From Candidatus Gastranaerophilales bacterium (lineage in GTDB: Bacteria > Cyanobacteriota > Vampirovibrionia > Gastranaerophilales > Gastranaerophilaceae): a DNA stretch of 32,084 nucleotides. The DNA is taken from positions 1 through 32,084 of the forward strand of contig CALVEO010000023.1 of assembly GCA_944326615.1 (NCBI GenBank). The letters run 5' to 3'. A program made the translations under genes and the position numbers. Positions 1 to 32,084 of this stretch are shown one piece after another. The notes under the pieces are model-generated. The model made no database searches. It worked only from the letters and a program-made list of their open reading frames with translations, and was not told the DNA's origin. How positions within the stretch are numbered: position 1 is the stretch's first letter; every line of letters starts with the position of its first letter.

Positions 1-144
1 CATTCGACGTAGTAATCTCATTAATATTATATAAATTATGAGATTGCGACGCTCCATTCTGTCGCTCGCAATGACAGTTATTAGCTAGCGGATTGGATTT
101 ACGAGAACATGCTCCCTCCCTCGGGGGAGGGCTGGGGAGAGGGT
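1..144. repeat. 144-bp direct repeat, copy 1 (copy 2 at 18541-18684)
   Basis: Aligned base by base with 18541-18684 I see three substitutions and no indel. The block contains the palindrome CTCCCTCCCTCGGGGGAGGG, a motif seen again in locus P3 (28241-28270). Both copies lie in the N-terminal coding part of a mosaic prepilin-type locus, on the same strand and in the same frame. Confidence 0.9.
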
Positions 145-423
145 AAATCTTTACGGTACGTCCTACTGCCTTACTGCCATTGTATCTTAGTATCCGAATA
201 AAAACCTGCCATATAATGACAACATATTCAAAAAGAGGAAGAAATTGAATATTAAGACCTGTCATCGCGCACATGTTGCGCGATATTTTTAGGACAAATT
301 CCTGATTGCGCAATAAATGCGCAATGACATTACTGGAAACAACTTGACTTACAGCCCTTCTGTCAGCTAAAAGTGCCCCCCCCCCGATGTCTCGGGTAAA
401 ACAAATTTAAATAATCTTTTCAT
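1..423 (-). CDS. Mosaic prepilin-type locus P1, 5' part only, phase-OFF as sequenced
   Basis: Partial gene running off the left edge. An ATG at 423 has a Shine-Dalgarno GGAG at 434-431 and a good promoter further upstream. The start codes for MKRLFKFVLPETS and then enters a run of ten G in the sense strand (376-385). With ten G the frame stops after 18 codons (CAC TTT TAG). With eleven G I read it codon by codon to position 1 and found no stop. The downstream part matches the equivalent part of the locus at 27659 and, at 1-144, the locus at 17432-18981, in the same reading frame (shared peptide pieces PPPREGAC and NNCHCERQNGASQSHN). By analogy a prepilin-type domain should follow beyond the window; that is inference. 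Alternative: a dead gene start joined to intergenic repeats. Confidence 0.55.
261..328. repeat. 68-bp composite palindromic repeat, copy 1
   Basis: Two adjacent hairpins (arms ATTGCGC/GCGCAAT and ATCGCGC/GCGCGAT) bracketed by GTCAT and ATGAC. A homologous 68-bp copy lies at 27742-27809 in locus P3. The element is read in the same frame in both loci if the poly-G tract holds eleven residues. Confidence 0.75.
376..385 (-). repeat. Poly-G tract (G10 in sense strand) of locus P1
   Basis: Ten consecutive C on the + strand, ten G in the sense strand of P1, beginning 38 bases after the A of the ATG. It lies where unique sequence (upstream) meets repeat sequence (downstream). Plus one base restores the long frame. 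Homopolymers of this length are typical slipped-strand mutation sites in contingency genes. Confidence 0.8.
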
Positions 424-462
424 AATCTTACTCCTTTATTTATTATATTATTTACAATTATT

Positions 463-491
463 ATTATACATTATTAAGACAAATTTCTCAA
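463..491 (-). promoter_or_regulatory. Sigma70-type promoter of locus P1
   Basis: On the minus strand TTGAGA (491-486), a 17-base spacer, then TATAAT (468-463). Predicted start of transcription is near 456, giving a leader of about 33 bases before the ATG at 423. This supports that ATG as a genuine expressed start. Confidence 0.65.
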
Positions 492-518
492 TACATTATA
501 AATTTCGAAAAAGTGTAA

Positions 519-524
519 TATAAT
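519..524 (+). promoter_or_regulatory. -10 box giving a probably leaderless nth transcript
   Basis: TATAAT ends seven bases before the nth ATG, which puts the expected transcription start at or next to the start codon. No Shine-Dalgarno sequence is visible before that ATG. The -35 region (TTATAA at 496-501, 17-base spacing) is weak. Confidence 0.5.
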
Positions 525-530
525 ATCCTT

Positions 531-1163
531 ATGAAAATAGATATTGACAAAATTGTAGAACTTTTAATTGATGCAAAACAGCCAAGACGTGAATTTGTAC
601 AGCTTATGGAAGAATTTAAAAATCCATATCTTGTATTGATAGCCTGCATTTTAAGCTTAAGGACCAATGATCTTACGACATATCCTGCTACACTCAGAAT
701 GCTTGAAATCGGACGCGAGCCAAAAGATTTTGCATACTGTAATGTGGAAAAACTTGAAAAAGCGATTTATCCTGTCGGTTTTTATAAAAACAAAGCAAGA
801 CAAATTATAGAATTGTCAAAAATTATAGTAGAACAGTTAGATAATAAAGTTCCTCATACAATCGAAGAATTAATAAAATTCAATGGTGTCGGAAGAAAGA
901 CTGCAAATTTGGTTCTGGCCAAAGGTTTTGGAATTCCCGCAATATGTGTAGATGTCCACGTTCATAGAATTTGCAACCGCTTAGGATATGTAAAAACAAA
1001 AAATCCGGAAGAAACAGAATTCGCCCTTAGAGAAAAATTACCGAAAAAATACTGGCTTGATATTAATACACTCCTAGTAACGCATGGACAAAATGTCTGC
1101 AAGCCTCAAAAACCAATGTGTAGTTCGTGCCCGATAAAAGATTATTGCTGTAAAATAATTTAA
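531..1163 (+). CDS. nth: Endonuclease III-type DNA glycosylase/AP lyase
   Basis: Base-excision repair enzyme that removes oxidised pyrimidines and cleaves the abasic site. The 210-aa protein is the usual family length. It has the helix-hairpin-helix with the catalytic lysine (K123 in GVGRKTAN), the catalytic aspartate (D141 in VDVHVHRI), and the C-terminal [4Fe-4S] ligand set C190-x6-C197-x2-C200-x5-C206. The first helical motif reads LSLRTND rather than the enterobacterial LSAQATD, a variant that resembles archaeal-type endonuclease III, so exact substrate preference is open. The ATG at 531 directly follows a TATAAT box and has no Shine-Dalgarno, so the message may be leaderless. It is divergent from locus P1, sharing the spacer 424-530. 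The function call is strong; the leaderless start is inference. Confidence 0.93.
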   Translation: MKIDIDKIVELLIDAKQPRREFVQLMEEFKNPYLVLIACILSLRTNDLTTYPATLRMLEIGREPKDFAYCNVEKLEKAIYPVGFYKNKARQIIELSKIIVEQLDNKVPHTIEELIKFNGVGRKTANLVLAKGFGIPAICVDVHVHRICNRLGYVKTKNPEETEFALREKLPKKYWLDINTLLVTHGQNVCKPQKPMCSSCPIKDYCCKII

Positions 1164-1235
1164 GTTAAAATTTATTTACATAATAGCAAAAATTTTTATT
1201 ACAAATTTTATAAAAATACGAAAAGGAGAATAAAT

Positions 1236-1739
1236 ATGAAAATTCAAAAAATTATCAGTGCAATAAAAGCTGACAGAGCAAAAAATTTTGCTTCGCGTAA
1301 TGAAGCAATGTTAAATAATTACATAAGAATTCACGATAAAAATACCTACGGAGATTCTTATGAACAAATGAAACAAGCGCGTGAAGTAATTGCACATTAT
1401 GCTCAACGAGAAGGAATTTCTGTTGATATTTACAGCGCAAGTAGATTAGTTGCAGATGATCCGGCTGCTCCTTCATTTATAAAAGATTACGCTTCTGACA
1501 AACTTAATGTAGTAGTTCAAAATAGTCTAACAGGCGAATCTGCCAACAAAATTGTCAATGCAAATACAAAAAGCACTTTACCCAAGATGGCAAAAACAAC
1601 AGTGATACTCCCAATTAAAGGCGAAGATATTGAAATCGCAAGACATGGTATCAGAAGAACAGAAGATTCTTTCTTAAGAAACCTTTACCGTTCAATTGAA
1701 GAACTTACAAGAAACGTAACAGGAAAAAATTCTAAGTAA
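1236..1739 (+). CDS. Hypothetical protein, 167 aa
   Basis: I do not recognise this protein. It is soluble-looking, with no signal peptide or membrane segment, and rich in Lys, Asn and Ala. The N-terminal half is predicted helical (KIISAIKADRAKNF, YEQMKQAREVIAHYAQ); the C-terminal part contains a short strand-like piece (TTVILPIKG) and a basic helix. The ATG has a clear Shine-Dalgarno (AAAGGAGAATAAAT before it). It follows nth by 72 bases and ends 18 bases before a strong terminator, so it is either the second gene of an nth operon or a single gene. Probably lineage-specific. Confidence 0.8.
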   Translation: MKIQKIISAIKADRAKNFASRNEAMLNNYIRIHDKNTYGDSYEQMKQAREVIAHYAQREGISVDIYSASRLVADDPAAPSFIKDYASDKLNVVVQNSLTGESANKIVNANTKSTLPKMAKTTVILPIKGEDIEIARHGIRRTEDSFLRNLYRSIEELTRNVTGKNSK

Positions 1740-1757
1740 AATTCAGAGGTCATAATA

Positions 1758-1803
1758 AAAAACATCATCTGACATCATCTTCACACACAGATGATGTTTT
1801 TTT
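1758..1803 (+). terminator. Rho-independent terminator after the 1236-1739 gene
   Basis: Stem AACATCATCTG (1761-1771) pairs with CAGATGATGTT (1788-1798), followed by a run of T to 1803. It separates the nth group from the hydrogenase operon. Confidence 0.9.
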
Positions 1804-1850
1804 ATTAAAAAGCTTGATTTCAAAAGGCTCTTGTGTCATAATTCTGTTAA

Positions 1851-1891
1851 GATTGTATATATTATTTACCTTTTCTATTATTTATACAATC
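1851..1891. promoter_or_regulatory. Inverted repeat upstream of the hydrogenase operon
   Basis: GATTGTATA (1851-1859) and TATACAATC (1883-1891) form a perfect 9-bp inverted repeat with a 23-bp spacer, 34 bp before the hydC start. A TTGTGT box at 1831-1836 could be a -35 element with a TATATA-like -10 inside the left arm. The position suits an operator for a redox-responsive repressor. It does not match the usual Rex box closely, so the regulator is unknown. Confidence 0.4.
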
Positions 1892-1924
1892 GGGGTTAGT
1901 CAGACAAATACATAGGAGTTCGAA

Positions 1925-2419
1925 ATGAGTGTAGAAAGCTCTCATAAAATCGATACATCAAAGTTAGATGAAATTATGGCAGAATATGACTATAAAAAAT
2001 CTAATCTGATTGCGATTTTACAGAAAGTACAGGAAGTTTACCGGTATCTTCCTGAAGATGCAATGATTTATATCGGAACTAAGATGGAAGGTTTATCACC
2101 TGCAACAGTTTTTGGAGTTGCAACATTTTATGCACAATTTTCTCTTGAGCCAAAAGGAAAATACGAAATTAAAGTGTGTGACGGAACAGCATGTCATGTT
2201 AGAGGATCTATGCCTGTTCTCAACGCAATAAGAGCAAAATTAAATATACCGGCAGGCCAGTTAACAAGCGAAAACGGCCTATTCTCCCTTGAAACAGTAA
2301 GCTGTTTAGGTGCCTGCGGACTTGCACCGGTTGTCGTTATAAACGATAAAGTTTATCCTCAAATGACCTCTGATGCTATTACCATAGTGTTAGATACAAT
2401 TATGAAAGGGGAAAACTAA
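1925..2419 (+). CDS. hydC: [FeFe]-hydrogenase NuoE-like subunit (HydC/HndA)
   Basis: The 164-aa thioredoxin-like [2Fe-2S] subunit of a trimeric NAD-linked [FeFe] hydrogenase. Ligands are visible as C85-x4-C90 (CDGTACH) and C127-x3-C131 (SCLGAC). An N-terminal helical region (residues 10-70) is typical of NuoE/HndA. Its cluster is thought to take part in electron transfer around the flavin subunit. The start has an upstream AGGAG (1914-1918). The stop codon overlaps the ATG of hydB by one base (TAATG), implying translational coupling. Homology to complex I NuoE is real, but the adjacent H-cluster subunit makes hydrogenase the right assignment. Confidence 0.93.
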   Translation: MSVESSHKIDTSKLDEIMAEYDYKKSNLIAILQKVQEVYRYLPEDAMIYIGTKMEGLSPATVFGVATFYAQFSLEPKGKYEIKVCDGTACHVRGSMPVLNAIRAKLNIPAGQLTSENGLFSLETVSCLGACGLAPVVVINDKVYPQMTSDAITIVLDTIMKGEN

Positions 2420-4281
2420 TGGAAAAAACAGCATTAAATATTAATATACAGGAAGAACAAAAAAAAGCTAAAGATATTATAACAAATCAGGGATTGAGAG
2501 TTCTTGTATGCGCCGGAACAGGATGCGTGGCAAATGGTTCTTTAAAAGTTATTGAAAAATTTAAAGAACTAGGTGCAGATGTTTCAACACTTACAGATTA
2601 CGACAAAATGACAATTGTTCCGACAGGATGTCATGGTTTTTGTGAACAGGGTGTTCTTGTCGTGATTCCCGATAAACATGTAACTTATGTGAAAGTTAAA
2701 GAAAAAGATGTTGAAGAAATTTATGAAAGCCACATCAAAAACGACAAACCTGTCGAAAGACTTTTGTATGTCGACCCGAAAACAAAAGAACGGGTATTGG
2801 ATGATGAACATATAAATTTCTATGCAAAACAAACAAGAACAGCTCTTGCAAATTGTGGAAACATTGATGCTGAAAGTATTGATGAAGCTATTGCAGTCAG
2901 AGGTTATGAAGCTCTTTCTAAAGTTCTTGAAGAAAACAACCCTGATGCAGTCATTGATACAATTGAAAAATCAGGTTTAAGAGGCAGAGGCGGAGGAGGT
3001 TTCCCGACAGGCCGCAAATGGAGATTTACAGCCGCAAATAGAGGCGGAAAATCTTACATTGTCTGCAACGGCGATGAAGGTGATCCGGGTGCATTTATGG
3101 ACAGATCCGTTATGGAAGGCGACCCGCATAAACTTCTCGAAGGCATGGCAATTGCAGCTTTTGCTATTGGCGCTGATGAGGGCTATATATACGTAAGAGC
3201 TGAATATCCGCTTGCTATTAAACGTTTGAGAAAAGCAATAAAAGATGCAGAGGAAAGAAACTGCTTAGGCAAAAATATTATGGGAAGTGATTTTTCACTT
3301 GAAATTCATATTAAAGAAGGTGCAGGCGCGTTTGTCTGCGGTGAAGAAACTGCTCTTATAGCATCTATCGAAGGCGAACGCGGAATGCCGAGACCCAAAC
3401 CGCCGTTTCCGGCAAACAAAGGTTTGTTTGGCAGACCGACTTTGATTAACAACGTTGAAACACTTGCCAATGTGCCTTTAATTATACTAAAAGGAGCAGA
3501 CTGGTTTGCCTCTATGGGTACAGAAACCTCTAAAGGCACAAAAACATTTGCTCTTACGGGAGAAGTTAATAATACAGGCTTAATAGAAGTTCCGATGGGT
3601 ACTACTTTGAGAGAAATCGTTTTTGATATCGGCGGCGGAATGAGAGACGGCAAAAAATTTAAAGCCGTACAAATAGGTGGTCCTTCTGGCGGCTGCTTAA
3701 CAGAAGAACATCTTGACATACCGATGGATTACGATAATCTAATCAAAGCCGGCGCAATGGTAGGTTCAGGCGGACTTGTCGTAATGAGCGACAAAACATG
3801 TATTGTCGAAGTTGCAAGATTCTTTATGAATTTTACACAGCACGAAAGCTGCGGGAAATGCGTTCCTTGTCGTGAAGGGACTAAAAATATGCTGAAAATC
3901 CTTGAGAAAATTGTTGCCGGAAAAGGCGAGATGAAGGATTTAGATACTCTTGAAGAACTTGCACACGCTGTTAAGGACGGTTCGCTCTGCGGACTCGGCA
4001 AAACCGCACCTAACCCGGTTCTTTCAACGTTGAAATACTTTAGAGATGAATATATTGCGCATATTAAAGATAAAAAATGTCCGGCAGGTGTATGTACGGC
4101 AATGAAAAAGCTCGTAATCAACGAATCTGCCTGCAGAGGATGTACAAAATGCGCAAGAATTTGTCCTGTCGGTGCAATAGAGGGAACTATCAAACATCCA
4201 CACCATATTAATCAGGATAAATGTATTAAATGTGAAGCTTGTATGCAAAACTGCCCGTTTAAGGCAATAGTATTGGAGTGA
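2419..4281 (+). CDS. hydB: [FeFe]-hydrogenase NuoF-like flavin/NADH subunit (HydB/HndC)
   Basis: 620 aa, with domains in this order. An N-terminal thioredoxin-like [2Fe-2S] domain (C31-x4-C36, C71-x3-C75) corresponds to HndB, fused here as in Thermotoga HydB. Next comes the NuoF core with the NADH/FMN glycine-rich loop (GLRGRGGGGFPTG, near residue 190) and CNGDEGDPGAF. Then an SLBB-like region and a [4Fe-4S] site (ESCGKCVPCREG plus a later Cys in SLCGLG). A C-terminal two-[4Fe-4S] ferredoxin follows (CRGCTKCARICP, CIKCEACMQNCP). It exchanges electrons between NADH and ferredoxin/hydrogenase, and in known trimeric enzymes is the likely site of flavin-based bifurcation. Translationally coupled to hydC. 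Whether this enzyme truly bifurcates cannot be read from sequence alone. Confidence 0.94.
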   Translation: MEKTALNINIQEEQKKAKDIITNQGLRVLVCAGTGCVANGSLKVIEKFKELGADVSTLTDYDKMTIVPTGCHGFCEQGVLVVIPDKHVTYVKVKEKDVEEIYESHIKNDKPVERLLYVDPKTKERVLDDEHINFYAKQTRTALANCGNIDAESIDEAIAVRGYEALSKVLEENNPDAVIDTIEKSGLRGRGGGGFPTGRKWRFTAANRGGKSYIVCNGDEGDPGAFMDRSVMEGDPHKLLEGMAIAAFAIGADEGYIYVRAEYPLAIKRLRKAIKDAEERNCLGKNIMGSDFSLEIHIKEGAGAFVCGEETALIASIEGERGMPRPKPPFPANKGLFGRPTLINNVETLANVPLIILKGADWFASMGTETSKGTKTFALTGEVNNTGLIEVPMGTTLREIVFDIGGGMRDGKKFKAVQIGGPSGGCLTEEHLDIPMDYDNLIKAGAMVGSGGLVVMSDKTCIVEVARFFMNFTQHESCGKCVPCREGTKNMLKILEKIVAGKGEMKDLDTLEELAHAVKDGSLCGLGKTAPNPVLSTLKYFRDEYIAHIKDKKCPAGVCTAMKKLVINESACRGCTKCARICPVGAIEGTIKHPHHINQDKCIKCEACMQNCPFKAIVLE

Positions 4282-4346
4282 AGAAGTGAAACGTGAAGAG
4301 TGAAACGAATTTTCACTTCACTCATCACTCTTCACACTTCACGATA
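4282..4346. repeat. Intercistronic inverted repeat between hydB and hydA
   Basis: Built from repeats of a GTGAA/TTCAC motif. The core is a perfect 11-bp inverted repeat, GTGAAGAGTGA (4293-4303) and TCACTCTTCAC (4324-4334). No T-run follows, so it is not an obvious terminator. It begins at the hydB stop codon and ends 18 bases before the hydA ATG. It could stabilise or process the message between the two genes, or be a dispersed repeat. Confidence 0.7.
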
Positions 4347-4364
4347 AATAAAGGAATAACAAAA

Positions 4365-6116
4365 ATGACAGATAAAAAAACACTATTTATAGACGGAAAA
4401 GAAGTTGAATTTACAGATGAACCCAACCTTCTTGAAGTAATAAGAAAAGCAGGGATGAATGTCCCGACATTTTGCTACCGCCCTGATTTAACATCTTTTG
4501 GAGCCTGCAGAATGTGCGTTGTAGAAGTTGAAGGCAGAGGAATTCAATCTTCATGTACAATGCCTCCTGAAAACGGCTTAAAAATTCATCTTAATACAGA
4601 AAAAACAAGAAGAATTAGAAAAACTGTTCTGGAACTTCTTCTTGCAAACCATGACAGAAACTGCCTGACATGTGAAAAATCAGGAAATTGTGAATTACAA
4701 CAGTATGCAGAAGAATACGGGATAAGAAACATCAGATATCCTGACAAAGAGCTTGATGAATACCATTTAATAGATGCATCAAGCCCGTCAATTGTCAGAG
4801 ATCCTAATAAATGTATTTTATGCGGAGCATGCGTCAGAGCCTGTACTGAATTTCAGGGACACTCGGTCTTAGGTTTTGCAAATAGAGGTTCAAAAACAGT
4901 TGTACAGCCGATGAACGGTAGGCCACTGGGACAGGTTGACTGTGTAAACTGCGGTCAATGTGTTGCAGTATGTCCGACAGGGGCTTTGACAATAAAATCC
5001 GATGTTGAGCAGGTATGGTCAGAAATTACTAATCCTGACAAAAAAGTTGTTGTTCAAATGGCGCCCGCAACAAGGGTTGCAATAGGCGAAATGTTCGGAC
5101 TGGAACCTGGTGAAAATTCTATCGGGAAAATGAACGCAGCGTTAAGAAAAATCGGTTTCGATTTGATATTTGATACTAATTTCGGGGCAGATTTAACTAT
5201 TATGGAAGAAGCAACAGAATTTTTATCACGCTTGAAAAGCGGTGAAAATTTGCCGATGTTTACATCATGCTGCCCTGCATGGATTAAATATCTTGAAACA
5301 GAGCATCCTGATATGCTTAATCACTTATCAAGCTGTAAATCTCCGATGAGCATGCTATCACCAATATTAAAAACACTTGTACCAGAACATTTTAAAATTG
5401 ATAAAGAAAATCTTGTGGTTGTAGCTATTATGCCATGTACAGCTAAAAAATATGAATGTAAACGTCCCGAACTATATCATGACGGTCGTCCTGATACGGA
5501 TTATGTTCTGACAACACAGGAACTCGGACGTATGATTAAAGAAGCAGGAATTAACTTTAATGTACTTGAGCCTGAAGCTCCTGATTCTCCATTCGGTGAA
5601 TATACAGGCGCAGGAACAATTTTCGGTGCATCAGGCGGTGTTGCTGAGGCTGCTGTGAGAACGGCTTACGAATTTGCGACAGGCGAACCTTTGAATGACG
5701 TTGATATTAAGCAGATGAGAGGAACAACAAACAGATGCAGAGATATCGAACTTGACATTAAAGGTACAAAACTTGTTGTAAGAGTCGTTTCAACTCTTAA
5801 AGAAGCTGAAAAATCTTTAAGAGAAATAAAAGAAGGCAAAGCACAATTCCAGATGCTTGAAGTTATGGCTTGTCCTGGCGGCTGCATCAACGGAGGCGGA
5901 CAGCCGAGAAGCTGCGATGATTCAAAGATTAAGGAAGAACGTGCACAAGGTCTTTACGAAGAAGACAAATCGCTTCCTTACAGAAAATCACACTTTAACC
6001 CTTCTATAAGAAAACTCTACAATGAATACCTTGAAGAACCGAATTCACATAAAGCGCATGAATTACTCCACACTATGTATACAAACAGGTTTGCAGGGTC
6101 TTATAAAGATGTTTAG
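4365..6116 (+). CDS. hydA: [FeFe]-hydrogenase catalytic subunit (HydA/HndD)
   Basis: 583 aa from the ATG at 4365, which has AAAGGA 10 bases upstream. An in-frame GTG at 4293 would only translate the preceding hairpin and is rejected. Domains: plant-type [2Fe-2S] (C37, C48, C51, C64); His-Cys3 [4Fe-4S] (H96, C100, C103, C109); two [4Fe-4S] sites (CILCGACVRAC, CVNCGQCVAVC); and the H-cluster domain. The last has L1 FTSCCPAW (C302 proton transfer, C303 ligand), L2 MPCTAKKYE (C358) and L3 MACPGGCINGG (C503, C507). A C-terminal small-subunit-like tail follows (IRKLYNEYL...SHKAHELLHTMY). All H-cluster ligands are present, so it should be active once matured. The maturases HydE, HydF and HydG are not in the window. 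It makes or consumes H2 with HydB and HydC in the cytoplasm. Confidence 0.96.
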   Translation: MTDKKTLFIDGKEVEFTDEPNLLEVIRKAGMNVPTFCYRPDLTSFGACRMCVVEVEGRGIQSSCTMPPENGLKIHLNTEKTRRIRKTVLELLLANHDRNCLTCEKSGNCELQQYAEEYGIRNIRYPDKELDEYHLIDASSPSIVRDPNKCILCGACVRACTEFQGHSVLGFANRGSKTVVQPMNGRPLGQVDCVNCGQCVAVCPTGALTIKSDVEQVWSEITNPDKKVVVQMAPATRVAIGEMFGLEPGENSIGKMNAALRKIGFDLIFDTNFGADLTIMEEATEFLSRLKSGENLPMFTSCCPAWIKYLETEHPDMLNHLSSCKSPMSMLSPILKTLVPEHFKIDKENLVVVAIMPCTAKKYECKRPELYHDGRPDTDYVLTTQELGRMIKEAGINFNVLEPEAPDSPFGEYTGAGTIFGASGGVAEAAVRTAYEFATGEPLNDVDIKQMRGTTNRCRDIELDIKGTKLVVRVVSTLKEAEKSLREIKEGKAQFQMLEVMACPGGCINGGGQPRSCDDSKIKEERAQGLYEEDKSLPYRKSHFNPSIRKLYNEYLEEPNSHKAHELLHTMYTNRFAGSYKDV

Positions 6117-6150
6117 AGCATAATATTCAGATGCAATAAAACAAATGAAA

Positions 6151-6181
6151 AACTCCTGACTATAATGTCAGGAGTTTTTTT
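6151..6181. terminator. Terminator between hydA and ompH (convergent)
   Basis: Perfect stem AACTCCTGAC / GTCAGGAGTT around a TATAAT loop, followed by a T-run on the + strand. A-rich sequence on the left side allows it to work for the convergent ompH gene too. Confidence 0.88.
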
Positions 6182-6195
6182 ATTTAAAAAATGAT

Positions 6196-6657
6196 CTATT
6201 TAACAACTTTTTTTACAGCATCAGTTATATCAGTACCGCCGTATAAAACAACGCTTTTAGTCAAAACAATATCATAGCCGCCGGCCTTTGCCTGAGCTTC
6301 AATCTGCTTTGAAATAGAATCATCAATAGCTTTTAACTTTGTTGCATAATTTTTATCCATTGCAATTTTTTTGTTAGCAAGCTCTTTTGAATATTTCTCT
6401 TCAAGAGATTGTTTTTTCTTCACGTCAGTAACTGCAGCGACATCTTTTCTTGCTTTTTCCACAAACGCAACAATTTCTTTTGTTTTAGCCTGTTGCTCTT
6501 TTTTCAAAGCCTGAACCTGCGAAGACGAATTTACAACAGATTGCACATCTACAACTGCAATTTTAGACGGCACATCAGACATTGCAAAATTATTAAAAGC
6601 AATACCTGCTGCAAAAGTTAATAAACCCACTGTTAAACATTTGATTTTGTTATTCAT
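6196..6657 (-). CDS. OmpH/Skp-family periplasmic protein
   Basis: 153 aa from the ATG at 6657, preceded by GAGGGAGAAAAT; the ATG at 6675 would overlap this Shine-Dalgarno and is less likely. The N-terminus has a signal peptide (MNNKIKCLTVGLLTFAAGIA). Then come the family's first strand (KIAVVDVQSVV), a long charged coiled-coil (about residues 45-115) and a closing strand region (GYDIVLTKSVVLYGGTDITDAV). This is the OmpH/Skp layout: a jellyfish-shaped periplasmic chaperone of outer-membrane proteins. It supports a diderm envelope, as does the outer-membrane transporter gene next to it. The two genes are divergent, with a 264-base AT-rich spacer. Confidence 0.85.
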   Translation of the reverse strand: MNNKIKCLTVGLLTFAAGIAFNNFAMSDVPSKIAVVDVQSVVNSSSQVQALKKEQQAKTKEIVAFVEKARKDVAAVTDVKKKQSLEEKYSKELANKKIAMDKNYATKLKAIDDSISKQIEAQAKAGGYDIVLTKSVVLYGGTDITDAVKKVVK

Positions 6658-6871
6658 ATTTTCTCCCTCATACAACGCTTGTTTTATTTTAAAATAAATT
6701 TATCATCTATCAGATTGATATTTTAAATTAAATATTTACAAGCACGACTATATCATATATAATAATAGCAGGTTAAATTGAAATTTTGCAGCAAAATAAA
6801 GATTTGTTACATTTTTGTAATATAACTTAAAAAAATATTTTTATTTCAACGCCTAAGCGCAAAAATAATAA

Positions 6872-6900
6872 TTGACCGGACTTTATATAAAATATATTTT
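6872..6900 (+). promoter_or_regulatory. Promoter of the fhaC-like gene
   Basis: TTGACC (6872-6877), 17-base spacer, TATTTT (6895-6900). The start codon at 6922 is preceded by AAAAAGGTGAATAA. Confidence 0.55.
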
Positions 6901-6921
6901 ATAAAATAAAAAGGTGAATAA

Positions 6922-8904
6922 ATGAAAAAGATTAACTCGAGAAAATATATCTTAAACACAACATTATGTTGTGCATTAGTTGTTTCTGCATCACTTTTGC
7001 CTGCCAATGCAGATGCACTTGGCGGGATTGATATTACTCCACAGCAAATGCAGATGATTCAAGGGCAAGGCGGCTTAAACCAGATGCATGATACGAATAA
7101 CCTGAAAGAAAGATATCAGGATAATTACAGAAATGAAGATTACAATTATTACCAGGAAAGAAAAAAATTAGACACTGATCCCAACGCAGGAAATCAGATT
7201 ATACAAAATTACAACGGCGGTTCTATCCAGCAAGCTACTGTAGAAGAATTGAATACAAAAGGTGTATTTGTTAACTCTGTTGAAGTTGCGCCTTCTGAAA
7301 TTTTAACGAAAGAAGAAATAAATAAGCTTGTTCAGCCTATTGTAGGGAAAAATGTATTTATTGAAGATATTCAAAAAGTTATAGACAGTATTAACAATTT
7401 ATATGCTGAAAAAGGTTTTGTAACTGCAAGAGCATTTTTGCCGGAACAAACTGTTGAAAACGGCAATATCTATATTGCTTTAACAGAAAGTAAAATCGGA
7501 AGCATTACTGTTGAACAAAACAGATGGACAAAAGATGGCTATATCACAAGCAGATTGCCGCAAAAAGAAGGCGAATTGTTTGATATTGTTGAGCTTGAAA
7601 AAGATGTTCTTGACTTTAACAGATATAATGAAGGCGTAAAGCTCACCGCAAACTTGAAAGCAGGTGAAAAACCGGGTACTACGGATATTGAACTTGTTGC
7701 TGATGAGAATTTCCCTTTCCATGTAATGGGTATATTTGATAATGCCGGCCGCTATAACACAGGCAGTCTCAGAGGCGGTGCCATGATATATGCCGACAGC
7801 TTATTCGGACACAGAGACAGAATGTCTTTAGGTTCATATTTTTCAAAAGGCGCACAGAGCCCGTTCTTTGATTACAATTTCCCTGTAAATAAAAAAGACG
7901 GTCGTGTAGGATTTATGTTCTCATCTACATTTGCAGATGTTAAATATGGTCCGCTAAACTTTTTAGGATTAGGCAGTAATGCATATCAATATTCACTTTA
8001 CTATACACAGCCGATTGTAAGAAAGCCGGGATTTGAATTGAAAGCATACGGCGGTTTGAACTACAAACGTGCAAGAACATTTGTAGGAAATGATACCTGG
8101 GATGCAATACTCGGAGATTATATTAACAGTACCGACAATATTACATCTGCAGAACTTGCTTTAATGTTAAGAAAAGATACTAAATACGGTATTTGGTACT
8201 TAAATCAGGATGCATATTATTCATTCCCTATATTTAACAGCGACAGGGATAACAATTATTTTAAATACAGCGGCAGTATCGTAAGATTGCATGACTTTTC
8301 ACATGGTATAATAGGTCAATTGAGAAGTAATTATCAAATTGTTCCTGGAGATAAAAGAATTCCTTACTTAGACCAGATGCAGACAGGTGGTTTGGCTACA
8401 GTAAGAGGCTATTCTGAAGGTATGATGATAGGTAAGAACGGGTACTTTATTAGCGGTGAGCTTATGTTTCCGATATTGCCGAGAGAAATTACAAGCCCCA
8501 GAACTGGAGAAAAAATTCCCTTTATCGGCAAATATGTAAAAGGTGCAGTATTTGCAGATACTGCAGGAATCTTCCCGACAGCAAGCGAAGATGTTTATGG
8601 TGGCAGCTACTTTGCAGCCTCTGTTGGTATGGGATTAAGAGTTCAGCTTCCAGGCGATTTAAGCGCAAGACTATACTGGGGCTATCCGTTAATAAGCAAT
8701 CACTGGGAACCAGATAGAAAAATGGGACGTTTCCATTTTGAATTAACACTTGCTCCAAATATTGACGCATTATTGGCTTCAAGAAGCACTGCAGCAGTTC
8801 CAAAAACTCAGTTCCAGAAAAATGTTGAAGCAGAATATGTCAACAATTACGATGACATAAGACATTATGACTACTTCCGCGATGGCGGCGGAGGCTCGCT
8901 ATAA
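6922..8904 (+). CDS. ShlB/FhaC/HecB-family outer-membrane transporter (TpsB-like)
   Basis: 660 aa. A signal peptide (residues 1-32, ending near PANADA) is followed by a Gln/Asn-rich linker. A POTRA_2-type domain (about 100-190, with NNLYAEKGFVTARAFLPEQ) and a second POTRA-like segment (about 190-260) come next. The rest is a beta barrel with the loop-6 motif VRGYSEG near residue 495, the signature of Omp85/TpsB transporters. The barrel's last strand seems to be FHFELTLAP near residue 610. About 45 residues follow it, ending in a Gly-rich tail, which is unusual because TpsB barrels normally end at the final strand. It should export or insert proteins at the outer membrane. No large haemagglutinin-like TpsA partner is seen nearby. 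A BamA/TamA-like role is the alternative. Confidence 0.85.
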   Translation: MKKINSRKYILNTTLCCALVVSASLLPANADALGGIDITPQQMQMIQGQGGLNQMHDTNNLKERYQDNYRNEDYNYYQERKKLDTDPNAGNQIIQNYNGGSIQQATVEELNTKGVFVNSVEVAPSEILTKEEINKLVQPIVGKNVFIEDIQKVIDSINNLYAEKGFVTARAFLPEQTVENGNIYIALTESKIGSITVEQNRWTKDGYITSRLPQKEGELFDIVELEKDVLDFNRYNEGVKLTANLKAGEKPGTTDIELVADENFPFHVMGIFDNAGRYNTGSLRGGAMIYADSLFGHRDRMSLGSYFSKGAQSPFFDYNFPVNKKDGRVGFMFSSTFADVKYGPLNFLGLGSNAYQYSLYYTQPIVRKPGFELKAYGGLNYKRARTFVGNDTWDAILGDYINSTDNITSAELALMLRKDTKYGIWYLNQDAYYSFPIFNSDRDNNYFKYSGSIVRLHDFSHGIIGQLRSNYQIVPGDKRIPYLDQMQTGGLATVRGYSEGMMIGKNGYFISGELMFPILPREITSPRTGEKIPFIGKYVKGAVFADTAGIFPTASEDVYGGSYFAASVGMGLRVQLPGDLSARLYWGYPLISNHWEPDRKMGRFHFELTLAPNIDALLASRSTAAVPKTQFQKNVEAEYVNNYDDIRHYDYFRDGGGGSL

Positions 8905-8913
8905 TTTAATTAT

Positions 8914-9002
8914 TTGCCATTTTGTCATGCTGAATTTATTTCAGCATCTTAAAGCAGTTCCTGGAGCAAGTTCAGGATGACTTTAAAACGACAAAATGGC
9001 AA
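8914..9002. repeat. 89-bp MITE-like palindromic repeat between fhaC-like gene and bioD
   Basis: Perfect 13-bp terminal inverted repeats TTGCCATTTTGTC (8914-8926) and GACAAAATGGCAA (8990-9002) enclose two hairpins: ATGCTGAA/TTCAGCAT (8927-8934/8940-8947) and TCCTG/CAGGA (8959-8963/8973-8977). The inner parts match the dispersed repeat GTCATGCTGAAC..TTCAGCATCTT also found at 18223-18250 and 28450-28480. It carries no gene. Confidence 0.8.
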
Positions 9003-9020
9003 TATAATAGGAGATCAAAC

Positions 9021-9698
9021 TTGGCAAAAGGGATATTCATAACGGCAACAGGAACAGATGTCGGGAAGACTTATGTATCAGCACTTATTGTAAAAAAGTT
9101 AAGAAAACTTGGAATAAACTGCGGATATTACAAACCTGCTTTAAGCGGTGCACAAATTATCAATGGTAAAATTGTTCCAGGAGACTGTGATTATGTTTTT
9201 AAACAGTCAGGAATTTCATTAAACACACTGAATTATGTATCATATATATTTAAAGAGGCAGTTTCGCCTCATCTTGCATCTGCAATTGAAAACAATCCGA
9301 TAAAGTTAAACAAAATCAAATACGATTTTGAACGTATTAAACAGGATTTTGATTATATGGTTGTTGAGGGCGCAGGAGGAATTGCATGTCCTTTCAGACT
9401 TGATGCAAACGAAAAACTTATGCTGACAGACGTTATCAAGGCATTAAATCTTGATATTATCTTAGTTGCATCAGCCGCACTCGGGACGATTAATTCAACA
9501 CTGCTGGCTGTTGAATATGCAAAACACCATGGAATTAATGTAAAAGGGATAATCCTAAACAATTATGATGAAAATAATTTTATGCATAAAGATAACAGAA
9601 AACAGATTGAAGCTTTAACAGGGATTAAAGTTATTACAACAGTTGAAAAGAATGCAAAAGACATAGTAGATTTATCGGAATTTTTTACAGAGGTATAA
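9021..9698 (+). CDS. bioD: Dethiobiotin synthetase
   Basis: ATP-dependent carboxylation of 7,8-diaminopelargonate to dethiobiotin. 225 aa, the usual length, with the P-loop GTDVGKT (residues 11-17), a second conserved block VVEGAGGIACP near 114-124, and YYKPALSG near residue 37. Translation starts at TTG (9021), supported by AGGAGA nine bases upstream and by the N-terminus KGIFITATGTDVGKT lining up with the family. Its stop is one base before the bioA ATG, so the two are co-translated. The rest of the biotin pathway (bioB, bioF) is not in the window. Confidence 0.95.
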   Translation: MAKGIFITATGTDVGKTYVSALIVKKLRKLGINCGYYKPALSGAQIINGKIVPGDCDYVFKQSGISLNTLNYVSYIFKEAVSPHLASAIENNPIKLNKIKYDFERIKQDFDYMVVEGAGGIACPFRLDANEKLMLTDVIKALNLDIILVASAALGTINSTLLAVEYAKHHGINVKGIILNNYDENNFMHKDNRKQIEALTGIKVITTVEKNAKDIVDLSEFFTEV

Positions 9699-9699
9699 A

Positions 9700-11046
9700 A
9701 TGGATAATTGGGCTGAAAAAGATTTAAAATATATATGGCATCCCTGCTCACAGATGAAAGATTATGAAGAACTTCCGCCTATTGTCATAAAAAAGGGCAG
9801 AGGAATGTATCTTTATGACATTGAAGGAAATAAATATCTTGATGTAATCAGTTCATGGTGGTGCAATCTTCTCGGGCACTGCAATCCAAAAATAAATTAT
9901 GCAATAAAAAAACAGGTAGATGAGCTTGAACATGTTATATTTGCAAATTTTACACATACACAGGCTATAAGGCTTTGTGAAAGACTTACTAAAATTCTGC
10001 CACAAGGTTTGTGCAAATTTAATTTTACCGATAACGGCTCATCCGCTATTGAAGCTGCAATGAAAGTAAGCTTTCAATATCATCAACAAACAGGTAACAA
10101 GCAAAAAACAAAATTTCTGGCATTAACAGACGCTTACCATGGAGAAACAATCGGTGCATTATCTACAGGTGACTGCGACCTTTATACGAAACTTTATAAA
10201 CCTATATTAATGGATATTGTAAGAGTTAAAGGCCCTGACTGCTACAGATGTTCCTATGGCAAAACAAGAGACAATTGCAATTGCGAATGCTTTGAACATG
10301 CTGAAAAAACATTTGCAAAATACGGGCAAGAAGCTTCAGCTATACTTATTGAACCATTATTACAAGGCTCTGCTGGTATGAAAATTTATCCGGCACTGTA
10401 TCTTAAAAAATTAAGGTCGATTTGTGATAAATATAATGTCCACCTTATTGCTGATGAAATAGCAACAGGATTTGGAAGAACAGGCAGAATGTTCGCATTT
10501 GACCATGCAGGAGTTTCTCCTGATATTATGTGTCTTTCTAAAGGTTTGACGGGCGGCTATATTCCTATGGCTCTTTTTGTAACAACACAAAAAATTTATG
10601 ATGCATTTTATGCTGATTACAACACAGGAAAAGCTTTTATGCACAGCCATACTTATAGCGGCAACCCTCTTGCATGCTCTGCAGCAAATGCGGTTTTAGA
10701 TATACTTGAAGATGGGTCTGTTTTAAAAAAAGCACAGGAAAATGCTGTTTATTTCAACAATATTATTAAAGAAAAATTTCTTAATCATAAAAATGCAGGT
10801 GAAGTCAGAAATATTGGCCTGATTAATGCAATAGAAATTGTTAAAAATAAATCAACAAAAGAACCATTTGACAGTAAATTAAGAATGGGGTATCAAATTT
10901 ATAAAAAAGCTCTTAAACGCGGTGTTATATTAAGACCTTTAGGGGATGTTATCTATTTTAATCCTCCTCTTATTATTGAAAAAAAAGAGATGGATTATGC
11001 TGTTAATACCGCATTTGAGTGTATGAATGAAATCTTGAATATTTAA
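9700..11046 (+). CDS. bioA: Adenosylmethionine-8-amino-7-oxononanoate aminotransferase
   Basis: Class III PLP aminotransferase that makes 7,8-diaminopelargonate from KAPA, the step before BioD. 448 aa. Landmarks: WHPCSQMKDYE at the N-terminus, SSWWCNLLGHCNP, the cofactor-binding DNGSSAIEAAMK, AYHGETIGALS, ADEIATGFGRTG and the lysine motif LSKGLTGGY (about residue 285). A Cys-rich insert (CYRCSYGKTRDNCNCEC, about residues 182-198) is a known feature of one BioA subgroup. It lies one base after bioD and ends six bases from the convergent TPR gene, with no separate terminator visible. Confidence 0.95.
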   Translation: MDNWAEKDLKYIWHPCSQMKDYEELPPIVIKKGRGMYLYDIEGNKYLDVISSWWCNLLGHCNPKINYAIKKQVDELEHVIFANFTHTQAIRLCERLTKILPQGLCKFNFTDNGSSAIEAAMKVSFQYHQQTGNKQKTKFLALTDAYHGETIGALSTGDCDLYTKLYKPILMDIVRVKGPDCYRCSYGKTRDNCNCECFEHAEKTFAKYGQEASAILIEPLLQGSAGMKIYPALYLKKLRSICDKYNVHLIADEIATGFGRTGRMFAFDHAGVSPDIMCLSKGLTGGYIPMALFVTTQKIYDAFYADYNTGKAFMHSHTYSGNPLACSAANAVLDILEDGSVLKKAQENAVYFNNIIKEKFLNHKNAGEVRNIGLINAIEIVKNKSTKEPFDSKLRMGYQIYKKALKRGVILRPLGDVIYFNPPLIIEKKEMDYAVNTAFECMNEILNI

Positions 11047-11052
11047 TATGTA

Positions 11053-12711
11053 TTAAATATCAAATAATCTGTGGAGCCTGTTAGTTATATCTTCTTCATC
11101 AAGATCTTGTGTAATTTTATTTAAATCAATTGCCATCTGATAATAATTTGCGGCATCATTTATAAATCCCATTGCCTGAGAAGCCCTTCCTGCATTGAAA
11201 TATGCAAGTGTATAACTTGGATTTAATTCTATTGCGGTTTCAAAATATTCAAGAGCTTCTTCTGCGTCTCCAAGTCCATCAAGATATAAAATTCCAAGGT
11301 TATTTTGCGCGTATTCATTATCAGGATTTAAGTCTATTGATTTATGAAAAGACACTAATGCTTCTTCCAGATAATCTTTTTCCCAGAGTGCTATTCCAGC
11401 TTTTGAATATCCTCTGTAATCATCAGGCTTAAGAGTTATTGCATCACAGTATGCCCTTATTGCGTTGTCCAAATCATACTGCGCCATGTGTACATCACCT
11501 AATGACAAATAAAGATTGTAATTATTCGGATCTAAAATAATACCTGCTTGATAAGTTGACACAGCTGCATCAATGTTACCTTTCACCTCAGCATAAATTG
11601 ATCCTAAAGCTTCACATACAACAGATGTCCATTCATTATCAGGATTCAGGGCAATGGCTTTTTGATAATGCTCTATTGCATCATCAAATAATTCTGCTTT
11701 TGAATAAGCATAGGCTAGAGAATTATTGTAAAATGGATTTTCAGGATCTCTTTCAAGTGCAAGTTTAAATGCGCTTATTGAGTTTATTTTATCCTCTTTT
11801 TTCAGATAAAGATGCCCTAGTTCATAATATATTTGCGGGACATCTATATCAAATTCAAGCAGTTTCTCATAACAATCAATCGCTTCGTCAGTGTTGTCAG
11901 GGAAATATGTCTGCAGGACTGTCGCAAGTTTTATTAAAACTTCTCTATTTAGAGGGTTTGCTTCCAAAACTTTTCTATAACAATCGACAGTTAAGTCCAT
12001 TTCTTTGTTTTTGAGTGCTAGATCACCCATTTTGCCATAAAATATTTCTCCATGATTTGTCGCTGTTACAGCTTTTCTGTAAAGATTTTCTGCTGTTGGA
12101 TAACATTTGAATTTTTCTAAAAATTTTCCTACTGTATTATAAGTAAATACCGAAAAATCATCTGACATGTTTTTATAAAACATTTTTATTGACGGCCTGT
12201 CCCAGGCCAGCATCACACTGCCTGAGAGAAAGTAGTATAAAAAATTTATATAATCTTTAACACTGCCGTTTTGTGAATTGATTTTCTGTAAAATTGATTG
12301 GGAAAGAATTAATCTAGGCCGCGCAGATTTCAATTTATCCATTTTAATAGCAGATTTGAATTCCTGCTCTGCAGATTTGAAATCTTGTGCTATTTTCATG
12401 AAAAAACCTGTATAAAGATGAGCATTGATGTTTTGAGGAGCAAGAGAAACTGCGGTTTTGCATTGTTCTATTGCAGTATCAAGACTTATCTGACCTTGTT
12501 CCCACATTAAAGTTGCGAGTCTATAATAAGCTTCCGGCATTGTGGGGTCATATTTTACAGCATCGATATAATATTCAATAGCGTTTTGCAAATCACTATT
12601 TTGCTGGCGAATAAGATAGTTTTCATGTGCTATTCGTGCTTTTTCTAATGATTCTCTGGCTTTTTCTGTATTTGCGGCCTTTATCGGCTGTAGTAAAATC
12701 TGTTCTGACAT
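11053..12711 (-). CDS. Tetratricopeptide-repeat protein
   Basis: 552 aa from the ATG at 12711 (GGAG ten bases upstream; the TTG just before it is not needed). Nearly the whole length is TPR units of about 34 residues, clearest as LDNAIRAYCDAITLKPDDYRG, YLEEALVSFHKSIDLNPDN and EEALEYFETAIELNPSY; I count at least ten. There is no signal peptide or membrane segment, so it is probably a cytoplasmic scaffold. The repeats give no substrate or pathway. The downstream neighbour on the same strand (GH13) is 152 bases upstream of its start, so the two may share regulation, but nothing ties them functionally. Confidence 0.88.
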   Translation of the reverse strand: MSEQILLQPIKAANTEKARESLEKARIAHENYLIRQQNSDLQNAIEYYIDAVKYDPTMPEAYYRLATLMWEQGQISLDTAIEQCKTAVSLAPQNINAHLYTGFFMKIAQDFKSAEQEFKSAIKMDKLKSARPRLILSQSILQKINSQNGSVKDYINFLYYFLSGSVMLAWDRPSIKMFYKNMSDDFSVFTYNTVGKFLEKFKCYPTAENLYRKAVTATNHGEIFYGKMGDLALKNKEMDLTVDCYRKVLEANPLNREVLIKLATVLQTYFPDNTDEAIDCYEKLLEFDIDVPQIYYELGHLYLKKEDKINSISAFKLALERDPENPFYNNSLAYAYSKAELFDDAIEHYQKAIALNPDNEWTSVVCEALGSIYAEVKGNIDAAVSTYQAGIILDPNNYNLYLSLGDVHMAQYDLDNAIRAYCDAITLKPDDYRGYSKAGIALWEKDYLEEALVSFHKSIDLNPDNEYAQNNLGILYLDGLGDAEEALEYFETAIELNPSYTLAYFNAGRASQAMGFINDAANYYQMAIDLNKITQDLDEEDITNRLHRLFDI

Positions 12712-12863
12712 CAATGAGCTCCAATAAGATGTATATTCTGTTTATATTTTTATATGTCGATATAAATAATATTAAACTTTAGTAATTTGAATTTATATCA
12801 TCCATTTGGAGTAGATATCCGGGTATGAATTTTTTACTATTTCATTATTTTTGATTTTTCAGG

Positions 12864-15158
12864 TTAAGCTCTTTTGAGTTCGTAAACTCTGAATTCGCTT
12901 GCTTCAAGTTTGTCAAAATGTAAGGTTGAAGTTTCTGTATCAAAAGTGTTTGAAACAAATTCATCCACATCTATATAATATTCTTTCTGTATAATATAAT
13001 CAGTCGGCAGGTTTATTGTTTTGTCAAAAACCGGTTCTCCATGCATTATTTCAGAGTAGCTTTTATTATTTTCATCAAACATTGTTACACGTTCATTTGT
13101 GTATTTATAATTTGAAACGACAAGATAAGCTGTTTTTTCCGGTACTTTTGAAATTATCCATGCCGAAAATCCGTCATCATCCTGCAGTATAATTTGTGCT
13201 TCACCTTCAGAAATGATTTGGTTATTTTTTACAAACATATCAATTGCATTGAACTTTTTGTAAAAATCATAATGTTTTTCTCTAGCCATGGATATTTCTT
13301 CTCCAATAACTTTTTCAATACCGCGTTTTGTAAAACTTTCGTCTCCATCAACGTAAAGTACAGGGCGTTGTGCGAATTTTCCGCCTGGCAGAAATTTATA
13401 TTTAAACCATTTATATAATGCACCGTTTTCTCCCAATTGTCCGGGATACTGATCTATACATCTGAATTCTCCGTCCTGATTGTTATAAGTTTTCAGAATT
13501 GAAAGTTTTTCGCCTTTTTTAAAGTTTACGTTATAATTTGCAAGGTGCTGATTATCTTCTGTTATTTTTTCAGGAGTTTTTTCGCATTGTGATACAATGT
13601 CATTCCCCCACAAAAGGTCAAAATTCATTCCCTTATGATATTCTTTTAAGAAATCATCCCAGAGCATATATTCAGCGAGTGTTCCAAAATACGGTATTTT
13701 ATTTTTCATAGTTTTGTTTAATTTATTTAGAACAACTCTTGGCGCTCTGTAGCTTATAGGACGTCCGTTATCTTCTGATACTTTATCAACAATGTGATCA
13801 ATATGATCAACTCTAAAACCGTCAAAATTGTATTCTTTTTGGAGATTAACCATATAATTAACAAAGTAGTCTATAACAGAATTATTAAGAGTTCCGTTTT
13901 CAAGATAACAGAAATAGTAAGGAGTTTGACAGTCTAAATTTGCGAAATTTGTAACGTCTTCGCCTTTGTAATCATAATGTTTGAATGTCGGATAGCCTCC
14001 GCATTCGCTCATTTTATCATAAACAGGAACTCCTGCTGAACACCATGCTCCGCCGGGAGCAGGCCACAAACCTTCTTTTATTAATTCCTGAATTGTATCA
14101 AGCTGTTTGGTTATGTCATCTTCTGTCAGTTTTTGGTTTGGTTTAAAATTATGGATTTTGGCAACTATATCTCTTGCCCGTTTATGAATTTTTTCCTGAT
14201 TATCTTTTTGCATCATTAGATTGGAAAGTTTTTTCTTAGCTTCTGTCATGAGGCTGTCGAAAGTATCATAAATATTTTTGAAATGCGAGCTTAAATCTCC
14301 TGTGCTTCCGTTCTGGGAGTCTTTGTAAATATTTTTGACAAGTTCAACATCTTCATCATCAAATGATTCCGGCATGTTTTTTGCAATTCTGTCAATATTT
14401 TCTTCAAGTTCTTTATTTAATAGGTTAATATCGTACCATCTTGCAATCTCAGGGTTTGCAAGAACTGCTTTTGAAAATCTTCCTGTCTGCGGTAATATAT
14501 CATAAATTACAGGATGCCCTGCAAGCTGTGCAAGAGTAATAAATATCTGTACCTGTTCTTTGGCATTAAGACCTGTAATTTTTTCTATATTTTCATCAAA
14601 AAGTTTTTCACTTACTTCAGAGCTTTTGGGAAGATAGGCACATCCAAATTCTCTTGGATGAAAAGGAATTAAATATATTGTAGTGTTAAATATATTGTTA
14701 TCTAAATTCCCTGTTGGTAATATTAGAAGCTGGCGGAGCCAATCCATAAATTTCCCGGTTTCTGATGTTTTGTTGCCATCGCCCAGTCCTGCCAGATTTA
14801 TAAGTTTAATATCGTGTCCTTCCTTTTGAATCCAGGATGAGTTTTTTACATTATTTCTGGCAAGAACACTAATATTTTCATTCGAAAAGATAAATTTACT
14901 ATCTTTAAAAATTCCGTTATCTTTCCATTTTATTTCAAGTCCGAAAAGAATTTCTTCCGGCGTAAGTTCTTCAAGAGCCTTTATATAAGGATATGGAAGA
15001 TAGCCGTATTTTTTTATCAAATCTGATATTTCTTTTTTTCTTTCATCGGATATTTTATCAGCAGGATATGTTTTTTTTAAAGCTGAATATATCTGATTAA
15101 TTTTTATTGATTTAGGTTCTTGATTGCTATTCTTATTTCCAAAAAGAAATTCCAACAT
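12864..15158 (-). CDS. Divergent GH13 (alpha-amylase superfamily) protein, 764 aa
   Basis: Glycoside hydrolase or transglycosylase with a family 13 catalytic core. The nucleophile region reads DGFRVDHIDHI (D near residue 448). The acid/base region is FGTLAEYMLW (E near residue 498). The third acid may lie in LYVDGDESF. A helical, charged N-terminal region of about 340 residues, including a coiled-coil-like stretch (KKKLSNLMMQKDNQEKIHKR), has no recognisable fold. A C-terminal domain of about 100 residues looks like the usual amylase beta-sandwich. No signal peptide, so it should act in the cytoplasm, perhaps on glycogen or an oligosaccharide. The exact activity cannot be assigned. The ATG at 15158 has GGGAG upstream. 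Confidence 0.75.
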   Translation of the reverse strand: MLEFLFGNKNSNQEPKSIKINQIYSALKKTYPADKISDERKKEISDLIKKYGYLPYPYIKALEELTPEEILFGLEIKWKDNGIFKDSKFIFSNENISVLARNNVKNSSWIQKEGHDIKLINLAGLGDGNKTSETGKFMDWLRQLLILPTGNLDNNIFNTTIYLIPFHPREFGCAYLPKSSEVSEKLFDENIEKITGLNAKEQVQIFITLAQLAGHPVIYDILPQTGRFSKAVLANPEIARWYDINLLNKELEENIDRIAKNMPESFDDEDVELVKNIYKDSQNGSTGDLSSHFKNIYDTFDSLMTEAKKKLSNLMMQKDNQEKIHKRARDIVAKIHNFKPNQKLTEDDITKQLDTIQELIKEGLWPAPGGAWCSAGVPVYDKMSECGGYPTFKHYDYKGEDVTNFANLDCQTPYYFCYLENGTLNNSVIDYFVNYMVNLQKEYNFDGFRVDHIDHIVDKVSEDNGRPISYRAPRVVLNKLNKTMKNKIPYFGTLAEYMLWDDFLKEYHKGMNFDLLWGNDIVSQCEKTPEKITEDNQHLANYNVNFKKGEKLSILKTYNNQDGEFRCIDQYPGQLGENGALYKWFKYKFLPGGKFAQRPVLYVDGDESFTKRGIEKVIGEEISMAREKHYDFYKKFNAIDMFVKNNQIISEGEAQIILQDDDGFSAWIISKVPEKTAYLVVSNYKYTNERVTMFDENNKSYSEIMHGEPVFDKTINLPTDYIIQKEYYIDVDEFVSNTFDTETSTLHFDKLEASEFRVYELKRA

Positions 15159-15355
15159 GTTTTTACTCCCTTAACTAATGCTTGTTAATACATTATAGCA
15201 TGATAATAAATATTTTATAAATTTGAATATTAATTGTATATTTTACAATAAATTAGACAGTTGGGTAATGGATTAATACTTATAGATATCCTTTAATAAA
15301 TTTGTAGATAATATATAAAAAATATATATGTTAGCAATTTATGAAAGCGGGGTAA

Positions 15356-16051
15356 ATGAACATGGTGCAAAAAACAGCAGAAACTCAAACAAAACCTATT
15401 AGTGTGATTATTGTAGAAGATTTTAAATTAACGCGTGTTGGTTTAAGGTGTGCACTAAATGCAAATGATGATATTAATGTTGTAGCTGAAGCTGAAGATG
15501 CTGTTGAGGGATTAAAACTTATTGAAAGGCATAAACCAGATGTAATTTTAATGGATTTAGGCCTTCCGGGCATGAACGGTATTGAAGCGATGGTCAAATG
15601 CAAGGAAATGAATTTTGATTCAAAAATTATTGCTTTGACTTCTCATGACAGATGCGAGGAAGTTATAGCAGCATTAACTTCAGGTGCAAGTGCATACTGT
15701 CTTAAAGATATTGATCCAAATAAACTTGCCGATGTTGTAAGAGATGTTTCGACTGGTGTATGCTGGATTGATCCTATGGTTGCGCAGATGACATTAAATT
15801 CTCTGCCTAAAATTGATAATGCAGGATTGCTGCCGAACAAATCAAATAATGAAGGTCGTGTACCTTTAACCGAAAGAGAATTTGAAGTATTAAAACATCT
15901 TGTCTCAGGCAAAAGCAACACTGAAATCGCTAAAGAATTAATTGTAAGTGTGCACACTGCAAAAGCTCATGTATGCTCTATTCTTCAAAAAATGTGTGTA
16001 AACGACAGAGTTCAGGCCGCTGTAAAAGCTGTTAAAGAAGGTATGGTATAA
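15356..16051 (+). CDS. NarL/FixJ-family response regulator
   Basis: 231 aa with an N-terminal receiver domain (about 15-130): acidic pair E21 D22, phospho-acceptor D67 in DVILMDLGLPG, T95 in IIALTS and K in AYCLKD. A C-terminal LuxR-type HTH follows (about 165-231; PLTEREFEVLKHLVSGKSNTEIAKEL begins at about 169). It is a DNA-binding transcription factor controlled by phosphorylation. No histidine kinase lies nearby, so it is an orphan whose partner is elsewhere. The start at 15356 follows GCGGGGTAA; an in-frame ATG two codons later is possible. It is convergent with the 16117-16584 gene across a perfect palindrome. Confidence 0.92.
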   Translation: MNMVQKTAETQTKPISVIIVEDFKLTRVGLRCALNANDDINVVAEAEDAVEGLKLIERHKPDVILMDLGLPGMNGIEAMVKCKEMNFDSKIIALTSHDRCEEVIAALTSGASAYCLKDIDPNKLADVVRDVSTGVCWIDPMVAQMTLNSLPKIDNAGLLPNKSNNEGRVPLTEREFEVLKHLVSGKSNTEIAKELIVSVHTAKAHVCSILQKMCVNDRVQAAVKAVKEGMV

Positions 16052-16071
16052 AAAAAGAAGCAATTTATGTG

Positions 16072-16105
16072 AAATAGAGGATTTACATATGTAAATCCTC
16101 TATTT
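16072..16105. terminator. Perfect 34-bp palindrome between convergent genes
   Basis: Each half is 17 bases (AAATAGAGGATTTACAT and its exact complement) with no loop. It lies 20 bases after the response-regulator stop and 11 bases before the end of the convergent gene. It lacks a long T-run, ending only in CTATTTG, so a bidirectional terminator is likely but a dimeric protein site is possible. Confidence 0.65.
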
Positions 16106-16116
16106 GAACAATAAAA

Positions 16117-16584
16117 TTAACCTATATGATTAAACATTTCAGACAATTGATATTCATCGTTCCCAAGACTTTCCTGTATAGTCTTTCTTAAAGATGACAT
16201 ATATGATTCATCAATCCTTGAACGTTTACCGATTTTTGCCGGAATTAAATTTAATGTATCAAAAATTTTTACAAATGCTTCTGCTTGTTCTTTGGGAGAT
16301 TTGTTGAGAAGGTTGTGAAACCAACTTTCGGAAGCGTGTGCAGACTGTAATCGCTCAGCAGTTCTATGAGTAGATCCTTTCCCAAGACTAAAAATATAAG
16401 AGTCCGCAACATTAGGATTATCATCCAAATAACCAGGTATTATTCTCATTCTTCCCGGTTTATCTTTAGTCATTTCTTCAAATAAAGGTTGTGCTGGCTT
16501 AATGAGCGCTTGTTCAGTACGAAAACACTTCGGTACACTTAATCTTGCATTAAATGATGTATTGTCATTAATTTTTAAATCCAT
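16117..16584 (-). CDS. Hypothetical protein, 155 aa
   Basis: I do not recognise this gene. It has no signal peptide or membrane segment. The N-terminus (MDLKINDNTSFNARLSVP) carries a short SFNAR motif like the SFKGN and NFTGK pieces in the gene at 20326-20844. The middle is polar with Gly/Ser/His (SLGKGSTHRTAERLQSAHAS); the C-terminal half looks helical. The ATG at 16584 has AAAGGAATAAAT upstream. Probably a lineage-specific cytoplasmic protein. Confidence 0.75.
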   Translation of the reverse strand: MDLKINDNTSFNARLSVPKCFRTEQALIKPAQPLFEEMTKDKPGRMRIIPGYLDDNPNVADSYIFSLGKGSTHRTAERLQSAHASESWFHNLLNKSPKEQAEAFVKIFDTLNLIPAKIGKRSRIDESYMSSLRKTIQESLGNDEYQLSEMFNHIG

Positions 16585-16664
16585 ATTTATTCCTTTCTTT
16601 ATATTACGCTCTACTTAAACAACAGGAATAAAGTTTTTTTGTTAGTTTTTTACGAATTGTAATA

Positions 16665-17177
16665 TCAATTTAATTTATTTATAATTTCGTCAACTTTGTT
16701 CTTTAAAGTTTCGTAATCAGAATTGTTTTCAATAACGAAATCCCAGTCTTTAATATTATCTAAGCCTGTTTCAGTTATATCATTTTCTCCTATAAGTGTT
16801 CCTCTTGAAGCTCTTGTTTCACGTGAAGCTTCAACCCGTATTGCAACTGCTCCTGCTTTTTTAAAGACTTCATATTCATGTGGAACTCTGACATCTGTTA
16901 CCATGATGTTTCCGTCCTGTTCAATTATTTTTTTCAGCCAGTAATCTGGATCCTGTGCTCTGCCCCAATTGCCAAGATTGATTAAATCCTGTCTGTACAA
17001 CGGTTTATTTTTTTCAATTTCTTCATAACTCAAACCTTTTTCTGCACCATAGGTTAATTTTATAATATCGCCAATGGCACATCTTCTGTACTCGGGCATT
17101 TGTGCAAGCATAATTTTTGCAACTGTATCTTTCCCTGAATATTGTTTTCCTGAAAATATTATAATTTTATCTGCCAT
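16665..17177 (-). CDS. P-loop nucleotide kinase (dNMP kinase/phosphomevalonate kinase-like)
   Basis: 170 aa from the ATG at 17177 (MADKIIIFSGKQYSGKDT). The upstream ATG at 17195 would overlap the Shine-Dalgarno AAAGGAG and is rejected. The Walker A motif is GKQYSGKDT near residues 10-18; a Walker B-like strand is NIMVTDVRVPHEYEVF; a lid-like Arg-rich segment is RETRASRGTLIGENDITETG. The layout fits the deoxynucleoside monophosphate kinase / animal-type phosphomevalonate kinase group that phosphorylates small substrates with ATP. The true substrate cannot be chosen from sequence. Single gene, divergent from the small-RNA promoter at 17199. Confidence 0.7.
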   Translation of the reverse strand: MADKIIIFSGKQYSGKDTVAKIMLAQMPEYRRCAIGDIIKLTYGAEKGLSYEEIEKNKPLYRQDLINLGNWGRAQDPDYWLKKIIEQDGNIMVTDVRVPHEYEVFKKAGAVAIRVEASRETRASRGTLIGENDITETGLDNIKDWDFVIENNSDYETLKNKVDEIINKLN

Positions 17178-17198
17178 TATTTTTCTCCTTTTCAAATT

Positions 17199-17227
17199 TT
17201 GAATAATATTTGTAAATATTGTATAAT
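17199..17227 (+). promoter_or_regulatory. Strong sigma70-type promoter for a small RNA
   Basis: TTGAAT (17199-17204), exactly 17 bases, TATAAT (17222-17227), on the + strand, pointing away from the kinase gene. Predicted transcription start is near 17234. No coding gene lies downstream on this strand before the terminator at 17419. Confidence 0.65.
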
Positions 17228-17233
17228 AAACAA

Positions 17234-17419
17234 TAGCAAAATATTAATTGATCGAATGACTAAACGTAGGCGCACAAACTATGGTGTTTTCAGTTATTAG
17301 CATGAAAGTTAGACCTGGAAAGTAAAAGAAGAAAAATTCGCTATCCGCACAGCCTGTAAAAGATGGCTGAAACCGGTTTATTAACATATAAAAAGCCATG
17401 AGTTTTTCATGGCTTTTTT
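17234..17419 (+). ncRNA. Candidate structured small RNA, about 185 nt
   Basis: Bounded by a consensus promoter and a strong intrinsic terminator, with no convincing open reading frame inside. Visible helices include ATG(A)CTAA with TTAGCAT (about 17257/17299), CAGCC with GGCTG around 17351-17369, and a possible closing pairing between the AATATTAAT near the start and ATTAACATAT just before the terminator. The length and closing stem recall 6S RNA, but I see no decisive 6S signature, so the class is not assigned. It ends convergently with locus P2. Confidence 0.5.
17389..17419. terminator. Terminator shared by the small RNA and locus P2
   Basis: AAAAGCCATGA (17391-17401) pairs with TCATGGCTTTT (17407-17417), with T or A runs on both sides. 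It can stop the + strand RNA and the minus-strand prepilin locus ending at 17432. Confidence 0.88.
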
Positions 17420-17431
17420 ATGTGCTTAAAT

Positions 17432-18981
17432 TTATTTGCATCTGGTTTTCGTGTTCCAATCCAAATCATCACAGTGCAGATAATCCATGTTTTCATTTTG
17501 CAGCACCCATGCAGTACATCCGCGCCCGTTATCTTTATTTGATGTCCCTATATTACACAATTGTTTGAAATATGTCGGAGTTTGAGTCGGACTACCCTGC
17601 GGGACAATTTTGGCGGGTGAAAAGTAAATTTGAAAATAAAATGTATCTTTTCCCAAAGTACATTTACCTTTATTCATACATTTATTAAGTGAAACATAAA
17701 TATCCATCATTCCGTTTTCTATCCATCCGGAAGAAATCACTGTACCATCAGCTAAAACTATATTTGGTATGGCTCGATTTGTAGATATAGTATTTCTAAA
17801 GGTTCCATCTAATGAGTAAGAATCATATTCATAACGAATATATTGGTTAGCTTTTCCACCATCAACTGATTTCATATTTTCTGCAAGGTAATTGAAAACA
17901 GTGTATGCACTTGTATAATCTGTAATAGCATTTCCCTCATCATCGTCTCCTATATGTGTCTTGCTAAGACTCCAGCTTTCAGCATCCCCGTATTTGTTGA
18001 TAGCCATTAAATAAGCCTGCTGCATTGTAGAATACGCTTTTTTTAATTGTGCAACAGTTTGTTTTTCTCTATGATTTGCAATCAGAGATGGCATAGTCAT
18101 TGCCGCGACAACCCCTATAATTCCTAAGGTGATCAACACCTCCGCTAATGTAAACGCGCAGCGTTTACAAGGTGAATAAGAGAATAAGTGAATAGGTGAA
18201 TAAGTTCGTTTCGAGGAATTAGTGTCATGCTGAACTTGTTTCAGCATCTTATAATTACTTACTTCCTCTCCTGTGGGAGAGGGTTGGGGTGAGGGCTGAT
18301 TATTATATATAATTTGATTGTAGTTACTTATTCCTTCTCCCCTATGCGGCAGCGTAGCCACTGCACCCGACACCTGTGTTTTGCATGAATTTTCTATGTC
18401 ATTACGAGGGAACGTAGCCGTTCCATCCACCACTTGTGTCTTGCATAAACTTTCTATGTCATTGCGAGGGAACGTAGCCGTTCCATCCACCACTTGTGTC
18501 TTGCATAAACTTTCTATGTCATTGCGAGGAGAATGCGAAGCATTCGACGTAGTAATCTCATTAATATTACATAAATTATGAGATTGCGACGCTCCATTCT
18601 GTCGCTCGCAATGACAGTTATTAGCTTGCGGATTGGATTTACGAGAACATGCTCCCTCCCTCGGGGGAGGGCAGGGGAGAGGGTCATTATCAGAAGACCG
18701 GAGAGTCAGAGGGCAGGAAGGCAGGCTGGTTACAGAAGTTATTTTAGTGCGCAGCACAGATAATAGCTTGACCTCCTGACATCCGATCCACCGTCTGCTA
18801 TTTTGAAAACATCCAGTATCAACCCCTAATTTTTGAATAACAAACTTCTGAAACAAGTTCAGAATGACAGTTATATTAAGATCCCCTAAATAAAATTTAA
18901 AACCTGAAAACGCCCTAATGTCGCGGGTTAAGCGGCTATGCTTGCGGGGGGGGGGCAGTTCAAAGCTTCTCTAATTGTCAT
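17432..18981 (-). CDS. Mosaic prepilin-type locus P2, phase-OFF as sequenced
   Basis: The ATG at 18981 has AAGGAGG six bases upstream and a good promoter. Its frame (MTIREALNC) enters ten C (sense strand, 18946-18955) and stops after 17 codons. One extra C joins it to a frame open to 17432. Without the slip the first standard start in that frame is a TTG at 18856 with no Shine-Dalgarno. The open frame holds roughly 250 residues of repeat-derived sequence, including a 20-residue tandem repeat. A prepilin-type segment follows (CAFTLAEVLITLGIIGVVAA). Then comes a pseudopilin-like body of about 220 residues with paired Cys and the C-terminus CTAWVLQNENMDYLHC. An ATG at 18247 would give a more usual 32-residue leader with a weak Shine-Dalgarno. 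Pilin-like function is inferred from the leader motif. A long extension before the cleavage site is highly unusual. Confidence 0.6.
18361..18530 (-). repeat. 60-bp tandem repeat, nearly three copies, inside locus P2
   Basis: Units begin at 18361 (diverged), 18421 and 18481 (partial, losing identity after 18529). The last two are identical where they overlap. Each unit contains the palindrome GGAACGTAGCCGTTCC except at its ends. Sixty bases is 20 codons, so copy number changes keep the frame; the peptide repeat reads NDIESLCKTQVVDGTATFPR. Confidence 0.9.
18541..18684. repeat. 144-bp direct repeat, copy 2 (copy 1 at 1-144)
   Basis: Differs from 1-144 at three positions. Read in the same frame in both loci. 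Contains hairpins around GCGACGCTCC and the CTCCCTCCCTCGGGGGAGGG palindrome. Confidence 0.9.
18946..18955 (-). repeat. Poly-C tract (C10 in sense strand) of locus P2
   Basis: Ten G on the + strand, so ten C in the coding strand, 26 bases after the A of the ATG. Opposite polarity to the tracts of P1 and P3, coding Pro instead of Gly, but the same length and the same plus-one requirement. Confidence 0.8.
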
Positions 18982-19005
18982 TTTTGTCCTCCTTACTTTT
19001 TCTTT

Positions 19006-19034
19006 ATTATAAATTATTTTTGTAAAAATATCAA
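19006..19034 (-). promoter_or_regulatory. Sigma70-type promoter of locus P2
   Basis: Minus strand TTGATA (19034-19029), 17-base spacer, TATAAT (19011-19006). Expected start near 18999, with GGAGG at 18992-18988 and the ATG at 18981. Confidence 0.65.
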
Positions 19035-19060
19035 GAGTATAGTTTTTGTAAAATAACAGC

Positions 19061-19089
19061 AAAGCCCTGAAATTTTTCAGGGCTTTTTT
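19061..19089. terminator. Terminator near the end of the 67-aa gene
   Basis: AAAGCCCTGAAA (19061-19072) pairs with TTTCAGGGCTTT (19075-19086). The strong T-run is on the + strand; in the minus direction the tail is only moderately T-rich, yet the gene that ends just before it (19121) is on the minus strand. Confidence 0.75.
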
Positions 19090-19120
19090 ATTTTATGGTT
19101 TTGATTTATGGGCTAGAGCA

Positions 19121-19324
19121 TTAGTTGTTGCTTAAAACAAGTCTTAAAGTGGCAAGATTTTTGATAGAAAGCATTGCATGTTTATTATGCTGATTTTCAG
19201 CAATATTGAAAATTCTTATAATACGCTGAATTTCTTCCAGATCTTTTCTTGAATCAATTTTATAAACATTATTAATAGGGTCTGAAACTACAGACATTAA
19301 AGTATTTAATTCCTGTTCTTTCAT
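19121..19324 (-). CDS. Small hypothetical protein, 67 aa
   Basis: Not recognised. Starts at an ATG preceded by AGAGGATAAGATTT. No signal peptide or membrane segment; helical and charged at the N-terminus (LNTLMSVVSDPINNVYKI, SRKDLEEIQRIIRIF). Lies 86 bases downstream of mazG on the same strand, so it may be transcribed with it. Clear ribosome-binding site and adjacent terminator argue that it is real. Confidence 0.65.
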   Translation of the reverse strand: MKEQELNTLMSVVSDPINNVYKIDSRKDLEEIQRIIRIFNIAENQHNKHAMLSIKNLATLRLVLSNN

Positions 19325-19410
19325 AAATCTTATCCTCTTTCCTGTATATTTATATAAAGGATTTTTTTATCTAGGAATTGCCTTTTTGGGGTAACGATAC
19401 TTAACATTTG

Positions 19411-20187
19411 TTAATAATTGTTTGATACGCATTCCTTAGCCCGCTTCCATAATATATCATATTCCCTGAAATCGTATTCTTCTAACGGTTTTTTTGCTAA
19501 TTCTTCCATTTTTCTGAAACGTGCCATAAATTTTTTATTTGCTTTCAAAAGCGCCTGTTCGGCATCGATTTTGTTCCAGCGTGCAAGATTTACTACTGCA
19601 AAAAGAATATCTCCCATTTCTTCTTCCATATTCTCTTTGTTATCTTCTTTTACGGCATCTTTAAATTCTTCAAATTCCGAATAAATACATTCATATAATG
19701 TTTTTTCATCCGGCCATTCAAATCCCAGCTTTACTGCTCGTTTGCTTATTTTTTGCGCGCTCATTAATGCTGACTGGGATTTTGAAATTCCGTCCATTGC
19801 TGATTTTCTGTGGGGCTTTTCTTCTTTTTTTAATTTATCCCAATTATCAATAATATCCTGTGTTGAATTTACTTTTATGTTTCCAAATACATGTGGATGA
19901 CGGTGAATGAGTTTTTCATTTAAACCTTTTGCAACGTCATCGAGATTAAATTCTCCTTCATCATCGGCAATTTGTGAATGTAAAAGCACTTGAAGCAATA
20001 CATCTCCGAGTTCTTCTTTTAAGTGTTTCATATCGCCTGAATTCATTGCATCAACAGCTTCATAAGCTTCTTCTAACATGTTCGGGCGCAGAGTTTTATG
20101 AGTCTGTGCTCTGTCCCATTCGCACCCTTGCGGAGAACGCAGAGTACGCACTGTCTCTATAAGTTTATCTAAATTTTCATATCCCAT
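19411..20187 (-). CDS. mazG: Nucleoside triphosphate pyrophosphohydrolase MazG
   Basis: Hydrolyses non-canonical or excess NTPs to NMP and pyrophosphate (house-cleaning). 258 aa with two MazG folds. The first has RTLRSPQGCEWDRAQTH, the metal-binding EEAYEAVDA and EELGDVLLQVLLHSQIA. The second has EFEEFKDAV and EEEMGDILFAVVNLARW. This is the standard two-domain arrangement. The ATG at 20187 has AGAGGA at a good distance; the TTG two codons before it sits too close to that site. Flanked by a divergent unknown gene. Confidence 0.94.
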   Translation of the reverse strand: MGYENLDKLIETVRTLRSPQGCEWDRAQTHKTLRPNMLEEAYEAVDAMNSGDMKHLKEELGDVLLQVLLHSQIADDEGEFNLDDVAKGLNEKLIHRHPHVFGNIKVNSTQDIIDNWDKLKKEEKPHRKSAMDGISKSQSALMSAQKISKRAVKLGFEWPDEKTLYECIYSEFEEFKDAVKEDNKENMEEEMGDILFAVVNLARWNKIDAEQALLKANKKFMARFRKMEELAKKPLEEYDFREYDILWKRAKECVSNNY

Positions 20188-20325
20188 ATTCAATTTCCTC
20201 TTGCTAAATTTTACAACTAAAGTATAAGAATTTCAATCAAGAATACATCAAAAGGTTGAGCCATAATATTTTTTATAATGATATCCTATTAAAGTCGAAA
20301 AAAGTTATACGAAAGGATAATTAAC

Positions 20326-20844
20326 ATGGCAAATTTATCAATCCCATCAATTCGTGAACGCTTATTCAATACAAGCAAGCACGAAACATCTACACAGAGA
20401 AATTCAAATTCAACTAATCCTTTTGCAGCTTCTTCATTCAAAGGTAATGTATTGACTGCGGATGTGTTTGAATCTTCTAACAAAAATGACAACCAGATTA
20501 ATTTTACAGGAAAATTGAAAGCAAGTGCGCTGGTTGGCTCTATTTCCGGAATCGGTGAAAAATTCCAGAATATGATTAATTCTGTTGTTGAGTTTGGTAA
20601 CAAAATTAAAGACAATGTAGTTAACAGCTGGAACAAATTGAACAATATAGAGATTTCTTTCTCTCCAGCTAAAGACAAAGCAATTTCTATGTTTAATTCT
20701 GTTAAAGAAACACTGGGTACATCTGTAACAGATCTGATTTCTTCCGGAGTTTCTGTTAAGTCTGTAGCTAAGATGGATGATATGGCTGCAGCCAGACAGC
20801 TTGCGACAGATAAAATCGCTTTGTGGGAAGCTGCAGAGGTTTAG
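20326..20844 (+). CDS. Hypothetical protein, 172 aa
   Basis: Not recognised. The ATG has GAAAGGATAATTAAC upstream. Residues 1-55 are low-complexity Ser/Asn/Thr with two short motifs, SSFKGN and INFTGK, of a kind I associate with lineage-specific proteins of this group. The rest is predicted helical with Ser/Val/Lys repeats (about residues 60-172). No signal peptide or transmembrane helix. It lies 18 bases before the next gene, so the two probably form an operon ending at the 21282 terminator. Confidence 0.8.
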   Translation: MANLSIPSIRERLFNTSKHETSTQRNSNSTNPFAASSFKGNVLTADVFESSNKNDNQINFTGKLKASALVGSISGIGEKFQNMINSVVEFGNKIKDNVVNSWNKLNNIEISFSPAKDKAISMFNSVKETLGTSVTDLISSGVSVKSVAKMDDMAAARQLATDKIALWEAAEV

Positions 20845-20862
20845 TAGGGAGGAAAGATTAAG

Positions 20863-21234
20863 ATGACAGATAAAAAAATAGTTAAAGATGTAACAAATAT
20901 TATTGAAGGTTTAGGATTAAATCCCAATCCTGAAACAATTTCTATTTTAGAAGATGTAGGTACAAATTCTAAAGTAGATGCTATCAGAGAAATGACTGCG
21001 CGTGCTCTTGTTAAGAAAAATATGCATGATTCTTTAAAAGTAGTTATTACCAATAAAGGAAAAGGTATTAACGACATGTCAACTGTTGTTGCAATGAGCA
21101 CTATTAACGAATTATTGTCTCTTGATGATAAGTCTGAAGCTATGAAAATCTTAGAAGATACGGTAGATCAGCATTCTGATGAAGAAGTAAGAGACAATGC
21201 GCGTTCTGTGAAAGCTTTAATGGCACTTTCATAA
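20863..21234 (+). CDS. Hypothetical helical protein, 123 aa
   Basis: Not recognised. Strong Shine-Dalgarno (GGGAGGAAAG) before the ATG. Sequence looks like stacked short helices (KKIVKDVTNIIEGLGL, VDAIREMTARALVKKN, EVRDNARSVKALMALS), loosely HEAT-like. Soluble, acidic. Second gene of a pair with 20326-20844; the shared transcript suggests the two proteins act together. Confidence 0.8.
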   Translation: MTDKKIVKDVTNIIEGLGLNPNPETISILEDVGTNSKVDAIREMTARALVKKNMHDSLKVVITNKGKGINDMSTVVAMSTINELLSLDDKSEAMKILEDTVDQHSDEEVRDNARSVKALMALS

Positions 21235-21281
21235 GTTAACGCAGACAAATATATTAAATTTGCCAGATTTCATATATAAAA

Positions 21282-21309
21282 AAAACGTCTGAATAATCAG
21301 ACGTTTTTT
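21282..21309 (+). terminator. Terminator after the 20326-21234 gene pair
   Basis: AAAACGTCTGA (21282-21292), ATAA loop, TCAGACGTTTT (21297-21307) and a T-run. It abuts the -10 box of the next gene. Confidence 0.9.
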
Positions 21310-21313
21310 GTGT

Positions 21314-21319
21314 TATAGT
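21314..21319 (+). promoter_or_regulatory. -10 box giving a probably leaderless PadR-like transcript
   Basis: TATAGT ends six bases before the ATG at 21326, and no Shine-Dalgarno is present. The arrangement is like that of nth. The -35 region would fall inside the preceding terminator. Confidence 0.4.
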
Positions 21320-21325
21320 ATTTTT

Positions 21326-21850
21326 ATGATCGAACTTTTAATTTTGTATGTTTTGTTAAAGCGTGATTTTACTATGTATGCAATTCAAAAACGCATACTT
21401 GATATTTTTTCACCTTTTACTAATCCTAGTTTTGGTGCATTAAAACCTGCATTAAGGCGTTTGGAAGAAAAAGATTGCATTACGTCAAGAAAAATTATGT
21501 CTGACGGTGGTAAATTATCTGTTTATTATGAAATATCAAAAAACGGCAGCAGAGAGTTAAAACGTCTGATACTTGAAGAGCTAAGTGATAATCCGCATCA
21601 ATTTTTATCTAATGCAAGGGTAAAATTGTGCTGTGCAGACTGCCTTGATTTTGATGAGAAAAAAAGATTGTTTTTCTCCGTCAAATCACGTGCAATGCAG
21701 TTTAAGATGTTTACTCAAAATATTTTGAATGATGAATATAGCAAAATTAATTTTTATCAAAAAGTAGTTCTGGATAATACACTTTGTGAATATTCAAATT
21801 TAATTACACTTGTAGAAGGATTGGAGAAGGACAATGCCCGCAATAGTTAA
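21326..21850 (+). CDS. PadR-like winged-helix transcriptional regulator
   Basis: 174 aa from the ATG at 21326; the longer frame from 21308 would start inside the terminator. The N-terminal part (residues 1-75) has the PadR layout: LLILYVLLKRDFTMYAIQKRI, then SFGALKPALRRLEEKDCI as recognition helix, and a beta wing (SRKIMSDGGKLSVYYEISKNG). The C-terminal half (about 80-174) is helical with two close Cys (LCCADCLDF), likely for dimerisation. It overlaps the next gene by 17 bases, so the two are co-translated and the regulator may control that gene. The ligand is unknown. Confidence 0.75.
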   Translation: MIELLILYVLLKRDFTMYAIQKRILDIFSPFTNPSFGALKPALRRLEEKDCITSRKIMSDGGKLSVYYEISKNGSRELKRLILEELSDNPHQFLSNARVKLCCADCLDFDEKKRLFFSVKSRAMQFKMFTQNILNDEYSKINFYQKVVLDNTLCEYSNLITLVEGLEKDNARNS

Positions 21851-23096
21851 TTCAGTTATAAAAGATTCTATTGCTGAAGAACTAGGTATTGCCAAAGGTG
21901 ATGAATTAGTCTCAATCGATGATGTCAAAATGCTTGATATGATTGATTATAATTTTTTGTGTAAATCTGATTTTCTGACTCTTGAAGTGAAAAAGACAGA
22001 CGGCGATACAGAAATTATCGAGCTTGAAAAAGATTATGATGAGGATTTAGGAATTGTTTTTGAAAGTGCTGTTTTTGACAGAGTTAAACCATGCTTAAAT
22101 CACTGTATATTTTGTTTTGTAGACCAGCAGCCAAAAGGTCTGAGAGAAACTCTTTATGTAAAAGATGATGATTACAGACTGTCTTATCTGCAGGGAACTT
22201 ACATTACTTTGACAAATCTTACTGATGCTGATAAAGAGCGTATAAAACGTATGCATCTTGGACCTTTTTATGTCTCTGTGCATACAACAAATCCGGAATT
22301 GCGTGTTAAAATGCTAAAAAATCCAAATGCCGGAAAAGCCTTAGAAAATCTTAAATGGTTCAGAAAAAATAAAATTCCTTTTCATGCCCAAATTGTTCTT
22401 TGTCCCGGTTTTAATGACGGAGCTGAACTTGAAAGAACATTATCTGACCTTGCTAAACTTAAAAATACCATTCTTTCAGTCGCAATAGTGCCAGTAGGCG
22501 TTACACAATTTAGAAGAGAAGGGCTTGTTCAGGTTGATAAAAAATGCGCGGAGCAAACACTTGCAATTGCTTCAAAATATAAGCGTGTGTGCTGTTCTGA
22601 TGAATTTTTTCTTCTTGCCGAAAAAGATATTCCGCCTGCAAAATATTACGGAAATTTCAGCCAGCTTGAAGACGGTGTGGGCTCTCTGCGGTTATTGCTT
22701 GAAAATTTTAAAAAGCTTAAACTCCCTAAAAAAATTTCAAAGCAGTTTAAAATATCTTTTGCAACAGGTTATGCAGCCGTTTATGCTATAGAAAAAATCG
22801 CGGATGAATTGAATAAAATAAAAAATCTTACAGTTACGGTAAATCCCGTAAAATCCCAGTACTGGGGGCAGAATATAACGGTTTCGGGGCTTATTACAAC
22901 GGATGATTTGATAAGAACTGTCAAAGATTTGGACACCGACCTTGTAATTATTCCATCTGTAATGTTAAAAACCTACTCAGAAGATTTTCTTGACGGAAAA
23001 ACTCTTGACTATGTAAAGCAGCAAACAAATAAGCAATTCCTTGTTGTTAAAGATATTTATTCTATGAAAGAAGTAGTTGATTATATTTCAATTTAA
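21834..23096 (+). CDS. DUF512-family PDZ / radical-SAM-like Fe-S protein
   Basis: 420 aa. An N-terminal PDZ-like domain (VNSVIKDSIAEELGIAKGDELVSI, residues 4-60) precedes a radical-SAM-like motif C-x3-C-x2-C (CLNHCIFCF, about residues 87-95) followed by VDQQPKGLR. A TIM-barrel-like body and a C-terminal DUF512 region follow (NPVKSQYWGQNITVSGLITTDDL, about 335-360). This is the family annotated as a cyanobacterial-type FeS oxidoreductase and also seen in Firmicutes; its reaction is unknown. The ATG at 21834 has GGAGAAGGAC upstream, inside the end of the PadR-like gene. After the stop there is only repeat sequence. Confidence 0.85.
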   Translation: MPAIVNSVIKDSIAEELGIAKGDELVSIDDVKMLDMIDYNFLCKSDFLTLEVKKTDGDTEIIELEKDYDEDLGIVFESAVFDRVKPCLNHCIFCFVDQQPKGLRETLYVKDDDYRLSYLQGTYITLTNLTDADKERIKRMHLGPFYVSVHTTNPELRVKMLKNPNAGKALENLKWFRKNKIPFHAQIVLCPGFNDGAELERTLSDLAKLKNTILSVAIVPVGVTQFRREGLVQVDKKCAEQTLAIASKYKRVCCSDEFFLLAEKDIPPAKYYGNFSQLEDGVGSLRLLLENFKKLKLPKKISKQFKISFATGYAAVYAIEKIADELNKIKNLTVTVNPVKSQYWGQNITVSGLITTDDLIRTVKDLDTDLVIIPSVMLKTYSEDFLDGKTLDYVKQQTNKQFLVVKDIYSMKEVVDYISI

Positions 23097-23393
23097 TAGC
23101 TTCAGGCTTGCACCCTAGCCCTCCCCGTTTGGGGAGGGGGAACGTAGCCGTTCCATCCACCAAATAGGTTTTGCATAGAACAATTACTTATATTCTTTAT
23201 CATCTTCTTAATTAGGTGTGGAGCGGCACACTTTATTACAATGACAGAACAAGTTCATGCTCAGGGTATCGGGAGGAGCGGCACGCTCCCCCTCTTTCTT
23301 TGTGAGAGGGAGCTAAACCGACTTCCTCACTTATTCACCTATTATCTGTCAGGTTGAGATGGCAAAGAAACTTCGTTAAAAAATCATTCAACA
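23097..23393. repeat. Repeat-rich spacer with mosaic modules
   Basis: No gene. It holds pieces of the dispersed repeats. CCTCCCCGTTTGGGGAGG is at 23121-23138 and GGGAACGTAGCCGTTCCATC at 23139-23158, a match to the tandem unit of P2. GGAGCGGCACGCTCC is at 23275-23289, inverted relative to the spacer at 25393-25475. A CACTTATTCACCTATT piece (23327-23342) equals the leader-coding module of P2 and P3. It appears to be the decayed 5' region of the prepilin remnant that follows. Confidence 0.75.
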
Positions 23394-23489
23394 TATGGCT
23401 GTAATGAAACTTCCGGCTGGCCTGTATAATGTACCCGCTGGATTCAGTATAACGGCTGGAAGATACCTAAAGAATCCATTCAGACTTAA
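23394..23489 (+). pseudogene. C-terminal remnant of a prepilin-like gene
   Basis: Reading from 23394 gives YGCNETSGWPV, a stop (TAA 23427-23429), then CTRWIQYNGWKIPKESIQT and a stop. This lines up with the C-terminus of locus P3 (YGCNEESGNSLYC, then IQHNGWKIPKNYPYRL). The signal region and most of the body are missing: only about 50 bases separate the leader module at 23327-23342 from this tail. It is a deleted, dead relative in the same family, and it ends at a terminator. Confidence 0.75.
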
Positions 23490-23498
23490 ATACAGATA

Positions 23499-23527
23499 AA
23501 AAAAAGAGCCTTTAAGGCTCTTTTTTT
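23499..23527. terminator. Terminator shared by the prepilin remnant and glnA
   Basis: GAGCCT (23506-23511) pairs with AGGCTC (23515-23520), extended by A5/T5 on the outside. Works on both strands; the T-run overlaps the glnA stop codon at 23526-23528. Confidence 0.85.
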
Positions 23528-24890
23528 AGTATCTTTCAAGATATCTATCAATTTCCCATTGAGAAACATAAGTTCTGAATGAATCCCATTCTTTTTTCTT
23601 TGCTGAGAGAAATTCATTAAATATATGCTCGCCAAGTGCAGCACGTGATACTAAGGATTTATCAAAATAATCAAGAGCTTCTGCAAGACTTCCCGGGAGC
23701 GCATCAATTCTTTGTTTTTTACGTTCTTTGCTTGTTAATTTGTAAATATTACTTTCAACAGGCGCCGGCGGGTCAATTTTGTTTCTGACGCCGTCAAGGC
23801 AGGCTTCCAGAATTGCTGCAAACGCAAGATAAGGGTTGCATGCAGGATCTGGCGAACGAAGTTCTACACGTGTAGAACTCCCTCGTTTTGCAGGAACTCT
23901 TAAAAGCGCACTTCTGTTAGCTAAAGACCAAGCCAGATATACAGGAGCCTCGTATCCGGGAACAAGGCGTTTAAAACTGTTTACTGTGGGATTTAAAATT
24001 GCCGTAATGCTTTTTACATGTTTTAACATTCCGCCGATTGAATATTTAGCAATATCTGATAATTGATATTCTGCTTTTTCATCAAAGAATGCATTTTTTC
24101 CGTCTTTGAAAAGTGAAACGTTGCAGTGCATTCCGGAACCGTTTATTCCGTAAATGGGTTTTGGCATAAATGTAGCATGAAGGTTATGTTTTGCGGCAAT
24201 TGCCTTGACAGCTACCTTGAATGTTGCAACATTATCGGCAGCAGTCAGGATATCAGCGTATCTGAAATCTATTTCGTGCTGTCCGTCTGCAACTTCGTGA
24301 TGTGATGCTTCTATGTCAAAGCCCATTTCTTGCAGAGTTAAAACAATATCAGAGCGGATGTCTTCACCTAAATCTTCAGGGCCTACATCATAGTAACCTG
24401 CGCTGTCCTGTGTAAATGTTGTAACGTTGCCGTCTTTGTCTTTTGAAAATAGGAAAAATTCGGCTTCCGGGCCTACATTCATGGAAAGTCCCATTTTTTC
24501 GGCTTCTTTCATAACTCTTTTTAAATTACATCTTGGACATCCTTCAAACGGTGTTCCATCTGCGTTATAAATATCACAAATTAATCTTGCAGAATTTACG
24601 CCATCTGCTCCTCGCCATGGAAGTATTTGAAAAGAATTTTTGTCAGGATGGAAAAACATATCAGATGTTTCAATGCTTCTAAAGCCTTTAATAGATGAGC
24701 CGTCAAGCATAATTTCATTATTCAAGGCTTTTTCAATATGTTGTGAAGGAATGGTCATATTTTTTACCTGACCGTTTATGTCAACGAACTGTAATTTGAT
24801 AAATTTGATATTGTAGTCTTTAATAAAGCCTTTAATATCTTCTTCAGTAAACTGTTTGTTGTCTAACCTGGTGTGCATAAATTCTTTCAT
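23526..24890 (-). CDS. glnA: Glutamine synthetase, type I
   Basis: ATP-dependent synthesis of glutamine from glutamate and ammonium; the main nitrogen-assimilation enzyme. 454 aa, the length of GSI. Motifs: LDGSSIKGF (about residues 62-70), EAEFFLF, HHEVADGQHEIDFRY, NGSGMHCNVSLF, RVPAKRGSSTRVELRSPDPACNPYLAF. The tail region reads NIYKLTSKERKKQRIDALPG rather than the NLYDLPPEE of adenylylated enterobacterial GS, so it looks like a GSI-alpha enzyme not controlled by adenylylation (inference). The ATG at 24890 has AAAGGAAAGAGGT upstream. Single-gene unit with its own promoter. Confidence 0.97.
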   Translation of the reverse strand: MKEFMHTRLDNKQFTEEDIKGFIKDYNIKFIKLQFVDINGQVKNMTIPSQHIEKALNNEIMLDGSSIKGFRSIETSDMFFHPDKNSFQILPWRGADGVNSARLICDIYNADGTPFEGCPRCNLKRVMKEAEKMGLSMNVGPEAEFFLFSKDKDGNVTTFTQDSAGYYDVGPEDLGEDIRSDIVLTLQEMGFDIEASHHEVADGQHEIDFRYADILTAADNVATFKVAVKAIAAKHNLHATFMPKPIYGINGSGMHCNVSLFKDGKNAFFDEKAEYQLSDIAKYSIGGMLKHVKSITAILNPTVNSFKRLVPGYEAPVYLAWSLANRSALLRVPAKRGSSTRVELRSPDPACNPYLAFAAILEACLDGVRNKIDPPAPVESNIYKLTSKERKKQRIDALPGSLAEALDYFDKSLVSRAALGEHIFNEFLSAKKKEWDSFRTYVSQWEIDRYLERY

Positions 24891-24928
24891 TCAGACCTCT
24901 TTCCTTTTCAAATAAAAATTACTTTTTT

Positions 24929-24957
24929 ATTAGAATACGTTTTTAAAAAAAGGTCAA
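24929..24957 (-). promoter_or_regulatory. glnA promoter
   Basis: Minus strand TTGACC (24957-24952), 17-base spacer, TCTAAT (24934-24929). About 30 bases of leader before the ATG. No operator recognised. Confidence 0.6.
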
Positions 24958-25340
24958 TAGTTTTTATATAAAGATTAAGTAAAGAAGCGTACACAGGCTT
25001 ATTTTGCGTCAATGAATGTTTTTCTAAAAATAGTGTTAATTTTATTGAAAACAGGGAATATAATAATTACAAAGGGAGGTACGGGAAAGATTTTAGATAA
25101 AAATTTGTAGTTTTATGATTAATTTTTAGAAATTAATCTATAAAAAGGCTTTTTAATTCAGCTTTACAGAACTTTGTAAACTTTTGTAAAGAAATAAATC
25201 GGATATAGCAATTATATACTTCAAAAATACTTTATTAATATGTAAGCAATAAATGCTAAATATGAGGAATTAAATAAACACGAGACATATACACACTAAC
25301 TATTTACACTACCTACTACACACTAACCTTCTACACACGA
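24958..25340. other. AT-rich spacer upstream of glnA
   Basis: No gene that I can support. An isolated AAAGGGAGGT (25071-25080) has no start codon at a useful distance. From 25286 to 25338 there is a 53-base stretch without any G that contains TACACACTAAC twice; it leads directly into two hairpins and a T-run and may be the body of a small + strand RNA. Confidence 0.5.
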
Positions 25341-25391
25341 GGAATTACTAAAAAGAATTCCGAACTCTATCGAAAGATAGGGTTTTTTTTT
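25341..25391 (+). terminator. Double hairpin and intrinsic terminator of an unknown + strand RNA
   Basis: GGAATT/AATTCC (25341-25346, 25356-25361), then AACTCTATC-GAAA-GATAGGGTT with nine T (83-91 of this line). The second is a 9-bp stem (one T-G pair) with a GAAA loop. Both neighbouring genes are on the other strand, so this must end a separate + strand transcript or be fortuitous. Confidence 0.65.
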
Positions 25392-25392
25392 C

Positions 25393-25497
25393 GAGCGTGC
25401 CGCTCGACCCGTCACTTAGATGTTGCGTAAAACTTTTTCAACCTAAACTAAAGAAGGAGCGTGCCGCTCGACCTGCGACTTAGAGGTTGAGTAAAAT
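25393..25497. repeat. Imperfect direct repeat with GAGC-GCTC hairpins
   Basis: GAGCGTGCCGCTCGACC followed by a similar tail (CACTTAGATGTTG and GACTTAGAGGTTG) occurs at 25394-25424 and 25456-25487. The GAGCGTGCCGCTC hairpin is the inverse of GAGCGGCACGCTC at 23276-23288. The second copy overlaps the GH38 stop codon, so the last codons of that gene lie in repeat sequence. Confidence 0.75.
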
Positions 25498-27567
25498 AAT
25501 TGGTTGAAAGACCATGTCAATATATTTTTGATAATCTTCCGGAGCAAAAAATCCGACTGAAAATTCCGCACAATTATAGCCTAGCTGCTGGGCTTCGGGA
25601 ACTTCTATCGGCGGACCTGCAGGAGTTGAACGTGACGGGTTTTTAGGGTTGGAAATTATGCCTGTACTGCGTAAAAGCGTTACAAGCAACGATTTTTCTT
25701 TTACTTCATATTCTGTCAAGCCTTTTGTTATAACCCCGAAGCCTTGCGTACCGACATATCTCTGCATCGGTGCAAAATTTGTTTTAACTTCAATTCCTCT
25801 CACTTTTGGCAGGTGCTTTCTCATATCATATTCAGGGTCAAATTTTCTGTGTATTATTGTATTCAAATCTTCCGAAAAAGTTTCCGTAACAGGTGATTTC
25901 AGGTTAAATTTTATCTGCCAGAGCTTGTTTTTAAGCTTATTATCCCATTCTATCTTAAAGTTTACAAGTTCTCCCTGAACTTCTACATGAACATCAAAGA
26001 AGCTCGTTTTTATTATATTATTTTTGAAAGAATATATTTCTGCTTTTTCGCCTTTGTCATCTTCTACGGCGCCGAAATTGTAGGTATCGCCGTCATCTTG
26101 AAAACGGACAAATTCCATAGAAATTCTAATATCTTTGAAATTATTAGCGTTCTGTTTGTCTTGCTTTTCCCCCTCCTGGAAATCTTCTTGCTGCGCCCGC
26201 ATTAAACAGGCATGCTCCGCTTTAACCTTCTGCGGGCTTGCGCAGATTTCGGTCCTCCCTCCGGGGGAGGACATGGATTTTAATGGGGCGATATATATTT
26301 TGCCGTTTTTGACTTCAAAATTAATCTCAGGTTTTACGGCAGGTGAGTATTTAAGTGTATAAATGTCTGTAAAATCTTCTGTTACAGGAATTTTTTGAGT
26401 GTCATAGAGAAGCGGATTTTCAACACCAAAGTTTTTTGAGATAACCTTGTATTCAGGCAGGAGATCTTTGCTTTCCATTATTGGAGTTTTGAAATTGTAT
26501 CTAAGCCTTAATTCTTCAATAATTGTGTTGGCGATTTGTATAATTTTTTCATAGCGTGTATTATTTTCCCTGTGGACTAAATCTGTACTACAGCCGTAAA
26601 TCCCGTCGTGTGCCTGATTTTTCAAAAGAAGTTTATACGCATATTCTATAATTGCATCATATTGTGAGCCGTATTTTTTCTGCAGTTTGTTAGCCTGTTC
26701 AAGTAAATATGTACATTTTACGTTGTATTGCTTAAGTTTCATTCTTGCAGAAAATGAGCCTTGAAGAATAAATGTAAGGCTGTTATCTCGAAGTTCATCA
26801 TTCCATTCAAAGGTTTTAAAATTATCTTTTACCAGTTCAAAATATTCAAACGGATTAGATAATTTTATTTCGTAATCTTCAAGCAGACTGTTGACTTTGT
26901 ATATTTGTTCTGTGATATCGGGTTCAACTCCGAGATGATCAGCACCTATTGGCAACAACAAATAATCCTTTGATTTTGCGGCGATTTTATCAAGATTGCC
27001 TTTGAGCCATTCGGCTTTCTGTTCAATGGTTAAAGCCGAAGAAAAAATATCCATAAAATATCCGCGGATAAGATTGACTGTATCAATTCCGTTAAATCTA
27101 AATTCTGACGGTATATCTCCGCATCCTCTCCAGACAACACATTTATCAATGCCGAATTTTTTTAGTAACTGCGGAACATTTTTGCTGTGGCCGAAAGTGT
27201 CCGCAAAATACCCGATAAAATCAGTGCAGCCAAAATCTTTTGCAATTTTTAAACCGATTTCAAGATTTTTTTCAAAAACGGTTCTGTCTGTCAGAAATTC
27301 GTCAATAAGTGTATAAAAAGGGCCTATAAAGAGTTTTTTTTCTGCAATGAATTTCCTGATTAATTTTTCTTTTTCCGGTCTTATTTCTAAATAATCAAGA
27401 AGCGCACCGACCTGTCCGTCAAAATAAAATGACGGAATTTTATTATTTTCAAGAAGTTCAAGAACATTATCAAAAACTCTCAAAAGCCTGAGCCTGAAAA
27501 CTTCAAATTCCCTGTACCATTCCCTATCCCAGTGGGTGTGTAAATATGCAATAACCATTTTTTTCAT
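25480..27567 (-). CDS. Family 38 alpha-mannosidase-like glycoside hydrolase
   Basis: 695 aa from the ATG at 27567; no clear Shine-Dalgarno, and the ATG at 27558 is an alternative. The GH38 N-terminal domain starts at once with HTHWDREWYR (zinc-binding His and Asp). The nucleophile region GYFADTFGHS is near residues 118-127 and NQAHDGIYGCSTD near 320. The middle domain and a GH38 C-terminal domain follow (LLVTLLRSTGIIS, PEAQQLGYNCAEF). It should trim alpha-mannosides. No signal peptide, so it acts in the cytoplasm. About residues 431-468 are a GC-rich, palindromic, repeat-like segment that looks inserted between two structural strands without breaking the frame. Confidence 0.88.
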   Translation of the reverse strand: MKKMVIAYLHTHWDREWYREFEVFRLRLLRVFDNVLELLENNKIPSFYFDGQVGALLDYLEIRPEKEKLIRKFIAEKKLFIGPFYTLIDEFLTDRTVFEKNLEIGLKIAKDFGCTDFIGYFADTFGHSKNVPQLLKKFGIDKCVVWRGCGDIPSEFRFNGIDTVNLIRGYFMDIFSSALTIEQKAEWLKGNLDKIAAKSKDYLLLPIGADHLGVEPDITEQIYKVNSLLEDYEIKLSNPFEYFELVKDNFKTFEWNDELRDNSLTFILQGSFSARMKLKQYNVKCTYLLEQANKLQKKYGSQYDAIIEYAYKLLLKNQAHDGIYGCSTDLVHRENNTRYEKIIQIANTIIEELRLRYNFKTPIMESKDLLPEYKVISKNFGVENPLLYDTQKIPVTEDFTDIYTLKYSPAVKPEINFEVKNGKIYIAPLKSMSSPGGRTEICASPQKVKAEHACLMRAQQEDFQEGEKQDKQNANNFKDIRISMEFVRFQDDGDTYNFGAVEDDKGEKAEIYSFKNNIIKTSFFDVHVEVQGELVNFKIEWDNKLKNKLWQIKFNLKSPVTETFSEDLNTIIHRKFDPEYDMRKHLPKVRGIEVKTNFAPMQRYVGTQGFGVITKGLTEYEVKEKSLLVTLLRSTGIISNPKNPSRSTPAGPPIEVPEAQQLGYNCAEFSVGFFAPEDYQKYIDMVFQPIILLNL
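26165..26274. repeat. In-frame palindromic insertion inside the GH38 gene
   Basis: About 110 bases, clearly richer in G+C than the gene around it. Contains GTCCTCC/GGAGGAC (26252-26258, 26266-26272) and CTGCGC...GCGCAG (26191-26196, 26240-26245) hairpins. The first resembles the CTCCCTCC..GGGGGAGG palindrome of the prepilin loci. The encoded piece (MSSPGGRTEICASPQK and on) looks unlike GH38 sequence. Confidence 0.6.
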
Positions 27568-27608
27568 AATCAATTTTTAACATATTTCTTTATATAGTGC
27601 AAAAATTT

Positions 27609-27625
27609 AACATATATGTTATAAT
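27609..27625 (+). promoter_or_regulatory. Promoter region of locus P3 with palindrome
   Basis: TATAAT (27620-27625) overlaps the end of the perfect palindrome AACATATATGTT (27609-27620). TTAACATA also occurs at 27576-27583. The -35 (near 27597) is poor, so an activator or other factor may bind the TTAACATA sites. AAAGGAG (27644-27650) and the ATG at 27659 follow. Confidence 0.45.
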
Positions 27626-27658
27626 TATAAATGTAAAAAAAATAAAGGAGAGTTAATT

Positions 27659-29283
27659 ATGTTCAAACAAAAAACAAGAGCTTCGGGGGGGGGGCACTTT
27701 TAGCTAACGGAAGGGCTGTAAGTCAAGTTGTTTCCAGTAATGTCATTGCGCATTTATTGCGCAATCTTGGATTTGTCATAAAAAGATCGCGCAACAAGTA
27801 CGCGATGACAGTTCTTAATATTCAATCCCTCGTCTTTTTAGGAGAGGGTGCCAGTATATGTCAGGTATTTATTCAGATAATAGGATACTATGGCAGTAAG
27901 GCAGTAGGACGTATCGTAAAAATTTTCCCTCTCTTTGGAGAGGAATTTATCGGAGGTCAGGAACTCCGGCAGGTAAGAGATCAGGCTGGTTTAGAAGGTA
28001 GGAAGGTAAGAAGATATGAGGGTAGGCTGTTTAAGTTATTAAAAGGCTTATTTTTTGTTCCCCTCGCCCCCTTGGGGAGAGGGTTAGGGAGAGGGGCTAA
28101 CCAGGAAGATAAGTTATATAGCCGCCGGATGATCGGATGTCAAGATATCAAGCTGTTATCGGTGCTACGCACTAAAATAACTTCTTTATTCAACCTGCCT
28201 TCCTGCCCTCTGAACTTCTGTTCTTCTGATAATGACCCTCTCCCCTGCCCTCCCCCGAGGGAGGGGGCATGTGGCGGCTGGAGTGGTCCGCTTTCTTGTA
28301 ATGACAAAACAAGTTCAAGCAAGACTCAGGTGTTGGCTGGAACGGCTACGTTCCATCTCTGTTCTTCTGATTGTTACCCACCCCAGCCCTCCCTAATCAG
28401 GGAGGTAGCGCGTAAAAAGCTCCTGAAACACAGATGTCAATCTGACATTCTTAAGCCCCTGAAACAAGTTCAGGATGACCTGTTTAACTTACTGAAATCG
28501 ACTTATTCACCTATTCACTTATTTACTTATTCACTTCGTAAAAAAGCTGCCTTTACACTCGCCGAAGGTGCTACGCACGTAGTCCACTTTGACAAAATCC
28601 GTCGAGCCGCTTTCACTCTGGCGGAGGTTTTGATTACCTTAGGAATTATTGGCGTGGTGGCTGCAATGACTATGCCTGTTTTGGTTTCTAATTACAGAAA
28701 GCAGGTTGTAGAGACAAGATTGCAAAAATTTTACTCAACTGTCAATCAGGCGATTAAAATGTCAGAAGTAGATAATGGTGATAAGATGTTTTGGACGGCA
28801 GCTGATTCTGATGATTTTTTTAATAAATATTTAAAAAAATATTTGAAATATTTAAAATATGAAAATAAACGTGTAGGTACCTCAAATGACTGGAGATTAA
28901 TTTATTTAACCGATGGAAGTGCTTTCTTATTTGATTTATACGGAGTTTGGGATGACGATGGGGAGCAGACAGTTAAAACAAACGGAGGACACTTTATTTT
29001 CTGTCCTTCTGCCAAAGATTGTGAAAATGGTTCTGAGCGTAATTTATATGGAAGAAAGCAATTTGTATTTGCTTTTTGGCCTAATGAAGATGACTCTAAA
29101 TTTGGTTACCATAAAGGACGTGGTGTCGAACCTTATATGGCACACTGGGATGGTGATGAAGAAAAATTATATACTTCTTCAAAATATGGCTGTAATGAAG
29201 AATCAGGCAATAGTTTATACTGTACTGCGGTAATACAGCACAACGGCTGGAAAATTCCTAAAAATTATCCGTATAGGCTCTAA
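27659..29283 (+). CDS. Mosaic prepilin-type locus P3, phase-OFF as sequenced
   Basis: The ATG at 27659 has AAAGGAG eight bases upstream and codes MFKQKTRAS, then G10 (27685-27694) and a stop after 14 codons. One extra G joins it to the frame open to 29283 (about 541 codons). In the unslipped frame the first start is a TTG at 27757 with no Shine-Dalgarno. No ATG, GTG or TTG lies in frame close before the prepilin motif; the nearest ATG is 28129. About 300 repeat-derived residues precede a doubled motif, AFTLAEGATHV then AFTLAEVLITLGIIGVVAA. A pseudopilin-like body of about 220 residues follows, ending IQHNGWKIPKNYPYRL. Repeat modules match P1 (27695-27930) and P2 (28120-28270) in the same frame. 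Alternative: a decayed gene with start and body separated by repeats. Confidence 0.6.
27685..27694 (+). repeat. Poly-G tract (G10) of locus P3
   Basis: Ten G, 26 bases after the A of the ATG. From the tract onward (CACTTTTAGCT...) the sequence is homologous to P1; upstream of it the two loci are unrelated. Confidence 0.85.
27742..27809. repeat. 68-bp composite palindromic repeat, copy 2
   Basis: Same architecture and length as 261-328, in the equivalent place of locus P3: GTCAT, hairpin TTGCGC/GCGCAA, hairpin TCGCGC/CGCGA, ATGAC. Confidence 0.75.
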
Positions 29284-29292
29284 ATTATATTA

Positions 29293-29325
29293 AAAAAGAG
29301 ATGCTTTTTAGCATCTCTTTTTTTT
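29293..29325. terminator. Terminator between locus P3 and the SLH gene
   Basis: AAAGAGATGC (29295-29304), TTTTTA loop, GCATCTCTTT (29311-29320) and a T-run; A-rich on the left, so it serves both convergent genes. Confidence 0.9.
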
Positions 29326-29330
29326 GTATT

Positions 29331-30476
29331 TTATTCTAAAATCCAGCCGTTTGTAAGATCGACTTTTATGGGCTTAAGAAGTTTTATATAAACAGTATCA
29401 CCAGCTTGAACGTTGAGTTTTTCTCCTTTCAAAACAGCCCTTACAAATTTCATAAACCAGTTTCTGTACTTTGTAACTTCTCCTGCTCCGTTAAACGATA
29501 CAGTCTGATCGTTGTTTGTAGTAAGGAGAGAATTATCTAATACTAAAACTCCGTTTCTCACAAACCATTTCCCTTTTCTTACATCAAGAAGCTGGCCTTT
29601 AAGGGTTGAACCTTTATAAACAAGAATGTATTTATCTTTTGTAATGTAGTTTTCAGGTGCAGCAGCAGAATATATTTCTCCTGGCTGTGAAGTTTGCGAG
29701 CTTATGTATTTTGTTAATTTTACCGGAACTATTGCTCCTGCCGGAATTGTGCCTATGCTCCCTTGTACAAACGCACTTTCAACAACATAGCCGTTCCCGG
29801 TTTTCTTTCTCATAGCTTCTGCAAGTTTTGCATTCGGATTTAATTTTGCCTGTTCCATCATTTCATAAAGAATTGCAGAAACTTCGGCTCTTGTTGCAGG
29901 TCTGTCTGCTTCAATTTTTGCTTTATCCTCTGATGGAATTGTTACAAGCATATTTAAGATTTCAGCTTTGCCTGCCGGAATTAAAAATGATTCAGGAACT
30001 TCATTTATATCTGTATATTTTTTTGAAAGCACTTCTTTTGCTTTGATGTTGCTGATTTGTTCAGTAGTTAAAGCATTAACTGCAACAGTAATTGATTCTG
30101 CGCGTGTTACTGTATCATCCGGCCGGAAGGCTTCACCTTCATCAGGACAGGATATTAAATCAAAATATAATGCCTTTTGAATAGCATCATAAGCCCAGAA
30201 GCCCGGTTCTATATCATTAAATTTTACAGGCTGTGCAATTGTTGTGTGCTCCTGTCCGAGAGCCTTAATAGCCATTGATGCAAATTCAGCTCTGCTGACA
30301 TTGTCGTCAGGCTTGAATGTGCCGTCTGGGTAGCCGACTATTACGCCTTTTTCTGTTAATATTTCAATTTGTTTTGCAGCCCAGTGTTCAGGTGTTACAT
30401 CAGGGTATGCAAATGCCGGAACTGCAAGTACAATTAACGTAATTGCAGATAATAGAACTTTTCCTAAATTTTTCAT
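29331..30476 (-). CDS. S-layer-homology (SLH) domain envelope protein
   Basis: 381 aa with an N-terminal signal peptide (MKNLGKVLLSAITLIVLAVP, cleavage near AFA). SLH-type repeats follow: the first (about 25-70) is textbook (HWAAKQIEIL, GYPDGTFKPDDNVSRAEFA). The second (about 85-130) has FRPDDTVTRAE, and a weaker third (about 150-210) ends in RPATRAEVSAILYEMM. The remaining 170 residues are beta-rich and unassigned (VPVKLTKYISSQTSQPGE, AGDTVYIKLLKPI). SLH proteins in diderms of the cyanobacterial lineage link the outer membrane to the cell wall; here there is no porin barrel, so a periplasmic anchoring role is more likely. Shine-Dalgarno AGGAGAG before the ATG. Confidence 0.88.
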   Translation of the reverse strand: MKNLGKVLLSAITLIVLAVPAFAYPDVTPEHWAAKQIEILTEKGVIVGYPDGTFKPDDNVSRAEFASMAIKALGQEHTTIAQPVKFNDIEPGFWAYDAIQKALYFDLISCPDEGEAFRPDDTVTRAESITVAVNALTTEQISNIKAKEVLSKKYTDINEVPESFLIPAGKAEILNMLVTIPSEDKAKIEADRPATRAEVSAILYEMMEQAKLNPNAKLAEAMRKKTGNGYVVESAFVQGSIGTIPAGAIVPVKLTKYISSQTSQPGEIYSAAAPENYITKDKYILVYKGSTLKGQLLDVRKGKWFVRNGVLVLDNSLLTTNNDQTVSFNGAGEVTKYRNWFMKFVRAVLKGEKLNVQAGDTVYIKLLKPIKVDLTNGWILE

Positions 30477-30586
30477 ACATTAACTCTCCTATAAAATCCT
30501 ACAATTATTATGTTACATGCAAATTCTTATTACGGCAATATTTTGATAAAGTTATGTTACTTTTCCTGTAAACTTTTTTATCATTA

Positions 30587-30615
30587 TAGACAAGGCTTTC
30601 AGATAGGTCTATAAT
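30587..30615 (+). promoter_or_regulatory. Promoter of the YkgJ-type gene
   Basis: TAGACA (30587-30592), 17-base spacer, TATAAT (30610-30615); the ATG at 30639 has GCGGAG upstream. Confidence 0.6.
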
Positions 30616-30638
30616 GTAAATATTCCTGCGGAGTTTTT

Positions 30639-31226
30639 ATGCTTCAAAATTATTTGTTATATTTATCTTTTATAAACGGAAAGCTGGAAAAATTTTTTGA
30701 ACGCCAGAAACCTTATATTATGTGCGAAAAAGGCTGCGGCAAATGCTGTAAAAATGCGCAATTCCCGTTTTCGAAAATTGAATTTGATTTTTTGTTAACA
30801 GGTGTCTGGCGTCTGCCTGTGGAAACTAAGCAGGTAATTTCAAACAATATTGCGAAAGTTCTTGAGCAGCGGGAAAATTTTAAAGGTGAAAAATTCCTTT
30901 ATGACTGTCCGTTTTTGATTAATGATGTTTGCTGTGTTTATCCTTATAGAGGTATTATATGCAGAACATTCGGACTTATGACAAAAGGTGCTGACGGGCG
31001 TATAAAAGTTCCGTTTTGCTGCTTTGAAGGCTATAATTATTCAAACGTAATAGATTTGGAAACAAAAAAAATTTCGGCAAAAAAAGTTAAAGAAAGAGGA
31101 TTTGAGGAAGAACCGCTCGGATTTAATATAAGCTATGAATTTTTAACTGACCCTGATTTTGAAAAAGGTTTTAAATTTGAATTTGGCGAGAAAAAACCGT
31201 TGATTGAATGGTTTATAAAGCAGTGA
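30639..31226 (+). CDS. YkgJ-family Cys-cluster (putative metal-chelating) protein
   Basis: 195 aa. The family motif is complete: C-x3-C-x2-CC (CEKGCGKCC, about residues 29-37), then DCPFL, and CCVYPYRGIICRTFG (about 105-120). The domain is described as zinc- or iron-chelating (PF03692 type); the role is unknown. The N-terminus is hydrophobic (MLQNYLLYLSFI) but too short for a confident membrane segment. Single gene with its own promoter; its stop is 47 bases from the end of the convergent parE-like gene. Confidence 0.85.
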   Translation: MLQNYLLYLSFINGKLEKFFERQKPYIMCEKGCGKCCKNAQFPFSKIEFDFLLTGVWRLPVETKQVISNNIAKVLEQRENFKGEKFLYDCPFLINDVCCVYPYRGIICRTFGLMTKGADGRIKVPFCCFEGYNYSNVIDLETKKISAKKVKERGFEEEPLGFNISYEFLTDPDFEKGFKFEFGEKKPLIEWFIKQ

Positions 31227-31272
31227 TGATATAAATAAACAGTCAGTTTGATTATTGTTGACATAGAGTCTA

Positions 31273-31575
31273 TTACAGTATTGAACAAACTTCTTGATAA
31301 GTCGTTAAAATTCTCAATATTCTTAAAGTTTTGTTATCAATAGTTCTATAAATAATCAAATAATTCCTTTTAACAATATAAAATTTTACATCCAAATATG
31401 TAAAATCTTCTCTTGATTTACCAAGATAAGGATGCTTGCACAAAGTTTTAAATGTTTTATAAAACAATTTTACAAATTTTGTTGCAGCAGTTTTATTGTC
31501 TTTAGCAATATAATCCGACATTATTTCAATGTCATTATATGCTTTACTTGTAATTTCAAGTTCTAAATCATTCAT
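31273..31575 (-). CDS. parE: ParE/RelE-family toxin
   Basis: 100 aa, the usual size. Landmarks of the ParE fold: SKAYNDIEIMSDYIAKDN at the N-terminus, KHPYLGKSREDFTYLDVKFYIVKRNYLIIYRTI, and the late strand TLRILRILTTYQEVCSIL. ParE toxins poison DNA gyrase while RelE-type relatives cut mRNA; the lack of strong RelE catalytic residues favours ParE. It overlaps the antitoxin gene by eight bases, the normal translational coupling. Confidence 0.88.
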   Translation of the reverse strand: MNDLELEITSKAYNDIEIMSDYIAKDNKTAATKFVKLFYKTFKTLCKHPYLGKSREDFTYLDVKFYIVKRNYLIIYRTIDNKTLRILRILTTYQEVCSIL

Positions 31576-31804
31576 ATTTTTTAATCAGTTTTTCCATAGC
31601 CGAATGTCCGTCTAAAGTTACGGTATCGTTCCAACCTTCTTCAATCTCTTTGTTTAGCTGTGCAATTCTTTCTTGGGATATTTTATCCTTGGAAGCCATC
31701 ATTCTTAAAGCTTCTCTGATAACTTCACTTACGGAATTATAAAGCCCGGATGCAACTTTATCCTGTACAAATTTTTCTAATGTTGGTGTTAAAGATATGT
31801 TCAT
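31568..31804 (-). CDS. parD: ParD-family antitoxin
   Basis: 78 aa from the ATG at 31804, which follows GAGGTATTTT; the ATG at 31816 lies before this site. A ribbon-helix-helix DNA-binding N-terminus (MNISLTPTLEKFVQDKVASG) is followed by SVSEVIREALRMM. The C-terminal part (about 45-78) is charged and would bind the toxin. First gene of the pair; it should repress its own promoter. Confidence 0.88.
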   Translation of the reverse strand: MNISLTPTLEKFVQDKVASGLYNSVSEVIREALRMMASKDKISQERIAQLNKEIEEGWNDTVTLDGHSAMEKLIKKYE

Positions 31805-31816
31805 AAAATACCTCAT

Positions 31817-31858
31817 TTATAACAATATATATCTATATAATAACAAAGATTGTTATAA
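31817..31858. promoter_or_regulatory. Probable parDE operator
   Basis: TTATAACAAT (31817-31826) and ATTGTTATAA (31849-31858) form a perfect 10-bp inverted repeat, with a partial third half-site (ATAATAACAA, about 31837-31846). It lies directly before parD and matches what an RHH antitoxin would bind. Confidence 0.55.
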
Positions 31859-31980
31859 ATTTCAATTATATAAATAAGTATTGTAACAATTAGGCAAATT
31901 TTGAGAAGAAAACCAACCAGCAGTTTATTGTATTAACAACAAACAGGACTATTAAAATACAGATTAAATGCCTAAAATAA

Positions 31981-32010
31981 AAAGAGGATAAGAAAAATTT
32001 TATCCTCTTT
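31981..32010 (-). terminator. Terminator of the tRNA-Tyr gene
   Basis: AAAGAGGATA (31981-31990) and TATCCTCTTT (32001-32010) make a perfect 10-bp stem five bases after the tRNA end on the minus strand, followed by TTATTTTA. Confidence 0.8.
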
Positions 32011-32014
32011 TAAC

Positions 32015-32084
32015 TGGGCAGGGGTGGATTCGAACCACCGTAGTCTCGCGACGGCAGATTTACAGTCTGCTCCCTTTAGCCACT
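32015..32084 (-). tRNA. tRNA-Tyr (GTA), 5' end cut by the window
   Basis: Read on the minus strand: anticodon arm GCAGA-CTGTAAA-TCTGC gives anticodon GTA. A long class II variable arm (CGTCGCGAGACTACG), T arm GGTGG-TTCGAAT-CCACC and acceptor 3' strand CCTGCCC with discriminator A at 32015 follow. CCA is not encoded. The 5' acceptor strand and part of the D arm lie beyond 32084. Confidence 0.95.

Follow-up and report, generated by a model that had tools for sequence, protein, structure and literature searches.

The window analysed here, 32,084 nt of a Candidatus Gastranaerophilales genome, carries three tracts of ten G or C bases, each a short way behind a start codon, and each placing that start codon exactly one base out of frame with the long open reading frame downstream. 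This shared offset is the main point, and it had been missed in the initial annotation. We think it likely that the tract, lying in the leader peptide of a type IV prepilin-like gene, works as a translational ON/OFF frame switch. Under the proposed mechanism, ribosomes would start at a Shine-Dalgarno sequence (SD) and ATG lying 6–15 codons upstream of the tract. With 10 Gs or Cs, they would leave the tract in the wrong frame and meet a stop within a few codons (gene OFF); one additional base (11 in total) would join the start to the open leader and the pilin (gene ON). Tract length would most likely change by slipped-strand replication, and each cell may express a small, random subset of the ~57 genes of this type, with each gene presumably ON at low frequency. 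In addition, recombination exchanges pilin cassettes and parts of the switches between sites, and interspersed repeats have been inserted between the tract and the cleavage site, in a peptide that the prepilin peptidase would be expected to remove. The arrangement as a whole may function in surface variation.

The components of the three genes—P1, P2 and P3—are listed in Table 1. The three tracts were confirmed as initially described, including the opposite polarity of the P2 tract relative to those of P1 and P3, as were the separate start peptides, each of which is preceded by a good SD. The prepilin body of P1 lies beyond the contig end.

Table 1. Components of the three tract-bearing prepilin genes in the window.
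Feature	Position	Strand	Remark
P1 Shine-Dalgarno AAGGAG	431..436	-	read from sequence
P1 start peptide MKRLFKFVLPET(S)	386..423 (ATG 421-423)	-	first 23 nt of the frame exactly copied at G000:C3:57721, tract present
P1 G10 tract (C10 on + strand)	376..385	-	out of frame at 10, in frame at 11
P1 stop TAG directly behind tract, 10-base frame	367..369	-	class-wide excess of such stops
P1 repeat-derived leader insert	1..375	-	open in 11-base frame; runs off window
P2 Shine-Dalgarno AGGAGG	18988..18993	-	
P2 start peptide MTIREALN(C)	18956..18981 (ATG 18979-18981)	-	
P2 tract, C10 in sense (G10 on + strand)	18946..18955	-	in frame at 11
P2 stop TAA, 10-base frame	18928..18930	-	
P2 leader insert, mosaic of interspersed repeats	18167..18945	-	open in pilin frame
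P2 prepilin: N_methyl motif (18095-18166) and mature body	17432..18166	-	
P3 presumed -10 element TATAAT	27620..27625	+	region conserved at P3 site in pilin-carrying relatives
P3 Shine-Dalgarno AAGGAG	27645..27650	+	
P3 start peptide MFKQKTRA(S)	27659..27684	+	
P3 G10 tract	27685..27694	+	in frame at 11 (541 aa ORF)
P3 stop TAG, 10-base frame	27701..27703	+	
P3 leader insert, repeats	27695..28599	+	open in pilin frame
P3 prepilin: N_methyl motif (28600-28671) and mature body, PF20318 (DUF6613)	28600..29283	+	
P3 predicted peptide spanning the tract			ASGGGALLANGR

P2 and P3 both score over the cut-off for PF07963 and for TIGR02532, and both carry the N-terminal methylation/cleavage motif with Glu5 and a hydrophobic helix. 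Weak Pfam matches of P2 to APOBEC2, SNAD4 and GH123, all below their cut-offs, were dismissed. The short leader of type IV prepilins is seen in relatives that lack an insert; in P2 and P3, 276–318 residues precede the prepilin motif when the genes are in frame. The FTLAE prepilin motif of P3 is doubled at a distance of 20 codons (window positions 28540-28620; AAFTLAEGATHVVHFDKIRRAAFTLAEV), as it is at loci L022 and L050; at L032 it occurs three times. The cleavage site is duplicated by a 60-nt in-frame repeat.

Runs of at least 6 G or C bases occur in the window only at the three tracts. Chance origin was rejected: for runs of at least 8, 9 matches were observed versus a shuffle mean of 0.08. 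The source genome (1.96 Mb in 78 contigs, 98% complete) contains 74 tracts of at least 8 Gs, in a background of 35% GC (window value), and 65 of the 76 tracts inspected there are exactly 10 bases long. In 59 places an SD and a start codon open a short start peptide that leads into a tract, and some 57 loci show the complete order of SD, ATG, 6–15 codons, G10 or C10, and prepilin. The genome has 108 genes with a prepilin (N_methyl) motif and one match to the prepilin peptidase family PF01478 over the cut-off. Relatives were gathered through a neighbouring protein and are nearly all Candidatus Gastranaerophilales/Melainabacteria MAGs, in which tract lengths are consensus values. The pattern of SD, ATG and G tract is present in 35 of 58 genomes (29 of the 42 good ones), mostly of the same genus, at 0–85 sites per genome; a reversed-pattern control gave 0–4. 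Pattern searches of the relatives also recovered G and C forms without an insert. Some loci of the source genome likewise lack the repeat insert, and among these L009 exemplifies the basic design (MKRLLTLKR-RGGG-QFLAFSLG/FTLAEV).

Nearly all other tract loci of the source genome share the offset of P1, P2 and P3: at 10 bases a stop is met within a few codons, and at 11 an ORF opens—mostly of 250–550 aa—that reaches the prepilin motif. The relation was scored in 187 prepilin tract loci from the source genome and its Gastranaerophilales relatives. The tract is exactly 10 bases long in 162 of these, and a closed frame requires 11 (or 8) bases in 171, 10 in 12, and 9 in 4. As assembled, 157 of the 187 are one base short and 15 are in frame. 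Lengths range from 9 to 14, with 25 loci differing from 10, and the direction of the offset is nearly constant; a length of 9 is rare, though it would be equally OFF in most loci. The same -1 offset is seen in all three codon phases and in both G and C polarity, and must therefore have been kept or restored while the tract came to be read in every frame. Given this geometry, pilins would turn ON by gain of a base rather than by loss, such that shrinkage of a tract by one would never fix the ON state.

Direct evidence that tract length changes in DNA comes from two loci of a single genome, L248 and L249, which share a 197-nt block at 97.5% identity in which the tract is 11 bases long (ON) in one copy and 10 (OFF) in the other. 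As in known contingency loci, then, a mononucleotide tract lies in the 5' part of a reading frame and its length sets the frame, and that length varies among loci and among copies. Genes other than pilins also carry such tracts, and these are in frame at 10 (glycosyltransferase 2, PMT_2) or at 11 (FkbM methyltransferase). Since other tract genes are in frame at 10, it looks as if 10 is the general tract length in this genome and the OFF placement is what is peculiar to pilins.

Had the tracts been mis-assembled, the 10-base frame would be under no selection. Synonymous recodings of the in-frame peptide behind the tract served as the null (400 recodings, 186 loci). A stop in the 10-base frame occurs in 180 of the 186 loci, versus 96±6.5 expected (maximum 116), at a median of codon 2 behind the tract (range, codons 0–8); stops in the 9-base frame number 119, versus 119 expected. 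Shared ancestry inflates the stop counts, and the 9-base frame, which has the same ancestry, shows no excess. A redundancy-reduced set gives the same picture (129 of 135 loci, versus 72±4.8), again exceeding all 300 recodings. When loci are divided by phase and polarity, the excess lies above all 300 recodings in four of the six classes (three G and the main C class), and the two small C classes trend the same way but do not surpass all recodings. The leucine codon CTA is prominent just behind the tract (it accounts for 5% of leucines in the pilin bodies), because CTA followed by A or G gives a stop in the default frame. To judge by these codons, the OFF state is real and selected, and is no assembly error, given that the excess is found in the 10-base frame and not in the 9-base frame. 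In the C-class phase-1 loci, stops in the 9-base frame fall below the codon null (14 versus 20.8±1.8).

The ON frame, too, is real. Of 44 inserts of 60–305 codons located between the tract and the cleavage motif, 43 are open in the pilin frame and 0 in the other frames; across 7083 insert codons, 5 stops fall in the body frame versus 443 and 622 in the others. Among the bodies of loci assembled OFF, the median dN/dS is 0.16 (39 pairs), which shows purifying selection on them. On the strength of the open frames and this ratio, we rejected the possibility that the loci are a family of pseudogenes. The leader inserts are built as mosaics from interspersed repeats; of the 46 copies of the P1 insert, 31 immediately precede a prepilin, and by coordinates about 8 further copies adjoin tracts near contig ends. 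The long insert is probably derived, because the spacer in relatives is mostly 7–11 codons. Other interspersed and palindromic repeats occur between genes of the window (23134-23177, 25393-25496 and 8914-9002), and some of them are related to pieces of the leader inserts.

The tract had initially been proposed as a sharp junction between unique and repeated DNA, where different gene starts are joined to a movable repeat/prepilin cassette. For P1 and P3 the description is accurate: the two are alike over 251 nt (87% identity; 137-387 and 27683-27933), starting 2 nt before the tract, and are unrelated before that. It also holds for G-class loci more generally. Among 51 such pairs in the genome with at least 80% similarity over the 40 nt that follow the tract, identity reaches 1.00 and 0.98 in the two bases just before it, ~0.5–0.6 in the start peptide and ~0.35 (background) further upstream. 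It fails for the C class, to which P2 belongs, where homology continues through the start peptide to the SD (0.95, 0.83 and 0.89 per 10 nt). Nor is the upstream DNA unique, since the starts of both P1 and P2 recur elsewhere. The expected tract-free versions of the short N-termini were not encountered: a search of the source genome with the P1 and P2 starts found none, and the copies that do exist (that of P1 in Table 1, and 33 of 34 nt of the P2 start at C1:63050) have the tract.

Swapping of downstream cassettes between relatives, the other part of that proposal, is borne out. The P3 site lies divergent to an alpha-mannosidase gene; its conserved promoter region is followed by one of three pilin body families (W, L167 and L173; L163 and L166; L169, L171 and L174); other relatives have no pilin there. 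Loci L163 and L167 carry unrelated pilins between flanks that match at 92% identity, for 358 nt on one side and 4.8 kb on the other. Elsewhere, L026 and L051 have the same body (97%), preceded by a G switch in the former and a C switch in the latter. Two decayed switches were also noted at the P3 site: in L163 (5926) the promoter is fused to the tract and the SD is lost, and in L160 (3925) a 16-base tract precedes a remnant.

Could joining cassettes be the tract's main function? Homology that starts at the tract in G-class pairs and in L022/L126, together with the cassette swaps behind a fixed promoter at the P3 site, would fit such a role. Breakpoints are found in other places too: before the start codon (the L248/L249 block runs from 12 nt before it to ~145 nt behind the tract), near the ATG (L171/L173), ~20 nt behind the tract (L166/L167), and at the cleavage site, 9 nt before FTLAE (L026/L051). 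A junction role, moreover, predicts neither the -1 offset nor the selected stop, and we consider it highly improbable as the main function. A dedicated insertion end of a mobile element was rejected as well; the end is constant in G-class pairs only, and is contradicted by the C class and by the swaps that break elsewhere. The tract is one of several breakpoints, and its own job is most likely the setting of the reading frame. A related proposal treats the out-of-frame genes as a silent archive, that is, as non-expressed recombination donors for a few expressed pilins, like gonococcal pilS. Most loci are indeed OFF, and bodies do move between sites. Each scored copy nonetheless retains an SD, ATG and start peptide of its own in a constant frame relation, together with a stop tuned to the 10-base frame, for which a donor lacking a promoter would have no use; an archive thus seems very unlikely.

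The observations that sit least comfortably with a frame switch are the very uniform tract length, the nearly invariable +1 direction (only 4 loci are in frame at 9), and the presence of MutS1 in almost every genome searched, which would make slippage less frequent. (Missing mismatch repair was, by the same finding, rejected as a source of tract instability.) The first two of these also fit programmed recoding. According to this alternative, the DNA stays at 10 and either RNA polymerase adds a base or ribosomes shift by -1, yielding pilin at a low level. Length 10 and offset -1 are nearly invariant across three phases and two polarities, the restoring change is that expected of +1 nt transcript slippage or a -1 ribosomal shift, and a stop near the slippery site is common in recoding cassettes. 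Set against this, ~13% of loci have a tract length other than 10, and in 15 the DNA itself is in frame; the near-identical L248/L249 block differs (11 versus 10) in the DNA of one genome; other kinds of gene carry in-frame G10 or C10; the distance to the stop varies, unlike that of a fixed stimulator; and C10 and G10 would need to recode alike. We therefore see recoding as possible and rather unlikely, and are similarly doubtful of its consequence: that dozens of pilins per genome are expressed only via programmed slippage, by RNA polymerase or ribosome, on invariant G10/C10 tracts. Least credible is an assembly artefact in which short-read assembly shortened true 11-base tracts, so that the genes would in fact be in frame. 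In its favour, the named relatives are almost all MAGs, and many of the tracts are located at contig ends. Yet synonymous codons favour an immediate stop in the 10-base frame and none in the 9-base frame, tract genes of other kinds are in frame at 10, and the assemblies also contain prepilin tracts of 11–14.

The DNA-level frame switch that we favour resembles several known systems in part. In Neisseria, pilE/pilS gene conversion varies the pilin and pilC is phase-variable; there, too, exchange of pilin sequence coexists with homopolymer frame switching of pilus genes. The two neisserial devices act on different genes and the donors are silent, whereas in the present genes every copy comes with a start and a switch of its own, the latter located within the prepilin leader. 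Rickettsia palindromic elements are likewise interspersed repeats inserted in frame in coding genes; the repeats described here differ in that they sit between the tract and the prepilin cleavage site, in a part expected to be removed. Contingency loci of Campylobacter jejuni comprise mixed gene types, with ON and OFF states mixed, unlike the one gene family, one length and one offset found here. The likeness to C. jejuni lies in the many G/C tracts in an AT-rich genome, mostly within reading frames and in surface-related genes (strain NCTC11168 has 29 polyG/polyC tracts of at least 7; PMC4965091). A close parallel is seen in Bifidobacterium breve UCC2003, also a gut commensal, where the sortase-dependent pilus loci bbr_0113 and bbr_1889 contain a G11/G10 tract subject to replication slippage; in the reference genome these loci are OFF, their default state being out of frame, and a change in tract length restores the frame (PMC9187656). 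As here, a tract of 10–11 Gs splits the start/signal part from the pilin body. B. breve has two such loci, encoding sortase pili in a Gram-positive cell. The one genome examined here has ~57 tract loci, type IV prepilin-like and of either polarity (G or C), with a stop under selection behind the tract, inserted repeats and exchange of cassettes. Among the papers searched, none links Gastranaerophilales to phase variation, and likewise none links Melainabacteria to slippage or phase variation.

If the switch operates as proposed, a common uncultured gut lineage related to Cyanobacteria would possess what is, to our knowledge, one of the largest single-family sets of frame-switched genes, and the mix of pilins on display could differ from cell to cell. 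A single gene would combine frame switching with the exchange of cassettes, two devices that usually occur separately. Annotation pipelines would break on such genes, which resemble truncated or mis-started ORFs. The synonymous-codon test of the OFF frame, by which an OFF state is shown to be real without recourse to reads, could be extended to other phase-variable genomes.

Several further tract genes were noted along the way. The long G/C tracts outside the pilins, each assembled in frame, are those of L060 (2538; glycosyltransferase 2), L064 (2179; PMT_2-type membrane protein) and of L199 (2666; FkbM methyltransferase). Locus L035 (1499-2616; G000:C15:35093) encodes a prepilin-type protein with YadA_head repeats after the N_methyl motif and an in-frame G10. 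Finally, the small window gene at 1236-1739 is without a tract; among its relatives, one has a C10 in frame (L080, 2569) and another has 11 bases, out of frame (L071, 476).

Follow-up and report, generated by a model that had tools for sequence, protein, structure and literature searches.

For the short dispersed palindromes of the REP and REPIN type, the proposed mover is a nuclease with a gene of its own, RAYT. The palindromes described here differ from this arrangement in that their candidate nuclease is a DUF559 protein and not a Y1 tyrosine transposase, and in that they lie inside translated genes. The GTAG and CGTC tags named in the title of PMC3733652 were not seen in the family consensus. 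MITEs such as ERIC, NEMIS, and RUP are likewise non-autonomous, consist of a small inverted repeat, and in some cases form in-frame fusions with genes according to the available part of PMC2229807, but neither TA termini nor a target-site duplication were recognised here.

The systems closest in behaviour are the Rickettsia palindromic elements (RPEs) and the Wolbachia palindromic elements. In the available text of three papers (PMC10969869, PMC2229807, PMC3767692), RPEs are palindromic repeats located between genes or in frame within them, and the insertion site of the Rickettsia and Wolbachia elements can be common to orthologous genes. Protein-coding palindromes have been described from these two genera, and according to the available portion of a review, none of the mobilisers considered had been supported by experiment (PMC2229807). 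The 106-bp insert in a GH38 alpha-mannosidase gene of Candidatus Gastranaerophilales is a new member of this RPE-like kind. Like the elements in the three texts cited above, palindromes of its family measure about 100 bp, are situated both between genes and in frame in unrelated conserved genes, and would contribute an extra translated peptide. RPEs are dispersed palindromic or hairpin repeats of approximately 100–150 bp, a range that includes the 106-bp copy; many copies here measure 49 bp, which is the length of the core, and the long forms measure 86–106 bp. The in-frame location in protein-coding genes, with translation read from open frames, is shared by the GH38 gene and the other hosts. 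The likeness is one of behaviour, and in this sense, as dispersed in-frame palindromes, the RPE precedent named in a preliminary description of this DNA holds. Because the host lies outside the Rickettsiales, the element is classified as RPE-like and not as an RPE. A further difference is that a candidate mobilising endonuclease is bracketed by the same palindromes.

The endonuclease resembles the DUF559/Vsr-like PD-(D/E)XK and EDxHD/Vsr homing endonucleases in its conserved nuclease core, and the solved structure nearest to its domain is 3hrl. Vsr-like homing endonucleases ride in introns, as described in the available text of PMC12350094, whereas the nuclease described here is a translated domain in PriA or an M14 peptidase, or is fused to IspE; it is bounded by palindromes, and neither an intron nor an intein was recognised. 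In the literature searched, with subscription papers mostly outside its scope, no DUF559 elements with palindromic ends were found, and none in Gastranaerophilales. The papers on Gastranaerophilales that matched the term 'palindromic' were, among the matches listed, microbiome association studies throughout. On account of the relatives with an endonuclease, the family represents a new variety of mobile element, and possibly a new class.

The insert in the GH38 alpha-mannosidase gene

The features of the insert and its host gene in the window, which is the whole 32,084-nucleotide stretch of DNA that was analysed, are listed below. R1 denotes a covariance model built from A2, an alignment of 22 copies of the element.

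25480..27573, minus strand: GH38 alpha-mannosidase open reading frame, 697 aa, which holds the insert (Pfam and Foldseek)
26170..26275, minus strand: palindromic element, long form, 106 bp (cmsearch with R1, 59.3 bits, E 5e-16 in the window)
26252..26272, minus strand: first hairpin, GTCCTCCC-CCGGA-GGGAGGAC (fold; partial R1 match on the opposite strand)
26177..26250, minus strand: second hairpin, long and imperfect (fold; alignment A2 of 22 copies)
26128..26169, minus strand: lineage-specific linker KQDKQNANNFKDI, about 13 residues, outside the element family (alignment with relatives and their DNA)

The protein contains the domains Glyco_hydro_38N (81.5 bits) and Alpha-mann_mid (44.6 bits), each above the Pfam cut-off, and the top Foldseek matches of its structural model are the solved GH38 mannosidases 5kbp, 2wyh, and 3lvt. 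The preliminary description had read a GC-rich stretch with two hairpins as an insertion without frame loss. Such a stretch is present, with a GC content of 59% compared to 35% in the window, and the 697-residue frame stays open across it; its best borders are 26170–26275 in place of 26165–26274. The predicted in-frame translation, SMSSPGGRTEICASPQKVKAEHACLMRAQQEDFQEG, has about 36 residues, which is near the previous estimate of 38–45 added residues, but the gap in the alignment with most congeners is larger, at about 53 residues, because the linker KQDKQNANNFKDI of approximately 13 residues follows the element. The linker separates the element from the conserved strand ISMEFVRF.

Two hairpins are predicted for the element, whichever strand is folded. 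The second hairpin is composed of a GAAATC/GATTTC outer stem and an inner palindrome, GCGCAAGCCCGCA...TGCGGGCGCAGC, which the 49-bp short copies lack, and its long imperfect stem reads GAAATCTGCGC..GCCCGCA/TGCGGGC..AGATTTC. The RNA fold has a z-score of -2.2, and four of 200 shuffled sequences folded equally well. Since the fold is only modestly unusual (z of about -2), structure alone is insufficient, and the strong evidence is the repeat family. No family was matched by an Rfam scan of the GH38 gene region, which ruled out a known RNA family there. An intein or self-splicing intron was rejected as well, since Pfam detected no splicing domain in the proteins scanned and Rfam found no match in the GH38 gene; the 106-bp insert has neither a recognised splicing domain nor a recognised RNA catalytic core.

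Homologues of the mannosidase were found in 54 of the 58 genomes searched, including G000, the genome from which the window originates. The palindromic segment is absent from the GH38 gene of all 28 readable congeners (29 loci); the 29th congeneric locus, L038, is truncated and not readable at the insertion site. When 73 GH38 loci were scanned with the element model, a match inside the GH38 gene was obtained at the window's own locus and at none of the 72 others, among which the sole strong match, at L098, falls outside the gene. In most congeners, the sequence GKIRIG-x-VEMEFVRF continues uninterrupted through the insertion site. In the nearest clade, another linker of about 11 residues is found there, GKIYIxPLAKGGxAACSGGISMEF, and in G000 the element is accompanied by a linker of about 13 residues of its own. 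Within the clade, the loop varies in length, with short linkers of approximately 9–13 residues. Because the linkers of the nearest clade and of G000 differ, the site is a variable loop, and comparison with the closest relatives does not give a clean single insertion event. No target-site duplication was recognised at the borders of the element when the sequence was read. Pfam identified no DUF559 domain in the insert; relatives have this domain at other sites. As judged from its sequence, the segment is a small dispersed repeat that has entered a surface loop of GH38 and is probably translated as part of the enzyme, without splicing.

In the AlphaFold2 model of the mannosidase (mean pLDDT of 78; the input consisted of 30 window and locus sequences), residues 433–478 form the sole long stretch with pLDDT below 50, located between the strands 425–430 and 484–493. 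In the model, the insert thus takes the form of a disordered loop with a beta strand on either side. The dN/dS ratio of the gene, calculated for G000 and its nearest relative, is 0.08 (0.037/0.460), the corresponding values downstream of the insert are 0.032/0.489, and GH38 pairs without the insert have ratios of approximately 0.05–0.07. The ratios support the conclusion that GH38 with the insert is still under purifying selection and tolerates it, without proving it, since part of the divergence may predate the insertion.

The window contains other repeats near these features. Two 40-bp direct repeats with 88% identity are located at 25393–25496, and the second one extends into the 3' end of the mannosidase reading frame, so that the final residues of the mannosidase are repeat-derived. 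A 251-bp inverted repeat (137–387 and 27683–27933; 87% complementary) lies near both ends of the window.

Dispersed copies and their host genes

The GH38 element is matched at other sites in G000 and is 75–90% identical to longer intergenic and intragenic copies. The core of the family has a length of about 49 bp, ATGTCCTCCCCTTGAGGGAGGACCGAAATC-TTC-GATTTCGAGGAGGGG, and in the long forms of 86–106 bp, GAAATC and GATTTC enclose an additional inner palindrome. With R1, 101 matches (E up to 1e-3), including weak partial ones, were obtained in 16 of the 33 genomes of the genus, 14 of them in G000; the other 17 genomes are without any match. Across the order, matches were found in at least 48 of 192 genomes, and the matches listed all belong to one family and come from at least 10 of 45 genera; these counts are lower bounds, with up to 22 candidates scored per genome. 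The further copies that the preliminary description had called for thus exist, in many cases within the frames of other genes, and the insertion reading stands: the segment is neither conserved in all homologues nor without a second copy in related genomes.

The same description had likened one hairpin to the palindromes of the prepilin loci, which holds for a shared CCTCCC/GGGAGG stem and for nothing else of the element. The prepilin-locus palindromes at 28237–28271, 108–142, and 18648–18682 score 12.7, 10.6, and 10.1 bits with R1, and on these weak scores they were rejected as members of the same family. The prepilin-type genes (AFTLAEVLITLGIIGVVAAMTMP), at 17432–18856 (minus strand) and 27757–29283 (plus strand), have long repeat-derived open frames before the leader, which include a 60-bp tandem repeat at 18348–18529. 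In G003 and G008, palindrome copies lie within the same kind of leader frame. At five loci (L005, L053, L054, L058, and L063), copies end in AGGAGGGG or AGGTGGGT a few bases 5' of an ATG, as though lending a Shine-Dalgarno sequence to the gene that follows.

Ninety-six copies were read with their surroundings, and 40 of these are enclosed by an open frame that spans 150 amino acids or more and includes at least 35 codons on either side. By tally, 25 of the 96 fall in 12 recognised host families; approximately half of these 25 host reading frames were scanned directly, and the others are same-site orthologues elsewhere, recognised by their sequence. The ORFs of L162, L168, and L212 had no Pfam match, nor did the two reverse-frame ORFs that cross copies at L186 and L189, and all were excluded from the host-gene count. 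The HMM match spans the palindrome in ClpB, AlaRS, HydF, CoaBC, and MurF, each above the NCBIfam cut-off, and MurF contains two copies. The match also spans the palindrome in a GGPP/FPP synthase, NagA, and a FabF-like synthase, and in an MMPL transporter the copy is located just past the matched stretch. With IspE and the M14 peptidase among them, approximately a dozen conserved genes host in-frame copies. From these open frames, we infer that copies of the family are translated within host proteins.

Among 30 HydF loci read, one contains this element, one contains another palindromic insert in the same loop, and 28 contain neither. The HydF insert is not a pure addition but takes the place of about seven host loop residues beside it. 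Together with the differing linker of GH38, this indicates that the loops are often remodelled and not cleanly interrupted. The elements have a mean of 3.7 open frames, compared to 3.4 in dinucleotide shuffles and 2.6 in random 49-mers from the window; frame-openness as a special adaptation was therefore rejected, as it mostly reflects GC content. In G000, at L199 (G000:C7:6319-9367), RsmA (KsgA) and IspE are joined via a palindrome copy into one 613-aa frame (ORF 664–2502, minus strand), in which each half scores above its own NCBIfam cut-off.

DUF559 domains and palindromic flanks

DUF559 was found in 20 of the 33 genomes of the genus. The analysis used 47 full-length domains, with 11 of the 58 matches left out as fragments or weak, and the nuclease core is conserved across the 45 copies that were aligned. 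By tally, 14 of the 47 domains reside in host frames: four in PriA, directly before the Walker A motif, six in the M14 gene, and four at the N-terminus of IspE. In the M14 carboxypeptidase gene of three genomes, DUF559 lies between two inverted 49-bp copies in a single open frame; around the IspE-adjacent DUF559, two R1 copies share their orientation, whereas those of the M14 elements are inverted. An IspE-type frame of 577 aa with two DUF559 domains, one before and one inside the kinase, is present at L347 (G060:C3, 334–2064, plus strand). At L350 (G079:C2, 457–1851, plus strand), DUF559 is fused to the C-terminus of a radical SAM protein with a weak BATS-domain match.

The flanks of DUF559 were compared at 45 of the 47 loci, two having been dropped for short flanks. 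Flank pairs have a median inverted-repeat score of 20.5, compared to 10.0 for mismatched pairs (p 4e-21), and 21 of the 45 pairs exceed the 95th percentile of this control. A tree of the 47 domains unites the IspE-associated copies and the M14 copies of G003, G030, and G029 in one clade (support 0.93), whereas the M14 copies of G027 and G021 branch elsewhere. An R1-type palindrome scoring at least 40 bits and located within 200 bp accompanies all eight domains of the M14/IspE clade and none of the 39 others (Fisher p 3e-9, a value that is inflated by relatedness and is no fair probability, because the members of the clade are not phylogenetically independent). Within 250 bp of a DUF559, 11 of the 101 R1 matches were counted, with approximately 0.06 expected by chance; most palindrome copies have no endonuclease nearby. 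The association with the clade is the best evidence that palindrome and endonuclease belong to a single system. The many palindromes without a nuclease count against it, as does the fact that the only two DUF559 copies of G000 (PriA on C9, and one on C5) fall outside the M14/IspE clade.

The M14 loop is readable at 26 of 30 loci, 15 of which are empty. At three loci, an R1-type palindrome lies on both sides of DUF559, and at two, DUF559 is accompanied by a different, C-rich type of palindrome. Four loci contain the palindrome only: G000 has a 35-bp outer palindrome, and G017, G018, and G022 have the long form as in GH38. The remaining two are decayed or ambiguous. Of the 30 PriA loops, 23 are readable: 11 are empty, four have DUF559 elements, one has a remnant, and seven have another palindromic family without a nuclease. 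The same loops of M14 and PriA are thus occupied by palindrome-only and palindrome-nuclease inserts, which are in frame at every locus read. In one gut bacterial family, roughly a dozen conserved genes carry elements of this kind, and a series of sites shows the empty, palindrome-only, and palindrome-endonuclease states.

Proposed spread of the element

We regard it as probable that the element is an RPE-like, translated, non-autonomous element with a DUF559 endonuclease as its mobile partner. The mobile form would be a DUF559 (Vsr-like) endonuclease reading frame between two palindromes of the same family, situated in frame in a host, as in the M14 peptidase, or fused to one, as in IspE. The endonuclease may act on target loops and on palindrome DNA by cutting or nicking them, after which repair or copying would install the whole element or the palindrome alone. 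Selection would retain those insertions that land in frame in tolerant surface loops, and GC-rich palindromes with mostly stop-free frames would survive it after such a landing. No target-site duplication was recognised for the family, and we infer mobility, including transposition and cleavage, from sequence. The GH38 copy is probably a relic, as no DUF559 of this clade was found in G000. The way in which palindromes enter reading frames is now open to a direct test that needs only a single small nuclease and a 49-bp substrate. Mobile DNA of this kind would enlarge essential enzymes by loops and by entire nuclease domains, with no recognised splicing.

More tentatively, the elements may form a class that spreads as a translated domain. 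A palindrome-flanked DUF559 would enter, in frame, the surface loops of housekeeping proteins (PriA, M14 peptidase) or fuse to such a protein (IspE), be expressed as a host fusion, and home to the corresponding loops of relatives; derivatives with the palindrome alone, the GH38 insert among them, would be the non-autonomous form. If this is true, the class would provide a candidate type of mobiliser for RPE-like protein-coding palindromes generally.

The majority of copies are without a nearby DUF559, at 7 of the 23 readable loci the PriA loop has a further palindromic family and no endonuclease, and the available text of PMC2229807 and PMC10969869 describes RPEs and additional MITE-like repeats that lack a partner of this kind. 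These observations would fit a MITE-like palindrome moved by an unrelated transposase, for example of the Y1/REP type, with DUF559 merely settling or hitch-hiking between existing palindromes. We consider this unlikely because the palindrome type tracks the endonuclease clade (8/8 versus 0/39), even at the single M14 loop, because the flanks of DUF559 are inverted repeats well above the controls, and because palindromes lie near DUF559 far more often than chance predicts (11 versus about 0.06 within 250 bp).

The element might instead be retained for a function in the host, as an mRNA hairpin, a ribosome-binding site, or a regulatory sequence, with its presence in genes incidental. Several copies lie just 5' of start codons with the Shine-Dalgarno-like AGGAGGGG at their end (for example L005, L053, and L063), but the patchy presence, with 17 of 33 genomes of the genus lacking a match, and the empty Rfam result for the GH38 gene region make this explanation improbable, and copies within translated loops would lack such a role. 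An ordinary lineage-specific expansion of the GH38 loop, repeat-like by composition and involving no mobile insertion, would be in line with the short linkers of variable length and with the modest fold z-score. It deserves next to no credence, however, given the match to the repeat family with E 5e-16, the 75–90% identity to longer copies elsewhere, and the absence of the segment from GH38 in all readable relatives; the dispersed copies refute expansion without mobility.

In the DUF559 element of PriA, the palindrome end GGGGGAGAGGG precedes a TTG and could, as a guess from the sequence, be an internal ribosome-binding site for the nuclease. The other palindromic family of PriA, GGCAAGAAGG...CCTTCCTGCC, is in frame before the Walker A motif at L247, L249, L250, L252, L254, L261, and L264. 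A similar sequence is present in the window near 27990–28030 and 28195–28220.
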